A DNA stretch of 39,078 nt from Nitrospirae bacterium GWC2_57_13 (GTDB taxonomy: Bacteria > Nitrospirota > UBA9217): assembly GCA_001805055.1 (NCBI GenBank), contig MHDZ01000007.1:1-39078 (forward strand), written 5' to 3'. The notes below the pieces were generated by a model. That model saw nothing but the letters and a program-made list of their open reading frames with translations, searched no databases and had not been told where the DNA came from. The position numbers and the translations under genes are program-made. Below are positions 1 through 39,078 of the stretch, piece by piece; within the stretch, counting starts at the first letter, position 1; each line of letters opens with the position of its first letter.

Positions 1-36
1 GGCATAGGTTAGTCCTCCTTGCCCTGTAGTATAATC

Positions 37-73
37 TGTTACCCATGTGCGCAGGTTAATTTGTTACCTATGT
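37..73. repeat. Direct repeat pair TGTTACCYATGT, possible insertion-sequence scar
   Basis: TGTTACCCATGT at 37-48 and TGTTACCTATGT at 62-73 are direct repeats 25 nt apart, and an inverted, weaker match (CATAGGTTAG) lies at 3-12. Repeated TGTTACCTATGT-like blocks resemble sequences I associate with the ends of IS481-type elements, but no transposase is visible in the window. It may be the edge of an element lying to the left. The assignment is a guess from motif similarity only. Confidence 0.3.
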
Positions 74-97
74 TAGCATGTTGTACCAGAGGGAGTA

Positions 98-140
98 CTC
101 CCCCTTCAAGGGGGAGATTGAGAGGGGGATGGGCATGCTG
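98..140. repeat. GC-rich intergenic hairpin (CTCCCCCTT / AAGGGGGAG)
   Basis: Arms 98-106 and 108-116 form a 9-bp perfect inverted repeat around a single base, followed by a degenerate second copy of the right arm (GAGAGGGGGATGGG, about 123-136). The open frame through this stretch translates to a low-complexity peptide typical of read-through of intergenic repeats, which is why the following gene is started at 171 rather than further upstream. Confidence 0.5.
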
Positions 141-170
141 AAAGGACGGCTGCTAGTTGGAACTATTGCA

Positions 171-869
171 ATGGTAGAAACAAATAGCTTACAACTTGAC
201 CGGATTGTTTTCATCGGCCGGACCTATTTCGAATACCTGCGGATGTTCGATCTGAACGAATCCGATCTGAAGCTCGGGCGCGTTCTTGACGGCGCTGCCG
301 GGCCGTCTTCGTTCACCGCCGAGGCAACGGCTAAGGGATTCGATGCGACCGCCTGCGACATGCTCTACTGCCATCCGGTCGAGACTCTGGCGGACAAGGG
401 CCGGATGGACATCGAGCATACGTTCCGGAAAGTTGACGATGTACCGCACCTGTATGTCTGGAAATATTATAAGGACAGGCAGGAAATAATCGGGCTGCGG
501 CATAAGGCATTAGGCGCGTTTGCCCGCGATTATGAGGAGGAAATCAGAGAGGGGCGGCACATAAAGGCTGAACTGCCGCGATTGCCGTTTCCCGATCGTA
601 CGTTCACACTTGTGCTGTCGAGTCACTTTCTGTTTCTGTATGGCGACCGGCTGAGTCTGGATTTTCATGTTGAGTCATTGATGGAGATGATGAGGGTGTG
701 CTCGGGTGAGGTCAGGGTGTATCCGCTCCAGGGGCTTGATGCGAAACCGTACCCGCACATGGAGGAATTGCTCTTGCGTCTGCGTTCGGAAGGGTTACAA
801 GGCGAGCTCGTGCCGACATCGTTCGAGTTCCAGCGCGGGGCGAACACAATGCTGACACTTAAACGCTGA
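171..869 (+). CDS. Class I SAM-dependent methyltransferase-like protein
   Basis: The protein (about 232 aa from ATG 171) has a Rossmann-type motif I near its N-terminus (RVLDGAAGPSSFTAEA) followed by a strand ending in an acidic residue (DATACDMLY), and a motif IV-like segment (FTLVLSSHFLFLY). These are the landmarks of class I methyltransferases in which GxGxG is relaxed to GAAGPS. The substrate cannot be read from the sequence. The frame stays open upstream to 78, but that part reads through an intergenic hairpin repeat, so ATG 171 is preferred although it lacks a clear ribosome binding site. It is the first of four methyltransferases in a same-strand run that also holds a Cys/Met PLP enzyme, 25 nt downstream. 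Confidence 0.7.
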   Translation: MVETNSLQLDRIVFIGRTYFEYLRMFDLNESDLKLGRVLDGAAGPSSFTAEATAKGFDATACDMLYCHPVETLADKGRMDIEHTFRKVDDVPHLYVWKYYKDRQEIIGLRHKALGAFARDYEEEIREGRHIKAELPRLPFPDRTFTLVLSSHFLFLYGDRLSLDFHVESLMEMMRVCSGEVRVYPLQGLDAKPYPHMEELLLRLRSEGLQGELVPTSFEFQRGANTMLTLKR

Positions 870-894
870 TTTAACTGTATGAAGGAGGCTTGTG

Positions 895-2022
895 ATGCGA
901 AAAGATACACAATGCGTCCACAGTGGCGCGATCAAAGACACTATGAGCGGCGGGGTGATATCCCCCATATTCACCACAACGGCATTCGATTATCTTGATC
1001 GTGAACACCTATCATACCCCCGTTATTTCAATACCCCGAACCAGAATGCCGTTGTCGCGAAAGTCTGCGCACTTGAGGTGGCAGAGGACGGTGTTCTCTT
1101 CAGCTCCGGCATGGCGGCCATGAGCACGGCCATCCTGGCCTTTGTCAAATCCGGAGATCACGTGGTAATGATGGACGAGCTCTATGGCGGTACGCACGCC
1201 CTCGCTACGGACGAATTTCCCCGGCTCGGGATCGAATGCACCTTTACAGCCACAGACGCCGACGCCGTGTGCAAAGCAGTCAAGGATAACACCAGGATCA
1301 TCGTTATCGAGTCGCCGACCAATCCGCTCCTGAGCGTGATCGACATCAAGAAGGTGGCGGAATTCGCGAGGAAGCGGAACATCGTGACTATTATCGACAA
1401 CACCTTTGCTACGCCTTTGCATCAAAATCCCCATGGGCTCGGCATTGACATAGTGGTCCACAGCGGAACGAAATACATGGGAGGGCACAGCGACATCTGC
1501 TGCGGCATCGCGGTCACCACGAGGGAAAAGACGGAGCGCATTCGCGCCGTTGCACGGAACCTTGGCGGCAGCCTGAACGCCGCGACATGCGCACTGCTTG
1601 AGCGCAGCATGATGACACTCTCCATCCGCGTGGGGCGGCAGACGGAGAACGCGGGCCGCATAGCGCAGCATCTGGAACAACACGCCAAGGTACGGCGAGT
1701 GAACTATCCCGGCCTGGCAAGCTCCGCATTCCACAGGCTTGCTAGATCTCAAATGGACGGGTTCGGCGCAATGCTTTCATTCGAGCTGGACCAGGAGAAA
1801 GTCGACCCAAACCGTTTTGTTCGCAGTCTGAGGATCATCAAGCCGGCCGTAAGCCTCGGAGGCATTGAGTCTACTATCTGCGCTCCCGCGGTCACCTCCC
1901 ATGCCAAGATATCTGCGGAGGAGCGCAGGAGGATCGGCATTTCCGACTCACTGCTGCGGCTGTCCGTGGGGATCGAGCAGGTAGACGACCTGATTGAGGA
2001 TATCGAAGGGGCGCTGAAATAA
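895..2022 (+). CDS. Cys/Met-metabolism PLP-dependent enzyme (cystathionine gamma-synthase/lyase family)
   Basis: This 375-residue protein has the length and layout of the fold-type I trans-sulfuration family. Visible landmarks are the phosphate-binding FSSGMAAM segment, LYGGTHA carrying the conserved active-site tyrosine, the PLP-pyridine aspartate in IIDNTFATP, the Schiff-base lysine in HSGTKYMGGHSD (about K193) and the SLGGIES signature near the C-terminus. Members act on cystathionine, O-acyl-homoserine or methionine. The cysteine typical of methionine gamma-lyase in the LYGCT motif is glycine here, so a synthase or cystathionine lyase role is more likely than methanethiol release. AGGAGG at 883-888 places the start at ATG 895; a GTG three bases earlier is too close to it. 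Confidence 0.9.
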   Translation: MRKDTQCVHSGAIKDTMSGGVISPIFTTTAFDYLDREHLSYPRYFNTPNQNAVVAKVCALEVAEDGVLFSSGMAAMSTAILAFVKSGDHVVMMDELYGGTHALATDEFPRLGIECTFTATDADAVCKAVKDNTRIIVIESPTNPLLSVIDIKKVAEFARKRNIVTIIDNTFATPLHQNPHGLGIDIVVHSGTKYMGGHSDICCGIAVTTREKTERIRAVARNLGGSLNAATCALLERSMMTLSIRVGRQTENAGRIAQHLEQHAKVRRVNYPGLASSAFHRLARSQMDGFGAMLSFELDQEKVDPNRFVRSLRIIKPAVSLGGIESTICAPAVTSHAKISAEERRRIGISDSLLRLSVGIEQVDDLIEDIEGALK

Positions 2023-2099
2023 TGAGGTCCAGGGGTTCTCGCGAAAGGCGGTTCCTCTTTGACCGATGAGCCATACATAACAGTACAGGAGACACGGCC

Positions 2100-2855
2100 A
2101 TGAGACAATGGTACGAGAAATTATTCGAAAATTATGCCGAGGGCTATGACGGGGAGTCATTCACCCAGGGCACTGTACAGGAAGTGGACTTTATTGAAAA
2201 GGAGATCGGGCGCAACCGCTCTCTCCGTATCCTTGACGTCGGATGCGGTACGGGCAGGCATTCTGTTGAGTTGGCAAAACGGGGATATGCGGTCACCGGC
2301 ATTGACCTGTCTGAAGCGCTTCTGAACAAGGCTCGACAAAAGGCTGCTGCGGCAGGCGTGACAGCATCATTCATCCGTAACGACGCGAGAGATCTGTCAT
2401 TCGAATCGGACTTCGACGTTGCGCTCATGATCTGCGAAGGGGCGTTCCCTCTCATGGAGACCGACGAAATGAACTTCGCGATCCTTGCGGGCATTCGCAA
2501 AGCGCTGAAGTCGCCGGGGAAGCTGATACTCACGACCCTGAGTGCGATCTACCCTTTGAAGCATTCGGTTGATGCGCTGATCAATGCTGGTTCGACGGAA
2601 GAACGGAGCTCCGGCAGCAATTTCGACCTTATGACCTTTCGGATGGACTCTCAGTTCGAATTTACCGATGATAGTGGAAAGCAGAGAAAGCTTGAGTGCA
2701 ATGAGCGGTACTACGCGCCTTCGGAAATATCCTGGCTCCTCAAAAGACTAGGGTTCGGGCAAATTGATATATATGGATGCGCTCCAGGCCACTTCGACCG
2801 TACAAAAAAACTGATGCCGGACGATTTTGAAATGCTGGTGGTCGCATCATGCTGA
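2100..2855 (+). CDS. Class I SAM-dependent methyltransferase
   Basis: A 251-residue cytoplasmic protein with a textbook motif I (LDVGCGTGRHSVELAKRGY), motif II with the SAM-ribose acidic residue (VTGIDLS), an Asp-containing motif III (IRNDARDLSF) and a motif IV strand (DVALMICEGAFPLM). The N-terminal WYEKLFENYAEGYD segment is typical of small-molecule methyltransferases of the Methyltransf_11/25 type. AGGAGA about 8 nt before ATG 2100 supports the start. The end overlaps the beginning of the open frame of the next methyltransferase, but that gene most likely starts downstream at 2893. The acceptor substrate is unknown. Confidence 0.85.
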   Translation: MRQWYEKLFENYAEGYDGESFTQGTVQEVDFIEKEIGRNRSLRILDVGCGTGRHSVELAKRGYAVTGIDLSEALLNKARQKAAAAGVTASFIRNDARDLSFESDFDVALMICEGAFPLMETDEMNFAILAGIRKALKSPGKLILTTLSAIYPLKHSVDALINAGSTEERSSGSNFDLMTFRMDSQFEFTDDSGKQRKLECNERYYAPSEISWLLKRLGFGQIDIYGCAPGHFDRTKKLMPDDFEMLVVASC

Positions 2856-2892
2856 AAAGAAATTTACGGCAACTTATGGGGGGGATAACTTT

Positions 2893-3717
2893 ATGGCTGA
2901 TCAGCAAATGAAATCACTATTGAAACAAATGTTCGACACGGTGTCCGGCGGATACGACAATAAGGCGCTTCGCTTCTTTCCAAAGAGCGCAGAACATATG
3001 GCGGATCTTCTCAACCTGCGGGGAAATGAGCATATACTCGACGTTGCCTGCGGGACGGGACATGCGTCACTGGCGATTGCGCCCAAGCTGCCGAAAGGCC
3101 GTATAACAGCCGTGGATTTGTCGCCGGGAATGCTCGATCAGGCCAGGCGCAAGACTGCTTCAGAGGATATCCGCAATGTGGAATTCCTGGAGCGGGACAT
3201 GCAGGACCTCGGCTTTGACAACGGAGCATTTGATGCTGCCGTCTGCGCCTTCGGTATCTTCTTTGTAGAGGACATGGATGCGCAGCTCTCGCACATTGCA
3301 TCAGCGGTCAGACCGGGCGGAAGGATCATGATCACTAGTTTTCAGAACGACTACTTTCAGCCGTTGAGAGATATGCTCTTTGATCGACTTGCCGCCTATG
3401 GTGTGCAGAACCCTCCCCATGCATGGAAGCGCGTATCGAACGAAGCCGGCTGCAGGCAGCTCTTCAAGAAGGCGGGGCTGACAAATGTTCGCGTGGAAGC
3501 GAAAAACGTCGGTTATTACCTGGATAATGCTAACGAATGGTGGGACATCGTCTGGAACGCTGGGTATCGCAGGATGGTGGGCCAGCTCCCGGCGAATGAT
3601 CAGGAACGGTTCAAACAGGAGCATTTGGCGGAGATCGAGGCGCTCAGGAACGGTGACGGCATCTGGCTGGATGTCGAGGTGTTGTTCACTGTAGGGACGA
3701 AGGTAAAGATTGATTAG
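2893..3717 (+). CDS. UbiE/Coq5-like class I methyltransferase
   Basis: The 274-residue protein begins with a MFDTVSGGYDNKA segment like that of the UbiE family, then motif I (LDVACGTGHASLAIA), motif II (TAVDLSPGML), motif III (LERDMQDLGF) and a post-I strand (AAVCAFGIFFVEDM). This is the pattern of quinone or small-molecule C-methyltransferases. It lacks neighbours that would tie it to menaquinone synthesis, so I do not give a ubiE/menG symbol. The start is set at ATG 2893 because a G-rich Shine-Dalgarno stretch precedes it and because the 22 upstream codons have no family similarity. It is followed 11 nt later by the cupin gene. Confidence 0.8.
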   Translation: MADQQMKSLLKQMFDTVSGGYDNKALRFFPKSAEHMADLLNLRGNEHILDVACGTGHASLAIAPKLPKGRITAVDLSPGMLDQARRKTASEDIRNVEFLERDMQDLGFDNGAFDAAVCAFGIFFVEDMDAQLSHIASAVRPGGRIMITSFQNDYFQPLRDMLFDRLAAYGVQNPPHAWKRVSNEAGCRQLFKKAGLTNVRVEAKNVGYYLDNANEWWDIVWNAGYRRMVGQLPANDQERFKQEHLAEIEALRNGDGIWLDVEVLFTVGTKVKID

Positions 3718-3728
3718 AAGGTGCATGG

Positions 3729-4085
3729 ATGAATCAGTTTCCCGCTTTTATGAAAAATCCGGCCAATGCCATTGTCGCGCATCAACAAAGCGAAGGTGTA
3801 ACAGGGTACCTGTTCGACGGCGCTGAGGGCAGTCAGGTGGTGATCTTTCAGTGCGCTACAAACGGAATATCGAACGAGCACATTCATGACTTCGACGAAT
3901 ACGTCGTCGTTATCCAGGGCGAGTACACCCTGGGCATTGAAGGCAAGACCATCAAGCTCACAGCAGGTCAGGAATATTATATTACGAAAGGGATTCCCCA
4001 TGATGGCGTCTTTATTGCGGGCACACGGACGATCAATGCCTTCGGGGGAAAGAGGGCGGAGAGAAAATCAGGAGGAGCCTCTTAG
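3729..4085 (+). CDS. Small cupin-domain protein
   Basis: A single-domain 118-residue cupin. Metal-binding motif 1 is visible as EHIHDFDEYVVVIQGE (two His, one Glu and the closing Gly), and motif 2 contributes the ITKGIPHDG histidine. Such small cupins are metal-dependent dioxygenases, isomerases or ligand sensors, and the sequence does not decide which. Its stop codon shares one base with the GTG start of the chorismate mutase-acetyltransferase fusion, which implies translational coupling and a shared transcript with the methyltransferase upstream. Confidence 0.85.
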   Translation: MNQFPAFMKNPANAIVAHQQSEGVTGYLFDGAEGSQVVIFQCATNGISNEHIHDFDEYVVVIQGEYTLGIEGKTIKLTAGQEYYITKGIPHDGVFIAGTRTINAFGGKRAERKSGGAS

Positions 4086-4870
4086 TGAATCTCGGTGCAA
4101 TACGACAGCAAATCGATAGAACTGACAGCGACATCATTACCCTTCTCTCAAAGCGAGCTGAGTTGGTCTCTGCAGCGGGAAAGCTTAAAAAGGACGACCA
4201 GGGAGTGCGGGACCCCAGGCGGGTCGAGCAGGTGATTGAGAAGGTGAAGGCGAAGGCCTCAGCAGCAGGGCTTGATCCCGAGATCGCCGAGGAGATATAC
4301 CGGACGATCATCGGATGCTTTGTTCGCCGGGAGATGAAGGAGTTCGGCGAGCGAGTGAAAAAAATCCCGGTGACTGACGACGGGATCACAATCAGAAAAG
4401 CAATTGACCGGGATCGCGACGGGATCGCGGCAATTTTCAACCATTACGTGGAACACAGCTTTGCCGCCTATCCTGATCAGCCGGTGGATGAGACTTTTTT
4501 TGATAATATGAGTAAGATCGTTTACGACGATGCCTTCTTTGTCATTGAGACGGCGGAGAAGAAGTTGGCCGGGTTTGCGTTCTTGAAGAGATACCATCCC
4601 GCCTCCACGTTCAACCGCGTTGCAGAGGCGGGATACTTTATTCTGCCGGAATACACCCGAAGAGGTATAGGAACGAGAATTCTGGATCATCTGGAAAAGA
4701 CAGCCCGCTCGCTGGGGATAGATGCGCTTCTTGCTCACATATCGTCTCGGAACCAGCCGAGCGTCGCCTTCCATAAAAAGCAGGGATTCAGTGAATGCGG
4801 TCGATTAAACAAGATAAGCAGAAAGTTCGGAAAGGACGTGGACATCGTCTGGATGCGGAAGTTTATTTAA
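4085..4870 (+). CDS. Chorismate mutase (AroQ-type) fused to GNAT acetyltransferase
   Basis: Residues 1 to about 90 form an all-helical AroQ chorismate mutase domain. R7, R24 and K35 line up with the E. coli catalytic R11, R28 and K39. Residues from about 101 to 261 are a GNAT N-acetyltransferase, with the acetyl-CoA pyrophosphate loop at RRGIGTRIL (about 192-200) and the SRNQPSVAFHKKQGF motif B region. The mutase converts chorismate to prephenate; the GNAT half probably acylates an amine. GTG 4085 overlaps the cupin stop by one base and is preceded by AGGAGG. A fusion of these two folds is unusual and may channel an aromatic intermediate to acylation, which is inference. Confidence 0.8.
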   Translation: MNLGAIRQQIDRTDSDIITLLSKRAELVSAAGKLKKDDQGVRDPRRVEQVIEKVKAKASAAGLDPEIAEEIYRTIIGCFVRREMKEFGERVKKIPVTDDGITIRKAIDRDRDGIAAIFNHYVEHSFAAYPDQPVDETFFDNMSKIVYDDAFFVIETAEKKLAGFAFLKRYHPASTFNRVAEAGYFILPEYTRRGIGTRILDHLEKTARSLGIDALLAHISSRNQPSVAFHKKQGFSECGRLNKISRKFGKDVDIVWMRKFI

Positions 4871-4945
4871 ATACTGCGATTATTATGCTTGTGGCATCGG
4901 TAGTACATCGTTTTTTGGCGGATTCGGCCGAGGAGAAGAGGCACC

Positions 4946-5077
4946 ATGGATCGGATTGAAGCGGAATTCCAAAAGATATACGACGACCATTATCCCAGGA
5001 TCGTCCGGTACCTTCGCAGGCTTGTCGGAGACTCAAAGGCCAAAGACGTTGCTCAAGACGTCTTCGTGAAGGTTTAA
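4946..5077 (+). pseudogene. Truncated ECF sigma factor, region 2 fragment (43 codons)
   Basis: A short frame with its own ATG and an AGGAG about 10 nt upstream encodes 43 residues that read like the start of an extracytoplasmic-function sigma factor. It has IYDDHYPRIVRYLRRLVGD followed by AKDVAQDVFVKV, the core-binding helix of region 2. A TAA stop follows where region 2 would normally continue into its -10-recognition helices. Region 4 is absent, and a methyltransferase gene starts 23 nt later. The fragment cannot be a complete sigma factor. It is either a deletion remnant or a small core-binding peptide. Confidence 0.65.
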
Positions 5078-5100
5078 GCACAACACAAAGGAGGGTCATC

Positions 5101-5799
5101 ATGAAGCCAGCGTTATCCTGCTGCGGAATCACCTTCAATGCACCGGCGAAAATGCCGGACGCGCGGGTCCGGCAAAGCGAGATCAGCGCGTTATACGACA
5201 AACTGTCCGGGATCTATGATATCTGGGGGAAGCTGACTGAATCGCGCGCGAGAAACCGGGCCATAGAGCTTGCGAAAATCCGGGACGGGCAAAATGTCCT
5301 CGAAGTCGCGGTCGGCACCGGTCTGGCCTTTTATGAAATCGTGAAACGCAATCCCCATGGCAGTAATGTCGGCATCGACCTCTCTCCGGGAATGCTGGAG
5401 AAGGCGAAGACACGGTTAAAGAAATTATCCGGGGCGAACTACACCCTCAACATCGGCACCGCGTTTGATCTTCCCGTGAAGAACGGATCGGTTGACGTCG
5501 TGATGAACAATTACCTGTTCGACCTTATTCCCTATGAGGACATGGACAAGGTGCTGAGTGAGTTCAAGCGAGTTTTAAAAAAAGGCGCCAGGCTGATACT
5601 CGTCAATATGACCAAAGGCGAACGATTCGGCAGTAATCTGTATGATTTTGTCTACCGCATTTCCCCCAGGACGATGGGCGGGTGCAGGGGCGTCAAATTG
5701 TCCGAAAAGCTGGAACAGCATGGTTTCAAAGTTGAAGCGAGGGAGTATCACCAGCAACTGCTGTTCCCTTCCGAAGTCATCGTGGCATATAAAGAATGA
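5101..5799 (+). CDS. UbiE-like class I methyltransferase
   Basis: A 232-residue protein with motif I (VLEVAVGTGLAFYEIV), motif II (VGIDLSPGMLEKAK), an Asp-bearing motif III (IGTAFDLPV) and motif IV (DVVMNNYLFDLIP). It is preceded by an excellent ribosome binding site (AAAGGAGGG). The first ~16 residues contain a CCG cluster and are unlike the family; ATG 5149 is an alternative start that would remove them. The gene sits directly behind the truncated sigma-factor fragment, so a rearrangement may have joined it to a foreign leader. It is the fourth methyltransferase in the run. The substrate is unknown. Confidence 0.8.
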   Translation: MKPALSCCGITFNAPAKMPDARVRQSEISALYDKLSGIYDIWGKLTESRARNRAIELAKIRDGQNVLEVAVGTGLAFYEIVKRNPHGSNVGIDLSPGMLEKAKTRLKKLSGANYTLNIGTAFDLPVKNGSVDVVMNNYLFDLIPYEDMDKVLSEFKRVLKKGARLILVNMTKGERFGSNLYDFVYRISPRTMGGCRGVKLSEKLEQHGFKVEAREYHQQLLFPSEVIVAYKE

Positions 5800-5918
5800 A
5801 CTCGCTGCTGATTTCATCGATGGGTTCAGGAAAGGTAAAGCCGGATGCCGGGGAATATACCCAATGTGATTGAAAAATTCGCCGGCCATGTCGATTCAAA
5901 TGCCACAGGAGGAAAAGC

Positions 5919-6833
5919 ATGAAGAAAACAGTGTACCTGCTCGGTTTGCTGATTTTTGCTGTTCTGATCGTCATCGGCTCCGGAATCCGGTTTGACGTCC
6001 CCGTTGAAAAGCTGAAGGCAAAATATACGAACGCACATTCGAAGTTCGTCACCATCGGCGGGCTGTCAGTCCATTATCGCGATGAGGGAAAGGGTTTTCC
6101 TCTGGTACTCCTACACGGTTCGCCCTCGTCTCTCCATACCTTCGACGGATTAACAGCAGAACTTTCGAAACAGTATCGTGTCATCCGGCTCGACCTTCCC
6201 GGATACGGCTTGACCGGGCCGGACGCGGCGGGCGATTATTCTCTTGAGTGGTACGTCCGGTTCCTAGATTCCTTTTTGATTGCGCTCAAAGTCGATTCAT
6301 GCTATCTGGCCGGCCACTCTTTCGGAGGCCGGCTCGCGAATGAGTTCGCATATAAAAAGAAAAACCGCGTTAAAAAGCTTATTTTGATAGCCGCGTCAGG
6401 GTATCCGCTTAAGGATAACGATATCCCGGCTGTGAAGATGGCACGGAACCGGCTGCTTCGGCCGATCGTGAGATATGTCACCCCGAGATACTTTATCGCA
6501 ATGAACGTAAAAGAGGTTTATGGTCCCAACGAAAAGGTCCCCGAGGAGACCATCGACCGGTATTACGACCTTCTCCTGCGAGCGGGAAACCGGGACACCT
6601 TCATCGCCATGTGCAACCGGGAGGCCGAGGATATCTCCAGCCGCATCAAGGCCCTTCGGATGCCGGCATTGGTCCTGTGGGGAAGCCGCGACACTGCCGT
6701 GCCTGTCCAACATGCGGAATTCTTCCAACGCGACATCCCCGGATCGCGTCTGATCGTGTACGACGACGTCGGCCATATTCCGCAGGAAGTCATCCCGGAC
6801 AGGGTCGCGGCGGACATGCGAGCGTTTCTTTAA
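5919..6833 (+). CDS. Membrane-anchored alpha/beta hydrolase
   Basis: The 304-residue protein starts with a hydrophobic segment (about residues 4-22) that should act as an uncleaved signal anchor. An alpha/beta hydrolase fold follows, with the oxyanion HG motif (LLHGSPSS), the nucleophile elbow AGHSFGG with S134, the acid in LWGSRDTAVP (about D258) and the catalytic histidine in DVGHIPQE (about H286). A complete triad suggests an active esterase, epoxide hydrolase or haloperoxidase-like enzyme facing the periplasm. The substrate is not predictable. AGGAGG precedes the ATG. The histidine phosphatase gene follows after 13 nt. Confidence 0.88.
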   Translation: MKKTVYLLGLLIFAVLIVIGSGIRFDVPVEKLKAKYTNAHSKFVTIGGLSVHYRDEGKGFPLVLLHGSPSSLHTFDGLTAELSKQYRVIRLDLPGYGLTGPDAAGDYSLEWYVRFLDSFLIALKVDSCYLAGHSFGGRLANEFAYKKKNRVKKLILIAASGYPLKDNDIPAVKMARNRLLRPIVRYVTPRYFIAMNVKEVYGPNEKVPEETIDRYYDLLLRAGNRDTFIAMCNREAEDISSRIKALRMPALVLWGSRDTAVPVQHAEFFQRDIPGSRLIVYDDVGHIPQEVIPDRVAADMRAFL

Positions 6834-6846
6834 GCAAGGCATCTTA

Positions 6847-7407
6847 ATGAAGATAGTTCTTCTTCGACACGGCAGGACAAGTTTGGCTCCCTGGCCATGG
6901 ATCACGGCCCGTGAGCTCGGGCGCTGGATCGATGCCTATAATTCGGCTGGGATCCGGAAAATGCCGCCGTCTGTCGCAGCTATGGCCGTAGCGGCGCAGT
7001 GTACGGTCCTTGTCACGAGCGATCTGTTGCGGTCTGTCGAGTCAGGCAGTGCCCTCGGTTTAGGAAGACCGATGATATCTGACGTTTTGTTCAGGGAGGC
7101 AGGCTTGCCCTACGGCCCGGTGACTTTCCTCAAGATGCCGCCCTCTGTTTGGGCAGTGCTGTTCCGTTTTTTATGGGCGCTTGGTTTTAAAACCAACGGC
7201 GAGTCCATTCATGCATTTCGAAAGAGGGCGCAGAGTGCGGCGATGTTTTTGATTTCTCTGGCAAGCGAGCACGACTCTGTCCTTTTGGTCGGACATGGGC
7301 TTATCAATAGCTATATTGCCCGCGAATTATTGTCCGCCGGCTGGTATGGCCCCGGGAAGACGAGGATACGTCATTGGGGCTTTACGGAGTACACGCATGA
7401 AACCTGA
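6847..7407 (+). CDS. Histidine phosphatase (phosphoglycerate-mutase-like) family protein
   Basis: The N-terminal LLRHGRTS motif supplies the phospho-accepting histidine (H8), a second arginine lies in TSDLLRSVES, and the proton-relay histidine is in LLVGHGLINS (about H150). These are the branch-1 histidine phosphatase landmarks. At 186 residues it matches small phosphatases rather than glycolytic mutases. Its final 11 nt overlap the start of the HD-domain gene in another frame, so the two are probably translated together and may act on related phosphorylated metabolites. Confidence 0.85.
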   Translation: MKIVLLRHGRTSLAPWPWITARELGRWIDAYNSAGIRKMPPSVAAMAVAAQCTVLVTSDLLRSVESGSALGLGRPMISDVLFREAGLPYGPVTFLKMPPSVWAVLFRFLWALGFKTNGESIHAFRKRAQSAAMFLISLASEHDSVLLVGHGLINSYIARELLSAGWYGPGKTRIRHWGFTEYTHET

Positions 7408-7966
7408 TAACCGGCCTGAGAGCTCCTTGAACATCCTTGAGCAGATTCCCCTCATCAATAGCATTATGGCAAGCCATCGCGAGAGCCTGGGAGTGGACTT
7501 CACGGCCTACAGAAATCACTGTTACCGCGTCGCCAACTTTTGTCTCGCGCTTTCGGATGGGTATGATGCGGAGCAGGACAAGGTCGCTATTGCGGCGGCT
7601 TTTCATGATCTCGGCATCTGGACGCACAGGACCTTCGATTACCTCGGTCCTTCCCGCCTGCTGGTGCGGGAATATCTTGTGAAGATCAGTCGCGTCGCAT
7701 GGACCGATGAGGTTGAAGCAATGGTCGCTTTTCACCATAAACTTACGCCGTACAGAGGCAATCCGGCGTGGCTCGTAGAACCGTTCCTAAAAGCGGACTG
7801 GATCGACATCTTAAAGGGAGGACTTAAATTCGGCCTTCCGCGCGGCTTTGTCGCTCAAGTGCTGTCAGTGTTTCCGAACGCCGGATTTCATAGGCGGCTT
7901 GTTGAGCTGACCATGCAGCGGATGAAAAGTCATCCCTTCAGCCCGCTGCCGATGATGAAATGGTAG
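7397..7966 (+). CDS. HD-domain phosphohydrolase
   Basis: A 189-residue protein with the metal-binding signature of the HD superfamily. It has an early histidine (YRNHCYRVANF, about H41), the HD doublet in AAAFHDLGIW (H70-D71), a downstream histidine pair (VAFHHKL) and a later aspartate (KADWIDIL). Such proteins hydrolyse nucleotides or other phosphoesters. ATG 7397 lies inside the end of the histidine phosphatase gene and is chosen because the frame further upstream only reads through that gene. Two phosphatase-type genes overlapping this way suggests a linked function. Confidence 0.8.
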   Translation: MKPDNRPESSLNILEQIPLINSIMASHRESLGVDFTAYRNHCYRVANFCLALSDGYDAEQDKVAIAAAFHDLGIWTHRTFDYLGPSRLLVREYLVKISRVAWTDEVEAMVAFHHKLTPYRGNPAWLVEPFLKADWIDILKGGLKFGLPRGFVAQVLSVFPNAGFHRRLVELTMQRMKSHPFSPLPMMKW

Positions 7967-8012
7967 ATATTGAACAGGCAAAGCCATCGGTTCGTTATAG
8001 GAGAGGAACAGA

Positions 8013-8216
8013 ATGAAAAAGGTTGTTTTTATATCAGCTATGCTTTTGATCGTGATGGGCGCCGGCTGCTCGAACATCTATGAAGGGCTTCGCATGCAGC
8101 AGGAGATGGAATGCCAAAAACTCCCTGGAGCCGAGCGGGACGAGTGCGCCGGGCGGTCCGGCATGAGCTACGACGAATATCAACGGCAGCTCAAAGAGCG
8201 GCAAAAGGACAAATGA
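8013..8216 (+). CDS. Small lipoprotein (67 aa)
   Basis: A short basic N-terminus, a hydrophobic stretch and the lipobox-like end MGAGC (C at about residue 19) identify a signal-peptidase-II substrate. The mature part is about 48 residues, hydrophilic, with two cysteines in a CQKLPGAERDEC spacing and a charged, probably helical tail. GGAGAGGAA upstream serves as ribosome binding site. The function is unknown. The lipoprotein signal peptidase gene lies 119 nt downstream on the same strand, which fits its processing but may be coincidental. Confidence 0.75.
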   Translation: MKKVVFISAMLLIVMGAGCSNIYEGLRMQQEMECQKLPGAERDECAGRSGMSYDEYQRQLKERQKDK

Positions 8217-8335
8217 ATACCGGCTCAGACCCGAACTGTTCAAACATGCGACCCAGCAGTCATTCCAGCAGGCGCGGATAATACCGCGCTCCGCACATTT
8301 CAGCGGTGTGACGACATTGAGAGGATATAAATACA

Positions 8336-8851
8336 ATGACATACTTTAAGCGCCTATTAATAATCGGAATAATTCTGATCTCATGCGTCGGATGCGATCA
8401 AGCAACCAAAGCCGTTGCCAAAAATCATTTATCGCAAGCGCAGCCGATTTCCTATTTGGCCGACACGTTTCGTCTGCACTACATGGAAAACAAGGGCGCG
8501 TTCATGAGCCTCGGCTCCACGATGCCTGTTGAAATCCGTTTTTGGCTGCTGATCGTCTTGACGGGAATCGCAGTCGTCGGGATGCTCGTTGTCGTTCTCA
8601 TGCATCGTGGTCTACGCCAGCCGATTGTTATAGGGTTGTCATTCATCATCGGTGGAGGAGTCGGAAATCTCATCGATCGAGTCTTACACAATGGAGCAGT
8701 AATAGATTTCATGAATATCGGCATCGGCAGTTTGCGCACCGGAATTTTCAACATCGCGGACGTGGCGATTACGGCTGGCGCATTGCTGCTCATTTTTTTC
8801 GGCTCCCGTTCCAGACACTCGCGTATATCATATGGAGGAGGAAGCCTATGA
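8336..8851 (+). CDS. lspA: Lipoprotein signal peptidase (signal peptidase II)
   Basis: The inner-membrane aspartyl protease that cleaves diacylglyceryl-prolipoproteins. At 171 residues with four predicted membrane segments it has the family's usual size. The conserved DQATKAVAKN block follows the first helix, and the two catalytic aspartates sit in GGGVGNLIDRV (about D114) and FNIADVAI (about D142). The NxGAAF motif is shortened here to NKGAFMSLG. The stop codon overlaps the ATG of the DUF3795 gene (ATGA), implying translational coupling. Confidence 0.93.
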   Translation: MTYFKRLLIIGIILISCVGCDQATKAVAKNHLSQAQPISYLADTFRLHYMENKGAFMSLGSTMPVEIRFWLLIVLTGIAVVGMLVVVLMHRGLRQPIVIGLSFIIGGGVGNLIDRVLHNGAVIDFMNIGIGSLRTGIFNIADVAITAGALLLIFFGSRSRHSRISYGGGSL

Positions 8852-9294
8852 AATACGATGACATCCTTGAGACCCTCGCTCCTTGCGGCCTGAACTGCGG
8901 CACGTGCCAGGCGTATAGTAAAGGTGACATCCGGAAGCATGCTTCCGAACTGAAGCGGCTCCTCGGGTCATTCGACACCTATGCCGAAAGATTTTCCAAA
9001 TTTTTACCGATATTCAAGAATTATCCGGGATTCAAGGAACTGCTGAATCAATTCAGCGAAGCAAACTGTAAAGGATGCCGGCAAGGCGATTGCAAATACC
9101 CCAACTGCGGGGTCGCGGCGTGTTATAAGCAAAAAGGCGTGGACTTCTGTTTTCAGTGCGATGAGTTCCCCTGCCAGAAGTCGAATTTTGACCAAAACCT
9201 GAAGCAGCGCTGGGTCGCCATGAACCGGCGCATGAATGAGATCGGCGTCGAGGAGTACTTTGAAGAGATCAGGAATGTTCCTCGATATAGTTAG
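8848..9294 (+). CDS. DUF3795 cysteine-rich protein
   Basis: A 148-residue protein with the DUF3795 pattern: an N-terminal APCGLNCGTC cluster, a central CKGCRQGDCKYPNC cluster and a FCFQCDEFPCQ cluster, together enough cysteines for zinc or an iron-sulfur centre. Members are common in anaerobes and have no established function. The start ATG lies in the ATGA overlap with the lspA stop and is preceded by GGAGGAGGA. The frame extends upstream inside lspA but that part is not real coding sequence. Confidence 0.8.
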   Translation: MKYDDILETLAPCGLNCGTCQAYSKGDIRKHASELKRLLGSFDTYAERFSKFLPIFKNYPGFKELLNQFSEANCKGCRQGDCKYPNCGVAACYKQKGVDFCFQCDEFPCQKSNFDQNLKQRWVAMNRRMNEIGVEEYFEEIRNVPRYS

Positions 9295-9372
9295 ACGCAA
9301 TACCAATGAGAATTTTGCTAACTACGCTGCTTTACGGATAACGACTACGGCAGGCACGGGAGAGATGAAAAC

Positions 9373-9576
9373 ATGAAGATATTGCTCATCAACGGTCATC
9401 CATGCAAGGAAAGCTTCTGTTATGCTCTGGCGCAGGCGTACAAGCAGGGCGCCCAGAGCGCTGGCGCGAAGATACGGGAAGTACACGTGGACGACCAGGA
9501 GTTCAACCCGAACCTGACACATGGAATCGTTCCGATAAACAGCGAAATGGCAAAAATCCGCTTGACAGCGGCATAG
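9373..9576 (+). pseudogene. Truncated flavodoxin-fold NAD(P)H oxidoreductase (N-terminal 67 aa)
   Basis: The peptide begins like an MdaB/NQO1-type flavodoxin_2 quinone reductase: MKILLINGHPCKESFCYALA is the FMN-binding strand and loop, followed by the helix and the VDDQEFNPNLTHG segment. Full-length enzymes are about 190-200 residues; this one stops after 67 and the missing two thirds are not found downstream. The truncation point is just before the promoter and operator region of the vapBC pair, so the gene was probably interrupted when that module arrived. Confidence 0.65.
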
Positions 9577-9619
9577 TCTTGAAGCATATTTATTATACAT
9601 ACCATGCTGTATATGGTAT
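9562..9619 (+). promoter_or_regulatory. Probable vapBC promoter and operator palindrome
   Basis: TTGACA at 9562-9567 matches the -35 consensus exactly, and CATATT at 9585-9590 after 17 nt is a weak -10. Immediately downstream an inverted repeat ATACCAT (9599-9605) / ATGGTAT (9613-9619) with a 7-nt spacer overlaps the expected start of transcription. This is the position and style expected for VapB/VapBC autoregulation. AGGAGG follows at 9631-9636 before ATG 9645. Binding is inferred from position. Confidence 0.5.
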
Positions 9620-9644
9620 ATGTCATATCCAGGAGGATGCACCC

Positions 9645-9857
9645 ATGGGGACAACATTAGACATCGAGGACGAGTTGCTTGACAAGGCCGCGAAGCTGAC
9701 GGGCATTAAGGAAAAAACGTCCCTTGTTAAACGCGGACTCGAATCGCTGATCGCGATAGAGAGCGCAAAACGGCTTGCCCGTTTGGGCGGGACCGAAAAA
9801 AGGTTGCAGGTGGCACCTCGACGGCGAGCGGCGGGTAAGCGAGATGCTGCTCGTTGA
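9645..9857 (+). CDS. vapB: VapB-type antitoxin
   Basis: A 70-residue protein whose first half (TTLDIEDELLDKAAKLTGI..TSLVKRGLESLI) is the ribbon-helix-helix DNA-binding and helix pattern of the VapB (PF09957-like) antitoxins, and whose C-terminus is basic and probably disordered until it binds the toxin. The start is set by AGGAGG 8 nt upstream. It overlaps the start of the toxin gene by 14 nt in a different frame, the usual arrangement in vapBC operons. It should repress its own promoter through the palindrome at 9599-9619. Confidence 0.8.
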   Translation: MGTTLDIEDELLDKAAKLTGIKEKTSLVKRGLESLIAIESAKRLARLGGTEKRLQVAPRRRAAGKRDAAR

Positions 9858-10202
9858 CACCTCGGTTTGGATCGAGCACTTGAGAAGCGGAACCGTCGGC
9901 CTTGATGCACCGCTCAAAGAGGGTCAGGTCGTCTGCCATCCGTTTATAATCGGCGAGCTCGCCTGTGGCACGCTGAAACAAAGGTCTCACATTCTGTTAC
10001 TGCTCGACACCCTCCCAAAAGCCCAGCTTGCCGACCATGGAGAAGTGATGCACTTTATCGAGACAAATCGCCTGATGGAAAAAGGATTGGGATATATAGA
10101 TATATCCACCTTCTCACGTCAGCCGCATTGACAAACATTCCCCTCTGGACCCTCGACAAGAAGCTTAGTAAAGTCGCCTCACTGCTGAGTCTGAGTCATT
10201 AA
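9844..10202 (+). pseudogene. vapC: VapC-type PIN-domain toxin, frameshifted
   Basis: Starting at ATG 9844, the frame encodes a PIN-domain RNase: MLLVDTSVWIEHLR with the first acid (D5), IIGELACG with the second (E38) and LGYIDI with the third (D86). The frame then runs into a premature TGA at 10129-10131. A second frame beginning near 10107 continues with HLLTSAALTNIPLWTLDKKL, which contains the fourth acid and ends at TAA 10200-10202. The junction is the AT-dinucleotide run at about 10101-10106: removing one AT would restore GAT ATC CAC CTT. The toxin as written lacks its last catalytic residue and is probably inactive. Confidence 0.8.
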
Positions 10203-10223
10203 AACAAGTGTCAAGGAGACCTC

Positions 10224-10976
10224 ATGCTGATCTCAATCACATCATTTCTCGCTGTTTTCACCATTGTAGTCCTGGTCCATGAACTTGGCCACTTCCTCGC
10301 GGCCCGGCGCGCCGGGGTGAAGGTGTATGAATTTTCCATGGGGTTCCCGTTCAGCCCGAGGATCATCACCATCTTCCGGCATCGGGAGACGGAATTCACC
10401 CTGCGACTGCTTCCCCTGGGCGGGTTCGTGAGCTTTTCAAAGGACGGCGATGAAGAGGCTGCGGACCTGTTCGGGGCTTCATCGTGCAACCGGGCGCTGA
10501 TCATGTCAGCCGGCTCATTGTGTAATATCATTTTTGCATTCTTGCTATTCGTCTTGATATTTGCGATAGGGAAGCATCATCCCGTACCTGAAGCGATTGC
10601 CGCCAGCGCTAAAACCGTCTGGTCGGTCATCACTGGAACCATCGGCTTCATCATCACTGCGATCTCGGGGCACGGCTCCTGGGACGCTCTGTCCGGACCG
10701 GTGAGCATCGCGGCCATTGCGGGCAAAGCAGCCTCCGCGGGCATCCTGAATCTCCTGTACTTTACCGGAATGCTGAGCATGAGTCTGGGGATCCTGAACC
10801 TGCTGCCGCTGCCGGCTCTTGACGGCGGGCAACTGCTGCTGCTTGGTATCGAGGCCATCAAAGGAAAACCGCTCAGCCTCAGGACCTATCAGGCCATGAA
10901 TACTATCGGCTTTGCCCTGTTCATCGGGATGACGATATATATTACGTATCGGGATATCATAAAACTGACAGCCTGA
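10224..10976 (+). CDS. Site-2 protease family (M50) membrane metalloprotease lacking a PDZ domain
   Basis: A 250-residue intramembrane zinc protease. HELGH (H19, E20, H23) lies in the first membrane helix, and the third zinc ligand is D200 in the NLLPLPALDGGQ motif near the C-terminus. RseP-type site-2 proteases also carry GG-FV and GP motifs, seen here as PLGGFVSF and SGPVSIAA. What is missing is the periplasmic PDZ tandem: only about 50 residues separate SAGSLCNIIFAF from the GP helix. It may therefore act without the PDZ gate used by RseP, on a substrate that is not evident. Its ATG is preceded by AAGGAG. Confidence 0.82.
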   Translation: MLISITSFLAVFTIVVLVHELGHFLAARRAGVKVYEFSMGFPFSPRIITIFRHRETEFTLRLLPLGGFVSFSKDGDEEAADLFGASSCNRALIMSAGSLCNIIFAFLLFVLIFAIGKHHPVPEAIAASAKTVWSVITGTIGFIITAISGHGSWDALSGPVSIAAIAGKAASAGILNLLYFTGMLSMSLGILNLLPLPALDGGQLLLLGIEAIKGKPLSLRTYQAMNTIGFALFIGMTIYITYRDIIKLTA

Positions 10977-11028
10977 TAAATCCCTTTTTGCAATCCCTCA
11001 CAACGTGTGTTAAAGTGGCACCTATCAA

Positions 11029-12816
11029 GTGAGGAATATGCGCATCACCCTGCAGAAACTGAGAAAGTTTGCCCTGGAAAACCTCCGCTGGCTTCCAAAC
11101 TTCAAGCCGGGGGAGCACACGGCGCTCATCATCCAGGCCTTCATTATCGGCATTCTCGCCGGCCTCCTGAACATCGCCTTTCGCTCCACCATGGAATTCG
11201 TGAACAACGTTATCTTCAAGGGCGGCTCCACCCTGCTCGGCGTCGACCAGGGAGGTCTGCACCTGCTGCTGGTCCCCCTTCTTCCCATGGCCGGCGCCCT
11301 GCTGCTGATCCCCCTCTCAAAAGGCTTTCCCGGCCAGGTGAACGGCTACGGGTTCCCCCAGTTCCTGGAAACGGTGAACATCAAGGGCGGCGTGATCAAG
11401 CTTAGGAACATCCTGCTCAAGACCCTCGCACCGGCGCTCACGATCGGCTCCGGCGGCTCCGCCGGAGTGGAAGGCCCCATTGCCATCATCGGCGGCACCG
11501 TGGGCTCCGGCGTGGGCCAGCTCTTCAAGGTCTCGGGAAACCGCATGCGTCTCTTGATCGCCGCAGGCTGCGCCGGCGGCATCGCCGCCACCTTCAATGC
11601 GCCCATCGCCGGCGTCATGTTCGCCATGGAGATCGTGCTGCTGGGCAACTACGAACTTGCATCTTTTTCGGCAATCGTGATCGCCTCCGGCATCGCCACG
11701 GTCATCTCGCGGGGACATTACGGGGCGTTCCCCGCCTTCCCCGTGCCGCAGTACGACCTGGTGAGTATGTACGAGATACCTTTATACATGATCCTCGGTC
11801 TTATCGTCGGCACTCTTGCCGTCCTGTACATCCGGATATTCTACGGGGTGCGAAAAAAATTCGATAACCTGAAGCTCCATCCGCAGCTCAAACCGGTCTT
11901 CGGCGCCTTTATCGTTGGCTGCATCGGCATCTTCCTTCCTCAGATCATGGGCAACGGCTACGAATTCATTGAAGACGCGCTGTCAGGCAAAATTATCCTG
12001 CCCGTCATCTTCCTGCTTATCTTCTTTAAGATGGGCGCCACAGCCGTGACGCTCGGGTCGGGCGGAGCCGGCGGCGTCTTCGCCCCGGCGCTCTTTATCG
12101 GCGCCATGACGGGCGGCACTTTCGGCCTGATCGTCCATGCCCTTTTTCCGGTCCAGACGGCCTCTGCCGGCGCCTACGCAACGGTCGGCATCGGGTCATT
12201 CCTCTCGGCGGCCACCCACGCGCCGCTCACCGGCATCTTCCTGCTCTTCGAGATGACGGGGAACTACAAGATCATCATCCCGCTCATGTTCGCATCGATC
12301 ATCGGCACATTGGTTGCCAAGCGGCTGAAGGCAGACTCCATTGACACCGAGGAGCTGACCCAGAAGGGCATCCGCATCCACGCGGGCCGCGAAGTGGCCA
12401 TCATGAGCAGCGTGAAAGTAAAGGACGTGCTGCACGGCGACATTCCGACGGTGCATGAGCACACGACGCTCTATGAACTGATCGAGCTGATGATCGAGAA
12501 GGAGCGGTACCACATCCCCGTGATCAACGAGAAGGACGAAATGGTCGGGATCGTTTCCATCCAGGATGTGCGTCCCGTGATGTTCGACGAGGATATCAAG
12601 AGGATCGTGCGGGCTGTTGACATTGCCACGGAGAAGGTGATCACCCTCGGGCCTTATGACAACCTGAACACGGCCATGGAAAAGTTCTCACTGAAAGATA
12701 TCGACGAGATTCCCGTGGTTGATGTGCTGTATCCCCGGAAAGTGATCGGTATGGTGAGCAGGAGGGATGTTATCTCGGCTTACAACAAGGAAGTGCTTAA
12801 AAAGCAGGTGCACTGA
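11029..12816 (+). CDS. ClC-family chloride channel/antiporter with C-terminal CBS pair
   Basis: About 595 residues. Residues ~30-430 are the ClC membrane domain, with the gating glutamate in GSGGSAGVEGP (E148) and the anion-binding GGVFAPALFIGAM segment. Residues ~460-585 are two CBS domains, which usually bind adenine nucleotides. Two positions differ from the E. coli exchanger: the central-serine motif GSGIP reads GYGFP (about 106-110), and the residue after E201 in MFAMEIV is isoleucine where the exchanger has its internal proton glutamate. Both suggest altered selectivity or loss of proton coupling. The start is GTG 11029 or ATG 11038; neither has an ideal ribosome binding site. Confidence 0.88.
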   Translation: MRNMRITLQKLRKFALENLRWLPNFKPGEHTALIIQAFIIGILAGLLNIAFRSTMEFVNNVIFKGGSTLLGVDQGGLHLLLVPLLPMAGALLLIPLSKGFPGQVNGYGFPQFLETVNIKGGVIKLRNILLKTLAPALTIGSGGSAGVEGPIAIIGGTVGSGVGQLFKVSGNRMRLLIAAGCAGGIAATFNAPIAGVMFAMEIVLLGNYELASFSAIVIASGIATVISRGHYGAFPAFPVPQYDLVSMYEIPLYMILGLIVGTLAVLYIRIFYGVRKKFDNLKLHPQLKPVFGAFIVGCIGIFLPQIMGNGYEFIEDALSGKIILPVIFLLIFFKMGATAVTLGSGGAGGVFAPALFIGAMTGGTFGLIVHALFPVQTASAGAYATVGIGSFLSAATHAPLTGIFLLFEMTGNYKIIIPLMFASIIGTLVAKRLKADSIDTEELTQKGIRIHAGREVAIMSSVKVKDVLHGDIPTVHEHTTLYELIELMIEKERYHIPVINEKDEMVGIVSIQDVRPVMFDEDIKRIVRAVDIATEKVITLGPYDNLNTAMEKFSLKDIDEIPVVDVLYPRKVIGMVSRRDVISAYNKEVLKKQVH

Positions 12817-12824
12817 CGGTCCGC

Positions 12825-12851
12825 CCCCGCGCCGGGATACCGGCTGCGGGG
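12825..12851. terminator. GC-rich hairpin between convergent genes
   Basis: CCCCGCGCCGG (12825-12835) pairs with CCGGC-T-GCGGGG (12840-12851) around a GATA loop, with a single T bulge, giving an 11-bp stem nine bases after the ClC stop and just beyond the stop of the convergent membrane-protein gene. No U-tract follows on either strand, so it may be a roadblock or a non-canonical terminator. Confidence 0.4.
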
Positions 12852-12865
12852 ACGGCCGAAAAAGC

Positions 12866-13204
12866 TTATCTCCCTTTTCTTTGCATGATGCCGAACACGA
12901 ACAGAGCTATGCCGACGAGGAGAGGGATGCCGTAGCCTTCCATCTGGTATCTGATGATAAGAGTCTTTACGCCCCTTCTCGCCACAGTCGTGCTGAAGTA
13001 AAGGGAGTTCATATAGATCAGGATAGAGCTCACGAGGATCGTTACCACACCTGCGAGCGCCATGTACCTCCCCGTCTTCGATGCCTGACTGATCTTCCTC
13101 CCCAAGGGTCCGAGGATCCGGATCAAGTAGCGTTCCACGATGCCGCCCACGGCCTCGACCCCTTTTGCTACTTCCCGCATCTGCACTTTTGTCTCATCAC
13201 CCAT
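12866..13204 (-). CDS. Small two-helix membrane protein, paralogue of the 13570-14091 protein
   Basis: A 112-residue protein of unknown function with a charged N-terminus, an amphipathic GVEAVGGIVERYLIRILGPLG stretch, and two membrane segments (about 46-66 and 91-107) separated by a short loop that ends in YQMEGYGI. The same framework occurs in the next gene on this strand, where an SH3 domain is inserted in the loop. The start ATG is preceded by GAGGAGGG. It reads towards the ClC gene and ends against it. Confidence 0.65.
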   Translation of the reverse strand: MGDETKVQMREVAKGVEAVGGIVERYLIRILGPLGRKISQASKTGRYMALAGVVTILVSSILIYMNSLYFSTTVARRGVKTLIIRYQMEGYGIPLLVGIALFVFGIMQRKGR

Positions 13205-13351
13205 GGAAAACCCTCCTCAATAGAATAATTGGCCCCTTATGAGTTACATTCTACGCAAAATGGGTAGAAACTTTTGCCGAAAGTCATAAAAGCCACATAC
13301 GCAGAGGTACATACTAAGATGGCCATTAGTAGAGCCTCATAGAAAATATTC

Positions 13352-13424
13352 CGTCATTCCGGGCTTGACCCGGAATCCAGAGTTTTGGCACTGTTTCTGG
13401 ATTCCCGCTTTCGCGTGAATGACG
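13352..13424. repeat. Cruciform intergenic repeat (CGTCATTCC...GGAATGACG type)
   Basis: The 365-nt gap 13205-13569 contains a nested palindrome. CGTCATTC (13352-13359) pairs with GAATGACG (13417-13424), GGAATCCAG (13372-13380) pairs with CTGGATTCC (13397-13405), and each outer flank holds its own small hairpin (CCGGG/CCCGG and CGC/GCG). This is a REP/MITE-like mobile intergenic element; closely similar CGTCATTCCGGGCTTGACCCGGAATCC blocks are known to me from many unrelated bacterial genomes. No gene is seen in the rest of the gap. Confidence 0.75.
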
Positions 13425-13488
13425 AACTATGTGGCATTACTACCGCATGTCTTAGTATACTGATTTGCAACTGTTCTTTTTTGTTAAT

Positions 13489-13520
13489 TTGCACTTTTCA
13501 ATTTACAATTTCCAATTCCG
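13489..13520. repeat. AT-rich CAATTT-unit repeat
   Basis: A run of CAATTT-like units (CAATTTA, CAATTTC, CAATTCC) preceded by TTTGCACTTTT. The block TTGCACTTTYCAATTT recurs at 15924-15942 in the secF-secD gap, so this is a dispersed intergenic motif. It lies upstream of the 12866-13204 gene and downstream of the SH3 gene, outside both coding regions. Confidence 0.5.
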
Positions 13521-13569
13521 CTTTATGCGGCTGGGGTATATCACGTCGGCCGCACCAGGCCGGAAAACG

Positions 13570-14091
13570 TCAGGAAGATCTCTGCCGAAGCAGTATGCCC
13601 GCTGCGATCAACGCTGCGGCGGCAAAGAACGCAATGCCGTATCCCTTCATTTCGTATTCGATGACCGCCTTCTTGTTCCCCTGCCGTGCAACCATGTCCT
13701 GGGCCACCCAGCCAACCGTGCCCCTGGTGCGGACCTTGTACCATCCGCCTTCATAGCCGAGCGGGGTCATGCGCTGACCCTCCCGCACGGTCACTACCGA
13801 TGCGCTCTTTGCCGATGGCCTACTGCGCACAAGGACCTTTTCCTTGACGGCCAGCAGCGCGCCTCGCGAGTCCTCGACCCGGATGCTGACGCTGTCGGCC
13901 AGGATCATGATGACGCAGGCTGCAGCCGCAAGGAGTCCGATGATTGCCATGATCCTGCCCGCCGGCGTTGCGCGCCTGATGGCAGCTCCTAGCGCTCCGA
14001 GATGAGGAAATACCGAGCGCTCCAGGAACCCGCCGAGGACCTCGATACCCCTTGCAGCATGCCCCCCCTGCCCCCGCCTGTCGTTACCCAT
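13570..14091 (-). CDS. Two-helix membrane protein with SH3 domain inserted between the helices
   Basis: From ATG 14091 (GGAGGTG upstream) the protein has 173 residues. The N-terminal GIEVLGGFLERSVFPHLGALG and first helix (about 46-66) match the 112-residue paralogue at 12866-13204. About residues 82-135 are a bacterial SH3-type domain (VKEKVLVRSRPSAKSASVV, then GGWYKVRTRGTVGWVA), and the final YEMKGYGIAFF helix again matches the paralogue. SH3b domains typically bind peptides or cell-wall material, so the domain is probably periplasmic. The function is unknown. The gene lies about 100 nt downstream of the YkgJ-type gene. Confidence 0.72.
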   Translation of the reverse strand: MGNDRRGQGGHAARGIEVLGGFLERSVFPHLGALGAAIRRATPAGRIMAIIGLLAAAACVIMILADSVSIRVEDSRGALLAVKEKVLVRSRPSAKSASVVTVREGQRMTPLGYEGGWYKVRTRGTVGWVAQDMVARQGNKKAVIEYEMKGYGIAFFAAAALIAAGILLRQRSS

Positions 14092-14190
14092 GCGCACCTC
14101 CGCAAACAAAAAAAGGGACATACTGAATGATTCCGAAGGCCATGGCTGAAGGGCGAGAAGATATTGTACACTATAGCAGAAAACCTGCTG

Positions 14191-14877
14191 TTATGCACGT
14201 TTCAAAAAGCGGGGTACCTGGGTGCGCGCGGTGGCAAGACGGAGCAGGAAACCCGCCTCCGGATCGTCAGGAGGATGCCCCTGGTCGGCTGCCGGAGGCG
14301 TATCAGGACTGTAGACGAGCATATGGAAAGCAACAGAGGTGACCGGGGCATCAGGCAGGTCCAGTTGCTCAATCTCGGACACAAAATCGATCCACTGATC
14401 GGCCATTTCAATGAATCTGCCCGTCTCCTGGTCCGCAAGATACTCGGTTACGGTCCGGGAAGGCGAGCTTACGAGGCCGTCGCATCGGTTATTCCCGGGA
14501 AGGACGATATGGGAGCGTGACTGGTGATAGACCCGGCCGAGCGGGAAGAGCCTGCAGGCCAGCGGCCTGGCGTTGTAGATGCGGCAACCCTGGGCGGTCA
14601 GAAAAAAACAAGCCGGCGTTCGCGGCAGCATCACGACCGGGAAGCCCTTTGCGCGGCCCGTCTCAAAGACATCAAGCAGGTCCTCATAGGGCATGCCGCT
14701 CTCGGCCCTGATCCGGGCGATCTCATAGGGGTTCAGTACGATGGGAGGGCCGGCAGCGCAGCAGTTTGCGCTGCATCCCTCGGTCCCGCAGGCAAGTTCC
14801 ACGGCGTCAGAGGGAGCAAGGGGCTCCGTTTGCTCGCCTGCAACCGTAACGACCCTCGTAATCGTGCTGTCAGGCAT
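14191..14877 (-). CDS. YkgJ-type cysteine-cluster (zinc/iron chelating) protein
   Basis: The protein (about 228 aa) carries the family pattern ACGTEGCSANCC near residue 30, then CFFLTAQGCRIYNARPLACRLFPLG, giving CxxxxCxxxCC and CxxxxxxxC..RPxxCRxFP signatures that are thought to bind a metal or iron-sulfur centre. No enzymatic role is established. The start is taken as ATG 14877 with GGAG nine bases upstream; ATG 14892 is an alternative. It follows secF by about 50 nt and may share the transcript of the sec genes. Confidence 0.75.
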   Translation of the reverse strand: MPDSTITRVVTVAGEQTEPLAPSDAVELACGTEGCSANCCAAGPPIVLNPYEIARIRAESGMPYEDLLDVFETGRAKGFPVVMLPRTPACFFLTAQGCRIYNARPLACRLFPLGRVYHQSRSHIVLPGNNRCDGLVSSPSRTVTEYLADQETGRFIEMADQWIDFVSEIEQLDLPDAPVTSVAFHMLVYSPDTPPAADQGHPPDDPEAGFLLRLATARTQVPRFLKRA

Positions 14878-14928
14878 GATGAAATACTCCATTACACTCC
14901 GGACCCGCAGAGCGGGCACTGCTCGCTA

Positions 14929-15834
14929 TTATCGCTTGCTGATGAGCTTTCCGCCCTTCCGCGCCTGCCAGACCACGAGGATGGGGCTGGCAACAAAGAC
15001 CGAAGAGTACGTTCCGACGACAACTCCGATCAGCAGGGCCAGAGCAAAATCATGCAGCACCTCGCCGCCGACCAGCACCAGCGGCAGCAGCACGAGAATG
15101 ACCGTGACCGACGTGATGACCGACCGCGACAGCACTTCGTTCACACTTGCATTCACGAGGGCCGCAAGGGGCTCGCGCCTGCGCTTCAGGTTCTCCCGAA
15201 TGCGGTCAAAGATCACCACGGTGTCGGTGAGGGAGTATCCTGCCAGGGTCAGCACTGCAGTGACGATGAGCAGATTGAATTCGCGGTTCAGGAGATAGAA
15301 TATGCCGAGCACGGCAAGCACATCATGCATCGTGGCAATGGCGGCGGACACGCCGAACTTGAATTCGAACCGAAGGGCGATATAAATAATGATCGCGATG
15401 ATCGAGAGCGTGATCGCGATCAGCGCGTCACGCTGAATGGCCTTGCCGATCACCGGTCCGATCTCCATGGTGCTGTCCACCTCAAAGGGATTCGCGGTAA
15501 ACTCCTTTTTGAACAGTTCCACAACGCGCTCCGCAACGCCCTCGGACTCGCGGAATTTCATGATGATCTTGTTTCCTTCGGTAAACTCCTGGATCGAGCT
15601 GCCCAGGAACCCGTTCTTCTCGAGGGTGGAGCGGGCCGCCTCGATAGACACCGGGTTCGTGAAGCTGAGCTGGACCGTCGTGCCGCCGGCAAAATCGATG
15701 CCCAGGTTCGCCTTTCCGCGCCCGATCTGGATCAGGGCAACCAGCCCCAGAAGGATCAGCACCGCAGAGACGGCAAAGGAAATATTCTTTTTCCCCATGA
15801 AATCAATATTGGTTTTAGGCAGAATCTCGAACAT
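14929..15834 (-). CDS. secF: Protein-export membrane protein SecF
   Basis: SecF works with SecD as the proton-driven pull-and-release accessory of the SecYEG translocon. The 301-residue protein has the short N-terminal helix, the periplasmic P1 start GIDFAGGTTVQLSF and the second-half helices including the SLTDTVVIFDRIRENL signature. The start is set at ATG 15834 because GGAGG lies five bases upstream; the GTG at 15840 overlaps that site. It follows secD in the usual order, separated here by a 131-nt gap holding an inverted repeat. Confidence 0.95.
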   Translation of the reverse strand: MFEILPKTNIDFMGKKNISFAVSAVLILLGLVALIQIGRGKANLGIDFAGGTTVQLSFTNPVSIEAARSTLEKNGFLGSSIQEFTEGNKIIMKFRESEGVAERVVELFKKEFTANPFEVDSTMEIGPVIGKAIQRDALIAITLSIIAIIIYIALRFEFKFGVSAAIATMHDVLAVLGIFYLLNREFNLLIVTAVLTLAGYSLTDTVVIFDRIRENLKRRREPLAALVNASVNEVLSRSVITSVTVILVLLPLVLVGGEVLHDFALALLIGVVVGTYSSVFVASPILVVWQARKGGKLISKR

Positions 15835-15885
15835 TGTCACCTCCGGACGGACTCAGCGAATGCCGAATTCGATTGAAAATTTCAT

Positions 15886-15945
15886 ATTGAAAATTGAAAG
15901 ATTTAAACTGATCCTTGCCAATGTTGCACTTTCCAATTTTCAATT
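15886..15945. repeat. AT-rich foldback between secD and secF
   Basis: The left arm ATTGAAAATTGAAAG (15886-15900) is the reverse complement of the right arm CTTTCCAATTTTCAATT (15929-15945) apart from a one-base indel. The loop is about 28 nt. It occupies most of the secD-secF gap, where most genomes have only a few bases, and shares TTGCACTTTYCAATTT with the block at 13489-13520. Confidence 0.65.
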
Positions 15946-15965
15946 CTGCTCAGCCTGCTGAACAC

Positions 15966-17534
15966 TTATATGCTCAGTTTCTCCAGCTTCCAGCGCGTAT
16001 TGATAATGTCGAAGATCACCTTGGTCCCGACAAGAGCCGAATAGAGATTGATGATAATACCCAGGCTGAGCGTCACGGCAAAACCCCGTATGGGACCGGT
16101 GCCGAACATGAAAAGCATGCCCGCCGTGATCAGGATCGTCACGTGCGAGTCAAGGATCGTCAGGAACGCCTTGTCGTACCCCGCGTCAACGGCCGCACGC
16201 GGCGCCTTGCCTGCCCGGATCTCCTCGCGGATGCGCTCGAACATCAGCACGTTCGAGTCGACGCCCATACCGATCGTCAGAATGATACCTGCGATGCCCG
16301 GCAGGGTGAGCGTCGCATTCATCAGCGCCATGGCGCCCAGAAGCAGCACCAGGTTCAGCACGATGGCATAGTCGGCGATCAGGCCCGAGAACCGGTAATA
16401 GATGGCCATGAAAATGACCACGAAAATCCCGCCGATCAGCGTCGCCCGGATCCCCATATCAATGGAGTCCTGACCGAGCGACGGGCCGACGGTCAGGTTC
16501 TGCACGATCTTGATCGGCGCAGGCAGGGATTCCCGCAGCACGATGGCCAGCTTGCCGGCCTCGTCGTGGGTAAAGTTGCCGCTGATCTGGGCGCTGCCGC
16601 CGGCGATCCGCTCCTTGATGTTCGGCGCCGAATGCACCACACCGTCAAGGATGATGGCAAGCTGCTTGCCCACGCTCTCAGACGTTATTCGCTCGAAGAT
16701 CCGGGCGCCCTCGCTATCGAAGGTAATGGAGACCGCAGGTTTGCCGAACTCGTCCATGCTCACCTTCGCTTCCTTCAGGCGATCTCCGGTCAGGAGCGTT
16801 TGCTTGAAGACCAGGTAGGGCCGGTTCACGATCTTGCCGGTCTCATCGACGTCCTCGCCGTACAGAATCTCCCCGTCAGGGGGGACCTTTCCCTCAAGCG
16901 CCTTGAGCATCACTTCCGAGCGGCTGTCCACGAGCTTGAACTCGAGCCGTCCCGTGGTCTTGACAAAGGCTATTGCCTCCTGGGGGTTCTTGACGCCGGG
17001 AAGCTGCAGCGCGATCTGGTCGCGCTCCTGGCGGTAGATGGTGGGTTCGGCAACGCCGTATTTGTCCACCCTGCGACGGATGCGCTCGAGGGCCTGCGTT
17101 ACGGCCCATTCCTTCAACCGCGCGACCTCGGCATCGAGCAGTGTATACCGGAGCTCGCCCTTTTCCGACGAGACATGCTGCAAAACGGCGTACCGCTTCT
17201 TGACGAACTCCAGGACCTTCTGGGCGTCGCCGGACTGCGCGATGATCTGCTGGCCGTCCCGGGTGAAGGTCACACCGAGATTGGCTGATTTGGCCTGGGT
17301 CTGCAAATCGGCGATAATATTGTCCACCGAGGACTCCACGGCTTTGCCGGCCTGCACCTCCATCACCACGTGGCTGCCGCCTCGCAGGTCGAGGCCCATG
17401 GAAATCTTCGGCACGCTCCGCGACCACAACTCGGGAAGCTTCTTCGCGAGGGGTGTGGACGGGAGAAAGACAAAGAGGGCTATCACCACCGAGGCGAATA
17501 TGAGCGCCACCCTCCAGCGGATGTTCTTTTTCAT
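15966..17534 (-). CDS. secD: Protein translocase subunit SecD
   Basis: A 522-residue inner-membrane protein with the N-terminal helix, the periplasmic GLDLRGG start (about residues 47-53), a large periplasmic domain and six membrane helices. The C-terminal part shows the GMGVDSNVLMFERIREEI signature shared with SecF and RND proteins. With SecF and YajC it improves release of translocating proteins on the periplasmic side using the proton gradient. AGGAGG upstream fixes the ATG. It follows yajC by about 54 nt in the conserved tgt-yajC-secD-secF order. Confidence 0.96.
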   Translation of the reverse strand: MKKNIRWRVALIFASVVIALFVFLPSTPLAKKLPELWSRSVPKISMGLDLRGGSHVVMEVQAGKAVESSVDNIIADLQTQAKSANLGVTFTRDGQQIIAQSGDAQKVLEFVKKRYAVLQHVSSEKGELRYTLLDAEVARLKEWAVTQALERIRRRVDKYGVAEPTIYRQERDQIALQLPGVKNPQEAIAFVKTTGRLEFKLVDSRSEVMLKALEGKVPPDGEILYGEDVDETGKIVNRPYLVFKQTLLTGDRLKEAKVSMDEFGKPAVSITFDSEGARIFERITSESVGKQLAIILDGVVHSAPNIKERIAGGSAQISGNFTHDEAGKLAIVLRESLPAPIKIVQNLTVGPSLGQDSIDMGIRATLIGGIFVVIFMAIYYRFSGLIADYAIVLNLVLLLGAMALMNATLTLPGIAGIILTIGMGVDSNVLMFERIREEIRAGKAPRAAVDAGYDKAFLTILDSHVTILITAGMLFMFGTGPIRGFAVTLSLGIIINLYSALVGTKVIFDIINTRWKLEKLSI

Positions 17535-17588
17535 TGCACCGCCTCCTGATTGTTCCGAAAGTTGAATTTGTCTCGGGGCAGAAGCACG

Positions 17589-17921
17589 CTACTCCTTTTC
17601 TTCCCCTTCTTTCACTACAGCGCCGACCGAGCTTCGGGTGACCTTCACCTTCGTTCCCTCGGCGATCTTGACTGTCAGCGTATTAGGCGAAACGTTCTCA
17701 ATGGTGCCGTAGATACCTCCGGCAGTAACGATGCGGTCGCCCTTTTTTATGTCCTCGACCATCTTCTTGTGTTCCTTCATCCGCTTCTGCTGCGGCCTGA
17801 TGAGCAAAAAGTAAAAAATGGCGAAAATGGCCAGCATCATCACAAGCCCGGCGCCGCCTCCCGCGCCCTGGGCTCCTGCGTCTCCAGGCGCCCCCATAGC
17901 GTATGCTGTTTCGATGAACAT
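17589..17921 (-). CDS. yajC: Preprotein translocase subunit YajC
   Basis: A 110-residue protein with a glycine/alanine-rich N-terminus, one membrane helix (GLVMMLAIFAIFYFLLI) ending in RPQQKRMKEHKKM, and the cytoplasmic IKKGDRIVTAGGIYGTIENV domain, all typical of YajC. The start is ATG 17921, with GGAGG eight bases upstream; the in-frame ATG at 17939 would put that site inside the gene. It lies between tgt and secD, as expected. Confidence 0.93.
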   Translation of the reverse strand: MFIETAYAMGAPGDAGAQGAGGGAGLVMMLAIFAIFYFLLIRPQQKRMKEHKKMVEDIKKGDRIVTAGGIYGTIENVSPNTLTVKIAEGTKVKVTRSSVGAVVKEGEEKE

Positions 17922-17963
17922 GATTCGCACCTCCTTCAATATGTTTTTGAATTGAAAACCTTG

Positions 17964-18036
17964 CCACCGAGGCGCGGCGACTCTAGAGCTAAAGAAAAAC
18001 TACGTGTTTACCTCCGTGCTCTCCGTGCCCCTGTGG
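17964..18036. repeat. Foldback element between tgt and yajC (CTCCGTG units)
   Basis: The left arm 17964-17988 (CCACCGAGGCGCGGCGAC...) and the reverse complement of the right arm 18012-18036 (CCACAGGGGCACGGAGAG...) agree at 16 of 25 positions without gaps. The right arm shows units CTCCGTGCT, CTCCGTGCC and a decayed third copy. It ends on the base next to the tgt stop codon. It lies inside an operon-like gene series and would form a long imperfect hairpin in the transcript. Confidence 0.6.
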
Positions 18037-19248
<1,212 letters not shown>

Positions 19249-20913
19249 TTACATCTTCTCCGGCGCGTTCACCCCCAGGATGCCCAGGGCGCCTCTGATC
19301 ACCGTCTTCACCTGTTTCATGAGGAACAGCCGCGCCATCGTACGGGCGCGGTCATCGGCGATGATCCGGTGCTTGAAATAATAGTTATGCAGCAGTCCCG
19401 CCAGGTCCTGGAGATAGAACGTGATCCGGTGAGGCTCATAGGCCAGCGCCGCCTCTTCGATCATCTCAGGATACCTGGCCAGCGACTTGATGATGTTCTG
19501 TTCCTCTTCAGTGTCGAGCAGCGCCAGGTCCACTTCAGCGGACGCGGGAACGGCAATGCCCCTTGTCTCGGCCTCGCGGAAGATGCTGGAAAGCCTTGCG
19601 TGTGCGTACTGCACATAGTAGACCGGATTCTCACGGGACTGCTCCTTGGCAACGTCGAGGTCGAAATCAAGGTGACTGTCCGAGCGCCGCGTCAGGAATA
19701 TGTATCGTGCTGCGTCGCGCCCCACATCGTCCATGACGTCCCGAAGCGTTACGAAGTCGCCCGCCCGCTTCGACATTGGCACGGGCTGGCCGTGGCGCAT
19801 GAGCGTCACGAGCTGGACCAGCAGCACATGGAGCGAATCTTTCGGGTGACCGAAGGCCTGGATCACCGCCTGCACGCGCGGGATATATCCATGATGATCT
19901 GCGCCCCAGATGTTCACGAGCGTAGCAAAACCGCGGCCCAGCTTGTTGCGGTGATAGGCGATGTCCGTGGCGAGGTAGGTGTAGGTCCCGTCCTGCTTCA
20001 CCACGACCCGGTCCTTGTCGTCGCCGAAGGCCGTGGACTTGAGCCACAGGGCGCCGTCGTGCTCGTAGGCAAAGCCGCGCTGCTTCAGCTCATCGATGGA
20101 CTGCTGCACCGCGCCGCCGTCAAGCAGCGATGCCTCGCTGAACCAGTGGTCGAACCGGACTCCGAAGGCCTCAAGGTCAGCGCGGATCTCGGCAAGCATG
20201 GCCTCGCGGCCGAAGGCGGCGAACCGCGCCTCGCACTGCTCAAACGGAACACGAACATAGTGTTCGCCATCGGCCCTGATCAGGCCGCGGGCGATCTCTT
20301 CGATATAGGCGCCGTGATAGCCGTCCTCGGGAAAGGGTGCTTCGTTCCCGAGTGCCTGCTGGTACCGGGCATGGATGGAACGGGCAAGAAGTTTGATCTG
20401 CCTCCCGGCGTCGTTGATATAGAACTCCCGAACAACATCGTAACCAACGGCGGCAAGCAGGTTCGCCAGTGCGTCGCCGACTGCCGCGCCCCTGCCATGG
20501 CCCACATGCAGCGGCCCCGTAGGGTTTGCGCTCACGTATTCGAGCAGGACCCGCTCCCCCTTGCCGAGGTTCAGGAGGCCGTACTGGAAGCCTTCTGCGT
20601 CGATCTCAAAGAGCGTCTGTTTCCAGCGGTCCTGTGTCAGGAAGAAATTGATGAATCCCGGCCCCGCGATCTCGGTCTTTTCAATCACGCTGCCCCGGTC
20701 CTGGATATTGGCGACGATGATCTCGGCAATCCTGCGCGGTGCCTGTGCCTCGGGTTTTGCCAGGGTCAGGGCGAGCGTCGTGGCCAGGTCGCCGTGGCCC
20801 TTGGTCTTCGGCGTCTCGAGCGTGACTGCAGGCTGCTGTGCAAGCTTCAGCTCCCCTTTCTCTTTTGCACGCGAAAGGGCATCGAGCAGGATTTCCGTAA
20901 GGGTCTGTTTCAT
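19249..20913 (-). CDS. argS: Arginyl-tRNA synthetase
   Basis: A class I aminoacyl-tRNA synthetase of 554 residues. The HIGH-type signature is SANPTGPLHVGHGRG, the KMSKS region reads PMSKRAGDFVTL, and the C-terminal DALR domain ends with LQDLAGLLHNYYF. The start is ATG 20913, where MKQTLTEILLDAL begins the N-terminal additional domain; the 39 upstream codons have no family similarity. No clear ribosome binding site precedes it. It is the first gene of the leftward argS-tgt-yajC-secDF series. Confidence 0.95.
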   Translation of the reverse strand: MKQTLTEILLDALSRAKEKGELKLAQQPAVTLETPKTKGHGDLATTLALTLAKPEAQAPRRIAEIIVANIQDRGSVIEKTEIAGPGFINFFLTQDRWKQTLFEIDAEGFQYGLLNLGKGERVLLEYVSANPTGPLHVGHGRGAAVGDALANLLAAVGYDVVREFYINDAGRQIKLLARSIHARYQQALGNEAPFPEDGYHGAYIEEIARGLIRADGEHYVRVPFEQCEARFAAFGREAMLAEIRADLEAFGVRFDHWFSEASLLDGGAVQQSIDELKQRGFAYEHDGALWLKSTAFGDDKDRVVVKQDGTYTYLATDIAYHRNKLGRGFATLVNIWGADHHGYIPRVQAVIQAFGHPKDSLHVLLVQLVTLMRHGQPVPMSKRAGDFVTLRDVMDDVGRDAARYIFLTRRSDSHLDFDLDVAKEQSRENPVYYVQYAHARLSSIFREAETRGIAVPASAEVDLALLDTEEEQNIIKSLARYPEMIEEAALAYEPHRITFYLQDLAGLLHNYYFKHRIIADDRARTMARLFLMKQVKTVIRGALGILGVNAPEKM

Positions 20914-21197
20914 AGAGAGGAGTTCTGCATCGCCCCCGAACACGAAGCACAATAGCCGCCACGGTCCAGGGAGCATACAAGCCGACGGCCGTCTTCCCGA
21001 CGGCGTAACGGAAGGGCGTGGATGGTTCAATCACTGGGTCCGCGCGTTCAGTGCGCCTGCTGAGCTGCCGGCGCCTCTTGAGAGAGCCGGAAGTAACAAG
21101 TGAGAAAGTATAACGAATCTCTTCAAAATGTCAACAAAATAATCCCTTTACTTGACCCATATCCTGTGGTATCTTGAAAAAAGGATGGGAGGTGGGT

Positions 21198-21656
21198 ATG
21201 TGGATACAGATGAACGTGAACACCATCCTCTTCGACAGCAGGAACAGCAGCTACATCGTGGTCCTGCGCGATGAGAGCGGCAAGAAGATCCTGCCCATCT
21301 GGATCGGCGCAGCCGAGGGCAACTCGATCGCCATGGCGATGAGCAACATGAAGGCGGCGCGACCCCTCACCCATGATCTGATCACGGCCATTTTCGACCG
21401 CATGGATATCGAAGTGGCGCGGGTCGTGATCAGCGACCTCATCGAGAACACCTTCTACGCATCACTCTATCTGCTGCACAATAACAAGGAATTCCACATC
21501 GACTCCCGGCCCAGCGACGCTATCGCCGTCGCCCTGCGGACCGGCTCTGCCATCTTCGTGGAAGAGGATGTTCTCGCCAAGCAGGATGCGTCCACCATCG
21601 ACACCTGGATGAAGAACCTGGGCGAGGGCGGAGGCGGTACCGAGTACAATGCTTGA
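21198..21656 (+). CDS. DUF151 / bifunctional nuclease family protein
   Basis: A 152-residue cytoplasmic protein with the family motifs NSSYIVVLRDESGKKILPIWIGAAEGN at the N-terminus and EFHIDSRPSDAIAVALRTGS in the middle, and an acidic/glycine-rich tail. Plant and bacterial relatives have been described as nucleases with dual DNase and RNase activity, but the biological role is unsettled. GGGAGGTGGG fixes the start at ATG 21198. It is the only + strand gene in the right two thirds of the window and is divergent from argS; the 284-nt gap between them should hold both promoters, though I see no convincing pair. Confidence 0.85.
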   Translation: MWIQMNVNTILFDSRNSSYIVVLRDESGKKILPIWIGAAEGNSIAMAMSNMKAARPLTHDLITAIFDRMDIEVARVVISDLIENTFYASLYLLHNNKEFHIDSRPSDAIAVALRTGSAIFVEEDVLAKQDASTIDTWMKNLGEGGGGTEYNA

Positions 21657-21664
21657 GGGGCCAG

Positions 21665-21780
21665 GGGTAAGGTGGTGAAGAGTTCGGAGTTCATAGTTCG
21701 TAGTAAATGCAGTAAGCTGCGAGCTACACGCCAATCACTCACCCCATGCGCCATGCCCTTTGCCTTATGCGACGAACTGA
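21665..21780. repeat. Degenerate short-unit intergenic repeat
   Basis: The 248-nt gap between the DUF151 gene and ubiX contains runs of GAGTTCGGAGTTCATAGTTC units at about 21679-21700 and of CATGCGCCATGCCCTTTGCC units at about 21744-21770. They resemble the arms of the other foldback elements here, but the two halves pair only weakly. Nothing coding is visible. Confidence 0.35.
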
Positions 21781-21904
21781 TCCGCCTTGGCGAGAAACCC
21801 TCTTACTTTTGATTTGGCTCCTGATCTATCCGCGTCCCAATACGAAACAAGAATCGCCTCTCGCAGCACTCACGTAGTAAATCTTTCGGCTGACTCCGCA
21901 GGTC

Positions 21905-22504
21905 CTACGATCCCCACCGGGGAGACAGGCTGTTCTCGAGACCGAGCGCATCAAGCACCCGTCCCGCGATGAAATCCACCATGTCCTGCGTGCTTTTCGG
22001 ATGATGATAGAAGGCCGGCATGGCAGGTATCACGTGGGCGCCGGCCTCGGCGAGGGTAAGCATGTTCCTGAGATGGATCGCTGACAGGGGTGTCTCCCGC
22101 GGGACGATGATGAGCTTCCGCCGCTCCTTCAGCGTTACGTCGGCGGCACGCTCGATAAGGTTCGATGCGAAGCCGTGCGCCATTGCCGAAAGCGCCTTCA
22201 TGGAACAGGGTACCACGACCATGGCATCTATGGGAGCGGAGCCGCTCGATATTGTCGCATAGAGATCGTCCTCATCGAAATACCTGAGCCGGTCCTTCCC
22301 GGCCTTCAATGCCTCTTCCAGTGCCTTCTGGATATCCGCTGCCGGCCCCTTCAGCAACAGCCCTGTTTCGTCATGCAGGATGGAGCGCCCTTCGCGGGTG
22401 ATGCTCACATAGACGCGGTGGCCGCCCCGGATCAGTTCCTGCAGCACCCGAAGTGCATACGGCGCGCCCGAGGCGCCGGTGATCGCTACGGTATAGGTCC
22501 CCAT
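21905..22504 (-). CDS. ubiX: Flavin prenyltransferase UbiX
   Basis: UbiX prenylates FMN to supply the cofactor of UbiD-type decarboxylases. The 199-residue protein starts with the flavin-binding TVAITGASGAPYALRVLQEL, has the LPCSM-like VVVPCSMKALSAMAHGFA segment and the conserved RKLIIVPRETPLSAIHLRNML block, then VIPAMPAFYHHPKSTQDMVDFIAGRVLD. All are diagnostic of the Pad1/UbiX family. No ubiD gene is in the window. GGGAGA precedes the ATG. It follows the 140-residue unknown gene by 25 nt. Confidence 0.93.
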   Translation of the reverse strand: MGTYTVAITGASGAPYALRVLQELIRGGHRVYVSITREGRSILHDETGLLLKGPAADIQKALEEALKAGKDRLRYFDEDDLYATISSGSAPIDAMVVVPCSMKALSAMAHGFASNLIERAADVTLKERRKLIIVPRETPLSAIHLRNMLTLAEAGAHVIPAMPAFYHHPKSTQDMVDFIAGRVLDALGLENSLSPRWGS

Positions 22505-22529
22505 CTTCGATTCTCCCGCCCCTGCGGCG

Positions 22530-22952
22530 CTATTCCCTGAAAAATCCCTGCTTCTTCATCTCCTCAAGCACCCATTCATCCTCGACCAGTTCATCGCCGC
22601 CGACGCCGTCCAGCGATCTGGCGCACTCCTTCAGAAAGCAATAGGCAAGCTGCTTTTTCACGCTGTTGAAGATCCTGTCCGTATCGGCGATGTTGTCGCG
22701 CAGGGTCCATCTGATCTTTATAGCTTTGATGACATCGTTCAGCAGCCCCTCGTTCGCCTCGGCCTGCACAACGAGCACACGGCCGTTCGCCGGCTCATGT
22801 ACGATCTTCATCACCTGGTGCGGTTCGCCGAGCTGCACCCTCTTCTGATCCGCCCAGGAGGCGAAGTCGTCGACAAAGAGTATGTTCGGCACGTCATAGG
22901 ATGCCGTCAGTTTCCTGAGTAATTCAGAATGGTCTTTCCTGATCAGAAGCAT
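22530..22952 (-). CDS. Hypothetical protein, 140 aa, upstream of ubiX
   Basis: A soluble, mixed alpha/beta-looking protein with no signal peptide or membrane segment. It begins MLLIRKDHSELLRKL, has a hydrophobic strand in VPNILFVDDFASWADQK and a second in GRVLVVQAEANEGLL, and ends in an acidic helix. I do not recognise the family. A strong GGGAGGTGAG ribosome binding site precedes the ATG, and the close spacing to ubiX suggests a shared transcript. Confidence 0.65.
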   Translation of the reverse strand: MLLIRKDHSELLRKLTASYDVPNILFVDDFASWADQKRVQLGEPHQVMKIVHEPANGRVLVVQAEANEGLLNDVIKAIKIRWTLRDNIADTDRIFNSVKKQLAYCFLKECARSLDGVGGDELVEDEWVLEEMKKQGFFRE

Positions 22953-23069
22953 GATCTCACCTCCCTTTGCGGTGGCGGCAAGTATCGGCGGGTGGGGAAG
23001 CGTTTGCTCCCCTGCTATTCAGAATACACCATCGGAGTGCGCTTGTCCAATGCGTGGAAGCCCCGGGGC

Positions 23070-25247
23070 TCACTTTCCGTCCAGCATCTTCCGTATCTTC
23101 CTGAGCAGCGCATCACGCGTAAGGGGCTTCTCGATAAAATCCGTGCCTGCTTCCAGAATACCGTGCGAGGCGATAATGGAGTCCGAGTAGCCTGACATGA
23201 ACAATACTTTCCCGCCGGGCTTTTTGGCTGCGAACTCGCGGGCCAGCTCGCGACCGTTCATGCCAGGGAGGATCACGTCGGTCAGAAGCAGATCGATCTG
23301 ACCGACTGCCGTCTGGATGGTCTGGAGCGCTTCCTTGCCGCAGGAAGCATCAAGGGTGCGGTAGCCCAATGGCTCCAGAATGTCTTTTACCAGCATCCGG
23401 ATCGACGGTTCGTCGTCCACCACCAGGATCGTTTCCACCCCCCGGAAAACAACAGCAGGCATTTCTACCAATGGCCTTCCCGCTTCGCCCTGCGCGGTCG
23501 GGAGATATATTTTGAAGGTCGTTCCCTTGTCCGGCTCGCTGTAGAACCAGACATGACCGTTGTGCTGCTTTATGATACCGTAGACCGTGGCCAATCCGAG
23601 GCCGGTGCCCTTCCCAATCTCCTTTGTCGTGAAAAAGGGTTCGAATATTTTCTCCTGCACGTCCTTTGCCATCCCTTCGCCGGTGTCCGTAACCGACAGG
23701 AGGACATAGGAGCCGGGCGTGACGCCCTCGTGCCGCCTGGCGTAGTCGGCATCGAGGTCCACGTCGGCCGTCTCAATGATAATGCGCCCGCCGCAGGGCA
23801 TGGCGTCCCGTGCATTAACGGCAAGGTTCATCAGCACCTGCTCGATCTGGCCGGGGTCTGCCATCACGTTCCGGACGGGCGTGGATGTTTTCAGTTCAAG
23901 CGCCACGTCTTCGCCGATCATGACGGTCAGCATCTTGGCGAGATTCTGGACAATGTCATTCAGGTTCACGAGGGATATCCTGAGAATCTGCTTCCGGCTG
24001 AAGGCCAGAAGCTGACGGATCAGCGTTGCCCCCTTCTTGCCCGCCTCTTCGATCGTTTTGACATGGCGCCATACGAGGTTGTCTGCGGGAAGCTCTTTCA
24101 GGGCCATCCCGCTGTACCCGAGGATCGCGGAAAGGAGGTTATTGAAGTCGTGAGCCACACCGCCGGCAAGCCGCCCTACGGACTCAAGCTTCTGGGACTG
24201 CAGAAGCTGAAGCTCGAGCTTTTCCTTCTGCTCTTCTGCCTGCCTCCGCCCCGCATGCTCCTTCTGGAGCTCCTTGGTAAGCGGCCGGATCAGCAGCACA
24301 ATGCCGTAGCTGCCCAGCAGGATGAGTGCAAGAATGATCACGATGATCAGGACGGTCTGCCGGTTCACGGGAGAGTACAGTTCCCGCGCGTCCATCTTGA
24401 CGCCGATACCCCAGTCGGAGCCATAAATAGGGCCGTAGGCAATGATCACGTTCTTGCCCGAAGGATCGGCAACGGTCGCGACCCCGGAGTTCTTGTTCGC
24501 CGCGCGGGTGATGGCTACGCCGGCAGGAGAGTCCCCCGGCACATTGTCGACAGCGTAATCTTTTTTCGTGCGCGTGGGCGAGAATATATGCACATGGTCC
24601 CCATCCATCAGCCCGAGCATGGTCTCGCCGGTCTTACCGAGGCCGGTATAGTCCTCTACGATCCGGCGCAGCCGGTCGATCTTGAACAATACAATGTCGG
24701 TCCCGACCACTACGGCTCCATCGCTGAAAATATGAGCGCCTACGAGAAAATAATACTTTCCGTTGATCAGGCAAGGGCCGTGGATCTGCACCTCTCTGCT
24801 GTCGCGGGGAGGGATGGGCCAGGGATAGCGCGTGGAGAGGGGCAGGCCGATATGGACCAGCGGCTTCCCCTTCGTACTGAGCCGGGTGATGCCGACCACC
24901 TCGTCAGACAGTTTCATCGCGTCGACCAGTTTATCGCCGGAAAAATCCCTGAGTTCAGCAAGGGAGATCGAGCCCTGGTTGAAGTTTTCAAGCTTTTTCC
25001 TGATCTGGGTTCGGCTCGTGATCTGGAGGGTGATGTCCCTGGCCCGGGAGAGGTATTCCTCCACCGCCATGGTCCGGACCGTCACAGCATGGATGAGACT
25101 GTTTTCCTGGGAGCTTCTAAGGCGTGAATAGAGCGGAAGAATGCTGACGAGCGCAACGATCACTCCGATGATCAGTATGCCGAGTGCCGACGAGCGCACG
25201 ATGCTTCGCCGGACCCGGTCCTGCATGACTTCTTCAGATGATTTCAA
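23070..25247 (-). CDS. Hybrid sensor histidine kinase (Cache - HisKA - HATPase - REC)
   Basis: About 725 residues. TM1 is at about 19-40, a large periplasmic Cache-type sensor region at about 41-295 (with [19 protein letters not shown] and [12 protein letters not shown]), and TM2 at about 298-320. A coiled coil follows, then the HisKA phospho-acceptor in [11 protein letters not shown] (H366), the HATPase boxes [16 protein letters not shown] and GKGTGLGL (474-552), and a receiver domain with DD 611-612, phospho-acceptor D657 and K707. No separate response regulator is adjacent, so the output partner is elsewhere. The start is TTG 25247 or ATG 25226; both have weak ribosome binding sites. Confidence 0.9.
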
Positions 25248-25392
25248 TACCTCATACCGCCAATCCGATTTCTACTCGTCGAGTGGGAGAAACGCATTGC
25301 GGCCGTCGCCGTTTCCCGCGAGAGTGATTAATACATTAGTATACTTCGACCTAAAAAACAAGTGAGAAATAGCCTTTTTAAAACGAAGAATT

Positions 25393-25584
25393 CGGACGCA
25401 GAAAAAACCGGACAAAGACAGATAGCGGCAGAAAAAAACACCTTGTTGAACTACGAAGGGCTTGAAGTTCCTTGCAGCAAACTGCGGGGAATGCGCTCAC
25501 TCCAGAATCCATCAGCAGGATGAACCGTCTTTCACGGAGAATGTTTTGGATTTATCCGCGCTTATCAGCGTTCATCTGCGTCCA
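25393..25584. repeat. Foldback element with 10-bp units (ATCNGCG)
   Basis: The 365-nt gap 25248-25612 contains a left arm 25393-25426 and a right arm 25551-25584. The reverse complement of the right arm matches the left at 21 of 34 positions without gaps. The right arm is three 10-bp units, TTTATCCGCG CTTATCAGCG TTCATCTGCG. The loop (about 124 nt) and right flank also hold a direct repeat AGGATGAACCGYCT at about 25517-25530 and 25598-25611. No gene is seen in the gap. Confidence 0.6.
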
Positions 25585-25612
25585 AAAGGCTCTTTCCAGG
25601 ATGAACCGCCTG

Positions 25613-26320
25613 TCAGAATAACCGGCCAAGCAGGGCAGGAACGGCGGATTCAACGGTAAGTATCCGGCGGCCCATCGCCACGGAGCGAAATCCGCACGAC
25701 AGAAGTCTGTCCAGTTCGTATTCCACGAAGCCCCCTTCCGGGCCTATGGCAAGCGTCACAGGCCGGTCAACACCGAGGGGACAGGGATCGACAGCATGGG
25801 GATGAGCAACGAGCGGGAGCGTCTCCGCAATGAGGTGCGGCAGTTCGTCCTCCACAAAGGGTTTAAAGCGCTGCCTCAGCAAGACCTCGGGAAGGACCGT
25901 GTCCCGCGCCTGTTCAAGACCGAGCATCAGCTGATGCATGATGTTCGCCGGAGCAAGGAACGGCGTCTGCCAGTAGCTCTTTTCCACGCGAAGAGCGTTC
26001 AGCAGAATAATGCGCTTCACGCCCATGGTGCTCAAGGTGAACAGTACGCGCCGCAGCACTTTGGGACGGGGAAGCGCAAGAAGCACCGTTGCCGGAAGCG
26101 GAGGGGGGGGATCACTGTCAAGCCGCACGTGCAGATCGAGAGAATCGTTGTCCCTGCTGATGACCCGGCCAATGCCGATCCTGCCGTTCAGCAGCCCCAC
26201 GGCCAGTTCCCTGCCCTCTTCAGCGCGCAGGACCTCCGTCACATGCAGGCAGCGCCTGTCGCTTAAACGCGCGCGGTCCTCGGACACAAAATCGTACTGG
26301 GTAAGAAGAATGAGGTTCAT
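25613..26320 (-). CDS. rsmE: 16S rRNA m3U1498 methyltransferase RsmE
   Basis: A SPOUT-class RNA methyltransferase that methylates N3 of U1498 in 16S rRNA. The 235-residue protein has an N-terminal PUA-like part containing CLHVTEVLRAEEG and the C-terminal knot with LAIGPEGGFVEYELDRLLSCGF followed by MGRRILTVESAVPALL, the SAM-binding pattern of the family. It starts 24 nt after the radical SAM gene stop on the same strand; no strong ribosome binding site is visible. Confidence 0.9.
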   Translation of the reverse strand: MNLILLTQYDFVSEDRARLSDRRCLHVTEVLRAEEGRELAVGLLNGRIGIGRVISRDNDSLDLHVRLDSDPPPPLPATVLLALPRPKVLRRVLFTLSTMGVKRIILLNALRVEKSYWQTPFLAPANIMHQLMLGLEQARDTVLPEVLLRQRFKPFVEDELPHLIAETLPLVAHPHAVDPCPLGVDRPVTLAIGPEGGFVEYELDRLLSCGFRSVAMGRRILTVESAVPALLGRLF

Positions 26321-26344
26321 CGGGCCGGACTGCTTTCTTCACAG

Positions 26345-27838
26345 TTACTCAATACAAACCGGCCGGCGGTGAAAGACCTTCCGGAAATGATAGCCGTAGA
26401 TAGAAAGCGTGATTGCCAGGGGCAGCAGCCGCGGCCTGCGGAAGAGCGACCAGAAAAGCAGCTTCCAGTACTGGAACCGCTCCCTGCCGAAGATGCCCAG
26501 ACGATACACTGACTTGAGCGCCGCCTTAAGGTGGCTGCACTTAAGACGTGCGACCCGCACCTGAACGGGACGGTAGTTCTTCAGGAACTCCCTGACCCGC
26601 GCATAATACTGCCGGGGCGCGTAAATGGTCTCGACAATGCGCCGATATCCGCTCAGCAGCGCCTCGCGACTCATCTTCGGGATGAAATTGATCGAGAAAT
26701 CCGTATTGTCTCCCGTGGGTTCGCACAGCAACCGGTTCTCCGCGCGAAGACGGTGGTAGAGCTTTGTCCCCGCAGGAGCGTTCAGCAGACCCACCATGGC
26801 CGTCACAATGCCGGTTTCCTGGATGAATGCCACCAGCCGGTCGAAGATAGTTGCCGGATCGTTGTCGAAGCCGACGATGAACCCGGCCTGGACCTCCATG
26901 CCGAACTGCTGGATCTTTCTGACGCAGGCGGCCAGATCGCGGTTATTGTTCTGGAATTTGCTGCATTCCACCAGGCTTTCCTCATGAGGCGATTCGATCC
27001 CCACAAACACGGAATCGAATCCGGCCCTTGCCATCATGCGCATCAGTTCCTCGTCGTCCGAGACGTTGATGGACACCTCGGTTAATATCGAAAAGGGATG
27101 CCTTCGCTCGTCCATCCATTGCGTGAGGGCCGGCAGGATATCCTTCTTCAGTTTCCCCTTGTTCCCGATAAAGTTGTCGTCCACAAGGAATACGCCGCCT
27201 TTCCATCCGCGGGCATACAGACCGTCCAGCTCGGCAAGCAGCTGCTCCCGGTCCTTGGTGCGCGGCTTACGGCCGTAGAGCACGGTGATATTGCAGAAGT
27301 CGCAGTCAAAAGGGCATCCCCGCGAGTACTGCACGTTCATGGTGGCGTAGTTCTTCATGTCTATCAGGTCCCAGGCAGGCGCAGGCGTTGCGGTAATATC
27401 AGCCCACTGGTCCGACGAGTATATCCGCTGCGGCGTGCCTGCCTGCAGATCCTTCAGGAACAGGGGCAGCGTGATCTCCGCCTCGTTCAGAACGAGATGG
27501 TCCACATCAGGGAACTCCCCGGGGCTGGACGTGAACAGCGGGCCGCCGGCTATGACCCTGACCCCGAACTCTTTGCACCGCGCGATGGTATCCTCGCAGG
27601 ATACCTTCTGGATCGACATGGCGCTGATCAGCACATAGTCGGCCCAGAGCAGGTCTTTGTCCTTCAGCTTTTTTACGTTCATGTCCACGAGCCGCTTCTC
27701 CCACTCCCCGGGCAGCATGGCGGCAACGGTCAGCAGGCCAAGGGGCGGCAGGCATGCCTTCTTGGAAATGAACTTCAGTGCGTATTTAAAGCTCCAGAAG
27801 GTGTCGGGATATGTGGGATAGACGAGCAGGATCCTCAT
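26345..27838 (-). CDS. B12-binding-domain radical SAM protein (HpnJ-like, DUF4070 C-terminus)
   Basis: A 497-residue enzyme. Residues 1 to about 150 form a cobalamin-binding-like Rossmann domain (MRILLVYPTYP, PPLGLLTVAAML), the radical SAM cluster cysteines are in YSRGCPFDCDFCN (C175, C179, C182), the SAM-binding core follows, and the C-terminal ~150 residues resemble DUF4070. Family members rearrange or methylate lipids, hopanoids and pigments. The exact substrate is unknown and no hopanoid genes adjoin. A strong GGGGGAG ribosome binding site precedes the ATG. rsmE follows closely. Confidence 0.88.
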   Translation of the reverse strand: MRILLVYPTYPDTFWSFKYALKFISKKACLPPLGLLTVAAMLPGEWEKRLVDMNVKKLKDKDLLWADYVLISAMSIQKVSCEDTIARCKEFGVRVIAGGPLFTSSPGEFPDVDHLVLNEAEITLPLFLKDLQAGTPQRIYSSDQWADITATPAPAWDLIDMKNYATMNVQYSRGCPFDCDFCNITVLYGRKPRTKDREQLLAELDGLYARGWKGGVFLVDDNFIGNKGKLKKDILPALTQWMDERRHPFSILTEVSINVSDDEELMRMMARAGFDSVFVGIESPHEESLVECSKFQNNNRDLAACVRKIQQFGMEVQAGFIVGFDNDPATIFDRLVAFIQETGIVTAMVGLLNAPAGTKLYHRLRAENRLLCEPTGDNTDFSINFIPKMSREALLSGYRRIVETIYAPRQYYARVREFLKNYRPVQVRVARLKCSHLKAALKSVYRLGIFGRERFQYWKLLFWSLFRRPRLLPLAITLSIYGYHFRKVFHRRPVCIE

Positions 27839-27947
27839 GGCAACGCTCCCCCTTTATGTCCGGTAAAAGCAGCGTGTAGAACAGCAACGGTCGGAATGGG
27901 TACGATACAAAAAAGTATATCACATGATCCGGGCAACGGCTGCCGTA

Positions 27948-28061
27948 ACCACTGATGAACACGGTTCGGACCAAAAGGGAACTGCCGGAAAAAAACATTC
28001 CCTGGTCAGGTGACTCGAGGATTTGATTGAACTATTTGAAATATCGGTGTTAATCCGTGGC
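27948..28061. repeat. Foldback element upstream of the radical SAM gene
   Basis: In the 299-nt gap 27839-28137 the segment 27948-27973 (ACCACTGATGAACACGG...) matches the reverse complement of 28036-28061 (GCCACGGATTAACACCG...) at 16 of 26 positions without gaps. The units are about 10 bp (CCACTGATGA / ACACGGTTCGG). It is the same architecture as the other elements listed, with a loop of about 62 nt. Confidence 0.5.
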
Positions 28062-28137
28062 TATATGCTTTTACATGATCTGGCTCCAGCCGATGAAAGG
28101 ACAGGCACATGTGAAGAACGGTTCGGATACTAAGTTC

Positions 28138-28641
28138 TTACTCGCTGCTGCCATCGGGGCCGTACCAGACACGAAGGATCGTGAATACCGTCTCACCCTT
28201 TGGCCGCCGCACAACCACATCGTCGCCCTCGGCCTTCGTCATGAGTGAACGCGCCATGGGAGAATCCATGCTGATAAAGCCTCTTGTCTGGTCTGTTTCG
28301 TCAGGCCCCACGATGCGGTATTGACACTTGTTGCCTTCCTCGTCCTCAAGCCGCACCCAGGCGCCGAAAAAGACGTGGGATCCGTCAGCGGGGATCTGGT
28401 CCACGACCTGGATATTCTCAAGCCGCTCCTTAAGAAAATGAATGCGGCTGTCGATCTCCCTGAGCTGCTTCTTCCGGTAGATATACTCGGCGTTCTCGGA
28501 GCGGTCCCCTTCAGCAGCCGCGGCAGCCAGCGCCTTCGTAACATCCGGCCGCAGGACCCGCCAGAGATGCTTGAACTCGTCAATGAGCCGCTGATTGCCT
28601 TCGGGGGTTATATATTTTGATCCGTCTTTCTTGCGGTGCAT
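28138..28641 (-). CDS. greB: Transcription elongation factor GreB
   Basis: Rescues backtracked RNA polymerase by stimulating transcript cleavage. The 167-residue protein starts with the GreB-type KYITPEGNQRLIDEFKHLW and has the coiled-coil tip acids in AEGDRSENAEYIYRKKQLREID, followed by the C-terminal FKBP-like domain with YRIVGPDETD and SPMARSLMTKAEGDDVVV. AGGAG lies about 8 nt before the ATG. It stands alone between two repeat-filled gaps. Confidence 0.95.
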   Translation of the reverse strand: MHRKKDGSKYITPEGNQRLIDEFKHLWRVLRPDVTKALAAAAAEGDRSENAEYIYRKKQLREIDSRIHFLKERLENIQVVDQIPADGSHVFFGAWVRLEDEEGNKCQYRIVGPDETDQTRGFISMDSPMARSLMTKAEGDDVVVRRPKGETVFTILRVWYGPDGSSE

Positions 28642-28740
28642 GTTGTTCGCTCCTGATAGATATGCATGGGGATCAAAAAGCCGGCTGATGATGAGCAGCT
28701 GTTCCCTGACCCGGGCATGCGGGAACTAAAAAATTGAACC

Positions 28741-28832
28741 GCCAAGGCGAAAAGGTCGCGAAGGGAACCCTTACGTCAAGGTTTAAACCCAGAAATCCCA
28801 CTTTTCTTCGTGATCTTCGTGTTCTTCGTGGC
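28741..28832. repeat. Foldback element with CTTCGTG 9-bp units
   Basis: The 364-nt gap 28642-29005 holds a right arm of three exact-period units CTTCGTGAT CTTCGTGTT CTTCGTGGC (28806-28832). Its left arm 28741-28767 (GCCAAGGCGAA..AAGGTCGCGAAG) matches the reverse complement at 20 of 27 positions with one 4-nt gap. A weaker unit-like stretch (TTGCGTCCTTTCTTCGCGG) follows at about 28916-28934. No gene is visible in the gap. Confidence 0.65.
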
Positions 28833-28978
28833 GAGAAGCAGGGAACATCAAAACCGTATATCTCGCCGAGCACATGCGGTTTTACTGCCTTCAATTCAAA
28901 AGCTAAAGACTTCCATTGCGTCCTTTCTTCGCGGTGATGATCTTCTTCCCGGCTTGAAAAGTATTTGATCCGTTCGTA

Positions 28979-29009
28979 ACTATACTACCCATAGACCCGA
29001 TGATTTCAA
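28979..29009 (-). promoter_or_regulatory. Possible promoter upstream of greB
   Basis: On the minus strand TTGAAA (29009-29004) and TATAGT (28984-28979) each match five of six consensus bases, with a 19-nt spacer, slightly long. The site lies at the end of rsm22 and about 340 nt before greB, so the transcript would carry the foldback element as its leader. Confidence 0.3.
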
Positions 29010-30124
29010 ACCTTTTTTACGATCACCTTCGTCTCCTTCACCACCTTCAGCCGCTTTCCTTCATCGAGAACGCCATCGAAGCCGACGAAAGCCCCGCGTT
29101 GCAGCCCACCGAAATCCTGATTCAGGTCCGACCAATCCTTGTCCAGCCGGACAACAAGGCGTCGTCCCTCTGATCCGCAGAGATAGAACTCGGCTTTTCC
29201 TTTGGAGATCAGGGGCTCGCTCACGACCCGCCAGGCGTCCAGGCCCAGCACATCGGTGATGGAAGATGCGTCCTTTCTGAGGACGACATAAGAGAACTTT
29301 AGCGCATCCTTGCGCAGACCAATGCGCTGGTCAACCTCGCGCACGATCTCCGGCGGGTCCCAGGGGACCTCTTCATGCTGCCAGTCCCGGGCGTTCTCCA
29401 GCGTGGCGCAGAGGCCGGAAGCGGGACAGGGAGCATAGAACTGCGCGGTCTGAGCCGGAAGGCCGCAGACCACTTCGAGCATCTCCCGCGACGTCTCGCG
29501 CAGCGCAGGTTCGATGATAATGCAGCTTCCCTGTTGGTCCATGAGCTGATTTAACAGGCCAAGCAGGAAGTTTCGACGCACCTCGGTCCTTTCATCGTTG
29601 CCGTGGAACAGCTCGTTCAGCACGTTCGAGAGAATAAGGACGTCGAACCGTTCCCCTGCAAGACGGGCTGCGGCCCGATCAACACCGGAACGCAGGGTGC
29701 GCAATGACGCATCCATACCGGTGTTTTCGCGCCATTCCGTAAAAAGCCGCTCTGCGTCCTTCAGATTTTCGCCCACCTGGTCCAGGGCCGTGCAGTCGAG
29801 GACGGGTTTGTGGTCATGGTGTGAAAAAAACTCCATCATGCCCAGGAGTGCCGTGCCCGGGCCTGAACCCAGATCGAGCACTTTGAGCCGGTCCTTGCGC
29901 AGAAGGCCCTTCGGGTGCAGGGAAAGCTCCCGGAGCGGCAGATGGATCTTGCTAATGTTGGCAGGGACGAAATAACGGAGATAGGCTTGCCGCAGGTCAG
30001 GGTCCTTGAGGTATGCTGCCGGAAGGGCCTCCCGGTCCCGCGTTAAAAGCCCGGACAAACGCGATACATTCCTGGACAATACAGTAAGGTCTATTGGAGA
30101 CGTGCTCTTATCAAATGTATCCAT
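29006..30124 (-). CDS. Rsm22-family small-ribosomal-subunit-associated methyltransferase
   Basis: A 372-residue protein with a helical N-terminus (AYLRYFVPANISKIHLPL), motif I LKVLDLGSGPGTALLGM, a post-I acidic strand, the FDVLILSNVLNELF block typical of Rsm22, and a C-terminal beta-rich region. Rsm22/METTL17 proteins associate with the small ribosomal subunit, and mitochondrial homologues are reported to bind an iron-sulfur cluster. Here APCPASGLCA keeps two of the cysteines, but the usual DWCH motif reads DWQHE, so a full set of ligands is not evident. The start is ATG 30124; a GTG at 30151 is possible. Confidence 0.82.
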   Translation of the reverse strand: MDTFDKSTSPIDLTVLSRNVSRLSGLLTRDREALPAAYLKDPDLRQAYLRYFVPANISKIHLPLRELSLHPKGLLRKDRLKVLDLGSGPGTALLGMMEFFSHHDHKPVLDCTALDQVGENLKDAERLFTEWRENTGMDASLRTLRSGVDRAAARLAGERFDVLILSNVLNELFHGNDERTEVRRNFLLGLLNQLMDQQGSCIIIEPALRETSREMLEVVCGLPAQTAQFYAPCPASGLCATLENARDWQHEEVPWDPPEIVREVDQRIGLRKDALKFSYVVLRKDASSITDVLGLDAWRVVSEPLISKGKAEFYLCGSEGRRLVVRLDKDWSDLNQDFGGLQRGAFVGFDGVLDEGKRLKVVKETKVIVKKV

Positions 30125-30339
30125 GGGGTTTCCATTGCTGCGCAGCTGCACGGGATTACTCCCTCATAAAAACCTGCCTCGTAAAAAGAAGATGCTCGAA
30201 AAAGAGACGTAACGTTGTCCGCTCCATCAGCCTCAGCGTGACCACGCTACGGTGCGTTACTGCGGATCAAACCTTTCCTGAGCATCCGGTAAAAAGCGAA
30301 GGCGCGCATTTCGGCAAGAACCTCCACATCTTCACCCAC

Positions 30340-30900
30340 CTACCGAACATGCTCGGCCGAGATCTCCTGCCCCGTAGCCTTGACAAAGGCCTTCTTCAGC
30401 GCCTTTACCTGTTTCCCTTTTGCGTCAAAATACACCCTCTTCTCTACAACGTAGGGGCCTTCGATCTCGTCGTGATCCGGCACATAACACTGGAATGTTG
30501 CGAGATCATCAAAAACAAAGGCCGTCCGGCCATTATCATAAAAATAGTAATCACGCACGAGCATCCAGTCGCCGCTGGGTGTTTCGAGAGCCATTCGGAC
30601 CTTTATGATCCTGCCATCGTGCAGGTACACATAGTTCCTCTCGAACGCGTCCATCTCATCAATATCCTTAAACTCCTTCTGCTCGGGATCCTTCGCTTCT
30701 TTCCAGCCCTTATCGGACGTGTAGAAGAGAATGACCTGTGCCTTCTTTTCCTCGATCGTCTTGTTCACCGCTGCATAGATATCCCGTATCTCCTGGAGGG
30801 GGTCTCCGGAAAAAGAGGGGGCCGCGGTCAGAATGAGCATTGCTCCAAGTGTGACGGTGACGATAGCAGGGATCAGACGCTTTGATCGGTTGATCATCAT
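30340..30900 (-). CDS. Secreted hypothetical protein, 186 aa
   Basis: A basic N-terminus and hydrophobic core (PAIVTVTLGAMLILTAAPSFS) form a Sec signal peptide with probable cleavage after SFS. The mature part is rich in aromatic and acidic residues, with repeated short strands (YVYLHDGRIIKVRMALE, YYFYDNGRTAFVF), which suggests a small beta-sheet periplasmic domain. I do not recognise the family. AAAGGAGA precedes the start. It lies between the restriction gene and rsm22 and is not obviously part of either system. The 188-nt gap downstream shows nothing I can name. Confidence 0.7.
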   Translation of the reverse strand: MMINRSKRLIPAIVTVTLGAMLILTAAPSFSGDPLQEIRDIYAAVNKTIEEKKAQVILFYTSDKGWKEAKDPEQKEFKDIDEMDAFERNYVYLHDGRIIKVRMALETPSGDWMLVRDYYFYDNGRTAFVFDDLATFQCYVPDHDEIEGPYVVEKRVYFDAKGKQVKALKKAFVKATGQEISAEHVR

Positions 30901-30954
30901 AAATATCTCCTTTCCGGACAGCTCCCCGATTACCCCGTCCTTACGGCGACAACT

Positions 30955-32961
30955 CTACGGCAGCTCCGACGCTTTCGTTACCACGCTATAATCCACGCCG
31001 AGAGCGTCTTTGAAGTGCCGCCCACCGCAGTGGATCTTCCACAGTTCGTCCTGACGCAGGTCGGATTTCCAGTCCGCATCCTTCGTTTCCCGCACCAGAT
31101 ACAGCAACTCCTCGCCGGTGTTGTCCCCGTGTGAGTCGCGCGGCTCCATAACGATGGCCCAGTCCGGATTGTATTCTCCTACCGGCGTTGGAACCGTAAA
31201 CCATCTCGGCAGTTTGAGATACAGTTTCACATCATCCCGTTTCTCAAGACCCATGACAAACTCGCGTTCCACTTCGGAGTCGTAAAGAACATGGTCATAC
31301 ACCGAATGCGCGGCGGGAACCAGATATTCCGCCCAGCTCGGAATGTCCTCGAACTGGGTCATCTCATACCATGAATTAACCTTTTCATACTGAATGCCGT
31401 TCACGAGTTGGTCAAGAATCTTCTCCTTAATGATCCGCACGGCAACACTGGCGAACTCGTGAGGGTTGTCCACGGCCGCTTTCTTGTTCTGCGACCGCTT
31501 GTAGATTTCCAGGAGCGTCGTGCGCGTCAAGCGGAGCGGCGGGGTCGTATGCTCCATGAGGTTCGCCATGATCTCCACAAGGTTCGGCAAGGGATACCGC
31601 TGGTCGAGGTAGAGCACCGGCCTGTCCGCGCTCACCTGGATCGCGTCAAAGGTGTCTTCGGTGTTGACCGACAACTGCGCCTTGGTGACCGTTACGCGCG
31701 GGGGTCTGATCTCCGTCTTCTCGATCTCCGGGACGACCTCGTTCAAAAGCCTCTCGGTATTGATCTTCACGTTATAGCGCGTCTTGTGCTTGATTAGCTC
31801 CCAAAGCTCCTTGAACTCCGGCTTAAGGGTATATTCCTTCCGGAGTTTGACCGTCACCCGCTTCCGGGCATCGGCAGGCTTGGGCGGCAAGCCTTCCTTG
31901 CCGTACTCTTCCTCAATTTCAGTCTGGAGCCGCTCAACGTACTTCTCATAGCTCTCGTTGGCCACGACCGTAAGCACGTTGATCTTCTCATCACGCACCC
32001 GGTCGCCAGCCTGGTCCACGGCCAGCCGCACACCGCGCCCAATTTCCTGGCGCTTTTTCATCTCTGATGTTGTCTGGTTCAGGGTGCAGATTTGGAAAAC
32101 ATTCGGGTTGTCCCATCCCTCGCGCAGGGCGGAGTGAGAGAAGATAAAGGACACCGGCTCGTCGAGGGACAGCAGCCGTTCCTTGTCCTTCATGATGAGG
32201 TCATAGGTCGCCTCGTCCTCTTTGGTTTTACCGGAAACAGTGTCGAGTATTTCAATAGCGCCGCCCTTGCGTTTCTTCTGGGCAAAGTACGAGGCCTGAA
32301 CGGTCAAGGGGTCAATGTGCTTCCAGTCGGGATGCCTGGCCTTTATCTCATTGAACGCCTTCACAAATAACTGCCGGATAATGCCCTCTTCCTGAGCGTA
32401 ATTATCAACTTTGTCGATGAAGAACAGGGACAGGACCTTCAGCCCGGCATCCCTGAGCTTGGCCTGTTTTCGGAAATGCTCCTCGATGGTGTAGCGTATC
32501 TGGGCCTCAAAGATGGCCTCTTTGTCCGCTCCGCGCGATTCCCCGACCTTCAGTTCCACGTTGTTCGCAAAGCGCACAAACCCGCCGCCGGGGTTGATTT
32601 CGTCTATCTCAAACCCGGCATATTCAGGCCGCTCGGCCATCTTTTCGAGCGAATCGCCGGGCCGGATCGTGACGATCTGTTCTTTGACCGTTCCGCCTTT
32701 CATCAGCTTGTGGAGGGCAAGCCGGGCCGTAATCGTCTTTTTCTCGGTCTTGATGCCGTCAAGCCGAAGAAACACCTGATTCTCGTCGTTCTCTTTTACG
32801 ACCGAGGCTACCTCGATGCGTTTCACGAGCCCCTGGCGGTATGCTTCGAACGGCGTAAGCCGGTAGATGACGTTATAGGGATTCCGGTGCGTGGCGCTGT
32901 AGCGCAGGGCAAAAAGCGGGTCGAGGGCGGATAGGGCCTTGATGCGGAGCTCGCTCTCCAT
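30955..32961 (-). CDS. Type III restriction enzyme Res subunit, C-terminal part (after amber codon)
   Basis: This 668-codon frame directly continues the N-terminal part encoded at 32965-33702: only TAG AAC separates the two, with no change of frame. It begins MESELRIKALSALDPLFALRYSATH, contains the helicase motif VI QEIGRGVRLAVDQ, and ends with a PD-(D/E)xK-like nuclease region (NPDWAIVMEPRD, then LLYLVRETKDADW). Type III Res subunits are ATP-dependent translocases and nucleases of about 900-1000 residues; the joined length here would be 915. No ribosome binding site precedes ATG 32961, so expression would need read-through or reinitiation. Confidence 0.88.
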   Translation of the reverse strand: MESELRIKALSALDPLFALRYSATHRNPYNVIYRLTPFEAYRQGLVKRIEVASVVKENDENQVFLRLDGIKTEKKTITARLALHKLMKGGTVKEQIVTIRPGDSLEKMAERPEYAGFEIDEINPGGGFVRFANNVELKVGESRGADKEAIFEAQIRYTIEEHFRKQAKLRDAGLKVLSLFFIDKVDNYAQEEGIIRQLFVKAFNEIKARHPDWKHIDPLTVQASYFAQKKRKGGAIEILDTVSGKTKEDEATYDLIMKDKERLLSLDEPVSFIFSHSALREGWDNPNVFQICTLNQTTSEMKKRQEIGRGVRLAVDQAGDRVRDEKINVLTVVANESYEKYVERLQTEIEEEYGKEGLPPKPADARKRVTVKLRKEYTLKPEFKELWELIKHKTRYNVKINTERLLNEVVPEIEKTEIRPPRVTVTKAQLSVNTEDTFDAIQVSADRPVLYLDQRYPLPNLVEIMANLMEHTTPPLRLTRTTLLEIYKRSQNKKAAVDNPHEFASVAVRIIKEKILDQLVNGIQYEKVNSWYEMTQFEDIPSWAEYLVPAAHSVYDHVLYDSEVEREFVMGLEKRDDVKLYLKLPRWFTVPTPVGEYNPDWAIVMEPRDSHGDNTGEELLYLVRETKDADWKSDLRQDELWKIHCGGRHFKDALGVDYSVVTKASELP

Positions 32962-32964
32962 GTT

Positions 32965-33702
32965 CTACGGCTCGTCGAGGATCAGGATCGGGCGCGCCGC
33001 CTGGACAAGATGGATCGGCGTTTCCCCCTGCAGGCGGTCCGTGGTCTGGTGTATGACGTTCGACGCCTTGTTAAAGGAATCGATGGTCATGACCATCATT
33101 TCCACGCCGTCGGAATTGGCAAAGTTCCGGATCTGGGAGAGGTTATCCGAGTCGTAGACGTAATAGCGGTACGGAGCATTACCGTACAACTCACGTAAAT
33201 GCGTCTGCGTGACCTGCAGGGTCTTGAGCACGCCCTCGCGGATCGCGACGGACGGGACCACGATGATGAACTTTCGAAGTCCATATCGACGGTAAAGCTC
33301 CAATGCCGTTCGCAAATACACATAGGTCTTCCCCGTCCCGGTCTCCATCTCAACCGAGAAGTTGAGAAATCTCACCCGCTTCTCCCCTGCCGCAGTCTCG
33401 ATGGTTTCTTCAATGTACGCAAAGCCGCTGTCCGGCTCAATACCGTTTGCCTGCTGAACCTTGCCGAGGTTCGTTAATAGATCGTCATGAGTCAAGGTAA
33501 GGACGTTCGCAACCGTTCCGGGAAATAGCTCGGTAAATTGAAACTGGCTGCGATGTTCGGGAGGGAGGAGAGCGGTTTGGGTATCGCCGAAGCCCAGATA
33601 AGCCGGAGCGCCGGTGATCTTCTGCTGGCCTTCAAGCAGATTCACCGCCGCCTCGACTGCCTTAACTTGGTATTCCTGATTAGCGTCGAATTTGAACTGC
33701 AT
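32965..33702 (-). CDS. Type III restriction enzyme Res subunit, N-terminal part (ends at amber codon)
   Basis: 245 residues covering the first RecA-like helicase domain: MQFKFDANQEYQVKAVEAAV at the start, the Walker A motif METGTGKTYVYL (about 119-130), motif Ia in IIVVPSVAIREGV, and the Walker B DEAD-box equivalent ILILDEP at the very end. The next codon is TAG where family members have glutamine (DEPQN), and the frame then continues as the 30955-32961 product. Truncated here, the protein would have an incomplete ATPase core. The start lies 3 nt after the hepT stop codon. Confidence 0.88.
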   Translation of the reverse strand: MQFKFDANQEYQVKAVEAAVNLLEGQQKITGAPAYLGFGDTQTALLPPEHRSQFQFTELFPGTVANVLTLTHDDLLTNLGKVQQANGIEPDSGFAYIEETIETAAGEKRVRFLNFSVEMETGTGKTYVYLRTALELYRRYGLRKFIIVVPSVAIREGVLKTLQVTQTHLRELYGNAPYRYYVYDSDNLSQIRNFANSDGVEMMVMTIDSFNKASNVIHQTTDRLQGETPIHLVQAARPILILDEP

Positions 33703-33705
33703 CAG

Positions 33706-34068
33706 CTATTCGGTCTCCGGCTTGGGAGGCGTGGGAATAAGGGACTCCAGCAGCTTTATTAGCTCGGGGATGCGCTGCGTCGCCACAGCCCATATCCGTC
33801 CATGTTTGATTTCACCGTATTCGTGAATCAACACATTGCGCTGTCCGACAAGTCCCTTCCAGTAAATCTCGGGATGAGCCTGCCGAAAAGCATCGGATAC
33901 ATGGTTGGCGGCTTCGCCGATGATCTCGATATTTCGTTCAACAGCGCCGCGAAGCATCCGGTCATTTTCATAGTCATTGTACTTCCGGGAAGAAACAAAC
34001 TCATTTACAGCTCTCGCGGCATCCAGCATATCCCATAATAACGCCGCATCGCGCTCATCAGGCTGCAT
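33706..34068 (-). CDS. hepT: HepT-like HEPN ribonuclease (DUF86) toxin
   Basis: A 120-residue all-helical HEPN protein with the Rx4-6H RNase motif visible as GQRNVLIHEYGEI (R77 to H82, with Y84). The tyrosine is the residue that MntA modifies by AMPylation in characterised pairs. The N-terminal half has the usual DAARAVNEFVSS and ERNIEIIGEAANHVSD helices. It overlaps the mntA stop by 11 nt and ends 3 nt before the restriction gene, so the toxin-antitoxin pair is embedded in the restriction-modification operon. Confidence 0.85.
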   Translation of the reverse strand: MQPDERDAALLWDMLDAARAVNEFVSSRKYNDYENDRMLRGAVERNIEIIGEAANHVSDAFRQAHPEIYWKGLVGQRNVLIHEYGEIKHGRIWAVATQRIPELIKLLESLIPTPPKPETE

Positions 34069-34363
34069 AGAGTACCTCTTTAGTCTTCATGATCGAATGG
34101 CGACGGAACGGATTGCGTATTGTCCCCTTTTCTACAAGATCCACATCACGGCCGAATATTACTTTTAATTCCTCTATCATGTCCACCCAATCGCTAAGGT
34201 CCCATCCCGCGCGCTCTTCAAAACTAACCATTACGTCCACATCGCTGTCCGGCCTGAAATCGTCGCGCAGTACCGAACCGAATAGAGAGAATTCCTTTAT
34301 TTTCCACTTCTGGCAAAACGCGATTATTTTATCCATCGGAATACCTATTTTCGTCTGTATCAT
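34058..34363 (-). CDS. mntA: MntA-type nucleotidyltransferase antitoxin
   Basis: A 101-residue minimal nucleotidyltransferase with the GSx10DxD active site (FGSVLRDDFRPDSDVDVMV, G29-S30, D41, D43) and a third acid in RDVDLVEKG. MntA antitoxins add AMP to a tyrosine of HepT to silence its RNase. AGGAG seven bases upstream selects ATG 34363; the longer frame to 34393 would overlap the mod stop. It lies 8 nt after mod and overlaps hepT. Confidence 0.85.
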   Translation of the reverse strand: MIQTKIGIPMDKIIAFCQKWKIKEFSLFGSVLRDDFRPDSDVDVMVSFEERAGWDLSDWVDMIEELKVIFGRDVDLVEKGTIRNPFRRHSIMKTKEVLYAA

Positions 34364-34371
34364 ATCCGCTC

Positions 34372-36249
34372 CTATATCGTTTTCAACCTGCACTGAAGCG
34401 CAAGGTTCGCCACAAGTTCATCGGTCATCGCTTTGTCCCGGCAAATGAACAGATCGTTCTTGCCCAAAGCCAGCGCCCTGAGCGCAACGGGCTTGAGAAC
34501 TTCATCCAGGCAGATACGGAAGCTCTGCCCCTTGTCAGGATCGGTTACGTGATAAACCGAATTCTCTTTGATCCCGGTCATGTGAATGATCTCGGAATTC
34601 AGCCCGTAGCCTTCCTTGATCGTGACTTCCCAAATCACATTCTCAGGCTTCCAGCTCGGTACGAAAGGATCGGTAAACGCCGCCATTTGTTCAGCATAGG
34701 CATCCGAATCCTTCTTTTCAGGGCCAGTCCACGGCTTATAATTGGATTCAGCAAGCTTGAACACCTTGAATCCCAAATCCTCGGCCTTATCGCCGTTTTT
34801 GAGGTCAAGTTTGCCGTCCTTATCCTTCTTCAGTTTGGCAATAACCCGGCGAACGCGCTCCTTGCCGATGTCAGCGATAGTTTTATAGCCTGCTTTACGA
34901 GCTGGGGAATCTTCAGGGGTAGACTCTGGCAGTTGGACCATGATAAATCTACACGAACCAGGATTCTCTCGGCTCAATTCATATACTGCTTGTGCCGTCG
35001 GGCATGATCCCGCAAAAAAATCCAGCACAATCGCATCTTGCTCCTGCCAAATGCAGCTAATGAGCTGTTTAATCAGTTTGGTCGGTTTTGGGAAAGGAAA
35101 AATCTTTCCATCTCCAAAATATTCTGCAATCTCTGCTGTTCCTTCTTGAGTCCATGGACCGTTGAAAACTGAATATAACTTGGCACTTCTTTCTGTCCCA
35201 TCTTCATCATGTAAGTATTGTTTGTAACGAACAGACCATTTGCCGTTGTCATTCTTGAATACCAACTCATCGTTTGCTAAAGCCTTTTCCACGCGCTCTT
35301 TCGACCATTGCCATTGCTTTTCTGGCCATATCTCATTCCCTTTCCACATGATAGGAAATCGGAGATTTTGCCGAAAATCCATGCTGGTTGTTGCCAACGG
35401 TTGGGTGAAATATAGGCCACGGGTAGGGTGTTTATCGTCCTTTTCAGTATATCTTTTTCTGGCTTCAGGATCAGGTGGCAGCTCTAAGACTCCGACTGCT
35501 TCGCGGTTTCTTGCAAACAAAAGAACATACTCACTCTGATTAACCACATGCTTTGATTTGGAGCCGCCACCATATACATTCTTCCATGTAATTTGTGCTA
35601 AGAAATTTTCTTCACCGAAAATTTCATTCATCAGCATTCTCAGATTGTGAAGTTCAATATCGTCGATACTAACAAAGATTAGTCCATCTTCTCTCAATAG
35701 CTGTCTCGCTATAAACAACCTTGGATACATCATCGAGAGCCACGCAGAGTGATAACGCCCGGAAGTCTCGGGGTTGCTCGTGAGCAGGTTGCCTTCAGCG
35801 GTCTTCTGGCCGGTAAGCTTTAGATACGTATCGAGCGGATCGGCGAAGTTGTCGGGATAGACGAAATCGTTGCCGGTGTTATACGGCGGGTCGATGTAGA
35901 TCATCTTCACCCTGCCGAAATAGGACTTATACAGCAGCTTCAGGACTTCGAGGTTGTCGCCTTCGATGAAAATGTTGTTCGTCTCATCGAAGTTGATTGA
36001 CTCCTTTTTTGCCGGCACGAGCGTGGCCCTGCTTGGTGTCTGAAGCAACCGGATCGCATCACGCTTTCCAGCCCAGGAGAAGGAATACCGCTCGGGCCGC
36101 GAGTCCACCTCATCGCCCAGCGCTTCGCGGAGCTTGTCGAAATCAATCTTCCCTTCTGTGACGATCTGAGGGAAAAGCTCCTTCAAGCGCTCCGTCTGTT
36201 CCGCACTGATAGCGGCCGCTTCTTTATTTACTGGCTGTTTATTGGTCAT
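34372..36249 (-). CDS. Type III DNA methyltransferase (Mod), beta-class adenine-specific
   Basis: A 625-residue N6-adenine methyltransferase. Motif IV is IDPPYNTGNDF (D120-PPY), followed by the target-recognition region (about residues 215-385) and then the SAM-binding motif I DFFAGSCPTAQAV (about 410-422), which is the beta-class order. The motif I glycine is cysteine here (GSC instead of GSG). The recognition region, about 35100-35600, is visibly richer in A/T than the ends of the gene. It is the first gene of the mod-mntA-hepT-res operon. Its partner restriction subunit carries a nonsense codon, so methylation may continue without cleavage. Confidence 0.92.
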   Translation of the reverse strand: MTNKQPVNKEAAAISAEQTERLKELFPQIVTEGKIDFDKLREALGDEVDSRPERYSFSWAGKRDAIRLLQTPSRATLVPAKKESINFDETNNIFIEGDNLEVLKLLYKSYFGRVKMIYIDPPYNTGNDFVYPDNFADPLDTYLKLTGQKTAEGNLLTSNPETSGRYHSAWLSMMYPRLFIARQLLREDGLIFVSIDDIELHNLRMLMNEIFGEENFLAQITWKNVYGGGSKSKHVVNQSEYVLLFARNREAVGVLELPPDPEARKRYTEKDDKHPTRGLYFTQPLATTSMDFRQNLRFPIMWKGNEIWPEKQWQWSKERVEKALANDELVFKNDNGKWSVRYKQYLHDEDGTERSAKLYSVFNGPWTQEGTAEIAEYFGDGKIFPFPKPTKLIKQLISCIWQEQDAIVLDFFAGSCPTAQAVYELSRENPGSCRFIMVQLPESTPEDSPARKAGYKTIADIGKERVRRVIAKLKKDKDGKLDLKNGDKAEDLGFKVFKLAESNYKPWTGPEKKDSDAYAEQMAAFTDPFVPSWKPENVIWEVTIKEGYGLNSEIIHMTGIKENSVYHVTDPDKGQSFRICLDEVLKPVALRALALGKNDLFICRDKAMTDELVANLALQCRLKTI

Positions 36250-36328
36250 AGCCGTTCAAAAAACTCATCTGTTTGAAAAAATTACTCTAAATTGAGAGAA
36301 AAGGCAAGGGAGAAAGTTATATATTTAT

Positions 36329-37843
36329 TTAAGCAGGATCAACATCTGTCGTAAATTTCTTTTTCTCCTGCTTGCAGATGATCTGGATCACGTTCCGTCC
36401 GGACCGGGCAACGGCCGGGATGCCGCCGCCCGGTTCAACCCACTGACCAGCCATGTAGAAATGATCAAGACCGGGAAGCGTCTTCCGCATGACCTTGCCG
36501 AAGCTCCACGTCTTGGGTGTGACCTGCCAGCCTTCAAAGCTGCCCTTCCAGTTGCCCGTGTAGCGCACGAACGTCGTGGGTGTTGCCACGTCGCGCATTT
36601 CTACCTGCGCCGCCAGGCCGGGAAACCGGGTGTCGAGGAGCGCGATCACGGCATCGGCAATCTTCTCTTTCTCGGCCTTGTACTGCCCTTCGTTCTCCTG
36701 CAGCGCTTTCCAGTAATCATAGTCCGTCCTGAACATCACGGTAAGGAGCGTTTTGCCCACAGGCGCGAGCGTGGGGTCGAAGTTGTAGATCCTCACGCTG
36801 AGGAAGTCCTGCTTCACCCCGCCGACCAAGACGGGTTCCTTGAGTCTGATGGCGATCCCCCCGGCAGTCTGCGGCTCTTCCTTGAACGTGCGGTTCACAC
36901 CCAACGCCACGTGCACCAGCGACGGGAATGGGATGAGATTTTCGTAGTAGCCGCGGATGGTATCATCAACATACCTGCCTTCAAGCAGGTCGAATATCGT
37001 TGCATGGCCGTCTGCTGCGGAGATAACATAGTCCACGCGGTGCTCGGTCCCATCTTCGAGCCTGACGCCGATTGCACGTCCCCGTTCAGTAAGTATCTTG
37101 GCAACGGGGGCCTTGTAGTGCATCTCACCGCCGAGCGAGAGAAAGCGCTTCTCGATGGCTCGGGAAAACTCGAGCGAGCCTCCAAGAGGATAGCCCGCAG
37201 CCTTGTTGTGCATCCAGGCAAAGGACATGAGCATGAAGGACACGGGAAAGTCGGGCATGAACAACAGGGGAAATGTTTCGCGCATCAATGGGTCCTTGAA
37301 CCGGCTGCCGTACTCCGTGAGCGAGATCTTGTTCCATTTCATAAGCATGCGCAGAAGGGAAAAATGCTTTACGATCATCTTTACCATATCAAAAAGGCCG
37401 GACAACTCGGGCGCCTTTTCCCACGGAATGCTGAACCTGGTACAGCGGCGGACAGCAGTGATGAACTCGTCGATGACCTCGGTGTCCTCCGGCGCGATCT
37501 CCTTCATGTGGCGCTCAAGGCGGTCAACATCCGTGAACACCGTAAAGCGGCGGCCATCAGCACCCTCGACCACGCCGTAGACCTCGGGGTCGATGAACGT
37601 CCTGCCCTGCACTGCACCAAGTTCCTCCCACATACGGTGGAAGCCCGCGGCCGGGCCGGAGCCAATGAGCCAGTGGATGCAGCCATTCACGATGTAGCCC
37701 TGCCGTTTCCAGGACGTGCACAGACCTCCCGGCTTCTTGTGCAGCTCAAAGATCCTGGTGCTGAACCCGTTCATCTGACCGTAGCAGCCAGCAGAAAGGC
37801 CGGCGATGCCCCCGCCGATAATGGCGATCGATCTCTTATTCAT
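36329..37843 (-). CDS. Phytoene desaturase / carotenoid-isomerase-like FAD oxidoreductase
   Basis: A 504-residue flavoprotein. The N-terminal dinucleotide-binding motif is AIIGGGIAGLSAGCYGQ, followed by FELHKKPGGLCTSW, and the C-terminal FAD motif is MAGQWVEPGGGIPAVARSGRN. This is the CrtI/CrtISO pattern, acting on polyprenoid or all-trans-retinol-like substrates. No phytoene synthase or other carotenoid gene is in the window, so the substrate is uncertain. The gap to mod (36250-36328) is AT-rich and contains the near-palindrome CTCTAAATTGAGAG. Confidence 0.85.
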   Translation of the reverse strand: MNKRSIAIIGGGIAGLSAGCYGQMNGFSTRIFELHKKPGGLCTSWKRQGYIVNGCIHWLIGSGPAAGFHRMWEELGAVQGRTFIDPEVYGVVEGADGRRFTVFTDVDRLERHMKEIAPEDTEVIDEFITAVRRCTRFSIPWEKAPELSGLFDMVKMIVKHFSLLRMLMKWNKISLTEYGSRFKDPLMRETFPLLFMPDFPVSFMLMSFAWMHNKAAGYPLGGSLEFSRAIEKRFLSLGGEMHYKAPVAKILTERGRAIGVRLEDGTEHRVDYVISAADGHATIFDLLEGRYVDDTIRGYYENLIPFPSLVHVALGVNRTFKEEPQTAGGIAIRLKEPVLVGGVKQDFLSVRIYNFDPTLAPVGKTLLTVMFRTDYDYWKALQENEGQYKAEKEKIADAVIALLDTRFPGLAAQVEMRDVATPTTFVRYTGNWKGSFEGWQVTPKTWSFGKVMRKTLPGLDHFYMAGQWVEPGGGIPAVARSGRNVIQIICKQEKKKFTTDVDPA

Positions 37844-37948
37844 GAACCGCCCCCTTCTTTACATTGCATGCTATTTCTTTTTCAAATTTGGCATACCTGC
37901 CCCTCGTCTCTCGTCTCTTACTTTTCACCTCTGACCGCCGTTTCAATG

Positions 37949-38151
37949 CTTGCGAGCTTTGCGAGAGGCAAAGTCTTGATGACTCCTTCTTTCTCACCAC
38001 GAAGTGCACGAAGAACACGAAGGAAAACGGGATCTCCGGGTTAAACACTGAACTCAAGTGTTTCCTTTGCGAACTTTGCGTCTTTGCGAGAGACGCCCTT
38101 GCTCCTGATCCAGGTACCTGCATTAAAAACCTCTGCGGCTCTGCGAGAGAC
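37949..38151. repeat. Composite foldback element (CACGAAG and CTTTGCG units)
   Basis: The 445-nt gap 37844-38288 contains four blocks. Three perfect-period units CACGAAGTG CACGAAGAA CACGAAGGA (37998-38024) face CTTTGCGAA CTTTGCGT CTTTGCGAG (38065-38090) in inverted orientation. Outside them lie CTTGCGAGCTTTGCGAGAGGC (about 37949-37970) and CTCTGCGGCTCTGCGAGAGAC (about 38131-38151), which are direct repeats of each other. The inner loop is about 37 nt. No coding sequence is seen in the gap. Confidence 0.65.
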
Positions 38152-38200
38152 ATCCTTTTGGTTCCGCCTTGTCCGGGTTGGGGAGGCTATCCTGCCTGCA

Positions 38201-38248
38201 AAAAAGAACCCGCATCCAGCCCTAAGGCCGGACGCGGGATAGTTCTTT
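38201..38248 (-). terminator. Intrinsic terminator downstream of the 38289-38813 gene
   Basis: On the minus strand AAAGAAC (38248-38242), then CCCGC and TCCGGCC, pair with GGGCTGGA, GCGGG and GTTCTTT (38209-38203), and the right side runs into a TTCTTTTTT tract. The hairpin lies about 40 nt after the stop codon of the secreted-protein gene. The arms are rich in A/T outside and G/C inside, the classic rho-independent form. Confidence 0.75.
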
Positions 38249-38288
38249 GCCATGAAACGGAAGACCGGCAAGGGATCACCGGTTGCGA

Positions 38289-38813
38289 TCAGATCTCCTT
38301 GAAGCTCTTGATCACCTGCTGAAGCACATCCTTGCCCTTCTCATATTTCGACTTGAGCGTCCAGGCCAGGACGTAGTGGAAGTGCCCTTTTCCCTCAACC
38401 GTCGTATGCAGGTACACGACCTTAAGATTGTCGATAGAGCCCTGAATTTTGTACTGCAGCGCCTGCCGGCCGGCGATCGTCATAGTGCCGACCTTCTCTT
38501 CCTTCGCCGAAGAGAGCGCCTCAAGGATCGACGCACGGGTCAGCTCCGAATATTTATTCACCGTCATCTTATCGAAGTCTTCCTTCGATTCCGTGATGAC
38601 GATCACATACAGCTCCTGCCGTGCCAAGGCCGCCTGAATCGATGCTTCCGCGTTCAGGTTCTTCATTTCCTTCCAGTCCTTCGGGACCGTTATCTGGGTC
38701 AGCCCGTCCGCGCTCTTGATCACCTTCCCGTCAGCCCCCTGGACCGCGCCCTGCACTGCGAAGACGAGTGCCAGGCAGATGACAACTGCCGCATACCGAT
38801 AGATCGATCTCAT
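38289..38813 (-). CDS. Secreted hypothetical protein, 174 aa (PsbP/DUF1795-like appearance)
   Basis: A signal peptide (YAAVVICLALVFAVQGAVQGA) precedes a ~148-residue mature domain that reads like small PsbP-type folds: ITVPKDWKEMKNL near the start, LYVIVITESKEDFDKMTVNKY in the middle, and GRQALQYKIQG, then HFHYVLAWTLKSKYEKGKDVLQQVIKSF at the end. This is a resemblance by eye only. AAGGAGGAA selects ATG 38813. A strong terminator follows, so it is probably monocistronic. Confidence 0.7.
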   Translation of the reverse strand: MRSIYRYAAVVICLALVFAVQGAVQGADGKVIKSADGLTQITVPKDWKEMKNLNAEASIQAALARQELYVIVITESKEDFDKMTVNKYSELTRASILEALSSAKEEKVGTMTIAGRQALQYKIQGSIDNLKVVYLHTTVEGKGHFHYVLAWTLKSKYEKGKDVLQQVIKSFKEI

Positions 38814-38895
38814 ACAGTTCCTCCTTGCTGGGTTATTGTTTCTCAATCATAATCTACCTGCAATTACTTGTCAAGGCATCAGCGCGGCAGGTTCA

Positions 38896-39078
38896 TCACA
38901 ACGCCAAGCACCATTGCTCAATAGCTTCGCGCATCTCTTTTGGCCGCTCGGTGGGGATCCAGTGGTGCGCATCAAGCAAAAGGACCTCAAGGTCCGGCAG
39001 CGCGTACAGGACCCGCCTGGTCCGCTCCGGATCGTTCAGGAACGTTCCCGATGAAAGGAGCGCCAGGACCGGCACGGT
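38896..39078 (-). CDS. Alpha/beta hydrolase, C-terminal 60 residues (cut by window end)
   Basis: The frame is open from the right edge of the window to TGA at 38896-38898. It encodes TVPVLALLSSGTFLNDPERT, then LPDLEVLLLDAHHWIPTERPKEM and a final helix. This is the end of an alpha/beta hydrolase: the strand with the probable acid (GTFLND) and the catalytic histidine in AHHWIPTERP. The rest lies outside the window. It is about 80 nt upstream of the secreted-protein gene on the same strand. Confidence 0.7.
   Translation of the reverse strand, partial: TVPVLALLSSGTFLNDPERTRRVLYALPDLEVLLLDAHHWIPTERPKEMREAIEQWCLAL

Follow-up and report, generated by a model that had tools for sequence, protein, structure and literature searches.

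The window analysed here, a stretch of 39,078 nucleotides from Nitrospirae bacterium GWC2_57_13, contains a MntA-HepT toxin-antitoxin (TA) pair inserted between mod and res of a type III restriction-modification (RM) operon, which raises the question of what such a pair does inside a restriction locus whose res gene is interrupted. As the best explanation we consider it quite probable that the mod–res junction of this operon is a cargo slot, here loaded with a complete type VII-like HepT/MntA pair that provides addiction and/or second-line defence.

Organization of the operon

The genes lie on the minus strand in the order mod (36249–34372), mntA (34363–34058), hepT (34068–33706) and res (33702–30955), with 8 nt between the mod stop and the mntA ATG and 3 nt between the hepT stop and the res ATG. 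The open reading frames and spacings of the preliminary description, including the 11-nt overlap between mntA and hepT, were reproduced exactly from the sequence. The operon comprises the following features:

mod, 34372–36249, minus strand: type III DNA methyltransferase of 625 aa, intact (Pfam, PADLOC)
mntA, 34058–34363, minus strand: minimal nucleotidyltransferase, the antitoxin, 101 aa, GSX10DXD intact (Pfam, PADLOC PDC-S09)
hepT, 33706–34068, minus strand: HEPN RNase-type toxin of 120 aa, RX4HXY intact (R77, H82, Y84)
mntA/hepT overlap of 11 nt, 34058–34068, minus strand: shared by genome G298 (see below) and the majority of the nearest free-standing relatives
First part of res, 32965–33702, minus strand: N-terminal part of the helicase (ResIII) in the type III restriction subunit
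In-frame TAG of res, 32962–32964, minus strand: within helicase motif II
Second part of res, 30955–32961, minus strand: remaining helicase and endonuclease domain, frame unchanged

Pfam profiles scoring above their gathering scores are N6_N4_Mtase, NTP_transf_2, HepT-like (PF01934), ResIII and RE_endonuc, and PADLOC classifies mod as type III MTase and res as type III REase. Apart from the TAG, the locus has the constitution of a type III RM system, an N6_N4 methyltransferase gene (mod) adjoining a res gene for an SF2 helicase with an endonuclease domain. Both mntA and hepT are preceded by good ribosome-binding sequences (AGGAG and AGAGG, respectively); a start of mntA at an upstream GTG (34393) was dropped, the ATG at 34363 with its good ribosome-binding site being preferred. 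The third-position G+C content amounts to 0.55 in mod, 0.53 in mntA and 0.57 in hepT compared to 0.70–0.74 in res and 0.65–0.75 in the neighbouring genes (window positions 30955–36249), and the lower values of the first three genes may reflect differing histories for parts of the operon.

A shared transcript of mod, mntA, hepT and res, as assumed in the preliminary description, is likely because the pair is nested and tightly spaced. The four genes are co-directional, and the intergenic spaces seen in the sequence are too small for separate promoters or terminators. No credible separate mntA-hepT promoter was found, the sigma-70-like matches in the region being near shuffle expectation. The sole good sigma-70-like match near mntA places its −10 hexamer on the mntA ATG, by which an independent promoter for mntA-hepT was ruled out.

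The interrupted res gene

The res frame contains a single in-frame TAG (32962–32964) at codon 246, in helicase motif II, and is elsewhere open to 30955; the interruption noticed earlier is thus real in the assembly as deposited. The nearest Res, encoded in G298 (a genome of another family of the same phylum), shows 75% identity and an open frame at the position of the window's TAG. Because intact Res copies exist and only one stop is present, the lesion could be either recent or an error in the draft assembly of 105 contigs. Since the nonsense codon falls into motif II, ATP-dependent restriction is probably off, barring an assembly error or readthrough of the TAG, and the TAG is not expected to abolish methylation or the function of the TA pair. 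An ATG follows almost directly after the TAG (32961–32964), so that two separate Res pieces are possible in principle.

Alternatively, res might be unbroken. The TAG would then be a rare strain variant or a mistake of the assembly or its consensus, and the locus a working type III system plus a TA pair. We regard this reading as a real possibility that falls short of being probable: the stop is a lone one, the frame being open elsewhere, the nearest Res (G298) is open at the matching position and the assembly is a draft. The further suggestion that, with res interrupted, the TA pair has become the main thing maintaining the locus goes too far. It is speculation and unsupported as stated; the TAG is perhaps an error in the consensus of the draft assembly or has arisen very recently by mutation, and mod is intact and perhaps kept for its own sake.

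Identity of MntA and HepT

Class I HEPN/MNT modules are defined by a toxin of PF01934 (or PF08780) with the motif RX4HXY, an antitoxin of PF01909 with the motif GSX10DXD and the adjacency of both genes (PMC7641770). The window carries an RX4HXY toxin in PF01934 and a GSX10DXD antitoxin in PF01909, encoded by adjacent genes, and the MntA-HepT pair nested within the type III RM operon is accordingly a real HEPN/MNT module with both signature motifs. The NCBIfam profiles HepT_toxin and MntA_antitoxin give 39 and 49 bits, below the equivalog cut-off (60). Judged by these scores, MntA and HepT appear to be members of the broad class that lie outside NCBI's narrow equivalog and are not close copies of a characterised pair; that they work biochemically like the characterised pair of Shewanella is therefore a presumption.

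A fold search with the structure model of HepT (pLDDT 87.7) revealed the HepT toxins 6m6u, 7bxo, 7ae8 and 5yep as the best PDB matches, with a probability of 1.00, a TM of about 0.64 and a weak E-value of 0.02. The predicted fold assignment, strong in rank and probability and weak in E-value, is convincing. The matches came from the fold search alone, as phmmer and profile searches of HepT against PDB sequences gave none. When the window's HepT was used as query, a single HepT match was obtained genome-wide at E ≤ 0.001 (draft assembly, 105 contigs).

Recurrence of the four-gene arrangement

The Res family of the window is present in 36 of the 396 genomes of the phylum, and the order mod-mntA-hepT-res was found among these 396 in G298 as the only genome besides the window's own. 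In G298, an 18-nt gap follows mod, the mntA/hepT overlap again measures 11 nt, and a single nucleotide is shared by the hepT stop and the start of res. The search for recurrence advised in the preliminary description has therefore found the order again, and it is not unique to the window's contig. Because G298 repeats the four genes, their order and the 11-nt mntA/hepT overlap, the arrangement is not due to chance.

The nesting is nonetheless rare. Mod/Res adjoins HepT in two of the best 30 HepT loci obtained by a profile search of the 396 phylum genomes, namely those of the window and of G298. Among the 11 closest relatives of the pair found by scanning 84,980 species genomes (L057–L067; identity 49–65%, two at 42%), mntA lies beside hepT with no such Mod or Res nearby, and the window's Res family is absent from the entire genomes of ten of them. 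The relative closest to the window's pair, L061, sits between a protease-like gene and a transporter gene. In another relative (L066:7001–7360) the hepT frame has an internal stop and mntA is open, possibly a loss of the toxin with the antitoxin kept, and G298 contains three more HepT-like genes elsewhere in its genome (C97, C17 and C52).

By these comparisons the pair is autonomous and nested only occasionally, an ordinary free-standing type VII-like pair that landed in an RM operon. With two nested examples only, its link with mod/res may be mere co-location. The nesting described earlier recurs in G298, but it is rare, so that the locus is not a standing mod-mntA-hepT-res system and the pair is one cargo among many in a variable slot. 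In a tree of MntA and HepT the window's pair groups with the free-standing L061 and then with the nested pair of G298; the alternative topology uniting the two nested pairs is not rejected (p-AU 0.177), and the pair may have entered twice or moved together with the RM genes. In a comparison of selection on the operon parts dS between the window and G298 is saturated, and in the relatives checked the operon-flanking genes lie on separate contigs, with no clean empty site readable.

The mod–res junction as a probable cargo slot

Type III operons of two phyla and of plasmid records provided 51 measurable mod–res junctions, 20 of them ≤24 nt, one 142 nt and 30 ≥426 nt in length, two of the last group (L220 and L227) being doubtful. 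The long gaps carry genes of the SLFN/AlbA_2, RhuM, Bro-N, GmrSD-type, DUF1016/YhcG nuclease and Ppl-like AAA ATPase families as well as a 23S-IVP protein, DUF5131 together with a PDC-M41A protein, and a DUF4160–DUF2442 pair (insert-bearing loci: L138–L148, L151, L156, L196, L198, L199, L201, L222, L226, L228, L236 and L237). PADLOC defence candidates among the slot contents are PDC-S05, PDC-S13, PDC-S02, PDC-M41A and HEC-06. According to the plasmid annotation as deposited, DUF262, PDDEXK and RhuM proteins are encoded between methyltransferase and helicase, and other plasmid operons are insert-free. The DUF4160–DUF2442 pair has a TA-like layout and occupies the slot of L210, L211 and L214 (in G324, G382 and G221, all of one genus), the contents of L214 being assigned via their close likeness to those of L210 and L211. 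In the plasmid type III operons L196, L198, L200, L202 and L203 an AAA-like or helicase/SNF2-type gene is located upstream of mod, which recalls reports on the m4C type III group.

An overlap of 4 nt between the last gene of an insert and the start of res is common, and for this reason res appears to remain translationally coupled to the insert. Inserts are present in 14 of 16 operons with a short Res (<950 codons, the class of the window) and in 10 of 29 with a longer one, a difference whose Fisher p of 0.0014 is overstated because the loci are mutually related and the window was selected for its insert. On the basis of the two-group gap distribution and the cargo families, both of which concern the mod–res junction alone, this gap appears to be a cargo slot. 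Most long gaps hold defence-type genes.

The slot contents also bear on the view that the pair is an addiction module only, which inserted into the operon by chance and mainly stabilises its own neighbourhood. Random insertion would not lead one to expect a junction that gathers mostly defence-type genes. The view agrees with the rarity of nesting, with the unrelated genes adjoining the relatives and with the fact that a single nested origin of the window and G298 pairs is not demonstrated by the p-AU value given above; on balance we consider it rather unlikely.

Proposed function of the pair

In Shewanella, MntA adds AMP to the tyrosine of the RX4HXY motif of HepT and thereby blocks HepT (PMC7641770). 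For the preferred reading, a cargo slot loaded with a complete TA pair, we propose the following scenario. A single transcript starting upstream of mod would give rise to all four proteins. MntA would AMPylate the tyrosine of the HepT RX4HXY motif and hold the RNase off. A drop in antitoxin supply or activity, brought about by loss of the operon or by a phage insult such as the shutting down of host expression, would free HepT, which would then cut RNA and bring growth to a stop. The pair would in this way confer addiction and/or second-line defence independently of Res activity and make the operon harder to lose. An abortive back-up upon failure of restriction, as put forward in the preliminary description, is plausible.

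It is improbable that the pair acts as a PrrC-like guardian, in which the Mod/Res complex or its expression restrains HepT and phage inhibition of restriction releases it: PrrC/EcoprrI has the same layout, with a HEPN toxin inside an RM operon (PMC3710099; PMC12707154), and the hepT–res junction is a coupled one, but HepT is devoid of the NTPase domain of PrrC, and an RM sensor would be unnecessary because the pair has a dedicated antitoxin of its own and its closest relatives live without mod/res. We are similarly doubtful about a broader version, according to which the mod–res junction in this branch of type III RM systems is a dedicated, reloadable guardian slot, its cargo, from HepT/MntA and DUF4160–DUF2442 to RhuM, GmrSD, the DUF1016 nuclease and others, being selected for acting when type III restriction is blocked and its translational coupling to res being part of the sensing.

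Inserts, mostly of defence-type families and often with translational coupling to res, occupy over half of the type III mod–res junctions that could be measured. Should a larger survey bear this out, the gap between mod and res would be an easy place to look for novel defence genes or TA pairs, and the operon mod-mntA-hepT-res would be a small one for asking whether embedded toxins respond to restriction failure.

Comparison with known systems

The HepT/MntA system of Shewanella oneidensis (SO_3166/SO_3165, type VII) shares with the window's pair the order of the genes, with the antitoxin gene first and the toxin gene adjacent, and the GSX10DXD and RX4HXY motifs in the families PF01909 and PF01934 (PMC7641770); moreover, the predicted fold of the window's HepT is nearest to the solved HepT structures. 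The window's pair differs from that of Shewanella in scoring below the NCBI equivalog cut-offs and in lying within a type III RM operon.

A linkage between HEPN genes and RM operons was reported in 2013 (PMC3710099), and embedded defence genes are best documented in type I RM operons, where they include PrrC, RhuM and others (PMC3710099). PrrC/EcoprrI, a HEPN anticodon nuclease in a type IC RM operon, resembles the locus in having a HEPN RNase gene within an RM operon. However, the RM complex inhibits PrrC, which possesses an NTPase domain of the ABC type, whereas the window's HepT is a bare HEPN domain accompanied by its own antitoxin gene. An extra gene in a type III operon is also known from the m4C group of type III RM systems (PMC8259958); there, a helicase-like gene is positioned 5′ of mod, whereas the pair of the window lies between mod and res.

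A further related concept is that of the PDC candidates, which derive from "guilt-by-embedding" in the preprint of Payne et al. 2024 as cited in PMC12988326; according to this citation, PDC-M05 is a nucleotidyltransferase and HEPN pair. Gene order and the PDC-S09 match of MntA place the window's genes in this class of defence-type genes inside another defence operon. As far as the cited account goes, the window differs in the type III nature of its host operon and in an insert that is a complete two-gene pair, and its exact case may already be contained in the preprint. A literature search that reached few subscription papers or preprints yielded no paper on variable genes, or on a TA pair, at the mod–res junction. 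The locus is thus a clean example of a known habit, the embedding of defence genes in other defence systems, and not a new kind of system.
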